From Rickettsiales bacterium (GTDB lineage Bacteria > Pseudomonadota > Alphaproteobacteria > Methylaequorales > Methylaequoraceae), in contig NZHE01000023.1 in NCBI GenBank assembly GCA_002691145.1, forward strand, positions 201,965 through 259,286: a stretch of DNA of 57,322 nt, written 5' to 3'. Below are positions 1 through 57,322 of the stretch, piece after piece. The position numbers and the translations under genes are program-made. Below the pieces are notes generated by a model. It made no database searches. It had not been told where the DNA came from and saw only the letters and a list, made by a program, of their open reading frames with translations. Position 1 is the stretch's first letter. Every line of letters starts with the position of its first letter.

Positions 1-10
1 ATTTTAATTT

Positions 11-971
11 TCACGATTCATTACCCAAAAAGTATTTTTGTTCAAATTTTTTGTAAACAAAATTAATTTCCTCAATAAAAGACTTTAGAAATTCATGCAA
101 TCCAATTTCTGATATCTTATTTGCATTTAAGTTTTTAAGACGTTTATAAACCTTATCTATTTTTTTTTTTTGAAATAGATGTTTGTTTATAAAAATTAGA
201 TAATCTATTTAAATGATGATATATTTTTTCAACTGAAAATATTAATGATCTGGGACAGGTCATGTTAAGAATTAAAAAATCTATAATCTTTATGTATGTT
301 ATATCTTGTCCTCCGTATGCCCACTTAAATGCTCTAAATGAAGAAATTGATCTTAACATTAGGCTCCATTGAAAATTGTCAATTTCTCCTCCGACATAAT
401 TTATACTTGGAAGTAAGATAAAATATTTTACGTTTACTATTCTAGCTGTAAAATCTGCTCTCTCAAAATAAGTTCCTAATATTAAAAAATCGTATCCATC
501 GTTTATTAATTGAGTGTTGAGTATGGTTCCTCTTATTAAGTTGACTTGCTTTTTTATCCATTCAATGATTTCAGGTAATTCTTTCAAAATATTTTTCGTA
601 TTCTTTATATTATTATCCATATCGTGAAAGGATGAATTAACTGCATTCCATACCTCTAATGTAACGGCAGTTCTAACCATTCTAATGTTTTCTCTAGCAG
701 AGGTTATACAGTTCCTTACCGATGACGAATTTTCCGGATCAAAAAGTAAAAAAGAAATTATTTTTTCTTTTGAAATTTTATTAAACTTGTTTAAGTATTC
801 ATCTTTGATGCCAGAAGTTTCTAAAATTGATTCCCATTCATTATTGTATCCAGTTTCAGTATTAGGAATTAAAGATATTCTGTATCCAACTTCTAAAAGT
901 CTTGCCAAAGAGTCAGCTCTTTCAATGTATCTAGCTGACCAAAATAGATTTTCTGCAGTTTTACTAAGCAT
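11..971 (-). CDS. Alpha-E domain protein (DUF403/COG2307), one-base frameshift
   Basis: The N-terminus carries the family signature ENLFWSARYIERAD. Read directly, the frame stops at 153 after 272 residues, just past a run of 12 T (160-171; 12 A on the coding strand). Removing one A restores a frame that runs to a TGA at 11-13 and gives about 319 residues, close to the usual family size of about 310. The restored tail contains ISEIGLHEFL, typical of alpha-E C-termini. Alpha-E proteins are helical partners of circularly permuted ATP-grasp enzymes in predicted peptide-ligation systems; their reaction is not established. It starts 6 bp after the ATP-grasp gene, so the two are surely cotranscribed. 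The break may be a sequence error, a true lesion, or one rescued by slippage. Confidence 0.88.
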
Positions 972-977
972 GATTAA

Positions 978-2384
978 TCACTCGTTTAATACCCATGTAT
1001 CCTTAACTCCTCCACCTTGTGATGAGTTTACAATTAATGAACCCTCTTTAAGAGCTACCCTGGTAAGACCTCCACTTACTAATTTTGTCTTATTAGCACC
1101 AACTAGACAAAACGGCCTCAAATCAACATGTCTTGGCGATAATTTTTTTTTGTCAAATATTGGAACTGATGATAGTTTAATGATGGGTTGAGCAATATAG
1201 TTCTCAGGACTTGATAAAATTTTATTTCTAAAAATTTCTATTTCCTTTTTAGTAGATTTACTTCCAATCATTAAACCATATCCTCCCGAACTGTGAACTT
1301 CTTTGACAACTAATTTTTTTAGATTATTTAAAACATATTTTTTTTCATCATTTTTATAACATCTCCAAGTTTTAACATTTTCTAAAACTGCCTCTTCACC
1401 AAGATAAAATTTTATAATTTCAGGTAAGTATGTATAAATTGCCTTATCATCAGCAATTCCAGAACCAGGCGCAGAGCAAATATTTACATTTCCAGACTTA
1501 TAAGAATCAAATAAACCAGGGATACCAATTAACGAAGAACTATCAAAAGAAATGGGATCAATAAATTTATCATCAATTCTTCTGTAGATGATATCTACTC
1601 TTTCTGGTCCTCTGGTAGTTTTCATATATGTAATTAATTGATCAACAAATAAATCTGTACCTTGAACAAGTTCTACTCCCATAAGGTCAGCAAGAAAACT
1701 GTGTTCATAATAAGCACTATTAAAAGAACCTGGGGTAAGAATTACAACTTTTGGATCTTTATTACACTTCTGAGGAGCGAGACTCTTGAGCACATCTAAT
1801 AAATAATTTGGATAGTTTTCTACAGTCTCAATTTTTAATTTTTCAAATAATTCAGGAAACATACGCATCATTATTTCCCTGTTTTCAATCATATATGATA
1901 CGCCGGATGGAGTTCGACAATTATCTTCAAGAACCTTAAAAGTTTTTTCGTCGACTCTTATTATATCGGAACCAATTATAGGACTGTAAATTCTTTTTGG
2001 AACTTTGAATCCAACCATCTTGATTTCGTATGCTGGATTTTTATATATTAAATTTTCAGGTATTATTTTTGCTTTAATAATTTCGCCTGAATTATAGATA
2101 TCATTTAAAAAAGCATTTATTGCTAAAGCTCTTTGTGTAACTCCTTTTTTAATTTTTTTCCATTCAATACTAGAAATTATTCTTGGAAACATATCGAATG
2201 GTATTAGCCTTTCAGTGGAATCAAAGTTATTATAAACTGAAAATGTAATACCAATTTTTTTAAAAAGATTCTCTGCTTCATTTTTTTTTTTTACAATTAC
2301 ATTCTCGGGTAAGGATTTTGCCCAATCATAAATTTTACAATAAAAATTCCTTACTTTAGCGTTTCTATAAATTTCATTATACAT
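978..2384 (-). CDS. Circularly permuted ATP-grasp protein (DUF404/DUF407, COG2308)
   Basis: This 468-residue protein has the length and layout of the circularly permuted ATP-grasp family. Recognisable blocks are IERPD-like segments near the middle (GPERVDIIYRRIDD), VLEDNCRTPSGVSYM, VILTPGSFNSAYYEH and KEVHSSGGYGLMIG. Family members are predicted ATP-dependent amide-bond-forming ligases that work with alpha-E proteins and often with a transglutaminase-like protein and the Anbu proteasome; those could lie beyond the left edge. The substrate is unknown. The ATG at 2384 directly follows an in-frame TAA and has no clear Shine-Dalgarno site. About 45 bases upstream sits the glutamine-riboswitch-like element, so expression is probably tied to glutamine level. 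Confidence 0.9.
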   Translation of the reverse strand: MYNEIYRNAKVRNFYCKIYDWAKSLPENVIVKKKNEAENLFKKIGITFSVYNNFDSTERLIPFDMFPRIISSIEWKKIKKGVTQRALAINAFLNDIYNSGEIIKAKIIPENLIYKNPAYEIKMVGFKVPKRIYSPIIGSDIIRVDEKTFKVLEDNCRTPSGVSYMIENREIMMRMFPELFEKLKIETVENYPNYLLDVLKSLAPQKCNKDPKVVILTPGSFNSAYYEHSFLADLMGVELVQGTDLFVDQLITYMKTTRGPERVDIIYRRIDDKFIDPISFDSSSLIGIPGLFDSYKSGNVNICSAPGSGIADDKAIYTYLPEIIKFYLGEEAVLENVKTWRCYKNDEKKYVLNNLKKLVVKEVHSSGGYGLMIGSKSTKKEIEIFRNKILSSPENYIAQPIIKLSSVPIFDKKKLSPRHVDLRPFCLVGANKTKLVSGGLTRVALKEGSLIVNSSQGGGVKDTWVLNE

Positions 2385-2430
2385 TTAATTTATTTTATAT
2401 ACTTCAATAGGAGAAGCAGGAGGACAGATG

Positions 2431-2480
2431 GATGCGTTCCTTCGGTGTCATACCTACTTCCGACCTAAAAGGTTGAACGT
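2431..2480 (-). promoter_or_regulatory. Glutamine-I riboswitch aptamer (glnA RNA motif)
   Basis: Read on the minus strand, the segment holds the conserved blocks of the glnA glutamine aptamer in order: CGTTCA (2474-2479), a short hairpin ACC-TTTT-AGGT, CGGAAGTAGG (2453-2462), a short variable loop, and CCGAAGGAACGC (2434-2445). CGTTC pairs with GAACG to form P1. It lies about 45 bases ahead of the ATP-grasp start codon, in the 5' leader of that gene. In addition, downstream CCTGCTTCT (2412-2420) can pair over 9 bp, with two wobbles, with the aptamer's own GGAAGTAGG; upstream ACCTAAA can pair with TTTAGGT of P2. These are candidate alternative structures for switching. The motif match is seen; ligand and function are known for the family; regulation here is inferred. 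Confidence 0.87.
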
Positions 2481-2602
2481 TTAATTTAGGTTATAACTAA
2501 TATTTTTTTAAATCAAGATATTTTCTCAAGTGATATACAAAAAACATATAATTTTTGATATTTAATTTAAGTTTAAAGCATTTATTATGAAATTTAAATA
2601 AT

Positions 2603-3220
2603 CTATCGTATCTTAATAAAAATTAGACTCAGATAAAATAGCAAAACTGAGCTAAAAAAATGCCACACAAAATGTGTTCCTATGTTTAGAAAACCACAAA
2701 CTAAGTTATCAATTGTTCTAAAAAAAAGAGCTGTATTAAAAATCAAGAATGATTTAATTAATATTTTTTTTATTTCATCTTGGTTTTTAATATTTAAAAT
2801 ATAAAAAAATAAGATCAGGTAATTTGTTAGATAGAATTGGGACCCATTTAGAAAACTGAATTTTATCAATGCTGGAAGAGTAAGTGATGAAAAGATAAAA
2901 ATAAAAAGTATAATATAATTTTTAATTAAACTTAATTGCATAATAAATTTGTTTGTGAAAAATATAAAAGAAATACAAAAAATAAATATTGGAACAACAT
3001 CACACATTAGTGTGAACCTATTAGGTAGGGTATGAAAAAGTGCGCTTCCAATACTCAGAAAAAATATACTAGTTGGAAATATAAAAAATTTAGTATCTAT
3101 TTTTTCACTTTTAAATTTTTTAAAAACTATTATAGAAGTTATTAGAAAGAAAATATTTGACACAATATTTAATGGTTCATTAAAAACATCAAGATTAATT
3201 CTCTCGCAGTAAAAATCCAT
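2603..3220 (-). CDS. Ceramidase-family (CREST) membrane protein
   Basis: This 205-residue, strongly hydrophobic protein has about six to seven membrane segments. It opens with DFYCER followed by NEPLNIVSN, a hallmark of bacterial proteins related to alkaline ceramidases. Likely zinc ligands are visible: His63 in GSALFHTL, Asp74 in LMCDVVP, and His183/His187 in THFVWH. CREST-superfamily members are membrane metallohydrolases acting on lipid amides, but the substrate of bacterial versions is mostly unknown. The start ATG has a good AAGGTG Shine-Dalgarno site. The gene lies on the same strand upstream of the riboswitch leader, separated by about 120 bases, so it is probably a separate unit or a read-through neighbour. 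Confidence 0.8.
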   Translation of the reverse strand: MDFYCERINLDVFNEPLNIVSNIFFLITSIIVFKKFKSEKIDTKFFIFPTSIFFLSIGSALFHTLPNRFTLMCDVVPIFIFCISFIFFTNKFIMQLSLIKNYIILFIFIFSSLTLPALIKFSFLNGSQFYLTNYLILFFYILNIKNQDEIKKILIKSFLIFNTALFFRTIDNLVCGFLNIGTHFVWHFFSSVLLFYLSLIFIKIR

Positions 3221-3257
3221 AGTACACCTTAATTATTTTTGATCCTAAATTTTAATT

Positions 3258-3911
3258 TTAATTTAGGTTAATTTGGTAAATATGTGAATTATCAATTAAA
3301 AAGTATTCTTTGTTTTGTTTAAAAATTTTTTTAAAAATATCACTTTCTACATTAAGCCCGCCTGTAAATACACCAAAAGCAGGCATACAAATTTTTGTAC
3401 TTGATACAATAAAACATTTTTTAAATATTCTTTTTCCATTTAATTTAAGAAGTATTTTAGGATGAAAGTGTCCAAAAACTTGGTGTGAATTTAAATTGCT
3501 TGGTTTGTGTGAGAAATTTATTCCATCAATTGTGATGTCTTCATATGTTTTGATATTTGGTATATTTATATCCTGATCATGATTTCCAACAACGAATAAT
3601 AAATTGTACTTATTGTTTATCTTATTAAAAATTAGCTTAGCTCTCCTATCTAATCGATCGTATCCATCATTATCATGAAATACGTCACCTAATAAAATAA
3701 CCGTTTTTACTTTGTGCTGTTTTAAAATTTCATCTAAAAGATTAAGCGTTTCAATGCTATCATAAGGTGGTAGGAATTGCCCAAATTTTGCAAAGTATGA
3801 TGACTTCTCTAAATGTAAATCAGAAACGACTAGTACAAAATTTTTTGGCCAATATAAAATTCCTTGCTCAACTAAAAAAAAGGTATTTTTGTTAAAAACT
3901 ATTTTTTTCAA
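3258..3911 (-). CDS. pdeM: Ligase-associated DNA damage response endonuclease PdeM
   Basis: The 217-residue protein is a calcineurin-like metallophosphoesterase with the expected metal motifs: SDLHLEK near residue 30, GDVFHDNDG, VGNHDQD and GHFHPK. Proteins of this type that sit beside a Lhr-like helicase, an SNM1-like exonuclease and an ATP-dependent ligase form a four-gene DNA damage response set, and all four are present here. The start is a TTG at 3911 whose bases overlap the TGA of the helicase gene by 4, which points to translational coupling. It is predicted to cut or trim DNA ends with the neighbouring enzymes. Confidence 0.88.
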   Translation of the reverse strand: MKKIVFNKNTFFLVEQGILYWPKNFVLVVSDLHLEKSSYFAKFGQFLPPYDSIETLNLLDEILKQHKVKTVILLGDVFHDNDGYDRLDRRAKLIFNKINNKYNLLFVVGNHDQDINIPNIKTYEDITIDGINFSHKPSNLNSHQVFGHFHPKILLKLNGKRIFKKCFIVSSTKICMPAFGVFTGGLNVESDIFKKIFKQNKEYFLIDNSHIYQINLN

Positions 3912-6313
3912 CTTATTCCGACCTCATTTAATAAATCATTTTCAAAGGTTTTAAGATAATATTCGTCAACAATTCTATGGTCAAAAACTTCGTTATTTAT
4001 TTGTAGCATGAGAGGAATAGATAGGGGTGATGGTTTTTTTAATTTTTTAAGTTTGATTTTAGAGGAAATTTTCTTCAAATATATTTCAAGTCTATTTAAT
4101 TCAATTAAATCCTTTTTTGATTCTTCAATTGTAGCTTCGATCAAGATATGTTTTTTTTCATATTTGTTAAGAACCTTTAAAATAAGTTCAGAATTTATTG
4201 ACATTTGGTTCAATCTTTTAGGTTGATTCGGAAAACCTTTATTTATTAAACCAGAAATTATTGCTACTTTATTAAAGTTTCTTTTGTAAAGAGAAGAATT
4301 TTCTAGCCACTTATTAATACTATTTTTGAATGAATTTAATTCAAATAATAAATCAAGATTTTCAATTTCTTTGTCTACCCAAATAGCCAACACATAATCT
4401 GTGCATACAAATCCTAAGGGTTTTATTCCTAATTTCCTTATTCTGTTAGATAAGACAAAACCAAGTGTATTATTTACATTATACCCTTGAAACGTATAAA
4501 AAAGATAATAATACTGCTTTATTTTTTTTTCCTTATAAGGAAAAAATTCTATTAGAAGTTCGTTGCTTGTTGGAAGTTTCGACCTTTTTTTTTGTAATTT
4601 TAACCATTCAATAATTAGTTTTGGGAATGTCTGCCATTCCTTTTCGTTATTAATTATATTTATTACCTTATCGGCAAGCTTTGTTGAAATTGGCATTTTA
4701 CCACCAGCATAAGACGGAATTTTCGGTCTTTTGTCTTTAATTTTTTCGACCTTAACAATATTCATATTTATTGAATTAAATTTTAAAACTTCACCTCCGA
4801 ATATAAATGTATCTCCTGATTCTAACTTTTGAACAAACCATTCTTCGATTTTTCCCAACTTTTTATTTCTAAGTTTAACTTCTAGCATTTGTCCTTCGAT
4901 TATTGTACCAACATTCATTTTATATTGTCTGATAAACTTTTCAGAACTAATTACGTAATTGCCATTTTTAGTTTTCTTTAATTTTTTAAATTGATCATAT
5001 TTTTCAAGTGAGTAACCTCCATTTTCTAGAAAACTTATAATTTTTTGTATTTTTTCTTTTTTATACTTCCTGTAAGGCCAAGTACTTAAAATTTCATCAT
5101 ACAACTTATTTATATTTATTTCAGATGAACATGCTATACCGATTATATGTTGAGCAAGTACATCCATTGAACCGTATGTAGTTGAGATTTCTTCAATTTC
5201 ATTTTTTTTAATCGCTGTTATTGCTGCTTTGCACTCAAGGAACTCAAATCTATTAGTTGGTACTAGATAGGCAACTGAATTTGATTTTAGGTTATGATTA
5301 CTCCTTCCAATTCTTTGAAGAAGTCTGGTTATACCTTTAGGTGCACCGATCTGTATAACAACTTTTATGTTAGACCAGTCAATTCCTAGTTCCAAGGAAC
5401 TTGTTGCTATCACACAATCTAGTTCATTATTTATCATTTTACTCTCGACATTCATTCTTATTTTTTTTTCTAAACTGCCGTGATGTAAAGCAATTTTAAG
5501 ATTTTCTGAATTAAAGGCCCAAAGACTCTGAAATAATAGCTCAGCTTGAGCCCTCGTATTGACGTATATAATTGAAACATTTTTTTTAATGATTTTATAA
5601 ATGTCCTTGATAGCAAAAGTAGCATTATGTCCTGACCAAGGAATATTTAGATGCTCTCCTAATATTTTGATTACAGGTTGTTTCTTAATATTTGATTTGA
5701 TTATTTTAATATTTTCTGAACAGAAATATTTCTTTGAGTCTATATTTTCTGAAATAGTAGCAGAAAGTAAGATTTTTTGATTAATGTTAAAATTATTTAG
5801 TCTAGTTAAATTTAATGTTAACAATTCTCCTCTTTTTGTATTTATTAGTGAGTGAATTTCATCTATTATAACAAATTTTAAATTTCGAAAAAAATTATTT
5901 GAGTTTTTTTCAGACATCAAAATTGCGAATGATTCGATTGTGGTCATCAAGATGTTTGGAGGATTCAAAAGTTGCTTTTTTTTTTTTTCAAAGCTTGTAT
6001 CTCCGGTTCGTGAAGCGATTGAAATATTTAAACTTATGTCCTTTATTGTATCAATTATATTTTTTTCAATGTTGTAAGTAAGCGATTTAAGAGGAGAAAT
6101 ATATAGGGTATGAAGGATATTAAGATTCAGGGATTTATTAGATAAATCAATTATTGACGGGAAAAAAGCTGACAGGGTTTTACCTGTTCCAGTTGGAGAA
6201 ATTAATAAAACATTACTTCCTTTTGATATATCATGAATTATTTTCTTTTGATGTTCATAAAGGTTCCAGTTTTTTTTTTTTAACCAATTTGATATAATTT
6301 TATTTTCTACCAT
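3908..6313 (-). CDS. Ligase-associated DEXH-box helicase (Lhr-like)
   Basis: An 801-residue superfamily 2 helicase, of normal length for the ligase-associated branch. Visible motifs are SPTGTGKT (Walker A, about residue 40), DEIHSL (Walker B), SATIS (motif III), then in the second RecA domain ATSSLELGIDW and LLQRIGRSNH (motif VI). A long C-terminal domain follows, as in bacterial Lhr. The predicted role is ATP-driven DNA unwinding in repair. It is first in an operon with pdeM. Its ATG is only 9 bp from the start of the divergent exonuclease gene. Two long A tracts (12 at 6270-6281, 13 at 5976-5988) occur in the coding strand and are in frame. Confidence 0.92.
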   Translation of the reverse strand: MVENKIISNWLKKKNWNLYEHQKKIIHDISKGSNVLLISPTGTGKTLSAFFPSIIDLSNKSLNLNILHTLYISPLKSLTYNIEKNIIDTIKDISLNISIASRTGDTSFEKKKKQLLNPPNILMTTIESFAILMSEKNSNNFFRNLKFVIIDEIHSLINTKRGELLTLNLTRLNNFNINQKILLSATISENIDSKKYFCSENIKIIKSNIKKQPVIKILGEHLNIPWSGHNATFAIKDIYKIIKKNVSIIYVNTRAQAELLFQSLWAFNSENLKIALHHGSLEKKIRMNVESKMINNELDCVIATSSLELGIDWSNIKVVIQIGAPKGITRLLQRIGRSNHNLKSNSVAYLVPTNRFEFLECKAAITAIKKNEIEEISTTYGSMDVLAQHIIGIACSSEININKLYDEILSTWPYRKYKKEKIQKIISFLENGGYSLEKYDQFKKLKKTKNGNYVISSEKFIRQYKMNVGTIIEGQMLEVKLRNKKLGKIEEWFVQKLESGDTFIFGGEVLKFNSINMNIVKVEKIKDKRPKIPSYAGGKMPISTKLADKVINIINNEKEWQTFPKLIIEWLKLQKKRSKLPTSNELLIEFFPYKEKKIKQYYYLFYTFQGYNVNNTLGFVLSNRIRKLGIKPLGFVCTDYVLAIWVDKEIENLDLLFELNSFKNSINKWLENSSLYKRNFNKVAIISGLINKGFPNQPKRLNQMSINSELILKVLNKYEKKHILIEATIEESKKDLIELNRLEIYLKKISSKIKLKKLKKPSPLSIPLMLQINNEVFDHRIVDEYYLKTFENDLLNEVGIS

Positions 6314-6322
6314 ATTAAATTT

Positions 6323-7303
6323 ATGAATTTACTTAATAATAAACTTAATATAATACCTTTAAATATATTTATCGACCCTCAATATCCTGTAGACAAAGCG
6401 ATAATCACTCATGCACATGCAGATCATGCTGTTCCTGGACATAGAAAAGTATTAGCTACAAGACAAACCGTTGAAATCATGAAATTAAGATTTGGTGAAG
6501 GTTGTGCCAAGGAATTTCAAATTTTAGAATATGGAAAAAAAATAAACATAAACAATGTTTTTATTTCACTTCTCCCATCTGGTCACATACTTGGAAGTGC
6601 TCAAGTACTAATTGAAAATAAAAATGAAAAAATAGTAGTCACGGGAGATTATAAAACTGTGAAAGATCCCACAGTTTATAATTTTGAACTTCAAAAATGT
6701 GATACAATTGTATCTGAAGCCACATTTGGACTTCCTATATTTAAACATCCAAATCCAAATGAAGAAATCTATAAACTTCTTGAATCTCTAAAAAAAAATA
6801 AAAATACAACTCATTTAATTGGTGCTTACGCACTTGGTAAAGCACAAAGAATTATTAAATTACTTAGAAATAACGGATTTGACCAAAAAATTTTTATTCA
6901 TCGATCATTAGAAAAAATTTGCAATTATTATCAACATGAAGGGATACAACTAGGAAAATTTGAAGTAATTACTAAAAATAGTGAAGAGACTGATTATAAA
7001 ATTGTTTTTTGCCCACCTTCAGCATTAAAGGATAGATGGTCAAGAAGGTTTGAAGACAAAATTATTTCTCAAGCCTCAGGATGGATGAGAATTAAACAAA
7101 GAGTAAAACAAAGTTTAATAGAGTTACCATTAATTATCTCAGATCACTCAGATTGGCGCGAACTAACTAATACAATCAAAGCATCTAATGCTGAAAATGT
7201 TTGGGTAACTCACGGAAGGGAGGATGCTTTAGTTCATTGGTCGATACAGAATGGATTAAATTCTAAACCTTTATCTTTTCAAAGAGAAGAGGAAGATACC
7301 TAG
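6323..7303 (+). CDS. Ligase-associated SNM1-like exonuclease (metallo-beta-lactamase fold)
   Basis: The 326-residue protein has the metallo-beta-lactamase core: IDPQYPVDKAIITHAHADHAVPGH with the HxHxDH metal motif at about residues 30-35, LPSGHILGSAQV, VVTGDYK, and a late ISDHSDW and THGRE. This matches the ligase-associated exonuclease of the four-gene damage response set, related to SNM1/Artemis nucleases. It is divergent from the helicase gene, with only 9 bp between start codons, and is followed after 2 bp by the ligase gene. There is no room for a normal leader, so translation may be leaderless or the promoter lies in the neighbour. Confidence 0.9.
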   Translation: MNLLNNKLNIIPLNIFIDPQYPVDKAIITHAHADHAVPGHRKVLATRQTVEIMKLRFGEGCAKEFQILEYGKKININNVFISLLPSGHILGSAQVLIENKNEKIVVTGDYKTVKDPTVYNFELQKCDTIVSEATFGLPIFKHPNPNEEIYKLLESLKKNKNTTHLIGAYALGKAQRIIKLLRNNGFDQKIFIHRSLEKICNYYQHEGIQLGKFEVITKNSEETDYKIVFCPPSALKDRWSRRFEDKIISQASGWMRIKQRVKQSLIELPLIISDHSDWRELTNTIKASNAENVWVTHGREDALVHWSIQNGLNSKPLSFQREEEDT

Positions 7304-7305
7304 GT

Positions 7306-8886
7306 ATGAAAAAGTTTTCTAAGTTACTTGAAGAAATTATACTAACTCCATCAAGAAATAAAAAGATAGATGTTATGGTAGATTATTTAAAAACAACAAG
7401 TGATCCGAGCAGAGGGTTTACTTTAGCTTTAATCTCTTCAAATCTAAAATTCAACACTATTAAAACAAACGAATTAAAAGACATTATTAAATCAAGAATA
7501 GATCCAGTTTTATTCGATTTGTCTTATGATTACGTGGGTGATTTGGCAGAAACAATTTCTTTGATTTGGCCAACTGAAAAAAAAGGAAAAACTCCAAAAT
7601 TAAATTTTTTTGTAGAATTTCTATCTAATACAAATAAAAATAAAATTAAAGACTTTTTGACTTCTCAGCTTGACATTGCTTCACCGACTGAAAGATGGGC
7701 GATCATAAAATTATTTACAGGAGGGTATAGGATTGGTCTGTCTGAAAAAATTATGAAAATCGCTCTTGCCAAATATGGTGCAAAAGAATTAGAAGAAATA
7801 GAGAATATTTGGCATGGACTAAAAATCCCATATTTTGAACTATTTAATTGGCTGGATGGCAAAGGAACAAAGCCAAAAATTGATCATCTAAAGACCTTTC
7901 ATCCATTAATGTTATCTCATCCAATAAATGAAATTACCGATTTTAAAAAACTTGTTGCAAATGACTTTGCCGCTGAATGGAAATGGGACGGGATAAGAGT
8001 TCAAATAATTATTTCAGGAAATAATACCACAATTTTCTCTAGAAACGGTGAAAATATTACTCAATCGTTCCCTGATTTAAAATCAAAATCAAATTGTGAG
8101 GTTGTACTTGATGGAGAACTTTTAGTTGGAAAAAATTTCGAACCATCATCATTCAGTGATTTACAAAAAAGACTAAATAGAAAAAAAGTTAATAAAAAGC
8201 ATCTCATAGAGTATCCAGCCTTTATTAGATTATATGATATTTTATTTTTAAATTCCATTGACCTTAGGAAACTACAGTTCAAAGAAAGAAGAAAAAAACT
8301 TGAAGAGTGGCACTCTCAAAATTTCCAAGAAAGTCTAGATTTATCCGAGCAAATACTTTTTAAAAATTGGCCAGATTTAAAAAGGCAAAGAGAAGTAAAC
8401 CTCTCAAAGTCTGATATTTATGAGGGTATAATGCTGAAAAGAAAGGATAGTTTTTACTATAATGGTAGACCAAAGGGCATGTGGTTTAAATGGAAAAGAA
8501 ATCCAAAATATATTGATACAATTTTAATGTACGCTCAAAGAGGACACGGGAAAAGAAGTTCATTTTATTCAGACTTTACTTTTGGGATTTGGGATAATGA
8601 AAATAGACTTGTACCTATTGGCAAAGCATATTCTGGATTTTCAAATCAAGAATTAAATAAAATAGATAAGTTTGTAAGAAGTAATACAATTCAAAAATTT
8701 GGACCAGTAAGAGAGGTCAAGAAAAAAATAGTCTTTGAGGTTGCTTTTGACTCAATATCAAAAAGTCCAAGACATAAGTCAGGTATATCATTAAGATTTC
8801 CGAGAATTTCAAAAATTAGATGGGATAAGTCAATAAATGAAATCGATAAGTTAGCTATGATAAAATCGTTTTACAAGCTCGATTAG
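7306..8886 (+). CDS. ATP-dependent DNA ligase (cisplatin-response type)
   Basis: A 526-residue ATP-dependent DNA ligase. The adenylation motif is WKWDGIR, with the nucleotide-accepting lysine at Lys226; SRNGENIT, GELLVG and EGIMLKR follow as later nucleotidyltransferase motifs, and GMWFKWKR is motif V. An N-terminal helical DNA-binding region (about residues 1-200) precedes it and an OB-fold closes the protein. It is the ligase of the four-gene damage-response group and lies 2 bp behind the exonuclease. Replication normally uses the NAD-dependent LigA, which is not in this window, so this enzyme is likely a dedicated repair ligase. Confidence 0.93.
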   Translation: MKKFSKLLEEIILTPSRNKKIDVMVDYLKTTSDPSRGFTLALISSNLKFNTIKTNELKDIIKSRIDPVLFDLSYDYVGDLAETISLIWPTEKKGKTPKLNFFVEFLSNTNKNKIKDFLTSQLDIASPTERWAIIKLFTGGYRIGLSEKIMKIALAKYGAKELEEIENIWHGLKIPYFELFNWLDGKGTKPKIDHLKTFHPLMLSHPINEITDFKKLVANDFAAEWKWDGIRVQIIISGNNTTIFSRNGENITQSFPDLKSKSNCEVVLDGELLVGKNFEPSSFSDLQKRLNRKKVNKKHLIEYPAFIRLYDILFLNSIDLRKLQFKERRKKLEEWHSQNFQESLDLSEQILFKNWPDLKRQREVNLSKSDIYEGIMLKRKDSFYYNGRPKGMWFKWKRNPKYIDTILMYAQRGHGKRSSFYSDFTFGIWDNENRLVPIGKAYSGFSNQELNKIDKFVRSNTIQKFGPVREVKKKIVFEVAFDSISKSPRHKSGISLRFPRISKIRWDKSINEIDKLAMIKSFYKLD

Positions 8887-8906
8887 CTAGCAAAATTTAA
8901 TTTTAT

Positions 8907-9425
8907 TTAAATAAATTTCGAAATCTTTACAGCTGAGATAGAACCAAACTTAACAATTGAACCCCAAAGTTTATGTACAACATTGAATTTTTCAATATTC
9001 AAAAATGCTTCATCCTTGTGTTCAATTTCATCATCCATAAGTTTTTTTATAAAAAGTATCAACTCTTTACTATTTTTTTTTTTTTTTAAAAGATCTATTT
9101 GTACCTGATAATGTGTTTCGACAAAAGATTCAACGGAATATATGGTTGCGTAAATAAACTTTTTGCCAAGTATTGACGGAATAAAACCAGTCATAAAACC
9201 AAAAAATTTCCATAAAAAAATAAGTTTACTTCTTTCATTACTTGGAAGAATTTTCTCAATTTTTTTTAAATGTTGAGATTCAGTGTGAAGATGTTTCTTT
9301 GAAAATAAGATTATATCTTTATGTTTGGAAAAAGTTAAAATTGCTCTATAAATGTAAACAGCTCCCATTTCACCAGCATGGTTTGTTCTAAAATGTGGTA
9401 TCAAAAAATCTGGTATATGTAACAT
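8907..9425 (-). CDS. coq7: COQ7-type demethoxyubiquinone hydroxylase
   Basis: The 172-residue protein is a di-iron hydroxylase of ubiquinone synthesis. Carboxylate and histidine ligand motifs are visible: NHAGEMGAV (Glu19), ESQHL (Glu49/His52), VESFVETHYQ (about residues 98-107) and DDEIEHKDEA (about residues 131-140). It converts demethoxyubiquinol to the hydroxylated precursor, in line with the Complex I operon in this genome. Its start codon is only 14 bp from that of the divergent gene at 9440. A 15-base A tract in the coding strand (9073-9087) encodes consecutive lysines and is in frame, the longest homopolymer noted inside a gene here. Confidence 0.92.
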   Translation of the reverse strand: MLHIPDFLIPHFRTNHAGEMGAVYIYRAILTFSKHKDIILFSKKHLHTESQHLKKIEKILPSNERSKLIFLWKFFGFMTGFIPSILGKKFIYATIYSVESFVETHYQVQIDLLKKKKNSKELILFIKKLMDDEIEHKDEAFLNIEKFNVVHKLWGSIVKFGSISAVKISKFI

Positions 9426-9439
9426 TTAGGAAAAAAAAT

Positions 9440-9808
9440 ATGATTATAAATCTTAATAAAATATTTTTAAATGTAATAATTTTGATGTTTCTATCAAGTA
9501 ATTTATTTTCTGAGGAATTTTGCAGATTAAATATTTTTGAAACTTACCAAAAAAAAAATATTACTTGTAGCAAAAATCAATCCATTCTGGGTATTTTAAA
9601 ATTTAACACTATGACTAGAAACTATCCTTTTGATTTTAATCCTGGTTTGAATATATATATTCCTAAGACTTTTAAGAAAGAAGTATTAAACTTTATTGAG
9701 AATTTGTGTAATAAAAAAAAGGTTATTAGATTGAAAACAATAACCAACTTCGATAAAAATAATGAAAGTTTTACAAACAAATTACTAGTTTCATGCAAAA
9801 AAAAATAA
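9440..9808 (+). CDS. Small exported protein of unknown function
   Basis: I chose the ATG at 9440 because an AGGA site lies just upstream; a longer frame from 9395 would run into the divergent coq7 gene. The product has 122 residues, with a basic hydrophobic signal peptide (about residues 1-23, ending near LFSEE), so it is probably periplasmic. Four cysteines occur in the mature part (FCRLN, ITCSK, NLCNKK, VSCKKK), which could make two disulfides. I recognise no domain. Its 3' end overlaps the following 48-residue zinc-ribbon gene by 16 bases. Confidence 0.65.
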   Translation: MIINLNKIFLNVIILMFLSSNLFSEEFCRLNIFETYQKKNITCSKNQSILGILKFNTMTRNYPFDFNPGLNIYIPKTFKKEVLNFIENLCNKKKVIRLKTITNFDKNNESFTNKLLVSCKKK

Positions 9809-9939
9809 ATGATACAAATGTTGAATTAAGAGTATGTAAAGATTGTGATGCTCCATTACCCTTTATTCCTAGAGAACTTAGTTATTTTACTAAAGATGAG
9901 GAAATTTGTGACGAATGTTTGAGTCTAAAAAAAAGATGA
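9793..9939 (+). CDS. 48-residue zinc-ribbon protein
   Basis: This small frame starts at the ATG at 9793 inside the end of the previous gene and ends at TGA 9937-9939. It has two CxxC pairs (VCKDCDAP and ICDECLSL) about 22 residues apart, a compact zinc-ribbon layout, and is rich in charged residues. Such proteins often bind nucleic acid or RNA polymerase, but the specific role cannot be told. The 16-base overlap with the upstream gene suggests coupled translation. It is followed 30 bp later by the type III polyketide synthase gene. Confidence 0.7.
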   Translation: MQKKINDTNVELRVCKDCDAPLPFIPRELSYFTKDEEICDECLSLKKR

Positions 9940-9969
9940 TTTTTTTTTAAAATTACATACATTAAATTA

Positions 9970-10986
9970 ATGACTTTTTTAAGTTCTTTATTCAGTGCAT
10001 TTCCAACAAATAAAGTAGATCAAGAAGATATTATAAAATTTAGTAAAAAAATATTTTCATTAAATCAAAACTTTAAAAAAATGTTAAATGTATACAAAAA
10101 CTCTGGTGTAAAAACAAGATTTCTAGTAGAAGAATTAGAATGGTATAAAAGCAAACATTTTTGGAAAGAATCAAATCTTGCCTTTAAAAAACATGCAATT
10201 AATCTCATCCAAATTTGTGTTGAAAAAACTTTGAAACATAGCAAAAAAAGACCCGATCAAATCGGAGCAATTGTAGTAATAAATACTACAGGCATTTCTA
10301 CACCATCTTTAGACGTTGAACTTTTTAACGTTTTTAATTTTAAAAATACTATTAAAAGACTGCCTCTCTTCGGGTATGGTTGCGCTGGGGGTGTGCTAGG
10401 AATGAACAGAGCAGTTGAGCTGTATGAACATATTAAAGAGCCAGTATTAGTTTGTAATGTAGAGTTATGCAGTCTTACTTTTAGACCACATATATTTTCA
10501 AAAGAAAATATAGTGAGTACTGCTTTATTTGGAGATGGAGCTTGTTCTTACCTCATTGATAAAACCGGTGACTGTAAAATTGAAGATTCAATTGATTATA
10601 CTTGGAAAAATTCTACTGAATTAATGGGGTGGGGAGTCGAGGATGATGGTTTTTCAGTTATATTTGATAAGTCTATTCCCGATTTTATTAATAAAAACTT
10701 GTATAATATTGTAAAACCTCTCATAAAAAATAAAAATACTGGATACATCTTACACCCTGGAGGTATGAAGATTATTAATGCTTACAAAAAAATTTTTAAT
10801 AATCATGAGTCAATAAATATTTCTCAAGAAGCACTATCAGAGTTCGGGAATGTTTCATCTACATCCGTCTTATTGGTATTAGCAAAAATTCTCGAGAGAA
10901 AAATGAGTGGACAATTTTTATTATCTGGTTTAGGCCCAGGTTTTTCTGCTGGTGTAACTAAAGTCTCTTTGGATTATGCAAATTGA
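9970..10986 (+). CDS. Type III polyketide synthase (chalcone/stilbene synthase family)
   Basis: A 338-residue chalcone-synthase-fold enzyme with the full catalytic triad: Cys138 in FGYGCAGG, His262 in LHPGGMK and Asn294 in EFGNVSS. The C-terminal GLGPGFSAG loop is also typical. Type III PKSs extend an acyl-CoA starter with malonyl-CoA and cyclise it to alkylpyrones or resorcinols. The next gene overlaps by 11 bases and encodes an isoprenylcysteine-methyltransferase-like membrane enzyme. That pairing matches the Bacillus bpsA-bpsB arrangement, where the partner methylates alkylpyrones. The product here is therefore likely a methylated alkylpyrone or alkylresorcinol, but starter length and final product are inference. 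Confidence 0.93.
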   Translation: MTFLSSLFSAFPTNKVDQEDIIKFSKKIFSLNQNFKKMLNVYKNSGVKTRFLVEELEWYKSKHFWKESNLAFKKHAINLIQICVEKTLKHSKKRPDQIGAIVVINTTGISTPSLDVELFNVFNFKNTIKRLPLFGYGCAGGVLGMNRAVELYEHIKEPVLVCNVELCSLTFRPHIFSKENIVSTALFGDGACSYLIDKTGDCKIEDSIDYTWKNSTELMGWGVEDDGFSVIFDKSIPDFINKNLYNIVKPLIKNKNTGYILHPGGMKIINAYKKIFNNHESINISQEALSEFGNVSSTSVLLVLAKILERKMSGQFLLSGLGPGFSAGVTKVSLDYAN

Positions 10987-11479
10987 TATTCTAATTATTA
11001 TTTACATCATTTGCTCAAGAATTTTTGAGTTATGTTTAAGCTCTAGAAATGTAAAAATTTTAAAAAAAGAGGGTGCTGAAGAATTTTATTCACAACATTA
11101 TAAGTTTTTAGTATTATTTCATTTAATTTTTGTAATCTACTTTTTAAAAAAATCATTAATATTTGAGGATATTCAATTTTTATATTTATTTCTTTTTTGT
11201 TTACTTCAAATAGTCAGATACAAAATAATCTTTGATTTAGGAAAATATTGGACAACTAGAATTTATGTATTAAAGAAGGTGCCTTTAGTAAAAAAGGGTA
11301 TGTATAGATATATTAATCATCCTAATTATTTAGTGGTTTTTTTCGAAGTTTTGTTAGTTTGTCTGATTTTTCAAGATTATTTAGCTTTATTATATTTTTC
11401 TAATATAAACCTTGTTCTTATATTCATAAGAATTTATTTTGAAGAAAAAGCTAATCGTTCTAGAAGGGCTTTAAAATAA
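10976..11479 (+). CDS. Isoprenylcysteine carboxyl methyltransferase-like membrane protein (BpsB type)
   Basis: This 167-residue membrane protein has about four to five hydrophobic segments and the C-terminal signature of the ICMT family: VKKGMYRYINHPNYL, followed by a hydrophobic stretch and FEEKANR. Members bind S-adenosylmethionine near the membrane and methylate lipophilic acceptors. It overlaps the polyketide synthase gene by 11 bases, so it most likely methylates that enzyme's product rather than a prenylated protein. A hairpin followed by T-rich sequence overlaps its stop codon and ends the unit. Confidence 0.85.
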   Translation: MQIDILIIIYIICSRIFELCLSSRNVKILKKEGAEEFYSQHYKFLVLFHLIFVIYFLKKSLIFEDIQFLYLFLFCLLQIVRYKIIFDLGKYWTTRIYVLKKVPLVKKGMYRYINHPNYLVVFFEVLLVCLIFQDYLALLYFSNINLVLIFIRIYFEEKANRSRRALK

Positions 11480-11497
11480 CCCTGTTATTTTTTTATA
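11473..11497 (+). terminator. Intrinsic terminator after the polyketide operon
   Basis: An 8-bp stem, AAAATAAC with GTTATTTT, closes a 3-base CCT loop and runs straight into a T-rich tract. The stem includes the stop codon of the methyltransferase gene. The convergent gene ends at 11493, so the element may serve both directions. Confidence 0.7.
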
Positions 11498-12407
11498 TTT
11501 TTATCCACCATTTATTTTTAAACTTTGGTTTAAATATTTCGGGATAAAGTATTTCGCTCAAAATATTAAGACTTTCAATTATACTTGTTCCCGGTCTATT
11601 AAAAAAACGATTGCCGTCCACAATATATTTCTTTTTGTTTTTAAATATTTTTTTAAACTCGAAGTTGTTTTTTTTTATTTCACTAAAAGTGGTGTTGATA
11701 TCATATCCACACGGCATAAATATTATCATATCAATAGTATCAACTTTTATATCCTTCGGATTGGAAAATACTGTGTGTTCTCCTGAGATTGAATTTACAC
11801 TCTGACTATTTAAAATTTTTAGAAGATCTGGGATCCAATTGCCAGAAACCATGAATGGTTCAAGCCATTCGACGCATAATACTTTTTTTTCTTTCTTGTG
11901 TTTGTTAAGTAAAGTTTTTATATTTCTAATTTCATTTTTAAAATTCTTAATTATTTGTTGAGCTCTCTCTTTTTTTCCTACTTTAATCCCCACATTTTTA
12001 ATATCCTGCAATACTTGTTTTAAATTATTTCCTTTCAAATCAATAAGTGTAGGCTTTTTTGATAACCATTTATGCAAACATTTTCTCACATCATTAATTG
12101 ATACAGCGCAATAAGAACACTGTGACTGAGTTATAATTACATCAGGCTTAAGTTCCTTAAGTTTTACGGCATTTACCTCATAAATTGAAAGACTCTTTTT
12201 TAAAATTTCTTTAATATTTTCATTTATATCAGATGAAGTTTTTTTTTTTTTAATATTGCTAAATGTAACTTTAGGTAATTTAATAATACTCTTTGGAAAA
12301 TCACATTCATGAGAAACTCCTACAAGATTACTTTGAAGACCTAATGATACAACTATTTCAGTCGCGCTTGGAACAAGGGATATAATTCTCATTTTAAATA
12401 AATGCAA
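11493..12407 (-). CDS. Cobalamin-binding / BtuF-like substrate-binding protein
   Basis: About 300 residues of the periplasmic-binding-protein class III fold used for vitamin B12 and iron chelates. It opens with RIISLVPSATEIVVSLG and VGVSHECDFP, then SQCSYCAV, and later WLEPFMVSGNWIPDLL, all characteristic of the cobalamin-binding protein group. No signal peptide is visible, which is common in this subgroup and leaves the cell compartment unclear. The start may be the ATG at 12392 (MRIISLVPS) rather than 12407. No transporter genes lie next to it. A 13-A coding tract (12239-12251) is in frame. Confidence 0.8.
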   Translation of the reverse strand: MHLFKMRIISLVPSATEIVVSLGLQSNLVGVSHECDFPKSIIKLPKVTFSNIKKKKTSSDINENIKEILKKSLSIYEVNAVKLKELKPDVIITQSQCSYCAVSINDVRKCLHKWLSKKPTLIDLKGNNLKQVLQDIKNVGIKVGKKERAQQIIKNFKNEIRNIKTLLNKHKKEKKVLCVEWLEPFMVSGNWIPDLLKILNSQSVNSISGEHTVFSNPKDIKVDTIDMIIFMPCGYDINTTFSEIKKNNFEFKKIFKNKKKYIVDGNRFFNRPGTSIIESLNILSEILYPEIFKPKFKNKWWIKI

Positions 12408-12472
12408 TATTAAATTTGATTAATATCATTAAGGGAAAACGAAATAACAAAATACAAAATTTTACAAAAAAT

Positions 12473-12988
12473 TTACATAAGCTTCATAGATAAAACCGTG
12501 GTAATAATTGTATAGATCAAAATAGCAAAAATAATTAAAATTACCTGACTTCCTCTAAAGTAACTTTCTTTAGCCACTTCTTTTACTTGATAAAGTAAAT
12601 TCGGCCAAGTGTAAGAAACAAAGTCACCTTGTGACATTACGTTAATGATTTTACCAGATTTATCAACCACTGGTACGTGACGAAATCTCTCATTTGACAT
12701 CTGTCTTAGCCATACAAGCAGGTTGTCGTCTTTGTCAGCAACTTTTACTGGAGTAGTCATTATATCCTTGAGTTTTGTTGTTTTTGGATTCATGGAGTTA
12801 TTTAAAAGTTTTTTCATTAAATCTCTCTCAGTTACTATTCCTTTTACAACCCTACTTTTGTCAGTTATTACTACTGAGCCAAAATTATTTTTTGACATAA
12901 TTTTGATAGCATCCATAACTTTGTCAGATTCACTAAAAGTTACAGGTGGTTTCTTACTTTTAAATTCAGGTCTGTCACAAATTTTCAT
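12473..12988 (-). CDS. CBS-domain protein with C-terminal membrane anchor
   Basis: I place the start at the ATG at 12988 (MKICDRPEF) because a strong AAAGGGG Shine-Dalgarno site precedes it; the frame is open further up to 13030 without such a site. The 171-residue protein has two CBS motifs (about residues 15-65 and 75-130), with FGSVVITDKSRVVKGIVTERDL and RFRHVPVVD as typical CBS segments, then one hydrophobic helix at the C-terminus (VILIIFAILIYTIITTVL). CBS pairs usually sense adenine nucleotides. The partner is unknown. It stands alone, divergent from the photolyase gene. Confidence 0.85.
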   Translation of the reverse strand: MKICDRPEFKSKKPPVTFSESDKVMDAIKIMSKNNFGSVVITDKSRVVKGIVTERDLMKKLLNNSMNPKTTKLKDIMTTPVKVADKDDNLLVWLRQMSNERFRHVPVVDKSGKIINVMSQGDFVSYTWPNLLYQVKEVAKESYFRGSQVILIIFAILIYTIITTVLSMKLM

Positions 12989-13120
12989 AATATCCCCTTT
13001 AATAATTATATAGTAAATTCTATAAGACAAAATTATAGAAAAATCAAAAAAATTCTTAATAATCTATTAATAAAATAAACTGACAGTTGAATTTTTCATA
13101 AAACCACAAATATTTCGAAA

Positions 13121-14557
13121 ATGATTAATTCAATAATGTGGTTCAGATACGATTTAAGAATAAAGGATAATATTGCCTTATTTGAATCTTCAAAATCAAA
13201 AAATTGCATCCCACTTTATATTTTAGATGAAGATTTTTTAAAGTTGGAGACAACAAGTGATTTTCATCAAACATTTATTAATGATTCTTTGTTTGATTTG
13301 TCTCAAAATTTAAAATGCTTTGATGCTCATTTGAATTTATTCAAAGGAAAAACAATTGAAGTCTTAAAATTTTTGATAAGCAAATATTCGATTGAATATA
13401 TTTTTAGTAATAGAATTTTCAAAAATAAGTTTTTTTCAAATTTAGATAAAGATGTATCAAATCTTTTTGAACTTTATAATGTTGAATGGAAACAATATCA
13501 ACAAACGGGTATTCAGTTAAATAATAGAGTGCGTGGAACATGGTCATATGAATGGAAAAAATTTATTAATACTTCAATTTCAGATTTGCCATTAAAAACT
13601 AATTATCTAAAAATTAGGGAGTGTAATTTTATCAAACAGAAAACTTTACGTCCTATTCAAAAAGGAGGAGAAAATAGGGCGGAAAATCTTTTAAATACGT
13701 TTTTAGTAGATAGGCATTCAAACTATTCTAAAAAAATGTCAAGTCCAATTACTGCTGAAAATTCATGTTCTAGACTTAGTCCTCATTTGACGTTTGGAAC
13801 TATTTCTTTAAAGAAAATTTTTAAAGAAGTAAACATGAAAATGAAAACTGAACAAATTATTGATAAATTTTCTATTAATTCTTTTAAAAAAAGACTTGCT
13901 TGGCATTGTCATTTTATCCAAAAGCTATATGACGAACCACGAATGGAATACGAAAATTTACACCCATCTTACAATCAAATTAGAGAAAACAATTTTAATG
14001 ATGAAAAATTTTTACGGTGGAAGAACGGTGTTACAGGTTTCCCATTTTTAGACGCGTGTATGAGATTTTTAAAACAAAAAGGTTGGTTAAACTTTAGAAT
14101 GAGAGCAATGATAGTTTCATTTGCATCATATCAATTATGGTTAGACTGGAGGCCTGTATCAAAATATCTTGCTAGAAACTTTACAGACTATGAGCCAGGA
14201 ATCCACTATTCTCAAATACAGATGCAGTCAGGAACAACTGGTATCAACTCAATAAGAATTTATAATATCATTAAACAATCTTATGATCATGATCCAAGCG
14301 GAGTTTTTATCCGAAAATGGGTTCCAGAGTTAAGTAAATTACCTGATTATTTAATCCACGAACCTTGGAAGATAAATTTTTTAGAGGAAAAAGAATTTAA
14401 TTTTTATTTAAAAAGAGATTATTTTGAACCATTGGTTGATAATAGAATTAAAACAAATGAAGCTAAACAAAAAATATGGAGTATAAAAAAAACTAACGAG
14501 GCAAAGATAATTTCAAAAGAAATTATAAAAAAACATGCGAGTTTAAATATAAGGTGA
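13121..14557 (+). CDS. phr: Deoxyribodipyrimidine photolyase (cryptochrome/photolyase family)
   Basis: A 478-residue two-domain protein. The N-terminal Rossmann-like antenna domain begins [13 protein letters not shown]. The C-terminal FAD-binding region shows [48 protein letters not shown] (given here only as its landmarks TGFP and LNFRMR) and [21 protein letters not shown]. These match DNA photolyases that reverse UV-induced pyrimidine dimers with light, apt for a surface-water bacterium. The exact class (CPD photolyase or a cryptochrome-like relative) cannot be settled by eye. It is a stand-alone gene facing the convergent siderophore-interacting protein gene. Confidence 0.92.
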
Positions 14558-14574
14558 AAATAATAAAAAAAAAA

Positions 14575-15321
14575 TTACATCCATTTCCTAGCATCCTCTT
14601 TTTTTATTAATTTGTGTTGCTCTTGATCTAACCCTTTTTTCCAATAACTTGAAAAGTATATCTTTTCCTTATCAGTATTATTTTTCTTCAGCAAAAAAGC
14701 CCGAATTTTCTTCATCAGTGAAAATTCAGTGGCAACCCAAATTGATGGTTGATTATCTATCCATTTTAATCTTTGAATTTTATTTAGCACAATTGAATGA
14801 CTGCGATCTGAATTCAATATCCAAAAAATCTGCATATTTTTGGGTTTCAAAAGTTTTTGTTTATCATTGTTATTTGATATTTCAATTATTGCATATCCTC
14901 TTGAATTTTTCGGCATTTGCTCTAGATTTACACTTATTGCAGGAAGTGAAGCCATATCTCCAATCAATAAAAACCAATTTGAATTAAAATTAATTATTTT
15001 TTTGGGTCCCGGTCCAGTAAATTGTAAAGTATCTCCAATTGTTGCATTAATAACCCAATTTGAAGCTAACCCCTCTTCTTCGTTATGGACTGCGAAGTCT
15101 ACATCAAGTTCAAGTTTAGCTTTTCTAAAATTTCTGACCGTGAAAGGTCGAACTAAATCTTTATTATTCTTCTTAAAAATGAATTTGACATACCCGCCAA
15201 TTTCATCAGACGGAAAAGAAGCTAAATCTTTATGATAGAAAGTTACTCTTATCATGTTTTTCGTGACATTAATAATTTTTTTAACGATCAATCTTTTTTT
15301 TTTTTTATTATAATCAATCAT
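14575..15321 (-). CDS. Siderophore-interacting FAD-binding protein (ferric-siderophore reductase)
   Basis: The 248-residue protein has the SIP/ViuB layout: an FAD-binding domain with LVRPFTVRNF and DFAVHNEEEGLASNW, then an NAD(P)H-binding domain with GDMASLPAISV and a C-terminal YWKKGLDQEQH. Family members reduce Fe(III)-siderophores or other ferric chelates in the cytoplasm. It lies 7 bp after nth, presumably in one operon. Together with the TonB receptor at 20-22 kb it hints at uptake of chelated iron. A 13-A coding tract (15294-15306) near the N-terminus is in frame. Confidence 0.87.
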   Translation of the reverse strand: MIDYNKKKKRLIVKKIINVTKNMIRVTFYHKDLASFPSDEIGGYVKFIFKKNNKDLVRPFTVRNFRKAKLELDVDFAVHNEEEGLASNWVINATIGDTLQFTGPGPKKIINFNSNWFLLIGDMASLPAISVNLEQMPKNSRGYAIIEISNNNDKQKLLKPKNMQIFWILNSDRSHSIVLNKIQRLKWIDNQPSIWVATEFSLMKKIRAFLLKKNNTDKEKIYFSSYWKKGLDQEQHKLIKKEDARKWM

Positions 15322-15328
15322 ATAATTT

Positions 15329-15979
15329 TTATTTTTTTGTTTTAATTGGTTTTTTTCTATTTGGGAAGCAAGTTTTACATATTTTACATTCTAATCCATA
15401 ACAGGCTCTAGCTTTGCAAAATTCTCTTCCATAAAAAATAATTTGTAAATGCAATTTATTCCATGAGTTTTTGGGAAAAATTTTTTTTAAATCATTTTCA
15501 GTTTGAATAACATTCTTGCCATTTGTAAGGCCCCATCTTTGAGCTAGTCTATGAATATGTGTATCTACTGGAAAGGCTGGTTGACCAAAGCTTTGAGACA
15601 TAAGAACACTTGCTGTTTTATGTCCAACACCGGGTAGTTCTTCAAGACTTTTAATATTATTTGGTACTTTTCCATTATATTTTTTTAGTAATATTTTCGA
15701 TAAGATAGAAATGGCTTTTGATTTTTTTGGTCCTAATCCGCAGGGTTTGATAATTTCGTAAATTTCTTTTGTGGACAATTTAGTCATTTCTAGAGGGTTT
15801 TCTGCTTTAGCAAACAAGAGTGGAGTAATTCTATTTACTCTTTCATCAGTGCATTGCGCACTGAGTAGAACAGCAACTAAGAATTGAAAATTATTATTAT
15901 GATTAAGAGGAATAGGAGTCTTTGGATATAACTTATTCAAATAATTTGAAATAAATATAGCTCTTTCTTTTTTTAACAT
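15329..15979 (-). CDS. nth: Endonuclease III (DNA glycosylase/AP lyase)
   Basis: A 216-residue HhH-GPD glycosylase. The helix-hairpin-helix LEELPGVGHKTASVL contains the catalytic lysine and FPVDTHIHRLAQRWGL contains the catalytic aspartate. It removes oxidised pyrimidines in base excision repair. The C-terminal cysteine cluster, which binds 4Fe-4S in the family, reads C-x4-C-x4-C-x2-C-x2-C instead of the usual C-x6-C-x2-C-x5-C, and ends in a basic tail. It probably forms an operon with the siderophore-interacting protein gene, 7 bp downstream. Confidence 0.93.
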   Translation of the reverse strand: MLKKERAIFISNYLNKLYPKTPIPLNHNNNFQFLVAVLLSAQCTDERVNRITPLLFAKAENPLEMTKLSTKEIYEIIKPCGLGPKKSKAISILSKILLKKYNGKVPNNIKSLEELPGVGHKTASVLMSQSFGQPAFPVDTHIHRLAQRWGLTNGKNVIQTENDLKKIFPKNSWNKLHLQIIFYGREFCKARACYGLECKICKTCFPNRKKPIKTKK

Positions 15980-16065
15980 TTTTTAAACTAGTTAATATAC
16001 TAATACGCAGATAACGTAAAATTAAAAAAATAAAAGGTGGAAACTATATCAGTGAAGAATTTGAA

Positions 16066-16098
16066 TATATGCTCATTGTTTATTACAATGAGCATATA
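16066..16098 (-). terminator. 14-bp perfect hairpin downstream of the small exported protein gene
   Basis: A stem of 14 perfect base pairs (16066-16079 with 16085-16098) closes a 5-base loop, starting 5 bases past the stop codon of the 50-residue exported protein gene. No T tract follows, so it may be a terminator, a processing site or an mRNA-stabilising hairpin ahead of nth. Confidence 0.55.
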
Positions 16099-16103
16099 AT
16101 AAG

Positions 16104-16256
16104 TTATTGTTCAGATGTATCTTTTGTCTCTTTAGTTTCCTTAGTAGTAGTACTTGTTTCTTTGGCCTTATCATGCCCACCAGCACAGTGTGCAGCAATA
16201 ACAGCATTACCACTCAAACATAAAACAAAGGCGAATAACATTGATAATTTTTTCAT
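16104..16256 (-). CDS. 50-residue exported small protein
   Basis: An ATG at 16254-16256 preceded by AAAGGAG at good spacing opens a frame of 50 residues. It has a classical signal peptide (MKKLSMLFAFVLCLSGNAVIAA), then HCAGGHDK and a low-complexity tail rich in Lys, Glu and Thr. It is probably secreted to the periplasm; the single Cys-His pair could bind a metal or haem-like ligand, but no family is recognised. The opposite strand also has an open frame here, but without a ribosome site and with no sensible protein character. Confidence 0.75.
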   Translation of the reverse strand: MKKLSMLFAFVLCLSGNAVIAAHCAGGHDKAKETSTTTKETKETKDTSEQ

Positions 16257-16478
16257 AATAACTCCTTTTTTAGATTAAATAATTTAGTTTTTTTTTTTTT
16301 CAAGAAAATTAATATATATATTATTTTTTTTTTTGATTATTTACCATATATATTATTAATGATGACAAGTTACTTAAAAGGTGAATACATTTTTTATTGT
16401 GGTTTCGGACTAATTTTAAATGACCTTTTCATTTGTTATATACTTTAAAAATCATAATTTTACTCAAATTTAAATTGC

Positions 16479-17969
16479 ATGATAGAATATAGAAAACTTA
16501 AAAGAAAATTTAAAGAGTATGGTTTGCTTAACGATATAAGTGGAATACTGAGCTGGGATATGGCTACCATGATGCCTTTACTTTCAAGAAAACACAGGAT
16601 TGCCCAGATTAATATAATCAATGAGAATAAAAAAAAAATTTTTGATGAATTCAAGAGGTCAGAATTATTTAGAAAAATTGATAAAAATAAATTAAATACT
16701 GAGGAAGAAAAAAACTTTTCATTAATGAAAAAAAAATTCGATTATTTTGACGCAATTCCAATTGAATTAATTAACAAAAAGTCTTTATTGTCGATTGAAT
16801 GTGAAGGTTTCTGGAGAAATGCCCGAAAGGACGGTTCATTTAAAGTTGTTTCAAGAAAATTTTCTCAATTAGTTGATGTTGTCAAAGAAGAGTCTAAGAT
16901 TTTATCTGAAAGATGGGAAAAATCAAAATATGATGCATTAGTTTATAAATATGATTCATCACTAAATTATAAGTTATTAAAAAGTATCTTTACAGATCTT
17001 GAAGATTTTTTAAAAAAAAATCTCAAAAAGATAATTAAAATTCAAAATAGTGAAAGTCATATTGAAATAAAGAAAAAGTTAAATGAAAAGGAACAATTCC
17101 AAATTTCAAAATTTTTCATGAGAAAACTCGGCTTCAATTTCAAAAAAGGGAGAATCGATAAAAGTTTACATCCTTTTTGTGGAGGAAGCACTGAAGATGT
17201 AAGAATAACAACAAGATTCACAGAATCAGATTCTTTTTCGTGTTTTGATGCTCTCATGCATGAGACAGGACATGCTTTGTATGAGTTAGGTCTTCCAAAA
17301 AAATGGTTTTATCAACCAATAGGCGAGGCTGGGGGAATGTCTCTTCATGAGAGTCAATCGCTATTCATTGAGATGCAACTAGTAAAATCATTACATGTCA
17401 GTAAATTTATTGAGAAATATTTAAGAGAAAAATTTTATAGAAATGAATCTTGCTGGAACTTCAAAAATATATATAACTCTAGAATAAAAGTTGAAAAAAA
17501 TTTTATAAGAGTGGACGCTGATGAAGTTCAATACCCATTGCATATAATACACAGATTTAATATTGAATATGAGATAATTGAAAATAACGAAAAAGTAGAA
17601 AATTTGCCTGACATATGGAATTATAATTTTAAAAAACTGTTTAACTTTGACGTTAAAAATGACAACGTTGGTTGTCTTCAAGATATTCACTGGTATTCAG
17701 GAGATTTTGGGTATTTTCCCACATACACAATTGGGGCTCTAATCGCTGCTCAATTGAGACATACCATCGAAAGAGAAATCCCTGACTTTAGAAAACTCAT
17801 TCAAATTGGTGAATTTAACAAAGTTATTAATTGGCTGAAAAAAAAATTCCATAGTAAAGGAAGTTTGTATAAAATTGATGAACTACTGGATAATATAACA
17901 GGAGAAAAACTAAATACTAAATTTTTCAAAAATCATATCATTGAGAGATATATAAATAAAAGTTTTTAA
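16479..17969 (+). CDS. Carboxypeptidase Taq family metallopeptidase (M32)
   Basis: A 496-residue M32 metallocarboxypeptidase of usual length. The zinc site HETGH lies at residues 261-265, and the third ligand is probably Glu291 in MSLHESQS. Other family landmarks are HPFCGGSTEDVRITTRF, VDADEVQYPLHI and DIHWYSGDFGYFPTY. It removes C-terminal amino acids from peptides in the cytoplasm and is broad in specificity. No partner gene is evident. The 222-bp gap upstream, shared with the divergent small exported protein, is very AT-rich and contains only promoter-like TATACT (16439-16444). Confidence 0.94.
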   Translation: MIEYRKLKRKFKEYGLLNDISGILSWDMATMMPLLSRKHRIAQINIINENKKKIFDEFKRSELFRKIDKNKLNTEEEKNFSLMKKKFDYFDAIPIELINKKSLLSIECEGFWRNARKDGSFKVVSRKFSQLVDVVKEESKILSERWEKSKYDALVYKYDSSLNYKLLKSIFTDLEDFLKKNLKKIIKIQNSESHIEIKKKLNEKEQFQISKFFMRKLGFNFKKGRIDKSLHPFCGGSTEDVRITTRFTESDSFSCFDALMHETGHALYELGLPKKWFYQPIGEAGGMSLHESQSLFIEMQLVKSLHVSKFIEKYLREKFYRNESCWNFKNIYNSRIKVEKNFIRVDADEVQYPLHIIHRFNIEYEIIENNEKVENLPDIWNYNFKKLFNFDVKNDNVGCLQDIHWYSGDFGYFPTYTIGALIAAQLRHTIEREIPDFRKLIQIGEFNKVINWLKKKFHSKGSLYKIDELLDNITGEKLNTKFFKNHIIERYINKSF

Positions 17970-17982
17970 AAAACTTTAGTTT

Positions 17983-18180
17983 ATGAAAAAAAAACAAATA
18001 ATTTTTAAAACCTCAAATTCATCATGGTGGAAAAATAAAAAAATAAGAAAATCAACGGCTCTAAAATTATTGTTATTAAGAAAATCAGGGTGGAAATTTA
18101 AAAAAAAAGAGTTGTCTTTAAAAAATCAAGAAATTGTTAATACCAACACTTTTTATACATATTTTTTTTATAAAGAATAA
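17983..18180 (+). CDS. Small basic protein of unknown function
   Basis: A 65-residue frame starting 13 bp after the carboxypeptidase gene, very rich in lysine, with two tryptophans near the N-terminus (SSWWKNKK) and one at SGWKFKKK. No Shine-Dalgarno site is clear. Position on the same strand in an otherwise unused gap favours a gene, but low-complexity AT-rich sequence can keep such a frame open by chance. No function can be given. Confidence 0.4.
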   Translation: MKKKQIIFKTSNSSWWKNKKIRKSTALKLLLLRKSGWKFKKKELSLKNQEIVNTNTFYTYFFYKE

Positions 18181-18215
18181 ATTTTAACTTCAAAAATTTT
18201 AAGTTGTGAGAAAAT

Positions 18216-19625
18216 TTGAAAATATTTAATAAAAAAATAATTTTTATTTTTATAGGAATAATAGGATTTGTTTTTTTATTTCAATTAGAACCTCCTGAAA
18301 AACTTAATCAAGATGCATGGCTAGTTGCATCTTTACTTTTTTTAATGACATTTTGGTGGTTAACTGAAACAATTCCTATGTCTGTGACGGCTTTACTCCC
18401 TCTGATAATTGTACCTGTATTCACAACATTTAGTGTTTCAGAGGTTGTTCAACCTTATTCTAGTCCGATCATATTTTTATTATTAGGAGGTTTTGTTATC
18501 GGTTTGGGTTTTCAAAAAAGTAAATTACATAAAAGACTCGCTATGTACATACTATCAAAAATTGGAAATAATAAAAAAAGCATTCTTGCTGCTTTTATAA
18601 TTTCAACATCATTTTTAAGCATGTGGATTTCTAATACTGCGACTTGCCTACTTATGTTGCCAATTCTGATTTCCATAATATCTAAATTAAAAATAGAAAA
18701 AAAAAACTTTTACAGAAAAATAATAATTTTATCGATAGCTTATTCATCATCAATTGGAGGCATGGCAACATTAATTGGCACAGCTCCGAATGCCATTTTT
18801 GCGGGTTTTTTGAAACAAAATTATGACATTCAGATTGATTTCTTAGAATGGTTTCTTTTTAGCTTTCCCCTAGTTTTCATTTTAATTTTATTATTTTGGA
18901 TATTTGCAAATTATTTAACAAAAAACGTATCTCTGCAAAATTTAAATAATAAAATTTTTGTAAACGAATATAAAAAACTTGGTAAAATTTCATCGCAGGA
19001 AAAGGTGACAATCTTGATTATGTGTTTTACAATCTTTTTATGGGTTTTTAAGTCACATGTAAATAGCATTTTTACGATAAACTTAACAGATGCGAATGTT
19101 GCTATATTAGGTGCTTTTCTTTTTTTTATAGTCCCAACAAAAAATCAAGATTTCATTCTTGAAAAAGACTGGTTTACAAAAATCCCTTGGAATATTCTTG
19201 TTTTATTCGGAGGAGGGTTAAGTCTTGCAAATTTAGTCACAAAATCCGGTATATCAGAATGGATTGGGACAAGCTTATTTGTTTTTTCGACATTAAATAT
19301 CTTATTATTGATATTACTGATATCAATACTGATTTCATTTTTAACTGAGATAACAAGCAATACCGCAACCACAATCTTGTTTTTACCAATATTAGCATCA
19401 TTTTCTGAAATACATAGTTTTGAAATATTAAAGGTATTACTACCTGTTGTTTTGACAGCAAGTTGTGCGTTTATGATGCCAATTGCTACTCCACCAAATG
19501 CTATTGTATTTTCTACCAATGAGTTGAAGATTACTTTTATGGCATCAGTTGGATTTTTTATGAATGTAACAGCTGTCGTTTTTTCATCACTTTGGATTTA
19601 TTATTTTAGTAAAATGTTAATATAA
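18216..19625 (+). CDS. SLC13/DASS-family sodium:anion symporter
   Basis: A 469-residue membrane protein with about 11-12 hydrophobic segments. The twin SNT-type motifs of the divalent anion:sodium symporter family are present, SNTATCLLMLPI in the first half and TSNTATTILFLPI in the second, with GTAPNAIF and ATPPNAIVF beside them. Family substrates are dicarboxylates, sulfate or similar anions; which one cannot be told. The start is a TTG at 18216, after a weak GTGAGA site. A long inverted repeat follows the stop codon. Confidence 0.9.
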   Translation: MKIFNKKIIFIFIGIIGFVFLFQLEPPEKLNQDAWLVASLLFLMTFWWLTETIPMSVTALLPLIIVPVFTTFSVSEVVQPYSSPIIFLLLGGFVIGLGFQKSKLHKRLAMYILSKIGNNKKSILAAFIISTSFLSMWISNTATCLLMLPILISIISKLKIEKKNFYRKIIILSIAYSSSIGGMATLIGTAPNAIFAGFLKQNYDIQIDFLEWFLFSFPLVFILILLFWIFANYLTKNVSLQNLNNKIFVNEYKKLGKISSQEKVTILIMCFTIFLWVFKSHVNSIFTINLTDANVAILGAFLFFIVPTKNQDFILEKDWFTKIPWNILVLFGGGLSLANLVTKSGISEWIGTSLFVFSTLNILLLILLISILISFLTEITSNTATTILFLPILASFSEIHSFEILKVLLPVVLTASCAFMMPIATPPNAIVFSTNELKITFMASVGFFMNVTAVVFSSLWIYYFSKMLI

Positions 19626-19634
19626 AAAAGTGTA

Positions 19635-19689
19635 TTAGCGTATTAATTTAACTTACTTTATTTTGCATAATTTTTAATTAATACGCTAA
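19635..19689. repeat. 14-bp perfect inverted repeat after the SLC13 gene
   Basis: TTAGCGTATTAATT at 19635-19648 returns as its exact reverse complement at 19676-19689, with a 27-base loop. It starts 10 bases past the stop codon of the transporter gene and lies 13 bases beyond the stop of the small minus-strand gene at 19703. It may act as a two-way terminator or a recombination-scar repeat; no T tract follows on either side. Confidence 0.6.
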
Positions 19690-19702
19690 ATTATATCAGA
19701 TT

Positions 19703-19825
19703 TTATCTCTTTTTTAATATTTTGTAACCCCACCTATTTTCTGAAAGATCTTTTAATCTTTTCGTTTCTTTTGGTATTTTAATAAAAAAATTATTAAATT
19801 TGATTATTGAATTAGTCACTAACAT
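19703..19825 (-). CDS. 40-residue basic small protein
   Basis: The ATG at 19823-19825 is preceded by AAGGAGAGG at ideal distance, one of the best ribosome sites in the window. The 40-residue product ends SENRWGYKILKKR and is basic, with no signal peptide and no recognised family. The strong ribosome site is the main reason to call it. It is divergent from the TonB receptor gene and shares its regulatory region, so a link to metal uptake is possible but only inferred. Confidence 0.5.
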   Translation of the reverse strand: MLVTNSIIKFNNFFIKIPKETKRLKDLSENRWGYKILKKR

Positions 19826-19986
19826 ACACCTCTCCTTGTTTTAAAAGTTATAATGTATGTACTTTTGACGCATGTACTATGCGCCACTTTATATCCATGT
19901 GGATGGAAAATTTACAATATATCTTTTAATAGGGAAAATCAAATTTGTTGTACAGATACAACGGGAATCATTTAAAAGAATTAATA

Positions 19987-20003
19987 TTAATAATTATTAT
20001 TAA
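19987..20003. promoter_or_regulatory. Fur-like operator 1
   Basis: A perfect 8-1-8 palindrome, TTAATAAT-T-ATTATTAA. Its AATAAT-N-ATTATT core resembles Fur-family boxes. It is the first of three copies upstream of the TonB receptor gene. Confidence 0.6.
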
Positions 20004-20020
20004 TAAAGCTTGACTTAATA

Positions 20021-20037
20021 TTAATAATCATTATTAA
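20021..20037. promoter_or_regulatory. Fur-like operator 2
   Basis: A perfect 8-1-8 palindrome, TTAATAAT-C-ATTATTAA, centred 34 bp after operator 1 and lying just downstream of a TTGACT box, so a bound repressor would probably block the promoter. Confidence 0.6.
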
Positions 20038-20057
20038 GTACAATGAATATATTAATA

Positions 20058-20074
20058 TTAATAATTATTATCAA
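20058..20074. promoter_or_regulatory. Fur-like operator 3
   Basis: TTAATAAT-T-ATTATCAA, one mismatch from a perfect palindrome and centred 37 bp after operator 2. All three copies share the same left flank TTAATA, so they look like duplicated sites. Confidence 0.55.
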
Positions 20075-20114
20075 TATTAGATTGTATATATAAATGAAAA
20101 TCTGAAAGGTTTGT

Positions 20115-22400
20115 ATGAAAAACAGTAAATGGTTGGTACCTAAATATACTCGTGGAGGTTCATGGTTAAACCTTCATATTTTAACTGCAGTTTTGGTAAG
20201 TACCTCAGTTATGAGTCAGGACGATGTGTATCTTGCTCCTGACGTAAATATATTTGAGACACCTGCGCAAGTATTTGAAATCCCTGGAGCTGGAGATTAT
20301 ATTGGGCCTGATGAAATCAAGAAGTACAATTTCAACAACATAAATGATATATTAAGAAATTCCACTGGTATATATTCCAGAGAAGAGACAGGTAAAGGAA
20401 TCGTTCCTAATATCAGTCTAAGAGGTACAGCAACATTAAGATCAGCTCAAGTTAATTTGTTAGAGGATGGAATTAATATTGCTCCTGCTCCATATTCTGC
20501 ACCTGACTCATACTATGCACCTATTACTGGTAAAATGCATGCATTAGAAATATTAAAAGGTTCAAGTCAATATAGATTTGGTCCACATAACACAGGTGGT
20601 AGTTTAAATTATGTTACAACACCAATCGAGTTTGGTGAGAGATATTACGGAAGCGTATCTTATGGTTCAGGCGATGATTTTGTAACACATGATTACTTTA
20701 ACTATGGATATTCATCAAATAGCCTTGGTGCTGTCGCAATACTTGGAGAGATGTACTACAGAAAAGGGGGAGGAAGAAGAGACTTTAACATTGAGCCTGG
20801 CACTTTAACTAATACTGCAAGAAAAAATTATGGAAGTGATGAATTAGGAGATGTGCACAGGATAGCACCAATGGTAAAAGTTCTATGGCAACTTCCAACT
20901 CAGAAAAATATTGTTGTTGAGTTGAAGGCTGCGTGGCATGATATGAATTATAATCAGAGTTATTCAGGTATTTCTACTGCTGATTTTGGTTTAGATCCAA
21001 TGCAACAGTATGTCGCTCTTCAAATGGGAGAGTACAATACTGAGCAATTTACGTATTATGGCAAAGTTAGAGCAGAGTTAAATAATAATATTAAAAACAC
21101 AACTACTCTTTATTATAACTATTTTATCAGAGATTGGTTTAAATTCGATAAAGCTGATAGCGTAAGTGGAGAGGTTTTTAATGCAAAGGGTTACACTGGA
21201 GATGCAAGACTTATAGCAAAAGGTTTACGTGCTGGTACTGTGACATATGTTAATAACGATAGACAGTATGGAGCTTATGGTGTCATGAACGAGACAGACT
21301 ATAAGTTCGAGACAAATTTATTAGGTAAAAATATAGAACATGAATTGAAAGTTGGATATAAAGCCCATATGGACTACATTCATGCTGATCAACAAACTCA
21401 TTCATTTAGTATGGCCGTTGGTGGAGCTATGACTGGAACTACAGTTGCTGCAAAGAGCGATTATGTATATCGTGCAAAAGGTCATGTTGGATATTTTGAA
21501 GAAAAAATGAAAATTGATAATTTCGATGTTATGTTTGGTGCTAGATATGAATACATTGATAATTTCTACAGAAGTGGTTCTACAACTTCTAAAGAAAAAA
21601 TGTTTGCTTTTGCCCCTGGTGGTGGTTTAGTCTACAATCATAATGACAATTGGCAGTTCTTTGGAGGAGCTTACAAAGGATTCAACATTCCAGGCCCTTC
21701 AGCTGCTAGAGATGATGGCAGTCCTGTTGAGCAGGAAACAAGTCTTCAAAAAGAAGTTGGTATGAGATACAACGACCCTAATTTAGCGTTATCTTTAGTT
21801 GGATTTCACACCTACTTTTCAAATTTGATCGTTCTTGATAACTCAAACTCTGATAGCGCACCTGATAATGCGGGTAACGTTATAACCAAAGGTATAGAAT
21901 TAAATATAGATTATTTACCTCCGGAGAAGTATCAGTTTGTTCCAGCTGGTGAAGTTTCATATTTCTTAAATTATACATTTACCAATGCAAACCTGGATGG
22001 TGCCGCCTCAAGTACGAATAGTAAGACATCTTTATTTAGTGGCGGTGTTGACGGCTCTAATGTTCCGTATATTCCTGATCACAGATTGGGTTTAGGCGCT
22101 GACTATGAGCTTGGAAACTTTGATTTTGGTATTAACATGACATACCAGTCAGAATCTTACGGAACAGCTACTGAAACAGAAACTGAAATGTTTAATGGTG
22201 CAAATAATGCAAGAGCAGGTAGAATTGATAGTTACACTCTACTTCATCTTAGAGCGGGATATCAAGTCAATGATAACATCAGATTACGAGCTGGTGCTAA
22301 CAACATCACTGATCTTGAGTATATAGCTACAAGACATCCTTCTGGTGCTAGAGCTGGAGCACCGTTAACTGCTTATCTAACAGCAACGGCGTCCTTTTAA
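20115..22400 (+). CDS. TonB-dependent outer membrane receptor (FecA-like)
   Basis: A 761-residue receptor. A signal peptide spans about residues 1-34. The plug domain (about 50-165) includes INDILRNSTGIYSREETG, NISLRG, LLEDGINIAPAPY and LEILKGSSQYRFG. A beta-barrel with alternating aromatic strands follows and the protein ends in Phe (TATASF), as outer membrane barrels do. The plug resembles ferric-citrate-type receptors, but the substrate is uncertain. There is no N-terminal signalling domain. Three Fur-like palindromes lie upstream and a GAAAGG ribosome site precedes the ATG. The gene looks less AT-rich than its neighbours, which may reflect high expression or transfer. ExbB, ExbD and TonB are not in this window. 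Confidence 0.93.
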   Translation: MKNSKWLVPKYTRGGSWLNLHILTAVLVSTSVMSQDDVYLAPDVNIFETPAQVFEIPGAGDYIGPDEIKKYNFNNINDILRNSTGIYSREETGKGIVPNISLRGTATLRSAQVNLLEDGINIAPAPYSAPDSYYAPITGKMHALEILKGSSQYRFGPHNTGGSLNYVTTPIEFGERYYGSVSYGSGDDFVTHDYFNYGYSSNSLGAVAILGEMYYRKGGGRRDFNIEPGTLTNTARKNYGSDELGDVHRIAPMVKVLWQLPTQKNIVVELKAAWHDMNYNQSYSGISTADFGLDPMQQYVALQMGEYNTEQFTYYGKVRAELNNNIKNTTTLYYNYFIRDWFKFDKADSVSGEVFNAKGYTGDARLIAKGLRAGTVTYVNNDRQYGAYGVMNETDYKFETNLLGKNIEHELKVGYKAHMDYIHADQQTHSFSMAVGGAMTGTTVAAKSDYVYRAKGHVGYFEEKMKIDNFDVMFGARYEYIDNFYRSGSTTSKEKMFAFAPGGGLVYNHNDNWQFFGGAYKGFNIPGPSAARDDGSPVEQETSLQKEVGMRYNDPNLALSLVGFHTYFSNLIVLDNSNSDSAPDNAGNVITKGIELNIDYLPPEKYQFVPAGEVSYFLNYTFTNANLDGAASSTNSKTSLFSGGVDGSNVPYIPDHRLGLGADYELGNFDFGINMTYQSESYGTATETETEMFNGANNARAGRIDSYTLLHLRAGYQVNDNIRLRAGANNITDLEYIATRHPSGARAGAPLTAYLTATASF

Positions 22401-22423
22401 TAATTAATGACATAATTAGCTGT

Positions 22424-22449
22424 TTAGCTCTCATTTTTTTGAGAGCTAA
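22424..22449 (+). terminator. Hairpin after the TonB receptor gene
   Basis: A 10-bp perfect stem, TTAGCTCTCA with TGAGAGCTAA, encloses a loop of six T. It lies 23 bases past the receptor stop codon and 17 bases before the next gene. No T tract follows the stem, so termination may be partial. Confidence 0.5.
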
Positions 22450-22465
22450 CGCTCTTAGATAAGCT

Positions 22466-22786
22466 ATGAAAAATATAACACATAAAAATAAGTTTAATAA
22501 TTCTGAAGAATTAGATTCATTTAATGAATTATTGATTGAAATCATAGATAACGTTTTTAAACAAAAGAAAGATGCTCACAATCATTATTTTTATTTAATT
22601 CAAAATTTATGGAATTCTAAAAGGAGTAATGCTAAGAAAGTTAAAATAGCTAAATATTTAATTGCAAGTTTATTACGTGAATCTCATATTATATTGGAAA
22701 ATTCGTCTAGATTAGCAAAAAGATTGTGCCCATGTTGCAATAAGCAAAGAGAATCAAAAGTTAGTCTAAAAAAGGTACTACACTAG
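22466..22786 (+). CDS. 106-residue protein of unknown function with a CPCC motif
   Basis: A lysine-rich, probably helical and soluble protein, with no signal peptide. The C-terminal part has RLCPCCNKQRES, which could bind a metal or iron-sulfur group. It lies 66 bp after the TonB receptor on the same strand, behind a hairpin, so it may be a minor cotranscript. I recognise no family. Confidence 0.5.
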   Translation: MKNITHKNKFNNSEELDSFNELLIEIIDNVFKQKKDAHNHYFYLIQNLWNSKRSNAKKVKIAKYLIASLLRESHIILENSSRLAKRLCPCCNKQRESKVSLKKVLH

Positions 22787-22792
22787 GACTGT

Positions 22793-22957
22793 TTAATTTA
22801 AGTTTTTGTTTGTTGACGCCGAGTTGTTCCTCTTAAGAGTGATTTTTTTTATTTTGTCAGTGATTTTTTTTTTATTAGCCCCAATTAAAATTCCACTAAC
22901 AAATGCTCCTGTAGTCAAACTTGTCAAAATAGCTCCTGATATTATAAATTTTACCAT
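22793..22957 (-). CDS. 54-residue small membrane protein
   Basis: A minus-strand frame from an ATG at 22955-22957 to TAA at 22793. Residues 4-27 form a hydrophobic helix rich in Gly, Ala and Ser (ISGAILTSLTTGAFVSGI), followed by a strongly basic tail. This positive-inside single-span pattern is protein-like rather than random, and the gap is otherwise empty. The ribosome site is weak (TAGG). Function unknown. It is convergent with the 106-residue gene. Confidence 0.45.
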   Translation of the reverse strand: MVKFIISGAILTSLTTGAFVSGILIGANKKKITDKIKKITLKRNNSASTNKNLN

Positions 22958-23028
22958 TTAATAACCTATAAGTTAATATCATTTATTTATAATTTATAAA
23001 TATAAAAAATCAACTATACTAAAATTAA

Positions 23029-23667
23029 ATGTTAGAAAATTTTATTGCAAATCTTATTAACTTTAAGATAAGTAAAATTTACACTCAAAATGTAAAAAAA
23101 CTTGGATTTACCGCGCATGGTGTTTTTTGGAATTCAAAATTTAATCAAACCAAAAGATTTCAAGAACTTTTGAAATTTATTAATTATAAAAAAAATGAAA
23201 AACTAAAAATAGCTGATATTGGATGTGGATATGGGGCATTATACGAGTTTCTTGTTGAAGAAAAAATAATTAATAATTTTAAATATTATGGGTATGATAT
23301 TAATAAGATTTTTGTGAACTTTTGTAAATCCAGATTTAAAGGTGATCTTTTTTTTGAAGGTAATAAGCCTAATAAGATTGTTGATTTTTGCTTAATGTCA
23401 GGAACATATAATTTTGCAATAGGTAACAGCATTAGACTTTGGAACAGTTACATAATAAATAACATTAAAGAGTGTCTTAATTTTTCAAAAATTGGAATAA
23501 TTTTCAATATACAGTATTCTAATCATGAATGTATAGTAAACAATATTTATTACTCAAATCCAAATAATTTAAAGAAAAAACTTCAAAAACTAAATTTAGT
23601 TGTAAATGTGTATGATTCGAATTTCTTTAAGAGAGATAAAATCTTTGTTTTAATTAAGAAAAGCTAA
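23029..23667 (+). CDS. SAM-dependent methyltransferase of unknown target
   Basis: The 212-residue protein has a class I methyltransferase motif I, IADIGCGYGALYEFL (about residues 62-76), followed by YYGYDINKIFVNFC as the acidic motif II region. The rest is divergent and gives no clue to the substrate. Its last 14 bases overlap the convergent trmL gene. A TATACT box ends 8 bases before the ATG, so the message could be almost leaderless. Confidence 0.7.
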   Translation: MLENFIANLINFKISKIYTQNVKKLGFTAHGVFWNSKFNQTKRFQELLKFINYKKNEKLKIADIGCGYGALYEFLVEEKIINNFKYYGYDINKIFVNFCKSRFKGDLFFEGNKPNKIVDFCLMSGTYNFAIGNSIRLWNSYIINNIKECLNFSKIGIIFNIQYSNHECIVNNIYYSNPNNLKKKLQKLNLVVNVYDSNFFKRDKIFVLIKKS

Positions 23668-24118
23668 TTTGTCTCCAAGCTTCGTATAAGCATATCGAAA
23701 CAGCATTACTAAGATTTAAACTCCTATTTTTAGGAAGCATAGGAATATATAGTTTATTTTTTTCATTTTGTATTTTTAAAAAATTTTCTGGTAATCCACT
23801 GATTTCAGAGCCAAACACAAGATTGTCTCCTTGTGAAAAACTTACTGATGAGTACAAAGTATTACCAAATTTTGTTATAAAGTATGATTTTTTTTTATTT
23901 AAATATTTGAGACATTTTTCTAAAGATGGATATGTTTGAATTTTTACATTTGATACATAATCTAAACTTGCTCTTCTCAAAGATTTCTCATCAAGTTTGA
24001 ATCCTAAAGGCTCAATCAAATGGAGATCGGAACCAGTATTTGAGCATAATCTTATAATGTTTCCTGTATTTGGAGGAATCTGTGGATTGAACAATATTAT
24101 ATTAAATTTACTACGCAT
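23654..24118 (-). CDS. trmL: tRNA (cytidine/uridine-34 2'-O)-methyltransferase
   Basis: A 154-residue SPOUT (knotted) methyltransferase with the three family motifs: FNPQIPPNTGNIIRLC at the N-terminus, FGSEISGLPENF in the middle, and IPMLPKNRSLNLSNAVSI at the C-terminus. TrmL methylates the wobble ribose of tRNA-Leu. It is convergent with the upstream methyltransferase gene and overlaps it by 14 bases. It ends a possible unit with bioB, 60 bp upstream. Confidence 0.92.
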   Translation of the reverse strand: MRSKFNIILFNPQIPPNTGNIIRLCSNTGSDLHLIEPLGFKLDEKSLRRASLDYVSNVKIQTYPSLEKCLKYLNKKKSYFITKFGNTLYSSVSFSQGDNLVFGSEISGLPENFLKIQNEKNKLYIPMLPKNRSLNLSNAVSICLYEAWRQISFS

Positions 24119-24178
24119 TTTAAATACATCGTTAAAATTTGTTAAAAATTACAAGTTAATTATGAAAATTTTTCCTAC

Positions 24179-25195
24179 TTAGTTTTTTAAGGAGTGTAAT
24201 TCTTCCACATTATTTTTAGATTTCTCTTTATCTCTTTCTTCCAGATTATATATCCTAATATTCTTGTCTTCTTGAGTAAATACTTCAATTAATCTTTTGT
24301 CTTCAGACATCGAATTATTTTCCGTTGTGAGAAGATTATCTCCATAAAAAATAGAATTTGCTCCAGATAATAAACATAAAATTTGTGTATCTTTAGAAAA
24401 GTTTTTCCTCCCTGCTGACAATCTAATTCGTGATTTTGGCATTATAATTCTGGCGGTTGCAATCACTCTAATTATATCCAACGATTCAACTAATTTCATG
24501 TTCTCTAAAGGAGTACCATTTACAGGAACTAAAGCGTTTATTGGTACACTTTCTGGATGCGGTTTCATGTCATGAAGAATTTTTAACATTTTAGCTCTAT
24601 CTATCCAACTTTCGCCCATACCAATTATTCCACCTGAACAAACGTTTATACCAGCTTTTCTAACTTTTTCTAAAGTAGAAATTCTTTCATCAAACGTTCT
24701 CGTCGAAATTATTCGTCTGTAGAATTCCGGAGAGGTATCGATATTGTGATTATATGCATCAAGACCCGCTTCCTTAAGTTTGTGAGCTTGATCTTCAGTT
24801 ATATTTCCAAGTGTTACGCAAGCTTCAAGATTAATCTTTTTTACAATTTTTATCATTTTAATTATGGTTTGCAAATCGTTGCCATCATTTAGTTTTTTCC
24901 AGGCAGCACCCATACAAAATCTCTGCGCACCATTTTTTTTTGCATTGATAGCTGCATTTTCCAGTGCTAAAAGGCTGATTAGTTTTTCTTTTTTTAAATC
25001 AACATTATAATGAGCAGATTGTGGACAATATTTGCAGTCTTCAGGACAGGAACCAGTTTTTATTGAAATTAATGATGCTAATTGAATATTACTCTTTTGA
25101 AAATTTTTTCTATGCAAATGCTGGGCTTTGTATAAAAGTTCTCCAATCGGCAAGGCCATAATTTTATTGATTTCATTTAAATTATAATTTTTCAT
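24179..25195 (-). CDS. bioB: Biotin synthase
   Basis: The 338-residue radical-SAM enzyme inserts sulfur into dethiobiotin. The radical-SAM cluster motif is SCPEDCKYC (Cys50, Cys54, Cys57), followed by QSAHY; ACVTLGNIT, YNHNIDTSPEFY and RLSAGRKNF are further family landmarks. No bioA, bioD or bioF is in the window, although birA lies in the nuo-linked operon. The start ATG overlaps the stop of the small exported protein gene upstream by 4 bases (ATGA), indicating coupling. Confidence 0.95.
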   Translation of the reverse strand: MKNYNLNEINKIMALPIGELLYKAQHLHRKNFQKSNIQLASLISIKTGSCPEDCKYCPQSAHYNVDLKKEKLISLLALENAAINAKKNGAQRFCMGAAWKKLNDGNDLQTIIKMIKIVKKINLEACVTLGNITEDQAHKLKEAGLDAYNHNIDTSPEFYRRIISTRTFDERISTLEKVRKAGINVCSGGIIGMGESWIDRAKMLKILHDMKPHPESVPINALVPVNGTPLENMKLVESLDIIRVIATARIIMPKSRIRLSAGRKNFSKDTQILCLLSGANSIFYGDNLLTTENNSMSEDKRLIEVFTQEDKNIRIYNLEERDKEKSKNNVEELHSLKN

Positions 25196-25662
25196 TTTTC
25201 GTATTTTGGATGATACATTTCACCAGTGCAAAAAAGATACTCTAATCTTACTTTTGAATCAATTGGTCCAGATATTTTATAACTATTACTACCAATTATT
25301 AAATCACCGCCGCTTATTAAAAGCTCTTGAAAAAAGCTAGTAGTCCCTTTTTTATTCATAATGTCTTTTTGAAGGTCAAGATTATCGGTTTTAATATTTA
25401 GCTTTTCCATAATTGCATTTTTATTTTTCTTCAAAATATATAAATTGTAGACACTGTCGTTGGTTGTTTTTTTTATACTCACGACCACTTCAATATCATT
25501 TTTTTCATCAATCATAAACTTAATACCACACTCTTTAGGAATATTTTCATCCAAAATAATAACTGATTCAATTTTTATTTCATTAGCAAACAAAAAATTT
25601 ATGAAATAAATATTATAACATGTTAAAAAAATGAATACTTTGATAAATTTATAATATGTCAT
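25192..25662 (-). CDS. Exported protein of unknown function
   Basis: A 156-residue protein with an N-terminal hydrophobic signal (KVFIFLTCYNIYFINFLFAN), then a mature domain with two cysteines (ECGIKF and LFCTGEM) and an alternating hydrophobic pattern suggesting beta structure. No family is recognised. It is translationally coupled to bioB by a 4-base overlap. Its start overlaps the start of the divergent nnr gene by 7 bp; no later start would keep the signal peptide. Confidence 0.6.
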   Translation of the reverse strand: MTYYKFIKVFIFLTCYNIYFINFLFANEIKIESVIILDENIPKECGIKFMIDEKNDIEVVVSIKKTTNDSVYNLYILKKNKNAIMEKLNIKTDNLDLQKDIMNKKGTTSFFQELLISGGDLIIGSNSYKISGPIDSKVRLEYLFCTGEMYHPKYEK

Positions 25663-27059
25663 GTTTAAGTATACTTACAAAAAAGCAAATACTACAATCA
25701 GAAAAAAAATTTATAAAGAGATTTCCTAATAAAGATCTAATTAGAATTGCTAGTCAAAAGTTATGGAACAATTTATCTTCAAAAATCAAAAAAAAAAAAG
25801 TCTTTATTTTATCTGGACCAGGCAACAATGGTGAGGACGGGAGACAATTATTCAAAATTGCCCAGGATTCTTCTGAAAACTTATTAGAAATCTTTTCCTT
25901 TAGCAAAGCTCTCTCAAATCAATTGGAGATAAGTAAAAAAGTTAACAAATTAATCCAATCCTCGGATATAATTATTGATTCTATCTTCGGTATTGGTTTA
26001 AACAGAAAGGTTAATAATTTTTACAAATATATATTTAAAATTGTTAATGAATCAAAAAAATATGTGATATCAATTGATGTGCCTAGCGGCGTATTTTGTG
26101 ATAACGGAACTTATAACGAGACTTGTGTTTGCGCAGATGAGACTTACGTTATGGGATATTTTAAACCATGTCACTTTTTGCTTCCCGCCAAACAAAAATG
26201 CGGGAAAAAAACTCTTGTTAAATTAGGGCTTAAAATTCCTCCAAAACTTAACCCAAAAATACAATTAATAACAGATAAATTTGTTTTAAAAAATTTTCCA
26301 AAAAATAAAATTGATGATCATAAATATAAAAGAGGCAGTGTTTTGGTTTTAGGCGGAAAAATGGCTGGTGCTTCTAGACTAGTTGCTTTAGCTTCAAGAA
26401 AAATCGGTGCAGGTTTATCAACGATAAAAATTTCATCTAATCAAATACCTCTTTATTCAGGAGCCGAGCCAGGAACTATAATTAATTATAACAATGAAAT
26501 AAATTTGCAAAATTACTCAGCTGTTGTTATTGGTCCTGGCTTAGGAAAAGATTTTGAAAAAGAAAAAATTATTCAAATACTAAAAGATCAAAAAATAAAA
26601 ATGATTTTAGATGCAGATGGTTTTTCGATGCATGAAAAGGATAATAAAAAAATATTAGCACTATTGAGAAAAAGAAAAAAAACAATATTGACACCTCATG
26701 ATGGGGAATTTAAAAAATTTTTTAAAATGGAAAACAATAGTAAAATTGAAGCTTCACTTAAAGCAGCAAAATTATCAAATTCTATAGTTATTTACAAAGG
26801 AAATGATACAGTAATTGCTACACCAGAGGGCAAGGTTTGGGTTAATGATAACGCTTTTGAAAATTTGGCAACAGCTGGAAGCGGGGATATTTTGTGTGGT
26901 TTGATAGCTGGTATTCTAAGTAGAAATAAAGATTTAATAATCTCATCAATTATAGGGGTTTGGTTTCAAGGAAAATTATCTCAAAATTCGAATAATCTTA
27001 TTGCTGAGGATTTTATTTATGATATTCCTTATGTGATGAATAAACTTGTTAATGAATAA
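25656..27059 (+). CDS. nnr: Bifunctional NAD(P)H-hydrate epimerase / ADP-dependent dehydratase
   Basis: A 467-residue fusion that repairs damaged NAD(P)H. The N-terminal YjeF_N epimerase part (about residues 1-205) has LSGPGNNGEDGRQ and ISIDVPSGV. The C-terminal ribokinase-like dehydratase part has HKYKRGSVLVLGG, VVIGPGLG, ILDADGF, LTPHDGEF and AGSGDILCGLIAG, the nucleotide-binding loop. Length is slightly below the usual 490-510. The ATG overlaps the start of the divergent exported protein gene. A 12-A coding tract (25788-25799) is in frame. Confidence 0.94.
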   Translation: MSCLSILTKKQILQSEKKFIKRFPNKDLIRIASQKLWNNLSSKIKKKKVFILSGPGNNGEDGRQLFKIAQDSSENLLEIFSFSKALSNQLEISKKVNKLIQSSDIIIDSIFGIGLNRKVNNFYKYIFKIVNESKKYVISIDVPSGVFCDNGTYNETCVCADETYVMGYFKPCHFLLPAKQKCGKKTLVKLGLKIPPKLNPKIQLITDKFVLKNFPKNKIDDHKYKRGSVLVLGGKMAGASRLVALASRKIGAGLSTIKISSNQIPLYSGAEPGTIINYNNEINLQNYSAVVIGPGLGKDFEKEKIIQILKDQKIKMILDADGFSMHEKDNKKILALLRKRKKTILTPHDGEFKKFFKMENNSKIEASLKAAKLSNSIVIYKGNDTVIATPEGKVWVNDNAFENLATAGSGDILCGLIAGILSRNKDLIISSIIGVWFQGKLSQNSNNLIAEDFIYDIPYVMNKLVNE

Positions 27060-27091
27060 ATATTGTATTTTTACCAAATATTAGATAATAT

Positions 27092-27176
27092 GCGGGCGTG
27101 GCGGAATTGGTAGACGCGCTGGTTTTAGGTACCAGTGACTTCGGTCGTGTGGGTTCAAGTCCCTCCGCCCGTACCA
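27092..27176 (+). tRNA. tRNA-Leu (UAG)
   Basis: The 85-base gene folds as a class II tRNA with a long variable arm and encoded CCA end. The anticodon loop TTTAGGT gives UAG. The first acceptor pair is G1-U72, where G-C would be usual; the other six acceptor pairs are normal. It lies 32 bp after nnr and 16 bp before tig. Confidence 0.96.
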
Positions 27177-27192
27177 CCTTAAATAGATTGTT

Positions 27193-28530
27193 ATGAAGCT
27201 GAAAGAAATAAAAACAAAAAACTTGGACATTGAATGGGAAATTCTGATTAATGCTGATTTAATAGATGAGAAAGTCGATGCCAAATGTAGAGGAATCTCT
27301 GGTGATGCAAAGTTACCCGGATTTAGGCCTGGAAAGGTTCCTTTAAATGTTATAAAACAAAGATACTCAAAAACAGTAATTCCAGAAGTATTAGATGAAG
27401 TAGTAAATTCTTCTGTAAAAGATTTCGTTGTAAAAAAAAAATTAAGACCAGCTGTTCAACCAAAAATTGAAATAAAAAAATATGAAGAGGGAAGTGATTT
27501 ACTTTTTAAAGTTTCATTCCAAATTATGCCAGAAATAGAGAATTATGAAATAAAAAAAATTTCAATTGAAAAATCAGAACTTGAATATAAAGAAGATGAT
27601 TTAAACAGATCGTTAGAGGAAATTGCAAAAAAACATGAGAGATTTTTACCTTTGAAACAAAAACGTAAAGCAAAACTAACTGATTTAATCTTATTTGATT
27701 ATGAAGGATCTATAAAAGGAAAACCTTTCAAAGGTAGTAGTGGCAAGGACGAATCAGTTGTTCTCGGGTCAAACAAGTACATACCCGGTTATGAAGAGCA
27801 AATGATTGGAACTCATATAGATGAAGAAAAAATTATTTTTGTTACCTTTCCTGAAGATTATAGATTAGCCGAGATTGCTAATAAAGAAGCTCAATTCAAG
27901 CTTAAAATAAAAGATATTCAAGAAAAAGCAGAAAATATTTTAATTGATGATCAACTTGCACAAGAAGTTGGAGAAAAGGATCTGAATAGTTTAAAGGATA
28001 AAATTAAAGAGAGAATGCTAGCAGACTTTAACAAGTTTTCTATGCTAAAAGCGAGGAGAGAAGTTACTGATTATCTATTAGAAAGATCTAAATTTGAATT
28101 GCCCTCAAGAATGATCGATGATGAAATTAATTTTTTAAAAGCTCAAAATGAAAATAGCAAAGAAAAAATGAAAGATACTGAAATTAAAAAAAGTGCCGAA
28201 AGAAGAGTTAAACTTGGTTTAATACTAAACAAAATTGGTTCTGAAAATAAAATAGAGGTTTCTGATGAAGATTTAACAAAATCAGTTGTTAACGAGGCTC
28301 AAAAATATCCAGGTGAAGAAAAAAAAGTAGTTGATTTTTATAAAAAAAACCCACAGATGATGAACAATCTTAGAGGTATTGCTTTTGAGGAAAAAGTTAT
28401 AAATTTTATTTTAAATTCCTGTTCAACGAAACTAAAAAAGTGTACTTTTGACCAATTATTTAATTCTGATGTGTTAAAATCTGAAAAAGAACTTGTAAAA
28501 AATAAAAATAAGGAAATAAAAAATGAGTAG
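27193..28530 (+). CDS. tig: Trigger factor
   Basis: The 445-residue ribosome-bound chaperone has the N-terminal ribosome-binding domain with [18 protein letters not shown] (the GFRxGKxP signature, about residues 42-50), a PPIase FKBP domain with [14 protein letters not shown], and a long helical C-terminal domain. It begins 16 bp after tRNA-Leu. Its 3' end overlaps clpP by 8 bases, so chaperone and protease genes are coupled. Confidence 0.96.
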
Positions 28531-29134
28531 TTTAATTCCAATGGTTGTAGAACAAACTAATCGCGGTGAGAGATCTTATGATATCTTCTCAAGATTATTA
28601 AAAGAACGAATTATTTTTTTGACTGGTGAGGTTAACGATATGGTATCCAGTTTGGTAAGCGCACAACTTCTTTTCTTAGAATCTGAAAACCCGAATAAAG
28701 ATATTTTTTTTTACATAAACTCACCTGGAGGCTCAGTATCTTCAGGCCTTGCAATTTATGACACTATGCAGTACATAAAGCCTAATGTGTCGACTGTTTG
28801 TATAGGCCAAGCTGCTAGCATGGGTTCATTGTTATTAACCGCAGGTCAAAAAGGTAAAAGATTCTGTCTTCCTCATTCTAGAATTATGACTCATCAACCA
28901 TCTGGTGGTGTTCAAGGGCAGGCAACAGACATTGAAATACACGCTAAAGAGATTCTTAATTTAAGGAAAAGACTAAACAACATTTATGTAAAACACACTG
29001 GTCAAGCTCTATCATTTGTAGAAAAAATTATGGAAAGAGATTATTTTATGTCTGCTGAGGAAGCAAAAAAAATTGGTTTAATAGATAAAGTTGTTACTGA
29101 GAGACCAATTCAAGAAAAAAAAGATACAAAATAA
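28523..29134 (+). CDS. clpP: ATP-dependent Clp protease proteolytic subunit
   Basis: The 203-residue serine protease has its catalytic Ser99 in [10 protein letters not shown] and His124 in [10 protein letters not shown], with the family start [15 protein letters not shown] close to the N-terminus. It forms the tetradecameric barrel fed by ClpX, encoded 65 bp downstream. It overlaps the trigger factor gene by 8 bases. Confidence 0.97.
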
Positions 29135-29199
29135 AAAAAATGGAATAAAGGTTGCAGTATTATATTTACACTGAGAATATAATTATATAAGTTATTCAT

Positions 29200-30459
29200 A
29201 TGGAAGAAAATAAAAATACTAAAAATACATTGTTTTGCTCCTTTTGCGGCAAAAGTCAACATGAGGTTAGAAAACTCATTGCTGGTCCAACTGTGTTCAT
29301 TTGTGATGAATGCGTAGAGTTGTGTATGGATATCATTAAGGAAGAAAATAAGTCAAGCAATACAAAAAGAGGTTCTACCTTAGAAACTCCAAGAGAATTA
29401 TATAAATTACTCAATGATTATGTGATAGGCCAGAATGATGCAAAAAAAATACTTTCCGTTGCAGTACACAATCATTACAAGAGAATTGATAGTCCAAAAA
29501 AAAATAACGGTGTTGAATTATCTAAATCAAATATTCTTTTAGTTGGTCCAACAGGTTCTGGGAAAACACTTCTTGCTGAAACACTTGCTAAAATTATTGA
29601 TGTTCCATTTACTATGGCTGATGCTACTACTCTTACTGAGGCAGGCTATGTTGGTGAAGACGTTGAGAATATTATACTAAAACTCTTGCAGGCCTCAGAT
29701 TATAATGTTGAACGTGCTCAAAGAGGAATAGTTTATATTGATGAAGTAGATAAAATAAGTAGAAAATCTGACAACCCTTCTATTACAAGGGATGTATCTG
29801 GTGAAGGTGTTCAACAAGCACTTTTGAAAATAATGGAGGGAACTGTAGCCTCTGTACCTCCGCAAGGAGGTAGAAAACATCCTCAGCAAGAATTTTTGCA
29901 AGTTGACACAACAAATATATTATTTATTTGTGGTGGGGCATTTGCCGGGGTAGATAAAATAATTTCGCAAAGAGGTGATAACTCTTCAATTGGTTTTGAA
30001 GCCGAGGTAAAAGATAAAAACAATCTTCAAACAGGCGAGCTTTTGAAAAAAATTGAGCCTGAAGATCTTTTAAAGTTTGGTTTAATTCCTGAGTTCGTTG
30101 GAAGGTTGCCAGTTGTTGCCACACTTGATGATCTAAATAAAGAGGCTCTTATTGAGATTTTAACTAAACCAAAAAATGCTTTAATTAAACAATATCAAGC
30201 TCTCTTTGGTTTTGAAAATGTAAAGTTAGATTTTACAGATGAGGCACTAGGAATGGTTGCAGATAAAGCACTTCAGAGAAATACTGGTGCTCGAGGTCTA
30301 AGATCAATTCTTGAAAATATTTTATTAGACACTATGTTTGAATTACCAGGTATTGAAGGAGTTAATGAAATTATGGTTAATGCTGAAGTTGTTCAAAAAA
30401 ATTCGAAACCCTTACATATTTACGAAAAAGCAAATAAATCATTAAGTAAAAAAGCTTGA
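29200..30459 (+). CDS. clpX: ATP-dependent Clp protease ATP-binding subunit ClpX
   Basis: The 419-residue AAA+ unfoldase has an N-terminal zinc domain (Cys13, Cys16, Cys35, Cys38), Walker A in [11 protein letters not shown], Walker B in [10 protein letters not shown], and the RGARGLRSI-like sensor region ([13 protein letters not shown]). It recognises and threads substrates into ClpP. The 65-bp gap before it carries TATAAT-like sequence (29178-29183), so clpX may have its own promoter. Confidence 0.97.
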
Positions 30460-30461
30460 AC

Positions 30462-32867
30462 ATGAATGAACTTTCCCCCGAAACAAGTTTTTCTGTTTTA
30501 CCCTTAAGAGATATAGTTGTTTTTCCTAACATGATAGTTCCTTTATTCGTTGGTAGAAATAAATCTATTTCCGCATTAGAAAACGCTGACAAAGATCAGA
30601 AAGATATCATGCTTGTTGCACAAAAAGACGCTAATGTAGATGAGCCTAATGAGAACGATATGTATAAAGTCGGAACAATCGCAAACATACTTCAACTTTT
30701 AAAGCTTCCAGATGGAACAGTAAAAGTTCTAGTTGAAGGTATTGATCGAGCTGAAATTACTAGATTTGAAGATAACAATGATTTTTATCAGGCTCATACC
30801 ATCCCATTATTTGAAAAAAAAGACGAAAAAAAAAAAGAAATTGACGCTTTAACTAGAACTGCTGTTAGCCAATTTGAAAATTATATAAAACTCAATAGAA
30901 AGATACCTCCGGAAATCTTAGTCACTATAAATCAAATTAATGAACCATCTAAGTTAGCAGATACGATTTGCGCTCATTTAAATCTTAAGATTCCAGAGAA
31001 ACAAAAACTTTTAGAATTACTCTCTATTAAGGATAGATTAGAAAGTGTTATAAAATTTATGGATGATGAGATAGGGGTTTTACAAGTAGAGAAGAAAATC
31101 AGAAATAGAGTAAAACGTCAAATGGATAAAACACAAAAGGAATATTATCTAAACGAACAGATGAAAGCAATCCAGAAAGAGTTGGGTGATTCTGGAGATT
31201 CAAAAGATGAAATTTATGAAATTGAGCAGAAAATAAAAAAAATAAAATTTACGACAGAGGCAAAGGAAAAAGTTCAATCTGAGCTTAAAAAATTAAAAAG
31301 CATGAGTCATATGTCAGCTGAAGCTGCAGTTGTCAGAAACTATCTCGATTGGATGATTTCAGTTCCTTGGAACATGAATAAAAAAATAGATACTGACTTA
31401 GTTAAAGCCAAGAAAGTGCTTGACGACGACCATTATGGTTTAAGTAAAATTAAAGAGAGAATAATTGAGTTTTTAGCAGTACAATCAAGGGTAACTAAAC
31501 CTAAAGGTCCGATTTTATGTTTTGTGGGTCCTCCGGGTGTTGGTAAAACCTCTCTAGGAAAATCTATAGCAAAGGCTACTGGAAGACCATTTTTAAAATT
31601 TTCGTTAGGTGGTGTAAGAGACGAGTCTGAAATAAGGGGTCATAGAAAAACTTACATCGGTTCAATGCCAGGAAAAATTATACAAAGTATGAAAAAATCT
31701 AAATTTTCAAATCCTCTTTTTCTTTTGGACGAAATTGATAAAGTTGGTTCTGATTACAGAGGTGATCCTGCTTCCGCATTACTTGAAGTTCTTGATCCAG
31801 AACAAAACACTTCATTTAATGACCATTACTTAGAAGTTGATTATGATCTTTCAAATATTATGTTTGTTACCACAGCCAATACTTTGAATATCCCTCAAGC
31901 TCTTTTAGACAGAATGGAGGTTATTAGATTACCTGGTTACACTGAAAATGAAAAACTTATGATAGCAAAAAAGTATTTAGTACCAAAACAAATTAAAGAA
32001 ACAGGTCTTAAAACCAGGGAAATCAAAATTGCAGATAGCGCAGTTCAAGATTTGATTCGATACCACACAAGAGAAGCTGGTGTTAGGAACTTAGAAAGAG
32101 AGATCTCTAAGTTGTCTAGAAAGACACTTAAATCGATTTTGGTGGATAAAAAAAGGTCAATTTCAATATCGAAAAGAAATCTTGAAAAATTTTCCGGTGT
32201 AAAAAAGTTTACTTTTGGAGAGATAGAAAGAAAAAATTTGGTTGGAATATGCACTGGTTTAGCTTGGACAGAAGTTGGGGGTGAAATTCTTCAGATTGAG
32301 GCTGTAGTTATGCCCGGGAAAGGAAAAACTAACTACACTGGAAAATTAGGAGACGTTATGAAAGAATCAGTTCAAGCTGCTCAGAGCTTTGTTCATTCTA
32401 ACGCTGCTAAGTTTGGAATTTCTCCTTTAATTTTTCAAAAAAAAGATATACATATCCATGTGCCCGAAGGTGCCACTCCTAAGGATGGACCATCAGCAGG
32501 AATAGGTATGTTTACGGCTATTGTTTCAGCATTAACTGGTATACCAATTGTAAATACCGTTGCTATGACAGGAGAAATAACCCTTAGAGGAAGAGTATTA
32601 CCAATTGGCGGTTTAAAAGAAAAACTTCTTGCCGCAATTCGCTGTGGTATTAAAACAGTTATCATACCAAAAGAAAATAAAAAAGATTTAACGGAAATAT
32701 CTGAAGAAGAATTATTGTCTAAATTAAAAATTGTTTTTGTTGAAAATGCTGTTGATGTATTAAAAACAGCTTTGATTTCAAAAATAAGTCCTATTAAATG
32801 GAATGAAAACGATATTTCTATGAATGAAAAGCCTATTATTAACAAGGAAACAGGTTTAAGACACTAA
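30462..32867 (+). CDS. lon: ATP-dependent endopeptidase La
   Basis: The 801-residue Lon protease has the N-terminal substrate domain (PLRDIVVFPNMIVPLFVGR), the AAA+ module with GPPGVGKTSLGKS and LLDEIDKVGSDYRGDPASALLEVLDP (cited by its landmark DEIDK), and the protease domain with the catalytic serine in KDGPSAG and lysine in the GLKEKLLAA region. It degrades damaged and regulatory proteins. I prefer the ATG at 30462 over a TTG two codons earlier; either way it nearly abuts the clpX stop. Confidence 0.97.
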   Translation: MNELSPETSFSVLPLRDIVVFPNMIVPLFVGRNKSISALENADKDQKDIMLVAQKDANVDEPNENDMYKVGTIANILQLLKLPDGTVKVLVEGIDRAEITRFEDNNDFYQAHTIPLFEKKDEKKKEIDALTRTAVSQFENYIKLNRKIPPEILVTINQINEPSKLADTICAHLNLKIPEKQKLLELLSIKDRLESVIKFMDDEIGVLQVEKKIRNRVKRQMDKTQKEYYLNEQMKAIQKELGDSGDSKDEIYEIEQKIKKIKFTTEAKEKVQSELKKLKSMSHMSAEAAVVRNYLDWMISVPWNMNKKIDTDLVKAKKVLDDDHYGLSKIKERIIEFLAVQSRVTKPKGPILCFVGPPGVGKTSLGKSIAKATGRPFLKFSLGGVRDESEIRGHRKTYIGSMPGKIIQSMKKSKFSNPLFLLDEIDKVGSDYRGDPASALLEVLDPEQNTSFNDHYLEVDYDLSNIMFVTTANTLNIPQALLDRMEVIRLPGYTENEKLMIAKKYLVPKQIKETGLKTREIKIADSAVQDLIRYHTREAGVRNLEREISKLSRKTLKSILVDKKRSISISKRNLEKFSGVKKFTFGEIERKNLVGICTGLAWTEVGGEILQIEAVVMPGKGKTNYTGKLGDVMKESVQAAQSFVHSNAAKFGISPLIFQKKDIHIHVPEGATPKDGPSAGIGMFTAIVSALTGIPIVNTVAMTGEITLRGRVLPIGGLKEKLLAAIRCGIKTVIIPKENKKDLTEISEEELLSKLKIVFVENAVDVLKTALISKISPIKWNENDISMNEKPIINKETGLRH

Positions 32868-32873
32868 TATTTG

Positions 32874-32906
32874 TTGACTCCATAGAATCGATGGCTATGA
32901 TATAAT
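32874..32906 (+). promoter_or_regulatory. Promoter of the HU gene
   Basis: TTGACT (32874-32879) and TATGAT (32896-32901) are 16 bp apart, a near-consensus housekeeping promoter; TATAAT also follows at 32901. It lies directly after the lon stop codon. A CATAG/CTATG dyad sits within the spacer. Confidence 0.7.
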
Positions 32907-32934
32907 AATAAATCTATATTCTAAAGGGGGTAAC

Positions 32935-33207
32935 GTGAATAAAAATGAACTAATCACAAAGATTTCTGATGATACGGACGTATCAAAATCTGATACGGCT
33001 AAAATTGTTGATTCCCTGTTTGATTCTATAACTTCTGAATTAAAATCTGGTGGTGATGTAAGACTAGTTGGGTTTGGGACTTTTCTTGTTACAAAAAGAA
33101 AAGCAACTACTGGAAGAAACCCACAAACTGGAGCTGCAATTCAAATACCCGCTGCAAACGTACCAAAGTTTCGTGCTGGTAAGGCTTTGAAAGAATCGGT
33201 AAACTAA
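32935..33207 (+). CDS. hupB: DNA-binding protein HU
   Basis: A 90-residue HU-family protein with the signature GFGTFLVTKRKATTGRNPQTG and the flexible DNA-binding arm with IPAANVPKFRAGKALK. It bends and compacts DNA as a dimer. The start is GTG at 32935 with a strong AAAGGGGG ribosome site, fitting high expression. It has its own promoter and a 13-bp terminator hairpin. Position after lon is typical of proteobacteria. Confidence 0.96.
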   Translation: MNKNELITKISDDTDVSKSDTAKIVDSLFDSITSELKSGGDVRLVGFGTFLVTKRKATTGRNPQTGAAIQIPAANVPKFRAGKALKESVN

Positions 33208-33218
33208 AACATATTTGT

Positions 33219-33258
33219 GTTCATGGATCACTATTTAATGTGATCCATGAACCTTTTA
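33219..33258. terminator. 13-bp terminator hairpin between hup and the glycosylase gene
   Basis: A perfect stem of 13 bp (33219-33231 with 33240-33252) with an 8-base loop, followed on the plus strand by CTTTTAATTT. The loop and right arm are also the last codons of the convergent glycosylase gene, so the hairpin is partly coding. Confidence 0.8.
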
Positions 33259-33908
33259 ATTTCATTTAAAACCCTTTTCATTTCTTTAAAATCAATTTTT
33301 TTTGTATTTACATTTCTTGGACTAGGATGATAGCAAGCGACCAGTGTTATCTTTTTTGAAATACTATAAAAGTTAGAATGTTTAAATATGTAATTTTTTT
33401 TTTTCAAATTGAATAATGATATGCATGAATCAAAAGCAATCTTTCCTAATGCTAAAATGACTTTCAAATTTTTTAGGTAAAAAAGCTCTTGTTTGAAAAA
33501 ACTAATGCAGTTTTTTAACTCTTCAGATTTTGGTTTATCCTCAGGTGGAACGCATTTTAATGCAAGAGTAATATACGTATCATTTAGTTTTAAATTATCG
33601 TTTTTATAGTCCGATCTTTCAATATTAGAAATTTTTGCGCTGTGTAAACATTTAAATAAAAAATCCGCAGACTTGTCTCCAGTAAATACTCTTCCAGTCC
33701 TATTTGCACCATGAGCAGCTGGAGCCAAACCTACAATTAATAATTTAGCTTTATATGAACCAAACCCAGGAACCCCTTTTCCCCAATATTTTTCTTCAAT
33801 ATACTGTTTTCTTTTTTTTGTTGCTATTTGATTCCTAAATTTTACTAGTCTGTCACATTTATTGCAATTTATAATCTTTTGATTTAAATATTCTATTTCT
33901 TTTTTCAT
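33231..33908 (-). CDS. Family 4/5-type uracil-DNA glycosylase
   Basis: I place the start at the ATG at 33908 (MKKEIEYLNQ), as family members begin close to the first Cys pair; the frame is open further to 33974 with an unlikely hydrophobic extension. The 225-residue protein has the 4Fe-4S ligands starting NCNKCDRL and LKCVPPEDKP, the uracil-binding motif VGLAPAAHGANRTGR and the late CYHPSPRN motif. The A-rich first motif and HPSPRN favour the UdgB (family 5) type. It removes uracil and related bases from DNA. Confidence 0.88.
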   Translation of the reverse strand: MKKEIEYLNQKIINCNKCDRLVKFRNQIATKKRKQYIEEKYWGKGVPGFGSYKAKLLIVGLAPAAHGANRTGRVFTGDKSADFLFKCLHSAKISNIERSDYKNDNLKLNDTYITLALKCVPPEDKPKSEELKNCISFFKQELFYLKNLKVILALGKIAFDSCISLFNLKKKNYIFKHSNFYSISKKITLVACYHPSPRNVNTKKIDFKEMKRVLNEIKRFMDHIK

Positions 33909-33979
33909 AATTCTTGAATAAATTTTAATCACAAGTAAAAGTTTAGCAATTGTAAAGTAAATTAAATTATTCAAATATT

Positions 33980-34008
33980 TTGTTTGAAAAAAATCATATC
34001 TGTATTAT
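33980..34008 (+). promoter_or_regulatory. Likely promoter of the tRNA-Val/tRNA-Asp unit
   Basis: TTGTTT (33980-33985) and TATTAT (34003-34008) are 17 bp apart and end about 45 bp before tRNA-Val, on the same strand. Confidence 0.5.
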
Positions 34009-34054
34009 AAAATTACAAGTATTCAAATAAAAATTGTTTTGATTGAGTTTGAAT

Positions 34055-34130
34055 GGGCGGTTAGCTCAGCTGGGAGAGCGCCATGTTTACACCGTGGATG
34101 TCGGGGGTTCGATCCCCTCACCGCCCACCA
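34055..34130 (+). tRNA. tRNA-Val (UAC)
   Basis: A complete 76-base cloverleaf with the acceptor GGGCGGT/ACCGCCC, D-loop AGCTCAGCTGGGAGAGC, anticodon loop TTTACAC (anticodon UAC), T-arm GGGGGTTCGATCCCC and encoded CCA. Confidence 0.97.
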
Positions 34131-34140
34131 TTTTGTCAAT

Positions 34141-34217
34141 GGGGGTGTAGTTCAGTTGGTTAGAACGCCTGCCTGTCACGCAGGAGGCCGCGAGTTCGAG
34201 TCTCGTCACTCCCGCCA
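34141..34217 (+). tRNA. tRNA-Asp (GUC)
   Basis: A complete 77-base cloverleaf with acceptor GGGGGTG/CACTCCC (one G-U pair), anticodon loop CTGTCAC (anticodon GUC), T-loop GTTCGAGTC and encoded CCA. It lies 10 bases after tRNA-Val, surely in one transcript. Confidence 0.97.
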
Positions 34218-34280
34218 TTTTGTCTAAATTAAGTAATAAATATATTACAAACTTTATTTCTGATGTATAATTAAATATCC

Positions 34281-35417
34281 ATGAATAAAATTAGTATGAA
34301 TAAGAAGATTTCAGCCCTGTTAATTATTTTTTTCTTTTCTAGTAAATTAGTTCTAGCTCAAGTGGAAGACGATCAAATAGATTTTGGCACACCGGGAGAA
34401 AAAAAAGTGGAAGTAGATGAGTCTTGTAATTTATCCTCAGATCAAGAACTTTTGAAACTCCTTAATTTCCCTTTAAAAAAATTTGATCCAAACCCTCAAG
34501 GTGATTCCGAAATTGGTTCTGCAGAAATGTCTCCTCAAGATGTGAAACAAAATACAATAAGATTTTATAATGAACAACTGAGTGAAGTTAACATGGTTAA
34601 ACTAAAAATAGAAACGTTTGTTTCTCTGGGTGGTGACACACTATCTTCTTTAATCAACAGATCGTCAAAGATTTCACTAAAACATCCCGAAAAATGCGAA
34701 TTTTTTTCATTATACGGAGATCAGATTATAGGTTCATATGAGATGGCCTTTGAGAGAATTTTAAAGTTATATGCAAGTGCAGTTAATAAAAAAAATAATA
34801 TTGCTCAAGAATTTGTCAGAACTCAACTAACTCCCTCAAAAATGTCTGTTGATGATGCTATCAAAGCTCTATACGACGACTACGGTTATCAACAAAATGT
34901 AATTGAATCATTGTTACCAGAGGATGTAAGAGTATTATTTTTTGGAGAAAATCAACTTTTGAATATTGCAGATGTTGCTGAATCTAAACTTTTAGCTTTT
35001 TCTTTGTTAGGAGGAGAAATTTTTGGAAACAGCAACGAAGAACTTTTTGTTTTTGCTCCAGAATCGAAAAAAGGCTTGCTTGGAAGTAATGAGACAATCA
35101 TTTTTACAAGCACGGGAAAACTCTATGAGGTACCGCTACTAAATATACCTCTTGCCTTAAATGTGATGAGATCGCTTGGTTTTAATGCAAAAATTATAAT
35201 TTTAAATCATATTTATATAGATGAAAAAAGTTATTGTAAGGTCGGTGAGGCAGGAATGTGGTATCATTTTAATGGTGATCAAAAACAAATGGGATGTGAT
35301 TTTTTATCTAATGCTGTAAAATCGATTCGTGAAAAAACCCTAGAAAAAAGTGAGGGTTATGAACTTTTTAAGGAAAGTATTGATAGAGTGACTAGTTTTG
35401 TAAATAAAAAACTGTAA
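34281..35417 (+). CDS. Exported 378-residue protein of unknown function
   Basis: A signal peptide (ISALLIIFFFSSKLVLA, about residues 10-26) is followed by a soluble, mixed alpha/beta mature protein with four cysteines (DESCNL, EKCEFF, SYCKVG, MGCDFL) that could form two disulfides, so it is probably periplasmic. I recognise no domain. It ends 30 bp before nuoA on the same strand. It may simply precede the operon, or may share its transcript; a functional link to Complex I is only a guess from position. Confidence 0.75.
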   Translation: MNKISMNKKISALLIIFFFSSKLVLAQVEDDQIDFGTPGEKKVEVDESCNLSSDQELLKLLNFPLKKFDPNPQGDSEIGSAEMSPQDVKQNTIRFYNEQLSEVNMVKLKIETFVSLGGDTLSSLINRSSKISLKHPEKCEFFSLYGDQIIGSYEMAFERILKLYASAVNKKNNIAQEFVRTQLTPSKMSVDDAIKALYDDYGYQQNVIESLLPEDVRVLFFGENQLLNIADVAESKLLAFSLLGGEIFGNSNEELFVFAPESKKGLLGSNETIIFTSTGKLYEVPLLNIPLALNVMRSLGFNAKIIILNHIYIDEKSYCKVGEAGMWYHFNGDQKQMGCDFLSNAVKSIREKTLEKSEGYELFKESIDRVTSFVNKKL

Positions 35418-35447
35418 AAAAAATTAATTAACACTATATTAGGACAT

Positions 35448-35810
35448 ATGACAATATTAGAAGAATATATCCCTATACTAATTTTTTTAATTCTAGCGCT
35501 AGTAATTTCCTTTGGTGCTATATTTGCTTCATTTGTAGTAGGAGAGAAAGATGATTATCAAGAAAAATTATCTACATATGAATGTGGATTCGAACCTTTT
35601 TCTGATACAAGAGGTAAGTTTGATGTCAAATTTTATCTCGTTGCGATACTCTTTATAATATTTGATTTAGAAATCATGTTTCTTTTTCCTTGGGCAGTTG
35701 CTTTGGGTGAGATTGGTTTTTTCGGTTTTTGGTCTATGATGTTGTTTTTGACCATTTTGACTATTGGATTTATATATGAATGGATAAAAGGAGCTTTAGA
35801 TTGGACATAA
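35448..35810 (+). CDS. nuoA: NADH-quinone oxidoreductase subunit A
   Basis: A 120-residue membrane subunit of Complex I with three hydrophobic helices and the family signature [10 protein letters not shown] followed by [18 protein letters not shown]. It begins the complete 14-gene nuo operon. The start ATG has an AGGA site just upstream. Confidence 0.97.
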
Positions 35811-36310
35811 GCAATGAAAATAAATCTTTTGAAAAATTTGCAAATCACATAAATGAAAAAGGGTTTATAGTTACAAAATATAATGATCTCATTAACTGGG
35901 CTCGTTCGGGCTCCTTGTGGCCAATGAGTTTCGGGTTAGCGTGCTGTGCTGTAGAAATGATGCAGTCTGCAGCGAGTAGATATGACTTCGACAGATTTGG
36001 AGTAGTTTTTAGACCAAGTCCAAGACAGTCCGATGTTATGATTGTAGCAGGAACGCTTACGAACAAAATGGCTCCTGCTCTAAGAAAAGTTTATGATCAA
36101 ATGCCTGAACCAAGATGGGTAATCTCAATGGGTAGTTGTGCTAATGGCGGGGGGTACTATCATTACTCATATTCTGTGGTTAGAGGTTGTGACAAAATTG
36201 TACCTGTTGATATATATGTTCCAGGCTGTCCTCCAACTGCTGAAGCACTTTTATATGGTATTCTTCAACTTCAAAAAAAGATTACAAGAAACTTAACAAT
36301 TTCAAGATAA
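35801..36310 (+). CDS. nuoB: NADH-quinone oxidoreductase subunit B
   Basis: Carries the N2 4Fe-4S cluster of Complex I, with ligands in [19 protein letters not shown] and [10 protein letters not shown] choose the TTG at 35801 because AAAAGGAG lies 7 bases upstream; an ATG at 35780 in the same frame has no ribosome site and would overlap nuoA by 31 bases. This gives 169 residues, a usual size. It overlaps the nuoA end by 10 bases. Confidence 0.96.
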
Positions 36311-36924
36311 TGCAAGAGACAAATCAACAGCATATACTTGATTCTTTTGAACTCATAAAAGATTCCATGCAACAATTCAAATGCAAAGTAAATATGTTAA
36401 ATAATGAATTAGCGGTTTTGTCAGAAAAAGAAGATTTTATAAAAATTATCCATTTCTTCAAGGATCACCCTACTACCAATTTTGACGTCCTTATTGATAT
36501 ATCTGCAGTTGATTACCCAGAAAGGAATAAGAGATTTGAGATGGTGTACCAGTTTCTAAGTATACCACAAAATCTAAGAATTAAATTGAAATTAATGATA
36601 AAAGAAAATGAAACAGTAACCTCGATTTCTAAAGTTTATCCTGCTGCAAATTGGTATGAAAGAGAAATTTGGGATCTTTTTGGTATTAGTTTTGAAGAGC
36701 ACCCAGATTTGAGAAGAATTTTGACTGATTATGATTTTGAGGGTTTTCCTTTAAGAAAAGATTTTCCGATGACTGGCTTTGTTCAAGTAAGGTACGACGA
36801 AGAAAAAAAAAAAGTTATTCAAGAGAAAGTAAAATTAGATCAAGAATACAGACAATTTGATAATTTGAGCCCTTGGGAGGGAATAATGAAAGAACTTCCT
36901 GGAGATGAAAAAAGTGGTAAATAA
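36310..36924 (+). CDS. nuoC: NADH-quinone oxidoreductase subunit C
   Basis: A 204-residue peripheral-arm subunit (30 kDa family), with [17 protein letters not shown] and [23 protein letters not shown] as its signature (landmarks EREIWDLFG and FPLRKDFP). It is separate from nuoD, as in alphaproteobacteria and mitochondria. Its ATG shares one base with the nuoB stop (TAATG). Confidence 0.97.
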
Positions 36925-38095
36925 AAGAAAAATTGAGAACTACTCTATGAATTTTGGTCCTCAACATCCGGCAGCTCATGGTGTGTTGAGATTAGTACTT
37001 GAACTTGATGGTGAGATTGTAGAGAGAGCTGACCCACATATTGGGTTGCTTCATAGAGGTACTGAAAAACTAATTGAAAATAAAACGTATCTTCAAGCAA
37101 TACCTTATTTTGATAGATTAGATTATGTCTCACCTATGTGTCAAGAACATGCCTTTGCACTTGCTGTCGAGAAGCTTTTAAAGATTGATGTTCCTATTAG
37201 AGGTCAACACTTAAGAGTAATTTTTTCAGAAATTACAAGAATTTTAAATCATATTCTTAATCTTACTACTTTTGCGTTAGATGTTGGTGCAATGACTCCT
37301 TTTCTTTGGTTGTTTGAGGAGAGAGAAGTACTTATGGAATTTTATGAGAGAGCTTCTGGCTCTCGATTGCACGCAGCTTACTTTAGGCCAGGGGGTGTTC
37401 ACAGAGATATACCTGAGAATTTGCTAGATGATATAAAAAGATTTTGTAATTCTTTTCCCAGAAAGATCGATGATCTCGAGAGAATATTGGAAAAAAATAG
37501 AATTTTTAGGCAAAGGAGTGTTGACATCGGAAAAATTAATACAAAAGATGCTCTTGACAGAGGTTTTACTGGACCGTGTTTAAGAGCCACAGGTTTGCCC
37601 TGGGATTTAAGAAAGTCTCAGCCCTATGATACATACAATGAAATTAACTTTAAAATACCAACAGGAACAAATGGTGATTGTTTTGAACGTTTTTTAGTTA
37701 GAGTTGAAGAAATGAGACAATCAGTTTCAATAATTGAACAATGTATTGATAAGATTTCGCCAGGCGAATGTATGAGTCTAGATCCAAAGATTACACCACC
37801 AAAAAGGGATGATATGAAACTATCAATGGAATCTTTGATCAATCATTTCAAATTATTTACTGAGGGGTACCATGTTCCAAAGGGCGAAACTTATACATGT
37901 GTAGAGGCTCCTAAGGGAGAATTTGGAGTTTATATTGTTTCAGACGGAACAAACAGACCATATCGTTGTAAAATTCGAGCACCCGGTTTTCCTTTGCTTC
38001 AAGCTACAGAGTTTTTATCAAAAGGTCATTTGCTAGCTGACTTGGTAGCAATCATAGGGAGTCTTGACATTGTTTTTGGAGAAATAGATAGATGA
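36905..38095 (+). CDS. nuoD: NADH-quinone oxidoreductase subunit D
   Basis: The 396-residue 49-kDa subunit, related to [NiFe] hydrogenase large subunits, forming the quinone site together with NuoB. Landmarks are [38 protein letters not shown] and [10 protein letters not shown]. It overlaps nuoC by 20 bases. Confidence 0.97.
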
Positions 38096-38688
38096 GCTCC
38101 TCTTTTAAAAAATTCGCTGAAGAAAATTTGCAACCCTCTTCATTTGTATTCACTAAAGAAAACTTGATTCAAGCTGAGAAGATAATCAAAAGGTATCCTG
38201 CAGCTTACAAAGAAAGTTCTATTATGCCTTTACTTACTCTGGCTCAAGAACAATTCAATGGTTGGTTACCAAAGAAAGCCATAGAATATATAGCACAGTT
38301 TTTAAAAGTGTCAGAAATCAGAGTTCTTGAGCTCGCGACTTTTTATTCTATGTATAATTTATCTCCTGTAGGTAAGTACCATATTGAAGTTTGCTCAACA
38401 ACACCGTGTATGTTAAGAGGTTCACAAAAAATTCTTGAAACTTGTAAAAAAAACCTAAATTTAAATGTTGGTGACATTTCTGAAGATAAATTAGTTTCTT
38501 TAGGTGAAGTAGAATGTCTTGGTGCCTGTGTAAACGCCCCATTGGTAAGAATTGGAAAGCATTATTATGAAGATTTAGATGAAAAAAGTACTGAAGAATT
38601 GTTAAACAATATAATAACTGGTAAAAAAATTAAAAAAGGTTCTCAAATTTTTAGAAAAGGTTCTGAACCAGTGGAGAAAAAATTATGA
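38092..38688 (+). CDS. nuoE: NADH-quinone oxidoreductase subunit E
   Basis: The 198-residue 24-kDa subunit binds the 2Fe-2S cluster N1a. The four thioredoxin-like ligands are in [10 protein letters not shown] and CLGAC. It overlaps nuoD by 4 bases (ATGA) and, with NuoF and NuoG, makes the NADH-oxidising module. Confidence 0.96.
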
Positions 38689-39959
38689 TTAGCAAAAAAG
38701 ATTTAATTTTTACAAATTTGTATAGAAAATTTAGTCCTGATATATCATCTGCCAAAAAAAGAGGTGATTGGAATAATACTATTGGTTTACTCAATGCGGG
38801 AAGAGATGAAATCATAAACAGTATTAAATTATCTGGTTTAAGAGGTAGAGGAGGTGCAGGATTTTCAACTGGAATGAAGTTTAGCTTTATGCCAAAAGAT
38901 TTAAATAGAGAGCATTATCTGGTTATAAATGCTGATGAGGGAGAGCCCGGAACCTGCAAAGATAGAGATATAATTAGAAACGAACCTCATAAGTTAATAG
39001 AGGGATGTTTAATCTCAGGTTACGCAATTGGAGCTAAAGTGTGTTACATATATATAAGAGGTGAGTTTTTAGATGAAATAGAAATACTTAATAAAGCGAT
39101 TAATGACGCTTATGAAAACAATTTAATTGGAAAAAATGCCTGTGGTTCTGGTTGGGATTTTGATATTTATTTGCACTTAGGTGCTGGTGCCTATATTTGT
39201 GGTGAAGAGACTGCATTAATTGAAAGTATTGAAGGTAAAAAAGGACAACCAAGATTAAAGCCTCCATTTCCTGCTAATGTTGGTTTGTTTGGCATGCCGA
39301 CTACAGTAAATAATGTTGAAACGATTTCAGTAATACCAACTATTTTAAGAAGAGGGCATAAATGGTTTTCTTCCCTAGGAAAAGAAAATAATACAGGTAC
39401 AAAAATATTTTGTATTTCTGGGCATGTAAATAAACCATGTAATGTAGAGGAGGAAATGGGTGTTCCTCTAAAGTACTTAATACAACATTATGCCGGAGAT
39501 GTAGTTGGTGGTTGGGATAATTTGCTCGCGATTATACCAGGGGGTTCCTCTGTGCCTTTAATTCCAAAAGATATTTGCGACAATATAACTATGGACTTTG
39601 ACTCTTTAAAAAATGTAGGATCTGGCTTGGGTACTGCGGGCATAATTGTAATGAATAAACAAACAGACATAGTGAAGTCGATAGCTCGACTTTCAGCCTT
39701 TTATAAGCATGAATCTTGTGGACAATGCACACCTTGTAGGGAAGGAACTGGGTGGTTGATGAGAATGATGAATAAAATAGCATCTAATAATTTTTCTCCT
39801 TACGATTTAGAACTTCTTGAGGAAGTTACTCATCAAATTGAAGGGCATACTATTTGTGCCTTAGGAGATGCTGCAGCATGGCCAATTCAAGGTTTATTGA
39901 GGCATTTTAAAAATGATATCCTCGAAAGAATTAACCATAAAACAAAGTTTGTAGCTTAA
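38685..39959 (+). CDS. nuoF: NADH-quinone oxidoreductase subunit F
   Basis: The 424-residue 51-kDa subunit holds NADH, FMN and cluster N3. The NADH/FMN region is [18 protein letters not shown] and [13 protein letters not shown]; the cluster ligands are [13 protein letters not shown] with a last Cys in HTICALGD. It overlaps nuoE by 4 bases. Confidence 0.97.
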
Positions 39960-42001
39960 TGCCAAAAATAAAAATTGATAATATTGAAACCGATGTCGAT
40001 AGTGGGCTAACAGTACTACAAGCATGTGAATCTATTGGCGTTGAAATTCCAAGGTTCTGTTATCATGAGAGGTTATCCATTGCTGGAAATTGCAGAATGT
40101 GTCTTGTTGAGATGGAAAACTCACCTAAGCCAGTTGCCTCTTGTGCAATGCCAGTTGCGGAAGGAATGGTTATAAAAACTAAAAGTGAATTAGTTAAAAA
40201 GGCAAGAAAAGGTGTAATGGAATTTCTCTTAATAAACCATCCGCTTGATTGTCCAATTTGTGATCAAGGAGGTGAATGTGATCTTCAGGATCAAGCTATG
40301 GCTTTCGGTAAGGGTTTTAGCAGATTTGACGAATCAAAAAGAGCTGTAAAGAATAAAAATTTAGGTCCTTTGATTAAAACTCATATGACCAGATGCATTC
40401 ATTGTACCAGGTGTGTTAGATTTATCGAAGAGGTTGCAGGAACTGAGCAACTTGGATTACTAGGGAGAGGTGAGGAATCTGAGATCTCATCATTCTTAGA
40501 AAAAACTATAGATACAGAGTTATCGGGTAATATTATTGACCTTTGTCCAGTGGGAGCACTTACTTCTAAACCCTACGCTTTTATTGCAAGACCATGGGAA
40601 TTAAAAAAAACTGATAGTATTGACCTAATGGATGCGGTTGGAAGTAATGTTAGATTTGATACTAAGGCTAACAAAATAATGAGGGTGCTTCCAAGGGTTA
40701 ATGATGAGATTAACGAAGAATGGATATCAGATAAAGCAAGATTTGCATATGATGGATTGTTAAGTCAAAGATTGCAAAGTGGATATGTAAGAAAAAATAA
40801 TAAATTAGTTAAAATATCTAACAATGAGATTGCAGACATAGTTGCAGAAAAAGTTAATAAAACGGATAAAAAGAAAATTGCCGGATTAATTGGAAATACT
40901 CTTGATTGTGAGAACATTTTTGCATTTAAGCTATTTTTAGAGAAAATTGAATGCAACAATTTTGAATGTAGACAAGATAATTCATTTTTTATACCTGGAG
41001 ATAGAACTTCATATTTATTCAATTCGAAAATCGTAGGAGTTGATGATTGTGATTTATGTTTTTTAATAGGGTGTGATTTGAAAAAAGAAGCTCCAATAAT
41101 TAATGCAAGATTAAGGAAGAAATATAAGAATAGTGACAAAAATTTTGTTATAGCAAATCTTGGTGAAAAGTTTGATGATAATTTAAACCTATTACAGCTT
41201 GGAGAAAATCCTAAATTACTTACTGATTTGCTCAATGAAAAACATTTATTTTTTAAAAAACTTAAGTCTTCTAAAAAGCCTTTATTCATAATAGGTCAAT
41301 CAGCAATGTGTAGAGAAGATTCAAAAGATATTTTTAATATCACAAAGAAAATTTACGAAAAATACTGTAATGATACAGAGTGGAATGGTTTTAACGTTCT
41401 ACAAAATTTTTCTGGAAGAACTGGTGCTTTGGATATTGGTTTTGTGTCAAAAACAAATACTTCTAATACTAATTTTGAAAATGATTTTTTAAAAAAGGAT
41501 ATTGACTTATTATATGTTTTTGGGGCTGATGATTTTGATTTCTCTAAAATATCAGAAAAAACGTTTGTTATTTATCATGGTCACCACGGAGACCGAACTG
41601 CTCAAAAAGCTAACATAATAATTCCATGTCCGTGTTTTACTGAGCAGGAAGGTATATATATAAATACTGAAGGTAGACCACAGATTTCTGCTCAATTAAG
41701 TACTCCACTACCAAAGGTTAATTTTGCATGGAGATTTTTTTTAGAAGTATCTAAAAAATTAAACATGGATATGAAATTTTCAAACTTTATTGAACTTAGA
41801 AAACTACTTTTTAGTAGTTTTCCCCATTTTGAAAAAATTGATTTTATTAAAACCTCTAACTTCACTAAATCCAAGAAATTTCATGAAAATCTTGTTGACG
41901 ATAATTTTGTTCCTACTATTAAAAATTATTACATGACAGATTCAGTTAGTAGATTATCTGTTGTTATGGCAGATTGTTCCAGGAATAAACAACTAAGATG
42001 A
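39959..42001 (+). CDS. nuoG: NADH-quinone oxidoreductase subunit G
   Basis: The 680-residue 75-kDa subunit has an N-terminal ferredoxin-like domain ([19 protein letters not shown]), the His/Cys cluster N5 motif ([17 protein letters not shown]) and N4 ligands (CIHCTRC), then a molybdopterin-oxidoreductase-like domain that is the least conserved part. The second half is lysine-rich compared with relatives, as expected in an AT-rich genome. It overlaps nuoF by one base. Confidence 0.96.
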
Positions 42002-42981
42002 TAATAGATTTTTTAATAATAGTCTTTAAAATAATATTAATTATTATTCCACTCTTATTTTTTATTGCTTACTTAACTTTTTTTGAAAGAAAAGTTATTG
42101 GAGCCATTCAATTAAGAAAAGGACCTAATGTTGTTGGTCCATTTGGATTGTTACAACCAATTGCTGATGGTATCAAGTTACTTACAAAAGAGACAATAAT
42201 ACCTACAAATTCAAATAAGCTAATTTTTTTATTTTCTCCCATATTAACATTCACATTAGCACTTATCGCTTGGGCAGTTATACCTGTGGATTATGGTATG
42301 GTTCTTTCAAATATAAATGTAGGAATCTTATATGTATTAGCTGTTTCTTCACTAGGTGTTTATGGAATTATTATGGCAGGTTGGTCAAGCAACTCTAGGT
42401 ATGCCTTTTTGGGTGCACTTAGATCTGCTGCACAGATGATTTCGTATGAAGTCTCCATAGGATTAATAATAATCAGTATACTTTTGTCTGTAGGTTCATT
42501 AAATCTGACTGACATTGTTATGGCTCAGGAAAACTTATGGTATATCATTCCCCATTTCCCGATATTTTTAATTTTTTTTATTTCTACATTAGCTGAAACT
42601 AATAGAGCCCCATTTGACTTGCCAGAAGCAGAAGCAGAATTAGTCGCAGGATACAACGTTGAATATTCAGCTTTGACCTTTGGCTTATTTTTTTTAGGAG
42701 AATATGGTAACATGATACTTATGAGTTCTATGACAACAATTCTATTTTTGGGTGGTTGGCATGCTCCATTTGACATTAACTTTTTAACAATTATACCAGG
42801 TTTCTTTTGGTTTTTTATCAAGGTATGTGCACTACTCTTTGCGTTTTTGTGGATAAGGGCAACTTTACCTAGATACAGATATGATCAACTAATGCGCTTA
42901 GGTTGGAAAGTTTTTTTACCGATAACATTAGTGTGGATTGTAATTACTTCAGGTTACCTATATTATTTTGAGAAATTATAA
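41998..42981 (+). CDS. nuoH: NADH-quinone oxidoreductase subunit H
   Basis: The 327-residue membrane subunit (ND1) with about eight helices, linking the quinone pocket to the membrane arm. Landmarks are [40 protein letters not shown] (landmark NRAPFDLPE) and [15 protein letters not shown]. It overlaps nuoG by 4 bases. Confidence 0.97.
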
Positions 42982-42983
42982 TT

Positions 42984-43481
42984 ATGAACAAGCTTAAATT
43001 ATTTATCAATTTTTTTAAAAAAACTTTACTTATCGAAATCTTTGATGGTCTCATTTTGACTTTAAAATATTTTTTTAAAAAAAAAGTTACAATTAATTAT
43101 CCTTTTGAAAAAGGTGCTCTAAGCTCAAGATTCAGAGGGGAACATGTGTTAAGAAGATATGAATCTGGCGAAGAAAGATGCATAGCTTGCAAATTGTGTG
43201 AAGCAGTTTGTCCGGCACAAGCTATAATTATTGAAGCTGAACCAAGAGATGACGGTTCTAGAAAGACAACAAGATACGATATTGATATGACTAAATGTAT
43301 TTATTGTGGATTTTGTCAAGAATCCTGCCCTGTTGATGCAATTGTAGAGGGACCTAATTTTGAATTTGCAACAGAGACTAGGGAAGAGTTAATTTATAAT
43401 AAACAAAAGTTGCTAGATAATGGTGATAGGTGGGAATTAGAAATTTCTAAAAATTTAGAAAAAGAGTCAAAATATTTATAG
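42984..43481 (+). CDS. nuoI: NADH-quinone oxidoreductase subunit I
   Basis: The 165-residue 23-kDa subunit carries clusters N6a and N6b, with two 4Fe-4S motifs, [12 protein letters not shown] and [12 protein letters not shown]. The N-terminus includes the conserved [18 protein letters not shown]. It lies 2 bp after nuoH. Confidence 0.97.
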
Positions 43482-43484
43482 TTT

Positions 43485-44093
43485 ATGTTTTCCATTTTTT
43501 CAATTTTCTCCGCAATTTTAATCTTTTCAAGCTTAATGGTTATAGTTTCTAAAAATCCAGTGTACTCTGTACTATATTTAATTTTATGCTTTTTTAATGC
43601 TGCTATAATATTTTTAATTTCTAATGCAGAATTTCTTGCTATGACATTATTGATTGTGTACGTGGGAGCCGTTGCGGTTCTTTTTTTATTTGTGGTGATG
43701 ATGCTGAACATAAATATTGTAAAAATTAAAGAGGGATTTCTGAAATATCTTCCTTTTGGTATTATGTTAATTTTAATTTTTTTAGCAGAGTTAATTTTTG
43801 TATTTTCAGAAATCGATATAGTACCATTAAACACTGCTAAAATTAATATGACTACATTATATGATTCAGGCTTTTCAAATACAAAAATGCTTGGTCTATT
43901 TTTGTATACTGACTATTTTATAATTTTTCAAATTTCGTCAATCGTTTTGCTCGTTGCTATGATTGGGGCTATAGTATTAGCTTTTAGAAAGGCAGATAAT
44001 TCTTTAAGTCAAAATATCGATTATCAAGAAAATGTAAAAAAAAGAGATTTAATAAAACTTCATGATATAAAGAGTAATTCAAAAATAAATTAA
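43485..44093 (+). CDS. nuoJ: NADH-quinone oxidoreductase subunit J
   Basis: The 202-residue membrane subunit (ND6) with five helices. [19 protein letters not shown] and [19 protein letters not shown] are the family signatures. It lies 3 bp after nuoI. Confidence 0.96.
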
Positions 44094-44094
44094 A

Positions 44095-44397
44095 ATGAAC
44101 ATATTTTATTATCTAGCTCTATCCTCTTGTGTTTTTTCTATAGGATTGATTGGTCTGTTCATAAACAGAAAAAATATAATTACAATTCTAATGTCAATAG
44201 AGCTTATGTTATTGGCTGTAAATATAAATTTCATAGGCTTCTCTTATCACTTAAATGATTTATCAGGACAAATTTTTTCATTGTTTATTTTAGTTGTTGC
44301 AGCAGCTGAAGCTGCTGTAGGACTTGCAATTTTGACTATTTATTTCAGAAAGAGTGGTTCTATTTCAGTTGATAGCTTAAATAAAATGAAAGGCTAA
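44095..44397 (+). CDS. nuoK: NADH-quinone oxidoreductase subunit K
   Basis: The 100-residue membrane subunit (ND4L) with three helices. The conserved glutamates of the proton path are in [14 protein letters not shown] and [12 protein letters not shown]. It lies 1 bp after nuoJ. Confidence 0.97.
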
Positions 44398-44401
44398 TAT
44401 A

Positions 44402-46327
44402 ATGTTTTCTTTTGCTGTCTTTCTTCCTCTTTTAAGTTATTTTTTTTGTATTATAGCGAATGGGAAAATAAAAGATCAAAATATTGAGTATTTTGCAAGC
44501 TGTCTGATTTTATTATCAACCATTATTTCAATTTTTTGTTTTTTTGCTGTAAGTGATGAAAATCCGCAAATAAACATTCAGTTGGCTGAGTGGCTAAGTT
44601 CTGGAAGTCTCTATATAGATTGGTCACTAAGTTTTAATAGGCTTTCAAGTCTTATGGTCTTGCTTGTAAATTTTATTTCCTGCCTAGTACATTTTTATTC
44701 AATAGGCTATATGAGCAATGATCAAAAAAAAATTATTTTTATTGGCTATCTTGGTCTTTTTACATTTTTCATGCTCATTTTAGTTACTTCTTCTAATTTG
44801 ATTCAGCTATTTTTAGGTTGGGAAGGAGTTGGGCTTACTTCTTATTTGTTAATTGGTTTCTGGAATTTTAAGGATGTAGCAAATAAAGCTGCTATTAAAG
44901 CATTTATAGTTAATAGAGTTGGAGATTTTAGTTTCTTAATTGGAATTTTAGTAATTTTTATTTTATTTGGCACGTTAAATTTCAACGAAATATTTATTCT
45001 GGTTCAATCACAAAAAAATACTTATTTTGAACTTTTTGATATCAATTTTCATGCATTAACATTAATTTCTGTTTTATTATTTATTGGTTGTATGGGTAAA
45101 TCGGCACAACTTGGCCTACATACTTGGTTGCCAGACGCTATGGAAGGTCCTACTCCTGTTTCTGCATTAATTCATGCTGCGACTATGGTAACAGCGGGTG
45201 TTTTTCTTTTAGTGTTGATGTCACCTATTATAGAGGAGTCACAACTTGCGCAAAATATGATAATGATTGTAGGAGCTCTAACTTCTTTTTTTGCTGCAAC
45301 AGTCGCTATAACTCAAGATGATATAAAAAGAATAATTGCTTATTCTACATGTAGTCAACTTGGTTACATGTTTGTAGCAATTGGTGCGTCAGCTTACGGA
45401 GCTGCAATGTTTCACCTTGTGACGCACGCATTTTTCAAAGCCTTATTATTTTTGGGTGCAGGCTCTGTTATGCATGCAATGTCAGATGAGCAGAATATAA
45501 AAAAAATGGGCGGATTGTATAAAAAAATTCCTGTAACTTATCTTCTGATGTTAATAGGCACGCTATCTATTACTGGTTTCCCATTTTTTAGTGGTTACTT
45601 TTCTAAGGATTTAATAATTGAAATTTTATATTTTGATAAATCTATTTTTAGAGAATTTGCTTTTTTTACATCTGTTTTTGTGGTTTTTTTAACCTCATTT
45701 TATTCTTTTAGATTATTAATTTATGTTTTTCATGGTAAAAATAATTCTGATGAGAAAGTTCTTGCTCACGTTCATGAGTCTCCAAACGTGATGCTCATAC
45801 CCTTAATTATACTATCAATTTTTGCTATTTTTTCAGGAATATTATTAAATAAGTATTTTTTTGGTATTAATTCAATTTTATTTTGGAAAGATTCTCTTTA
45901 TAATATATCAACAACTAATTTGCCAACTTTAATCTTTGAAATGCCTTTTATAATTAAAAAAATTCCTTTTTTTATGGCACTTTTAGGTTTATTTATTTGT
46001 ATTTTGTTTTACAGATTTTTTCCAAATATTACTTATTTTTTAAAAAAAAGATTTTCTCTTGTTTATATTTTTTTGAAAAACAAATGGTATTTTGACGAAT
46101 TCTACGATTTTCTATTTGTAAAACCTTTAAGATATATTGGTAATGGTTTTTGGAAATCTATTGATATTGAACTTATAGATAACGTTGGACCAAACGGGAT
46201 ATCTAAACTCATTAAAAAGTTTGGTATGCTAATCTCAATTTTTCATACCGGTTATTTGTATCATTATGCGATGTCGATAATTATTGGTCTAACTGTCTTT
46301 ATAAGTATATATTTTTATATATTTTAA
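44402..46327 (+). CDS. nuoL: NADH-quinone oxidoreductase subunit L
   Basis: The 641-residue antiporter-like subunit (ND5), proton channel at the tip of the membrane arm. Landmarks are GWEGVGLTSYLLIGFW, LHTWLPDAMEGPTPVSALIHAATMV (landmark HTWLPDAMEGPTPVSALIHA) and AYSTCSQLGYM. A long C-terminal lateral helix is present. Confidence 0.97.
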   Translation: MFSFAVFLPLLSYFFCIIANGKIKDQNIEYFASCLILLSTIISIFCFFAVSDENPQINIQLAEWLSSGSLYIDWSLSFNRLSSLMVLLVNFISCLVHFYSIGYMSNDQKKIIFIGYLGLFTFFMLILVTSSNLIQLFLGWEGVGLTSYLLIGFWNFKDVANKAAIKAFIVNRVGDFSFLIGILVIFILFGTLNFNEIFILVQSQKNTYFELFDINFHALTLISVLLFIGCMGKSAQLGLHTWLPDAMEGPTPVSALIHAATMVTAGVFLLVLMSPIIEESQLAQNMIMIVGALTSFFAATVAITQDDIKRIIAYSTCSQLGYMFVAIGASAYGAAMFHLVTHAFFKALLFLGAGSVMHAMSDEQNIKKMGGLYKKIPVTYLLMLIGTLSITGFPFFSGYFSKDLIIEILYFDKSIFREFAFFTSVFVVFLTSFYSFRLLIYVFHGKNNSDEKVLAHVHESPNVMLIPLIILSIFAIFSGILLNKYFFGINSILFWKDSLYNISTTNLPTLIFEMPFIIKKIPFFMALLGLFICILFYRFFPNITYFLKKRFSLVYIFLKNKWYFDEFYDFLFVKPLRYIGNGFWKSIDIELIDNVGPNGISKLIKKFGMLISIFHTGYLYHYAMSIIIGLTVFISIYFYIF

Positions 46328-46328
46328 T

Positions 46329-47810
46329 ATGCTTAATATTCCCATATTGCCAATTTTAATCTTAATACCTTTGATAGGGCTTATATTTGTTTTAGTGTCT
46401 GTTGAGGATGATAATACCTATAAGCAAGCGAAAAAATCGGCATTGTGGACTTCAATAATTAATTTTCTTTTGTCAATTTATCTTCCATTTAATTTTGACA
46501 AAGATGTTCCTCATTTCCAGTTTGTTAATTCTTTTTCGTGGTTAAATAATGAAAATATAAAATTTTCACTTGGTATAGATGGTATCTCCTTACCTTTTGT
46601 AATGTTGTCTACATTCCTGATTCCTATTTGTATATTTTATTTTTGGAATACAAAGACAGAAAAAATAAAGTCTTATTTATCTTGTTTCTTATTAATAGAA
46701 AGTTTTTTGATTGGTGCATTTAGCTCAATTGATCTTTTTTCATTTTATATTTTTTTTGAGAGCATCTTAATTCCTATGTACTTAATAATAGGTATATGGG
46801 GTGGAAATAGAAGAGTTTATTCAGCTTATAAATTTTTTCTTTATACACTCTTAGGCTCAGTTCTTATGTTAATAGCTATAATATTTTTATACCAAGAATT
46901 TGGAACTACTGACATTCCAAGTATTTTAAATTTAAGTTTGCCATTTTATATTCAAATATGGCTTTGGCTAGCATTTTTCTCGTCATTCGCTGTCAAAATT
47001 CCAATGTGGCCTTTTCATACATGGTTACCTGATGCACATGTAGAAGCACCGACCGAAGGCTCAGTAATTTTGGCTGGTATACTATTGAAATTAGGCGGAT
47101 ATGGCTTTATTAGATTTAACTTATCAATGTTACCTGATGCCTCAATTTTTTTTACTCCATTTGTTTTTGTATTATCGCTTGTTGCAATAATTTACACCTC
47201 TTTAGTGGCTTTAGTTCAAGATGACATGAAAAAAATGATTGCTTATTCTTCAGTAGCGCATATGGGTTTTGTTACATTAGCAATTTTTTCTACCAATCTT
47301 CAAGGATTACATGGAGCTATTATTCAAATGATTTCTCATGGGTTAATTTCTGCAGCATTATTTTTCTCTATAGGTTCTATTTATAATAGGTATAAGACTA
47401 AAGAGATTAAATATTTTAGTGGATTAGGAAATATAATGCCAAAGTTATCTATTTTTTTTCTAATTTTTTGTCTGGGTTCAATCGGTTTTCCTGGAACAAG
47501 TGCATTCGTGAGTGAATTTTTAACGCTTGTTGCTGTTTTTAGTCAAAATACATTAGTTGCAAGCATTGCTGCTTTAGGTATCATATTAAGCGCTGCTTAT
47601 ATGTTGTTACTCTACAGAAAAGTTTTTTTAGGTGAGGTAAACAAAAACGTTTTACAAATTAAAAATGAATTAAATTTAAATGAAATTATAGCATTTTCCA
47701 TTCTAGTTTTATTAATTGTTCTAATTGGGATAAAACCAAATTATTTACTGGATTTCTCAACTGCTTCAATTGAGAGAATAATTTTATTATATCCAATAAC
47801 TATTTTTTAG
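46329..47810 (+). CDS. nuoM: NADH-quinone oxidoreductase subunit M
   Basis: The 493-residue antiporter-like subunit (ND4). FFESILIPMYLIIGIWGG, FHTWLPDAHVEAPTEGSVIL and AYSSVAHMGFV are the diagnostic stretches. It lies 1 bp after nuoL. Confidence 0.97.
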   Translation: MLNIPILPILILIPLIGLIFVLVSVEDDNTYKQAKKSALWTSIINFLLSIYLPFNFDKDVPHFQFVNSFSWLNNENIKFSLGIDGISLPFVMLSTFLIPICIFYFWNTKTEKIKSYLSCFLLIESFLIGAFSSIDLFSFYIFFESILIPMYLIIGIWGGNRRVYSAYKFFLYTLLGSVLMLIAIIFLYQEFGTTDIPSILNLSLPFYIQIWLWLAFFSSFAVKIPMWPFHTWLPDAHVEAPTEGSVILAGILLKLGGYGFIRFNLSMLPDASIFFTPFVFVLSLVAIIYTSLVALVQDDMKKMIAYSSVAHMGFVTLAIFSTNLQGLHGAIIQMISHGLISAALFFSIGSIYNRYKTKEIKYFSGLGNIMPKLSIFFLIFCLGSIGFPGTSAFVSEFLTLVAVFSQNTLVASIAALGIILSAAYMLLLYRKVFLGEVNKNVLQIKNELNLNEIIAFSILVLLIVLIGIKPNYLLDFSTASIERIILLYPITIF

Positions 47811-47819
47811 GGAGCTTAC

Positions 47820-49247
47820 TTGATCTTTATTCCAGAAATATTTTTGTTCACAGTTGTTCTTTTAAGTATGCTTGTTGGACCTTTTTTAAAGAAAAATGAT
47901 TATAAAATCATTGGTTACTTGTCATTAATGTCAATCATAATTGCTCAATTTTTAGTCTTTAGAGATATCTTTCACTTTGAAGAAATATTTAATAATTTTT
48001 TCGTTGTAGATTCATTCGGTTCATTCATGAAATCTTTATTACTAATTGGTTCAGGCATAATTATTTATATTTTTCTCATTAATGAAAAAAATCAAACACT
48101 CAATAAAATTGAGTTTCCGATTCTAATAGTGATCTCATTAATTGGTATGATGTTAATGGTTTCAGCAAATGATCTTCTATCATTGTTTCTTTCTATTGAA
48201 TTACAAAGTCTTGCACTTTATATTTTAGTTTCTTTTGATAGAAAAAATTTATTTTCTTCAGAAGCAGGCGTTAAGTACTTTGTAATTGGAAGTTTATCAA
48301 CTTGTATTTTTTTATTTGGTTGCAGCCTAATTTATGGAAGTTTTGGAACTACAAACTTTTCTGAAATTGCTGACTTAATCAGTCAGTTAAGTGAAATTCC
48401 TTTATTACTAATTATTGGTGTAGTATTTATCCTAGTATCTTTATCTTTAAAAGTATCCGCAGCTCCTTTTCATATGTGGACTCCTGATGTTTATGAGGGA
48501 GCCCCGACTATCATTACATCTTTTTTATCTGTTGTCCCAAAAATAGCAGTATTTGCGGTCATTATAAGATTTTTAGTTTTTCCTTTTGGTGAAATATCAG
48601 TTGACTGGGGTAAAATCATATTAATCTTATCAATAACCTCAATGATTATAGGTTCTTTGGGAGCGATCAACCAAACTGATATTAAAAGATTAATGGCATA
48701 TAGCACAATAAATCATGTTGGATTTATACTTATTGGTTTAGTTGCTGGCACTGAGGATGGAATAATTGCAATTTGTATTTATTTAATATTGTACTTATTA
48801 ATGAATATTGGTGTTTTTGTAATAATTTTAAATCTTAAAAGAGACGGAATAAATGTTTCTATGATAAAAGATTTATCTGGTTACTTTTCTAATAACCAGT
48901 TTATGGCTTGTTGTATGGCAATTTTTATGTTTTCTATGGCAGGTATACCGCCCTTATCAGGCTTTTTAGGTAAATTGATTGTATTAAATGTTGCAATTGA
49001 TAATAATTTATACTTTTTAGCAATTACAGGTGTTTTATCCTCAGTAATAGCTGCATTTTATTATCTAAGAATAGTAAAATTAATGTTTTTTGATAAATCT
49101 TTAGAAGAAATTGACACTGGAATAGGATCAGAAACTAAAATTTTACTTACAGCGCTAGCTTTTTTAAATGTAACAATTCTTATGTATCCAAAATTTTTTT
49201 TAGATCTATCTGCCTCAATTACATTTTCCCTTTTTTCTGTAAATTAA
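47820..49247 (+). CDS. nuoN: NADH-quinone oxidoreductase subunit N
   Basis: The 475-residue antiporter-like subunit (ND2). SIELQSLALYILVSF, APFHMWTPDVYEGAPT and MAYSTINHVGFI are typical. The start is TTG at 47820 with GGGAG six bases before it. It closes the nuo set, and the transcription unit continues without a gap into birA. Confidence 0.97.
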   Translation: MIFIPEIFLFTVVLLSMLVGPFLKKNDYKIIGYLSLMSIIIAQFLVFRDIFHFEEIFNNFFVVDSFGSFMKSLLLIGSGIIIYIFLINEKNQTLNKIEFPILIVISLIGMMLMVSANDLLSLFLSIELQSLALYILVSFDRKNLFSSEAGVKYFVIGSLSTCIFLFGCSLIYGSFGTTNFSEIADLISQLSEIPLLLIIGVVFILVSLSLKVSAAPFHMWTPDVYEGAPTIITSFLSVVPKIAVFAVIIRFLVFPFGEISVDWGKIILILSITSMIIGSLGAINQTDIKRLMAYSTINHVGFILIGLVAGTEDGIIAICIYLILYLLMNIGVFVIILNLKRDGINVSMIKDLSGYFSNNQFMACCMAIFMFSMAGIPPLSGFLGKLIVLNVAIDNNLYFLAITGVLSSVIAAFYYLRIVKLMFFDKSLEEIDTGIGSETKILLTALAFLNVTILMYPKFFLDLSASITFSLFSVN

Positions 49248-49248
49248 A

Positions 49249-49974
49249 ATGTTTGAAAAATGCGAAAATTTCTTCTTTTCATGTGTAGAGAATACTAATC
49301 GCGAAATAAAAAAAATTTTTCAAGTAAATAAGGATATTGACTTCATAAGTTTACACACAAAAAAACAAATTATTGGTAAAGGTAGAAAATTAAATAAATG
49401 GATCAGTAAAGAAGGTGATTTCACATGCTCATATTTGATAAATAAGTCTTTCAAAATATCTATGTTAGGACAATTAAATATTATAATAAGTATATCTATT
49501 TTAGAATGCTTAAAAAGATATTACCCGAATATAAATTTTTATCTAAAATGGCCAAATGATATACTTATTGATGATAAAAAAATAGGTGGTGTTTTAATTG
49601 AGACTAATATTAGTAAAGGTGTAATTACACATTTAGTTGTCGGTATTGGAATAAATTTTGTCTCTAACCCAACTCTTGAAAATTATAAAACAGCGAAAAT
49701 TTTGGATTTTACAAATAAAATAGATACTGTAAAAATTTTTCATTGTTTATCAAAAAAAATAAAAGATAATATAGTTTTATGGAATGAAAAAAATTTCACT
49801 TCTTTCAAAAAAAAATGGATGAAAAGTTGCAAAGATATTGGAAATGAAGTTTTAATTAAAATGGGTGGAAAACATTTTATTGGCGTTTTAAAAGAAATAG
49901 ATGATTCTGCATTGTTGGTTTTAAAAACTAAAAATAATAACATTATTAAAGTTTCCTATGGAGACATAATATGA
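49249..49974 (+). CDS. birA: Biotin-[acetyl-CoA carboxylase] ligase
   Basis: The 241-residue catalytic-only biotin protein ligase, without an N-terminal DNA-binding domain. The biotin/ATP motif region is IGKGRKLNKWISKEGDF, followed by LKWPNDILIDDKKIGGVLIE and VVGIGINF. It attaches biotin to carboxyl-carrier proteins. The GRGRxGRxW pattern of the family is altered to GKGRKLNKW. It lies 1 bp after nuoN. Confidence 0.93.
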   Translation: MFEKCENFFFSCVENTNREIKKIFQVNKDIDFISLHTKKQIIGKGRKLNKWISKEGDFTCSYLINKSFKISMLGQLNIIISISILECLKRYYPNINFYLKWPNDILIDDKKIGGVLIETNISKGVITHLVVGIGINFVSNPTLENYKTAKILDFTNKIDTVKIFHCLSKKIKDNIVLWNEKNFTSFKKKWMKSCKDIGNEVLIKMGGKHFIGVLKEIDDSALLVLKTKNNNIIKVSYGDII

Positions 49975-49981
49975 AGGTTCT

Positions 49982-50746
49982 ATGCTTTTAACTATCGATA
50001 TAGGGAACACAAATATAATGTTTTCATTATTTAAAGATTTCAAAATAAAAAAAATAAAAAGATTTAAAAAAGATTTAATATTATCAAGAGACGATTTGAT
50101 GATTTTTTTTAAACTTTTATTTAAAATAAAAAACTTGGAAGCCATTATGATCAGTAGTGTTGTTCCCGAGTTAAACAATTTATTCAAGCATTTCTTTTTA
50201 AAAGAATTCAAAATTAGTCCAATTTTTATTAATGAACACCTTAATTCTTTAGATTTTAAAACAAACATTAAGGATAAAAGGTCAATAGGTGCAGATAGAA
50301 TTGTAAATGTAATTTACTCCAAAAGTTTGGTAAAATGTCCAATAATGATTATTGATTTTGGCACCGCAACAACGGTAGATTATGTTAATAGCGAAGGAGT
50401 ATATGAAGGTGGAATAATATCTCCTGGAATTGATTTATCATTAAAAAGCTTGCATCAATTTACATCAAAACTACCTTTAGTTAAATTTGAAGAAACAAAA
50501 AATATAATTGGTAATACAACTAAATCAGCTATACAATCAGGGTTTTTTTGGGGGTATGTGTCTATGATTAATGGATTTATAAAACTGATTAATAAGGAAA
50601 AAAATATTAAATCTAATTTAATTTTGACTGGTGGTAACTGTAGTGTTTTTACACCATATATAAAAAATATTTTTTTACTTGATGAACATTTATCAATGAG
50701 AGGTTTAAATTTTTTATTTGGAGAGTTAAAAAAAAGTGGAAAATAA
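49982..50746 (+). CDS. coaX: Type III pantothenate kinase
   Basis: A 254-residue ASKHA-fold kinase for the first step of coenzyme A synthesis. Motifs are LTIDIGNTNIMFSLF (phosphate-binding), IGADRIVN, DFGTATTVD and a glycine-rich GGIISPGIDLS; LTGGN is near the C-terminus. A GAAGG site precedes the ATG. It follows birA by 7 bp. Confidence 0.95.
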   Translation: MLLTIDIGNTNIMFSLFKDFKIKKIKRFKKDLILSRDDLMIFFKLLFKIKNLEAIMISSVVPELNNLFKHFFLKEFKISPIFINEHLNSLDFKTNIKDKRSIGADRIVNVIYSKSLVKCPIMIIDFGTATTVDYVNSEGVYEGGIISPGIDLSLKSLHQFTSKLPLVKFEETKNIIGNTTKSAIQSGFFWGYVSMINGFIKLINKEKNIKSNLILTGGNCSVFTPYIKNIFLLDEHLSMRGLNFLFGELKKSGK

Positions 50747-52422
50747 TTTTAAAGATCTAAATTTTGAAAATAAAAATCTAATATTCCTTCCTTTAGGTGG
50801 TTCTGGTGAAATTGGAATGAATTGTAATTTATATCACTTTAAAGATCAGTGGTTGGTTGTTGATTTAGGTATTACTTTTAAAGATGAAAGGGTGCCATCT
50901 GCAGAAATCTTAATGCCTAATATAGATTTTTTGATCTCAATAAAAAAAAAAAATAAAGGCTATTATTCTTACTCATGCTCATGAAGATCATATAGGAGCA
51001 ATGCCCTATTTATACAAATATCTTGATGATTGCCCAATCTATACGACTTCTTTTACGGCTTCTGTTTTAGAAAAAAAGTTTCTAAATAATAATATTCACA
51101 ATAAAAAAATAAATATTCTAGAATATGAAAAAAACATAAATATTGGTGAATTTAACATTGAAATAGTTGCAATGACTCATTCTATTCCAGAGCCTAATGC
51201 TATAGTAATAAGAACAAAGAAAGGAAATATTTTTCATACTGGTGATTGGAAGATTGATCCTACTCCATTAGTTGGTAATCCAATTAATGTAAAGAAAATT
51301 CAAAAAATTTCTAAAGAAAAAATTCATGCAATGATTTGTGATTCTACAAATGTTTTTGAAAAAATTCCATCTGGTTCCGAAAACGATGTAAGAAATACAC
51401 TGGAAAAAATATTTTCAGAAAAAAAACAAGGAAAGATTATTATTTCGTGTTTTGCTTCAAATATTGCAAGGTTAGATACAATTGCACAAGTTGCTAGAAA
51501 TAACAATAGAAGTTGTATTTTACTAGGAAGATCTTTAAAGAGAATTTATGAGTCCGCCTTAGAAAATAATTATTTAACAAAACAAAAACCATTTATTAAT
51601 GAAAAAGATGGAAAACACATATCAGACGAAAATGTAGTTTTAATATGTACTGGAAGTCAGGGAGAAAAAAGAGCTGCTCTGCACAAGTTGATAAATGGAG
51701 ACAACAAAAACTTTTTTATTAATAATAATGATTTAGTAATATTTTCCTCAAGAGAAATTCCAGGTAATGAACAACAAATTAATAACATAAAAAATATTTT
51801 AAGAAAGATTAATTGTAAGTACATTGACGATAAGTCAGATATGGTCCATGTTTCAGGACATCCCTCCAAGCAAGAATTGGCAAAAATGTATGATTGGGTT
51901 AAACCAGATATTCTTATCCCTGTACATGGTGAATTTCAACACCTTTCAGAGCATTTTGATTTTGCTAAAAACTCTGGTATCAAGAATCCAATACTTATTG
52001 AAAATGGAGACTGTGTTTTGTTAGATAATGATGAGAATAATAAGATTGTTGATAAAGTTTTTACTAGTAGAAATGTTCTTTTAGGAAATAGAATACTTCC
52101 TATTGAACGAAGACTTTTTGATAATTCAAGAATAATAAATAATGAAGGTGAAATTTTGATAGTATTGATTTTAAATTTAGATGACATGCTAGTTGTTAGA
52201 CCGATAATATCATGTTTAACTATTTTTGATGATAAAGATGTTAATGAGTTTGAAAAAATTAAAAATTTTATTGAATTATTTGTATCTGAGCAACTTTTAA
52301 AATCTCCAAATGATGAAATGTTTGTAGATCTTTTGATTAAAAAAATAAGAAATTATATAAAAAAAGACTATGGGATTAAACCCATGGTAGACTTAAAAAT
52401 AATAAGGTTGCAACAAAAATGA
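50736..52422 (+). CDS. rnj: Ribonuclease J, interrupted by a one-base frameshift
   Basis: The frame starts at GTG 50736, overlapping coaX by 11 bases, with LPLGGSGEIGMNCNLY, but shifts in an A tract (50942-50953, 12 A) and stops at 50984. Dropping one A joins it to the frame that runs to 52422, giving 561 residues, the normal size. The join restores IKAIILTHAHEDHIGAMPY, with the metal-binding HxHxDH motif; HTGDWKID and SGHPSKQEL follow. In the second frame the first ATG (51001) comes after that motif, so neither piece alone can be active. RNase J is a 5'-exo/endoribonuclease for mRNA decay and RNA maturation and is normally kept intact in this gene order. Confidence 0.93.
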
Positions 52423-52823
52423 TTACAAAATTTAATCATGTCGCAATTGCAGTCCCTGACCTTGAAAAAGCATCACAATTATATAAAGATATTCTGGGAG
52501 CAAAAGTTTCTAAAGTTTTCAATTACAAGGAACACGGTGTGAGTGTTGTATTTGTTGAATTAAGTAATACGAAGATAGAACTAATGCAACCTTATGGAGA
52601 TAATTCTCCAATCAAGAATTTTTTAGATAAAAATTCATTTGGTGGTATACATCATATTTGTTTAGAGGTTAAAGATATAATTAAAATGAGAGAAAAGTTA
52701 GTAAGCAATAATTTAAAGATTCTTGGAGACGGAGAGCCAAAGCTCGGTGCTCATAATAAGTTAGTGCTTTTCTTGCATCCCAAAGATTTTTATGGAACCT
52801 TAATTGAAATTGAACAGGAATAA
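52419..52823 (+). CDS. mce: Methylmalonyl-CoA epimerase
   Basis: A 134-residue vicinal-oxygen-chelate protein with two glyoxalase-like halves: NHVAIAVPDLEKASQLYKDIL (its landmark NHVAIAVPDL) and GGIHHICLEVKDI, ending in GTLIEIEQ. It interconverts methylmalonyl-CoA epimers in propionate breakdown. No mutase gene is in the window. The 4-base overlap with rnj and the place before the DUF1467 gene are typical of alphaproteobacteria. Confidence 0.92.
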   Translation: MITKFNHVAIAVPDLEKASQLYKDILGAKVSKVFNYKEHGVSVVFVELSNTKIELMQPYGDNSPIKNFLDKNSFGGIHHICLEVKDIIKMREKLVSNNLKILGDGEPKLGAHNKLVLFLHPKDFYGTLIEIEQE

Positions 52824-52825
52824 AT

Positions 52826-53044
52826 TTGTCAATATTTAGTGCTATAGTTCTTTATTTTGTAATTTGGTGGATTTCTCTATTTCTTTTTTTACCTTTAAAT
52901 ATAAAAAAGCAAAAAATCATTGAAAAAGGAAATGATCCAGGTGCCCCAGATAAACCTGAATTAAAAAAAAAGTTTTTTTTAAATAGTATTTTCTCATTAT
53001 TAGTTCTTATTATTATAATTATTATTAAAAATGTTTTTTTATGA
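52826..53044 (+). CDS. DUF1467 family small membrane protein
   Basis: A 72-residue protein with two membrane helices and the family pattern YFVIWWISLFLFLPL, then a short loop with NDPGAPDKP. Function unknown. The start is TTG at 52826 with an AGGA site. It lies between mce and proS, exactly as in other alphaproteobacteria, which supports the call. Confidence 0.88.
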   Translation: MSIFSAIVLYFVIWWISLFLFLPLNIKKQKIIEKGNDPGAPDKPELKKKFFLNSIFSLLVLIIIIIIKNVFL

Positions 53045-54327
53045 AATTGTCAAAATTTTTTATCCCTGCAAAAAAAGAAATTCCATCAGATGTAAAACTG
53101 AATTCTCATATATTAATGCTAAGAAGCGGTATGATACATTTGGAAGTTTCTGGTATTTATTCCTGGCTACCCTTTGGTTTTAGGGTTTTAAAAAAAATTC
53201 AAAACATAATTGAAGAAGAACATATTCGAAATGATATTAATCAAATGTTAATGCCAACTATCCAACCTTCAGAAATTTGGATAAAAAGCAATAGATTTGA
53301 TAGTTATGGATTAGAAATGTTAAAAATAACGGATAGAAATAAAAAAAAATTACTTTACGGACCAACTAATGAAGAAATGGTTACAGTGATTGGTAATGAT
53401 TACATCAATAGCTATAAACAACTACCTGTAAATTTATTTCATATTCAAACAAAATTCAGAGACGAGATAAGGCCAAGGCATGGAGTAATGAGAGCTAGAG
53501 AATTTATAATGAAAGATGCATATAGTTTTGATAAAAATAAAAATGATTCTTATGACACCTACAAGATGTATTTTAAAATGTATATTCAAATTTTTAAAAA
53601 ATTAGGAATAGATATAATTCCTGTTAAAGCATTAAGTGGTGAAATTGGGGGAGAAATTTCTCATGAATTTCATATGATCTGTGAATCTGGAGAATCTAGA
53701 ATTATTTATACAGATTTACCAAATGAAAAATCTGTGTTTGATTATTTTGATTTTTATAAGAAGAATTATTCTTCGACGGACGAATATTTTAATAAGGACG
53801 AAAAAAAACCAAAAACGTATCATGTTGCTAATAGTATTGAGCTAGGCCATATTTTTTTATTTGGTGAAAAATATTCAAAACCTTTCAATTTTAAAATAGA
53901 TACTCCTGAAGGAAGTGTAAATCCATATATGGGTTCATACGGCATTGGGATTTCAAGACTTCCAGCTGCAATTATTGAGAAAAATTATGATAAAAAAGGA
54001 ATCATATGGCCCAAGGAAATTTCACCTTTTGACTTAATGTTAATAAATTTAAAAATAGAGAATGAAGGTTGCTTAAGTTTTTGTGAGGGACTTTATAAAG
54101 AACTTAAAAAATACAACATAGAAGTTTTATATGACGACACAAATGAGAGAGTAGGGATTAAATTTAATAAATCTGATCTATTCGGCATTCCTTACCAAAT
54201 AATAGTTGGGAATAAATATACTGAGAACAAAATGGTACAGATAAAAAATAGAAAAACACACTTAGAAGTTGAATGTTCAGCAGGACAAATTTTAAAAAAG
54301 ATATTAAGTATTATAAAAGATGATTAG
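53041..54327 (+). CDS. proS: Prolyl-tRNA synthetase
   Basis: A 428-residue class II synthetase of the short bacterial type without the editing insertion, as usual in alphaproteobacteria. Motif 2 lies in FRDEIRPRHGVMRAREFIMKDAYSF (landmark RPRHGVMRAREF), and the late motif 3 in GSYGIGISRLPAA. It charges tRNA-Pro. It overlaps the DUF1467 gene by 4 bases and lolC by 8. Confidence 0.96.
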   Translation: MKLSKFFIPAKKEIPSDVKLNSHILMLRSGMIHLEVSGIYSWLPFGFRVLKKIQNIIEEEHIRNDINQMLMPTIQPSEIWIKSNRFDSYGLEMLKITDRNKKKLLYGPTNEEMVTVIGNDYINSYKQLPVNLFHIQTKFRDEIRPRHGVMRAREFIMKDAYSFDKNKNDSYDTYKMYFKMYIQIFKKLGIDIIPVKALSGEIGGEISHEFHMICESGESRIIYTDLPNEKSVFDYFDFYKKNYSSTDEYFNKDEKKPKTYHVANSIELGHIFLFGEKYSKPFNFKIDTPEGSVNPYMGSYGIGISRLPAAIIEKNYDKKGIIWPKEISPFDLMLINLKIENEGCLSFCEGLYKELKKYNIEVLYDDTNERVGIKFNKSDLFGIPYQIIVGNKYTENKMVQIKNRKTHLEVECSAGQILKKILSIIKDD

Positions 54328-55567
54328 TTTTTTCGAATTTTTCATATCTAAAAGATATTTAATTTCTAATAAGAAAGAAGGTTTTTTTTCATTAATTACT
54401 TTCTTTTCTTTTCTTGGTATTTCTCTGGGTGTTGCGACATTAATAATCGTTATGTCTGTTATGAATGGATTTAGAGAGGAACTTACTTCTAAAGTTTTGG
54501 GTGTAAACGGACATATGAAAATTCAAAATATGAGAAACCTAAAAATCAATGATTATGAAATTCTTAAAAAAGATATTCTAGATCAAACTACCCAGATTAA
54601 AGTTGAGCCTACAATTGTTAGTCAAGGTCTTCTTTCTGCAAATAATAACTCTCGTGGTGTTTTTTTAAAAGGACTTGATTTTGAAAATTTCACCGAAAGA
54701 AATTTGTTTTCAAATCTATCTTCCTCTGAATCCTTAAGACTATTCAAAAATGGTAAAGGTGTCATAATAGGAAAAAGGTTGCAAGAAAAGTTGGGCATTA
54801 AAAAAGGACAGAAAATTAAAATAATATCAGCAAATGGAATTACAACACCCTTTGGAAAGATAACAAATTCAGCAACATTTAGAGTTATTGATTTTTTTGA
54901 AACAGGGATGTATGAATATGATGTTTCTTTGATTTTATTTCCTTTAAAACTTATCCAAAGTTTTTTAGATATGAATGATAAAGTTGATAACATCGAGATT
55001 TTTTTAGACGATTTTGATAAGTACGAAGAAGTCTTTTTGAAAATTAAAAATACAATTCCAGATTACTATAAGTTAATTGATTGGAGATCTTTGAATCCTT
55101 CTCTTTTTAATGCAATTGAAATCGAAAGAAATGTGATGTTTTTAATATTGGTTTTAATAATTATTGTAGCAGCGTTTAACTTAGTTTCTTCCATGATAAT
55201 GCTTGTCAAAAATAAAACAAAAGATATTGGGGTTTTGAGAACAATGGGAGCAAGTAAATCTCAACTACTAAAAATTTTTATACTTAACGGTTTTTTTATA
55301 GGCTTAGTTGGAACTTTGTTAGGCCTGCTATTAGGAATTACTTTTTGTTATAATATAAATAATATTAAAGACTTTATAGAGATTTTTACAAATGCTGAGT
55401 TGTTTGCTAAAGAAATTTATTTTTTCTCAAATTTGCCAGTAATCATTAATTATTCCGAGATATTTTTAATATGTATGTTTTCCATAATTTGTTCTTTGGT
55501 TGCAACAATTTATCCTGCATATAAAGCATCTCTAATAGAACCTATTAATTTAATTAGGTGGGAATAA
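54320..55567 (+). CDS. lolC: Lipoprotein-releasing ABC transporter permease
   Basis: The 415-residue permease has one N-terminal membrane helix, a large periplasmic domain (about residues 45-260) and three C-terminal helices (FtsX/MacB fold). SLITFFSFLGISLGVATLI and VMSVMNGFREEL are the family opening, and KTKDIGVLRTMGAS is the coupling region. As usual in alphaproteobacteria, a single gene serves as LolC/E. With LolD it extracts lipoproteins from the inner membrane for the outer membrane. Confidence 0.94.
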   Translation: MISFFEFFISKRYLISNKKEGFFSLITFFSFLGISLGVATLIIVMSVMNGFREELTSKVLGVNGHMKIQNMRNLKINDYEILKKDILDQTTQIKVEPTIVSQGLLSANNNSRGVFLKGLDFENFTERNLFSNLSSSESLRLFKNGKGVIIGKRLQEKLGIKKGQKIKIISANGITTPFGKITNSATFRVIDFFETGMYEYDVSLILFPLKLIQSFLDMNDKVDNIEIFLDDFDKYEEVFLKIKNTIPDYYKLIDWRSLNPSLFNAIEIERNVMFLILVLIIIVAAFNLVSSMIMLVKNKTKDIGVLRTMGASKSQLLKIFILNGFFIGLVGTLLGLLLGITFCYNINNIKDFIEIFTNAELFAKEIYFFSNLPVIINYSEIFLICMFSIICSLVATIYPAYKASLIEPINLIRWE

Positions 55568-55568
55568 A

Positions 55569-56243
55569 TTGCTTTTAAGTATTGAAAATATTGTTAAAAA
55601 TTTTGAACAAGGAAAAGATACCTTACAAGTTCTTAATAATATTTGTTTGAGAGTTGATGAAAAAAAAAATATTGGTTTGATTGGTCCCTCGGGCTCTGGT
55701 AAAAGTACACTCTTAAATATCATTGGATTAATAGATGCTCCAACTAGAGGAACATTAAAAATAGATAATATTAATTGTGATATTTTGGACCAAGATCAAA
55801 GAACTGCATTTAGAAGAAAGAACATTGGTTTTATTTTTCAAAACAATCAATTATTGCATGATTTTAATTGTCAAGAAAATATTGCTCTTCCGTTAATATT
55901 AAATGGAACAGGTTATAATGCTGCAGTATTAAAGGCGCAAGAGATGTTAGAGAAACTTAATTTGCAAGAAAAGTTCAAGTCAAAGATTTCAATACTTTCA
56001 GGAGGTGAGAAGCAGAGAGTATCAGTCTTAAGAGCATTAATTAAAAAACCATATATATTATTAGCTGATGAACCTACAGGTAGTTTGGATGAAAATAATT
56101 CTATTAAAGTATTTAATGAGATCCTCAAATTAGCTAACTCACAGAATACATTGACAATTACAGCAACGCATAATCTGAACTTAATAAAAAAATTTGATTC
56201 TTGTTATAAGTTAGAAAAAGGGCGGTTAATTGAATACACATAA
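55569..56243 (+). CDS. lolD: Lipoprotein-releasing ABC transporter ATPase
   Basis: The 224-residue ABC ATPase has Walker [11 protein letters not shown]-loop FQNNQLL, signature LSGGEKQRV and Walker [10 protein letters not shown]. The start is TTG at 55569, with a GGTGGGA ribosome site. It pairs with LolC, 1 bp upstream, and overlaps dnaE by 14 bases. Confidence 0.95.
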
Positions 56244-57322
56244 TTTTATACATTTAAGAAATTACACACAGTATTCATTATCACAGGGTGCTCTGAAAAT
56301 TAATGAGCTAGTTAGTCATTGCATTCAAAATAAAGTTCCTGCCATCGGAATAAGTGATAAGGGAAATTTATTTGGAAGTATGGAATTTAGTTCAGAATGT
56401 TCCAAAAATGGCATTCAGCCAATCATTTGCTGTGATGTGCATATAGTGGAAAATAATTTTTTCCCTGGAAGTTTGCTGTTAATAGCGTCAAATTTGAAAG
56501 GTTATCAAAACTTATCAAAATTAATTTCATTGTCTTATTTAGAAAATGAGCATAATAACAAACCCTGGGTCTCTTTTCAAAATCTTATTGATCATAGAGA
56601 GGGTATTATATGCTTATCTGGAGGAATTGATGGGCTTCTTCGATCTAATTATAATCAATATGGAAAAGATAGATTAATTGAAATTGAAAGATATATTTCA
56701 TCGATATTTAACAATAATTTTTTTTTTGAAATTCAAAGAACTAAAAAAAATGATATCGATGAGTATAACGATTTTTTAATTGATTATTCTATCGAAAAAA
56801 AAGTTCCATTAGTTGCTACAAATGAAAATTATTTTTTAAACAAAGATTATTACGAATCTCATGACGTATTATTATGTATATCACAACAAACGTATGTGGA
56901 TTCAGAAAATAGAAAAAAAATTAGTGATGAAAGTTATTTAAAATCTCCTCATGAAATGAATGATCTATTTTTAGATCTACCTGATGCTTTGAATAATACT
57001 TTGCTTTTAGCACAAAAGTGCTCATTTTTTTTAGAGGAAACAAAACCAAAGCTTCCAAAAACAACCTTAAACTTAGATGAAAATGATTTTTTAAAAAAAT
57101 CAGCTAAAGCAGGGTTGACCGAAAGATTAAAATCGTTAAATCTTTCAGAGAATGAATCTCAAAACTACTATAATAGATTAGAATTTGAATTAAACATAAT
57201 TATGAAAATGGGTTATTCTGGGTACTTTATTATTGTGGCAGATTTTATTCAATGGGCAAAAAAAAATAAGATACCAGTTGGTCCCGGTAGAGGGTCAGGT
57301 GCAGGTTCTTTAGTGGCTTGGG
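56230..57322 (+). CDS. dnaE: DNA polymerase III alpha subunit, cut by the window edge
   Basis: An open frame from TTG 56230 to the end of the window, about 364 residues of the roughly 1150 expected. It begins with the PHP domain ([21 protein letters not shown] as in DnaE) and reaches the start of the polymerase core with [21 protein letters not shown] and [15 protein letters not shown]. It is the replicative polymerase; the lolD-dnaE order is typical of alphaproteobacteria. The TTG overlaps the end of lolD by 14 bases. Confidence 0.95.

Follow-up and report, generated by a model that had tools for sequence, protein, structure and literature searches.

A glutamine-I aptamer in the leader of an ATP-grasp/Alpha-E/transglutaminase operon of marine alphaproteobacteria as a probable translational OFF switch

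Glutamine-I (glnA) RNAs have been described in cyanobacteria and marine metagenomes, where they stand ahead of nitrogen genes (Weinberg 2010, PMC2864571), and a 2018 review considered the class restricted to cyanobacteria, with glutamine synthetase (GS), PII and ammonium transporter (amt) cases in uncultured strains (PMC6316151). Phage-borne copies of the glutamine riboswitch are also known (PMC9004378). Operons that combine ATP-grasp, Alpha-E and transglutaminase-like genes have in turn been linked with nitrogen supply. In P. putida, nitrate as compared with ammonium raised PP_2688, a circularly permuted (CP) ATP-grasp protein of type 2, by about 4 log2 units, and nitrogen depletion induced its promoter 3.7-fold (PMC8050072). 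Transglutaminase-like cluster genes of B. cenocepacia were reported to be NtrC- and sigma54-dependent (PMC5491218), and the domains of this operon cluster with urea metabolism in marine metagenomes (PMC3597751). The ATP-grasp homolog of Yersinia liberates phosphate from ATP, and the roles proposed for the operon are unconfirmed (PMC6376114). An ATP-grasp gene from a Bradyrhizobium RpoN paper was set aside as support, being not identifiable as a member of this family.

In the window, the whole stretch of 57,322 nucleotides analysed here, an Rfam scan revealed a match to the glutamine-I model RF01739 at 2481-2431 on the minus strand, which covers the full model (1-53 of 53) and lies within the region 2385-2500 where an earlier note had proposed a glutamine-I riboswitch. 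The class claim of that note was borne out by the covariance model, as the score of 59.3 bits (E 1.3e-10) exceeds the gathering threshold of 35 bits, and all three conserved blocks that it had named are present in the window leader. Glutamine-II (RF01704) was ruled out (12.7 bits versus a threshold of 33), as was a chance match, given that about 1e-9 random occurrences of the 24 fixed core letters would be expected in the window. The aptamer is composed of helix P1 (2479-2475 with 2439-2435), helix P2 (about 2473-2463) and helix P3 (2454-2452 with 2446-2444), all on the minus strand, with CGGAAGUA and GAAG as its conserved core. The junction A, CGGAAGUA and GAAG are identical to those of the crystallised glutamine aptamer (reference sequence: PMC5393176), from which the window copy differs by paired changes only, namely G-C to C-G in P1 and A-U to G-C at the E-loop/P3 boundary. 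Its identity as a glutamine-I aptamer is practically certain, and judging from these letters L-glutamine is very likely the ligand that it binds.

The aptamer occupies the 5' leader directly ahead of an operon of the nitrogen-linked type (PMC8050072, PMC5491218), at 46 nt from the ATP-grasp gene. This first gene (978-2384, minus strand) encodes a circularly permuted ATP-grasp protein of 468 aa (PF14403 CP_ATPgrasp_2, E 1e-152), whose nearest solved structure is 3n6x (E 8e-164). It is followed by the gene for an Alpha-E protein of 272 aa (153-971, minus strand; PF04168, E 2e-70) and, just beyond the window, by a transglutaminase-like gene (L116:11979-11170; Transglut_core 7e-22). By Pfam matches and by gene order, this is the known operon type, and the ATP-grasp/Alpha-E operon that had been named as the downstream target is thereby confirmed. 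Anbu was absent as the fourth gene, the gene after the transglutaminase lying on the opposite strand (L116:10187-11143, plus strand). The nitrogen links of the operon type in the literature agree with a glutamine sensor placed on it. The host genome's own glnB-glnA pair, some 9 kb away and oriented like the aptamer, carries no aptamer of its own. Elsewhere in the window (3258-8886), a metallophosphoesterase and an Lhr-type helicase are arranged back to back with a metallo-beta-lactamase-fold protein and an ATP-dependent DNA ligase, a layout that presumably recalls a bacterial DNA-repair cluster.

A putative sigma70-like promoter was recognised at 2490-2516 on the minus strand (TTGATT 2516-2511, 15 nt, TATAAC 2495-2490), ending 10 nt before helix P1. 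By itself the window site falls under the rule of the promoter scanner; of the 23 leaders compared, 21 share an equivalent layout, and the transcript therefore probably starts within a few bases of the aptamer. No transcription terminator was found in the window leader. According to the MFE fold, the spacer contains a candidate anti-aptamer segment (2412-2426, minus strand), in which UGUC (2426-2423) can pair with GACA of the P3 loop (2449-2446) and CCUGCUUCU (2420-2412) with GGAAGUAGG of the core (2461-2453); this complementarity was above that of shuffled spacers (z -3.57, p 0.004). A possible competing local hairpin (2400-2418, minus strand; UGCUUC 2418-2413 with GAAGUA 2405-2400) is located downstream of the aptamer and ahead of the start codon, a little upstream of where a Shine-Dalgarno usually lies. 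It appears in folding once P1 is forced, and it was as well stronger than in shuffled spacers (z -3.10, p 0.014).

The arrangement is conserved in the order to which the window belongs. Our sample of this order comprised 32 genomes from one family and 12 genera, recorded as marine single-cell genomes and metagenome-assembled genomes (MAGs) labelled uncultured Alphaproteobacteria or Rickettsiales. The aptamer was detected in 23 of them, and the same 23 genomes (11 genera) each possess one copy of an ATP-grasp ortholog with 78-92% identity to that of the window; the aptamer lies directly upstream in 23/23. The remaining nine genomes carry neither aptamer nor ortholog; completeness is 54-84% for eight of them and 93% for the ninth, and most of the absences, perhaps not all, thus reflect missing assembly. 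The blocks highlighted in the earlier note are retained ahead of the orthologs, and the unusual combination of alphaproteobacterial host and target operon to which it had drawn attention recurs in independent single-cell genomes and MAGs. In 19 leaders the aptamer core is invariant and the spacer variable, and 11 tested helix pairs are kept in all of them (209/209 cells paired); the P1, P2 and P3 pairs barely vary, which makes covariation inside the aptamer uninformative. The operon alone was found as a chromosomal target in this order. A replacement of NtrC/sigma54 by RNA was not accepted for the window's order as a whole, where RpoN is encoded in 7/8 genomes tested and an NtrC-like protein is kept (529 bits, below the curated 558.6).

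Across the class, surveyed with 385 genomes drawn evenly, the aptamer occurred outside the window's order in one genome only (G190), which contains eight aptamers in the form of four tandem pairs. These pairs precede an ATP-grasp/Alpha-E/transglutaminase operon, glnA and two ammonium transporter genes. In a 100-genome sample of the order of G190, 49 genomes with the aptamer were found, all in one family (f141), and no aptamer was detected in the sister family f30, either in this sample or in three f30 leaders. In f141, aptamers precede 30/30 close ATP-grasp genes (26 by coordinates, four by cmscan), mostly in tandem; one of the cmscan cases shows a single aptamer where the contig begins. Hence, the operon has in this second family a control element in common with nitrogen assimilation, which together with the literature supports the glutamine or nitrogen control of the operon suggested in the earlier note. 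RpoN was found in 0/5 f141 genomes tested, and it is this family alone that a replacement of NtrC/sigma54 by riboswitches would suit. The odds appear even that some streamlined marine alphaproteobacteria run their nitrogen control by RNA, with f141 glutamine riboswitches having taken over glnA, amt and the operon; if so, the ATP-grasp/Alpha-E/transglutaminase operon would be a core part of the nitrogen-starvation response.

Further features were observed in the tandem leaders of f141 (L117:1935-2110; L118:5898-5730, minus strand; L119:1734-1900 and 3774-3940; loci L145-L176). AUAGCUAAGCAUG, located downstream of aptamer 2, is complementary to the linker CAUGCAAAGUUAU; pairing of the two would enclose aptamer 2 in an extra helix, which can form in 24/24 distinct f141 leaders over the ATP-grasp, glnA and amt genes. 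In the second amt leader (L119:3895-3984), the aptamers are separated from the start codon by a terminator-like hairpin, ACAUAACUA...UAGUUAUGU with U's after it, and some f141 copies may accordingly act on transcription.

Overall the association is rare, as the window's genome was the only one with the aptamer among 399 genomes sampled across the phylum. Thirteen ATP-grasp loci of 66-76% identity lacked it in the Rfam search and 46 Rhodobacteraceae-type ATP-grasp loci in a pattern search; these absences and those in the three f30 loci rule out the aptamer as a general feature of ATP-grasp operons. An aptamer with ATP-grasp was also found in Rhizobiales bacterium TMED25 (L069). On the tree of ATP-grasp proteins, the aptamer-bearing genes need at least three state changes, forced by well-supported branches, which argues that the association was gained or lost more than once. 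The leader spacer of TMED25 (L069:3850-4001) most closely resembles the spacers of L052 and L053, and its ATP-grasp protein is sister to that of L068, which is without aptamer, a hint of separate histories for leader and gene. Furthermore, a glutamine aptamer of 66 bits was observed in genome G008 (contig C1; L120:3312-1361, minus strand) ahead of a Gcw_chp outer-membrane-type gene and an amt gene; as G008 is about 5% contaminated, this contig is possibly foreign.

The switch itself was approached by comparison of 21 leaders with spacers of 38-50 nt, for which dinucleotide-shuffled spacers in 11 groups served as control. Complementarity between spacer and core went beyond the shuffles with a mean z of -1.63 over the 11 groups, and the spacer's own hairpin, the 3' arm of which lies near the start codon in most leaders, with a mean z of -1.26; the values are weak in several genera, and the combined z of -5.4 (spacer-core) and -4.2 (spacer hairpin) are not probabilities because the groups share ancestry. 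Both pairings use common bases and are thus mutually exclusive. In two leaders (L020 and L054), 3 nt only separate P1 from the start codon, and the sole Shine-Dalgarno, AAGGA, is consequently part of the aptamer. Forcing P1 in the energy model changed the accessibility of the start region little or in both directions, with no drop in the window leader, and owing to this mixed outcome the model is not counted as support for the sign of the switch.

We propose that the leader is a glutamine-I riboswitch that would tie expression of the ATP-grasp/Alpha-E/transglutaminase operon to cellular L-glutamine. When glutamine is scarce, the pyrimidine-rich spacer would pair with the aptamer core, the start region would be free and the operon would be made. 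When glutamine is plentiful, the aptamer would fold and release the spacer for pairing close to the start codon; where the spacer is 3 nt long, as in L020 and L054, folding of the aptamer would occlude the Shine-Dalgarno directly. We assign a probability of about 0.7 to this reading, a glutamine-I OFF switch on the operon that acts mainly on translation. It is favoured by the Shine-Dalgarno lying within the aptamer of L020 and L054, by spacer pairings in excess of the shuffles, by the lack of a terminator hit in the window leader, by the nitrogen-limitation response of such operons (PMC8050072, PMC5491218) and by the glnA/amt regulon, repression by glutamine being the sense expected for glnA and amt. 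The weak z values in several genera and the position of the local hairpin in the window leader speak against it. The OFF sign taken separately is likely, and the translational mode is probable to a somewhat lesser degree. We regard a response of the operon to nitrogen status as very probable.

The same riboswitch could instead raise operon expression upon glutamine binding, as happens in cyanobacteria with gifB and the type 2 glutamine riboswitch. Both tested cyanobacterial cases turn ON with glutamine, which speaks against the OFF reading (PMC6316151), and the energy model gives no clear sign. However, the targets in cyanobacteria are inhibitors of glutamine synthetase, or proteins likely to be related to these inhibitors. 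In f141, by contrast, the element stands before glnA and amt, for which an activation by glutamine would be surprising. Elsewhere, nitrogen starvation induces operons of this type (PMC8050072, PMC5491218), and an ON switch is also hard to reconcile with L020 and L054, in which ligand binding would bury the only Shine-Dalgarno. We consider activation by glutamine unlikely and retain the OFF switch as the preferred reading.

Other riboswitch classes include variants of altered specificity, and a real aptamer for another ligand related to glutamine might be envisaged by analogy; the core letters identical to those of the crystallised aptamer and the presence of the same RNA family on glnA and amt make this very improbable. 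The least probable explanation is that of a relic or contaminant without regulatory role. The draft genome shows 3.6% contamination, and its three other aptamer-bearing contigs are phage-like, which accounts for the other three copies, but the window copy is situated on a contig of 388 kb and belongs to an arrangement shared by independent single-cell genomes and MAGs, which rules out contamination as its source. An invariant core beside a variable spacer in the 19 leaders argues in the same direction, and this explanation is largely refuted by conservation. The three phage-like contigs (L002, L003 and L004; G000 contigs C2, C10 and C26) are near-identical and bear a glutamine aptamer of 50 bits ahead of a 77-aa ORF, for which no match was found in a phage collection; a tail-type protein nearby aligns across 40% of its length, at about 46% identity, with proteins from large Pseudomonas and Agrobacterium phages.

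The evidence bears on when the operon is expressed, not on what it makes, and the roles in nitrogen storage, glutamine-dependent ligation or glutamyl-peptide metabolism suggested in the earlier note do not follow from it. The ATP-grasp/Alpha-E system is widespread, and a dedicated glutamine sensor, which glnA and amt have in common with it and which is kept in separate lineages, would tell the condition of its expression and narrow what to assay. A riboswitch class described as cyanobacterial now extends to chromosomes of marine alphaproteobacteria, represented here by draft genomes from environmental samples, and this may help to explain which uncultured strains gave the glnA RNAs of marine metagenomes. 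A literature search, with most subscription journals and key specialist papers outside its scope, revealed no link of the class to ATP-grasp/Alpha-E genes or to alphaproteobacterial chromosomes. Relative to the literature searched, the novelty lies in the target operon and in alphaproteobacterial chromosomes as hosts, the RNA class being a known one.

Compared with the cyanobacterial glutamine-I RNAs (glnA, type 1, RF01739), the window element shares the aptamer by model and core, the position in the 5' leader and the nitrogen-linked regulation. The cyanobacterial cases precede gifB/DUF4278, GS, PII and amt genes and are accompanied by environmental sequences (PMC6316151, PMC2864571), whereas here the aptamer resides on an alphaproteobacterial chromosome, ahead of an ATP-grasp/Alpha-E operon and with a probable OFF sign. 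The glutamine riboswitches of the phages Melnitz, Mosig and S-CREM1 are likewise marine and outside cyanobacterial genomes (PMC9004378; PMC9964418). The Melnitz copy adjoins a tmRNA gene (PMC9004378); in contrast to the phage copies, that of the window belongs to a bacterial chromosome and is conserved across an order. The operon has the same first three genes, gene order and link to nitrogen limitation as the ATP-grasp/Alpha-E/transglutaminase/Anbu operon (Iyer 2009; Y. bercovieri, P. putida PP_2685-2688), from which it differs in that no Anbu gene follows. Its control appears to rely on a riboswitch and a sigma70-like promoter, whereas that in B. cenocepacia is reported to depend on NtrC and sigma54 (PMC5491218).

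Follow-up and report, generated by a model that had tools for sequence, protein, structure and literature searches.

A frame break at a 12-A run in an RNase J gene, one of many at long A/T runs in a draft genome and probably an error of run length

Background

Frame breaks at poly(A) runs in otherwise well kept genes have been described in Blochmannia and Buchnera. In Blochmannia vafer 8 of 153 A runs of at least 9 are broken; these breaks are held to be real, and a rescue by transcriptional slippage has been proposed for them (PMC3017870). In E. coli and Buchnera the usual transcription error at A/T runs is an insertion, and 80% of the insertions are of single bases (PMC5574713). Long homopolymers are also a problem for sequencing itself, as the consensus from nanopore R10.4 reads is mostly right only for runs shorter than 11 bp; only 1% of genera have more than 1 run longer than 10 bp per 100 kb (PMC9262707). 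As for the enzyme considered here, the role of RNase J was found to be limited in Rhodobacter sphaeroides (PMC7866481). Below we compare with these systems an RNase J gene that is split at a 12-A run. It lies in a stretch of 57,322 nucleotides, which we call the window.

Results

Layout of the RNase J gene

The genome has one copy of RNase J, and in the window it is divided between two frames of the forward strand. The first frame (50736-50984) has a GTG start and encodes the N-terminal part (GGSGEIGMNCNLYHF...) followed by a short out-of-frame tail to a TGA, 82 amino acids in all, and matches positions 3-61 of TIGR00649 (E 5e-9). The second frame (50944-52422) holds KKKIKAIILTHAHEDHIGA and all of the remaining gene and matches positions 76-539 (E 4e-87). 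The match to the whole profile is therefore present, split over the two frames. Between them is a run of exactly 12 A (50942-50953, forward strand), one A above the frame that all relatives keep, and the sequence at the join reads FLISIKKK / AIILTHAHEDHIGA. The second frame opens only at this run, with a TAA ahead of it. Its first ATG, at 51001, is downstream of the metal-binding motif THAHEDH (50971-50991, forward strand) and leaves 473 amino acids, so that the motif lies outside both of the ATG/GTG/TTG-started frames. In the given sequence no single open frame leads from the RNase J start codon through the motif, as a stop follows after 82 codons. This layout agrees with the earlier note, which had the 12-A run putting THAHEDHIGA out of frame with the start and the first ATG of the second frame coming after the motif.

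Apart from the break the gene is in good order, as the same note had also said. The second frame has HxHxDH as well as THSIPE, GDWK, DSTN, SGHPS and PVHGE, which is the full set of motifs. When conserved columns are defined as those kept in at least 9 of 10 full-length RNase J relatives, only 3 of 117 differ in the window gene and none of the 3 is in a catalytic motif. Its approximately 561 codons show no further frame damage.

The number of A residues that keeps the gene in frame can be judged from its relatives. Each of the 28 relatives measured, whether it belongs to the family or not, has a spacing of 58 residues from GG-GEIG (or GGSGEIG) to THAHEDH. In the window gene 11 A would give a spacing of 58 and 14 A a spacing of 59, and 10, 12 or 13 A lead to an early stop. 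Since the invariant spacing is matched by 11 A only, the run in the window is one A too long. None of the relatives found, all of them of other genera, has an A run at this position.

Neighbourhood in the window

The genes on either side are intact and on the forward strand. Upstream are a birA-like biotin ligase (49249-49974; TIGR00121) and, immediately before RNase J and overlapping its start, a coaX-like type III pantothenate kinase (49982-50746; TIGR00671). Downstream a methylmalonyl-CoA epimerase (52419-52823; TIGR03081) overlaps the RNase J stop. Over 49249-56243 of the window, the order birA, coaX, rnj, mce, a small membrane protein and proS is common to relatives (L006, L007), and beyond proS the block in the window extends into lolC/E and lolD.

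The window has a second frame-breaking 12-A run at 160-171, with the A residues on the coding strand of a reverse-strand gene (153-971). It is near the end of that gene, about 50 codons ahead of where the gene is expected to end. The gene is 89% identical to its homologue in a relative of another genus (G007), which is unusually high for these two genera, and no NCBIfam family matches that homologue.

Frame breaks at A/T runs across the genome

We sampled 851 kb of the genome of the window (G000; 2.03 Mb in 29 contigs), 1.16 Mb of the relative G007 and smaller amounts of four others. To judge by its gene content, the organism of G000 is an alphaproteobacterium. Each A or T run in genes covered by homology was scored by whether relatives' proteins gave one alignment spanning it or an alignment that switched frame there. 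The evidence is weak or tied for a few of the breaks, while most of them are flanked by strong alignments. A codon-usage scan of the frame round A runs was dropped in favour of this homology scan; its signal was weak, with 137 false shifts at 2091 control positions. When the sampled 851 kb of G000 was compared with itself, no near-identical second copies turned up whose run lengths could be set side by side.

The frame break at an A run is not peculiar to RNase J. Breaks in G000 were found at 1 of 2907 runs of 6-8, 14 of 321 runs of 9-11 and 13 of 44 runs of at least 12, so that they are confined to long homopolymers and rise with length, as expected of errors in homopolymer length. G022, from another genus of the family, has a similar series (0/2381, 7/315 and 9/39). 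In G007 the same classes gave 4/4554, 0/544 and 2/66. Taking all runs of at least 9, 27 of 365 were broken in G000 versus 2 of 610 in G007 (Fisher p 3e-10), with 16 of 354 in G022, and the density of runs of at least 12 is about 10 per 100 kb in G000 and 11 in G007. Among the runs of at least 9 in G000 the breaks affect both sense-A (25/313) and sense-T runs (2/52, the T runs being shorter), which fits a process at the level of DNA. The breaks of G000 and G022 also have a preferred direction, as in 35 of 43 the run has one base too many or lacks two (p 4e-5 against evenness). Their repair would thus need transcripts with one A fewer or two more, and RNase J is among these.

Several of the genes broken in G000, by comparison with intact homologues, are ones that a cell would be expected to need. 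They include glutamyl-tRNA synthetase, the beta chain of phenylalanyl-tRNA synthetase (pheT), GatB, FabZ and DNA polymerase I (polA), as well as LptB, KdsB, DapD, an acetolactate synthase-like and an RNase R-like protein and others. For pheT, gatB, fabZ and polA the broken copy is the only one, with no intact second copy, and in other family genomes pheT and polA are unsplit wherever the copy is contiguous. As a cell cannot lack all four, the breaks must either be absent from the organism or be rescued genome-wide. Two breaks each occur in kdsB, lptB and the RNase R-like gene (stretches L125, L123 and L129), and the pair in kdsB is opposite in direction. In G022 the broken genes include aspartyl-tRNA synthetase, CTP synthase, MurC, RecN and RNase J. 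The RNase J of that genome is broken at a different run, an A10 in its C-terminal half (19390-19399 of L137).

Long A runs in the family

Each of the 24 family genomes counted (family f1, G000-G023) has about 130-400 overlapping matches to 12 A, the two strands taken together. The same count in 16 genomes from 16 other families of the class is 0-2. The abundance of 12-A runs in this family is real and unusual.

Discussion

The reading we favour, with a probability of roughly 0.72, is that RNase J is intact in the organism and that the 12-A run of the draft assembly is one A too long, the consensus lengths of long A/T runs being unreliable here. The miscount would then have arisen in sequencing or assembly and would not belong to the fixed genome of the cell. 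In a family so rich in long A runs, each long run would carry a small chance of being miscounted, and a small chance repeated over many runs would produce dozens of apparent frameshifts, that of RNase J included. The consensus may at times also have picked minority length variants. The contigs are not sorted by size in G000, G022 and G004 and are sorted by size in the sampled G007, G016 and G006, a contrast that suggests different assembly pipelines. The earlier note had left the choice between an error in the sequence and polymerase slippage on the poly(A) of this gene. Of the two, the error has far more in its favour: frames are broken at long A runs across the genome, in single-copy indispensable genes as well, while a relative with an equal load of runs is almost clean. 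Slippage as something special to RNase J falls away.

Two points count against an error of run length. Nanopore reads usually undercall long homopolymers. The excess of runs that are one too long (35 of 43) is opposite to this, and it leaves the exact source of the error unaccounted for. Additionally, the broken fraction of G000 is like that of Blochmannia vafer, whose breaks are regarded as real.

The best placed of the alternatives, though still an unlikely one, takes the extra A as real but as one of several run lengths in the population. Most cells would have RNase J in frame, and the consensus would have caught an out-of-frame variant here and elsewhere. The family has many runs of at least 12 A, runs of this kind mutate fast by replication slippage, and the steep climb of the break rate with run length is in keeping with this. 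A mutational bias could also give the one direction shared by 35 of 43 breaks. However, harmful variants in pheT, polA, gatB and fabZ would be expected in only a few of the cells, and a majority consensus should rarely pick them. G007, with the same load of runs, has almost no breaks, and MutS and MutL are intact. Both genes have open frames in G000, and a hypermutator state through the loss of mismatch repair was rejected on this ground.

A little less likely again is that the assembled run lengths are the true, fixed ones and that RNA polymerase slippage on the A runs yields a mix of transcripts, some of them coding for full-length RNase J and for the other proteins with broken genes, as has been shown or proposed in Buchnera and Blochmannia. 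The breaks are indeed limited to runs long enough to slip (at least 9), the remainder of RNase J is intact, and indispensable single-copy genes are among those broken. The 25 of 313 broken A runs of at least 9 in G000 cannot be distinguished from the 8 of 153 in Blochmannia vafer (PMC3017870). The difficulty lies in the direction. From a template of 12 A, slippage would have to give RNase J transcripts of 11 or 14 A, and the minus one or plus two needed by 35 of the 43 breaks is the rare direction, as the usual insertion of one base would not repair them. Relatives with an equal load of A runs keep their frames, so a general tolerance is not a trait of the family, and at 2.0 Mb the genome is not of the reduced endosymbiont type. 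Rescue by slippage is thus possible only as a phenomenon of the whole genome and not of RNase J specifically, and as such it is less likely than a consensus error. In its full form this asks for a non-reduced, mismatch-repair-proficient, alphaproteobacterium-like lineage whose indispensable genes, with RNase J among those rescued, carry several dozen genuine frame-breaking A runs that are tolerated through pervasive transcriptional slippage, which we consider more improbable still.

It is quite improbable that the frameshift is real and that the strain has lost or is losing RNase J, with RNase E covering for it. RNase E is present and intact in the genome, and the role of RNase J is narrow in Rhodobacter sphaeroides (PMC7866481). 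These two facts would make even a true loss less surprising than the earlier note, which expected the gene to be important, had supposed. Against a loss, the gene has kept its conserved positions and is free of other frame damage, and similar breaks affect pheT, polA, gatB and fabZ, which cannot be lost. RNase J is also found in most genomes of the family, and those without it are mostly incomplete.

Programmed ribosomal frameshifting on the A run is very unlikely: A runs are slippery for ribosomes and could in principle join the two frames, but a minus-one shift, the common kind, runs straight into a stop (the 13-A case) and only a plus-one or minus-two shift would serve, the run is not conserved and is absent from relatives, and the sequence after the 12-A run showed no stable RNA structure beyond chance (z-score 0).

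Whichever of these holds, a gene that looks split at a long A run in this family should be checked against the reads before it is taken for biology. Real breaks would add up to a very large collection of indispensable genes that depend on slippage, outside the insect endosymbionts. The abundance of A12 runs across the family stands in either case, and it could be used to test how such runs are tolerated by bacteria that have mismatch repair.

Comparison with known systems

The poly(A) frameshifts of Blochmannia and Buchnera (PMC3017870) are similar to the present case in that the genome is AT-rich, has many coding A runs of at least 9 and carries indels within such runs in indispensable genes, the remaining parts of which are well kept, with a similar fraction broken. 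The differences are that the genome here is larger and retains mismatch repair, and that its breaks are not common to the relatives found, all of other genera, and mostly need minus one or plus two. Homopolymer errors in the draft consensus of long-read metagenome-assembled genomes (PMC9262707) likewise give single-base frameshifts in otherwise intact genes, many genes at once, and affect only long homopolymers, more so with length. They differ in that the excess here is of runs one too long, not one too short. Compared with other members of Ribonuclease J (TIGR00649, of the beta-CASP metallo-beta-lactamase family), the gene has all the motifs once the two frames are combined, is present in a single copy and has birA, coaX, mce and proS as neighbours, as in relatives. 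It differs from them only by the frame break at the A run.
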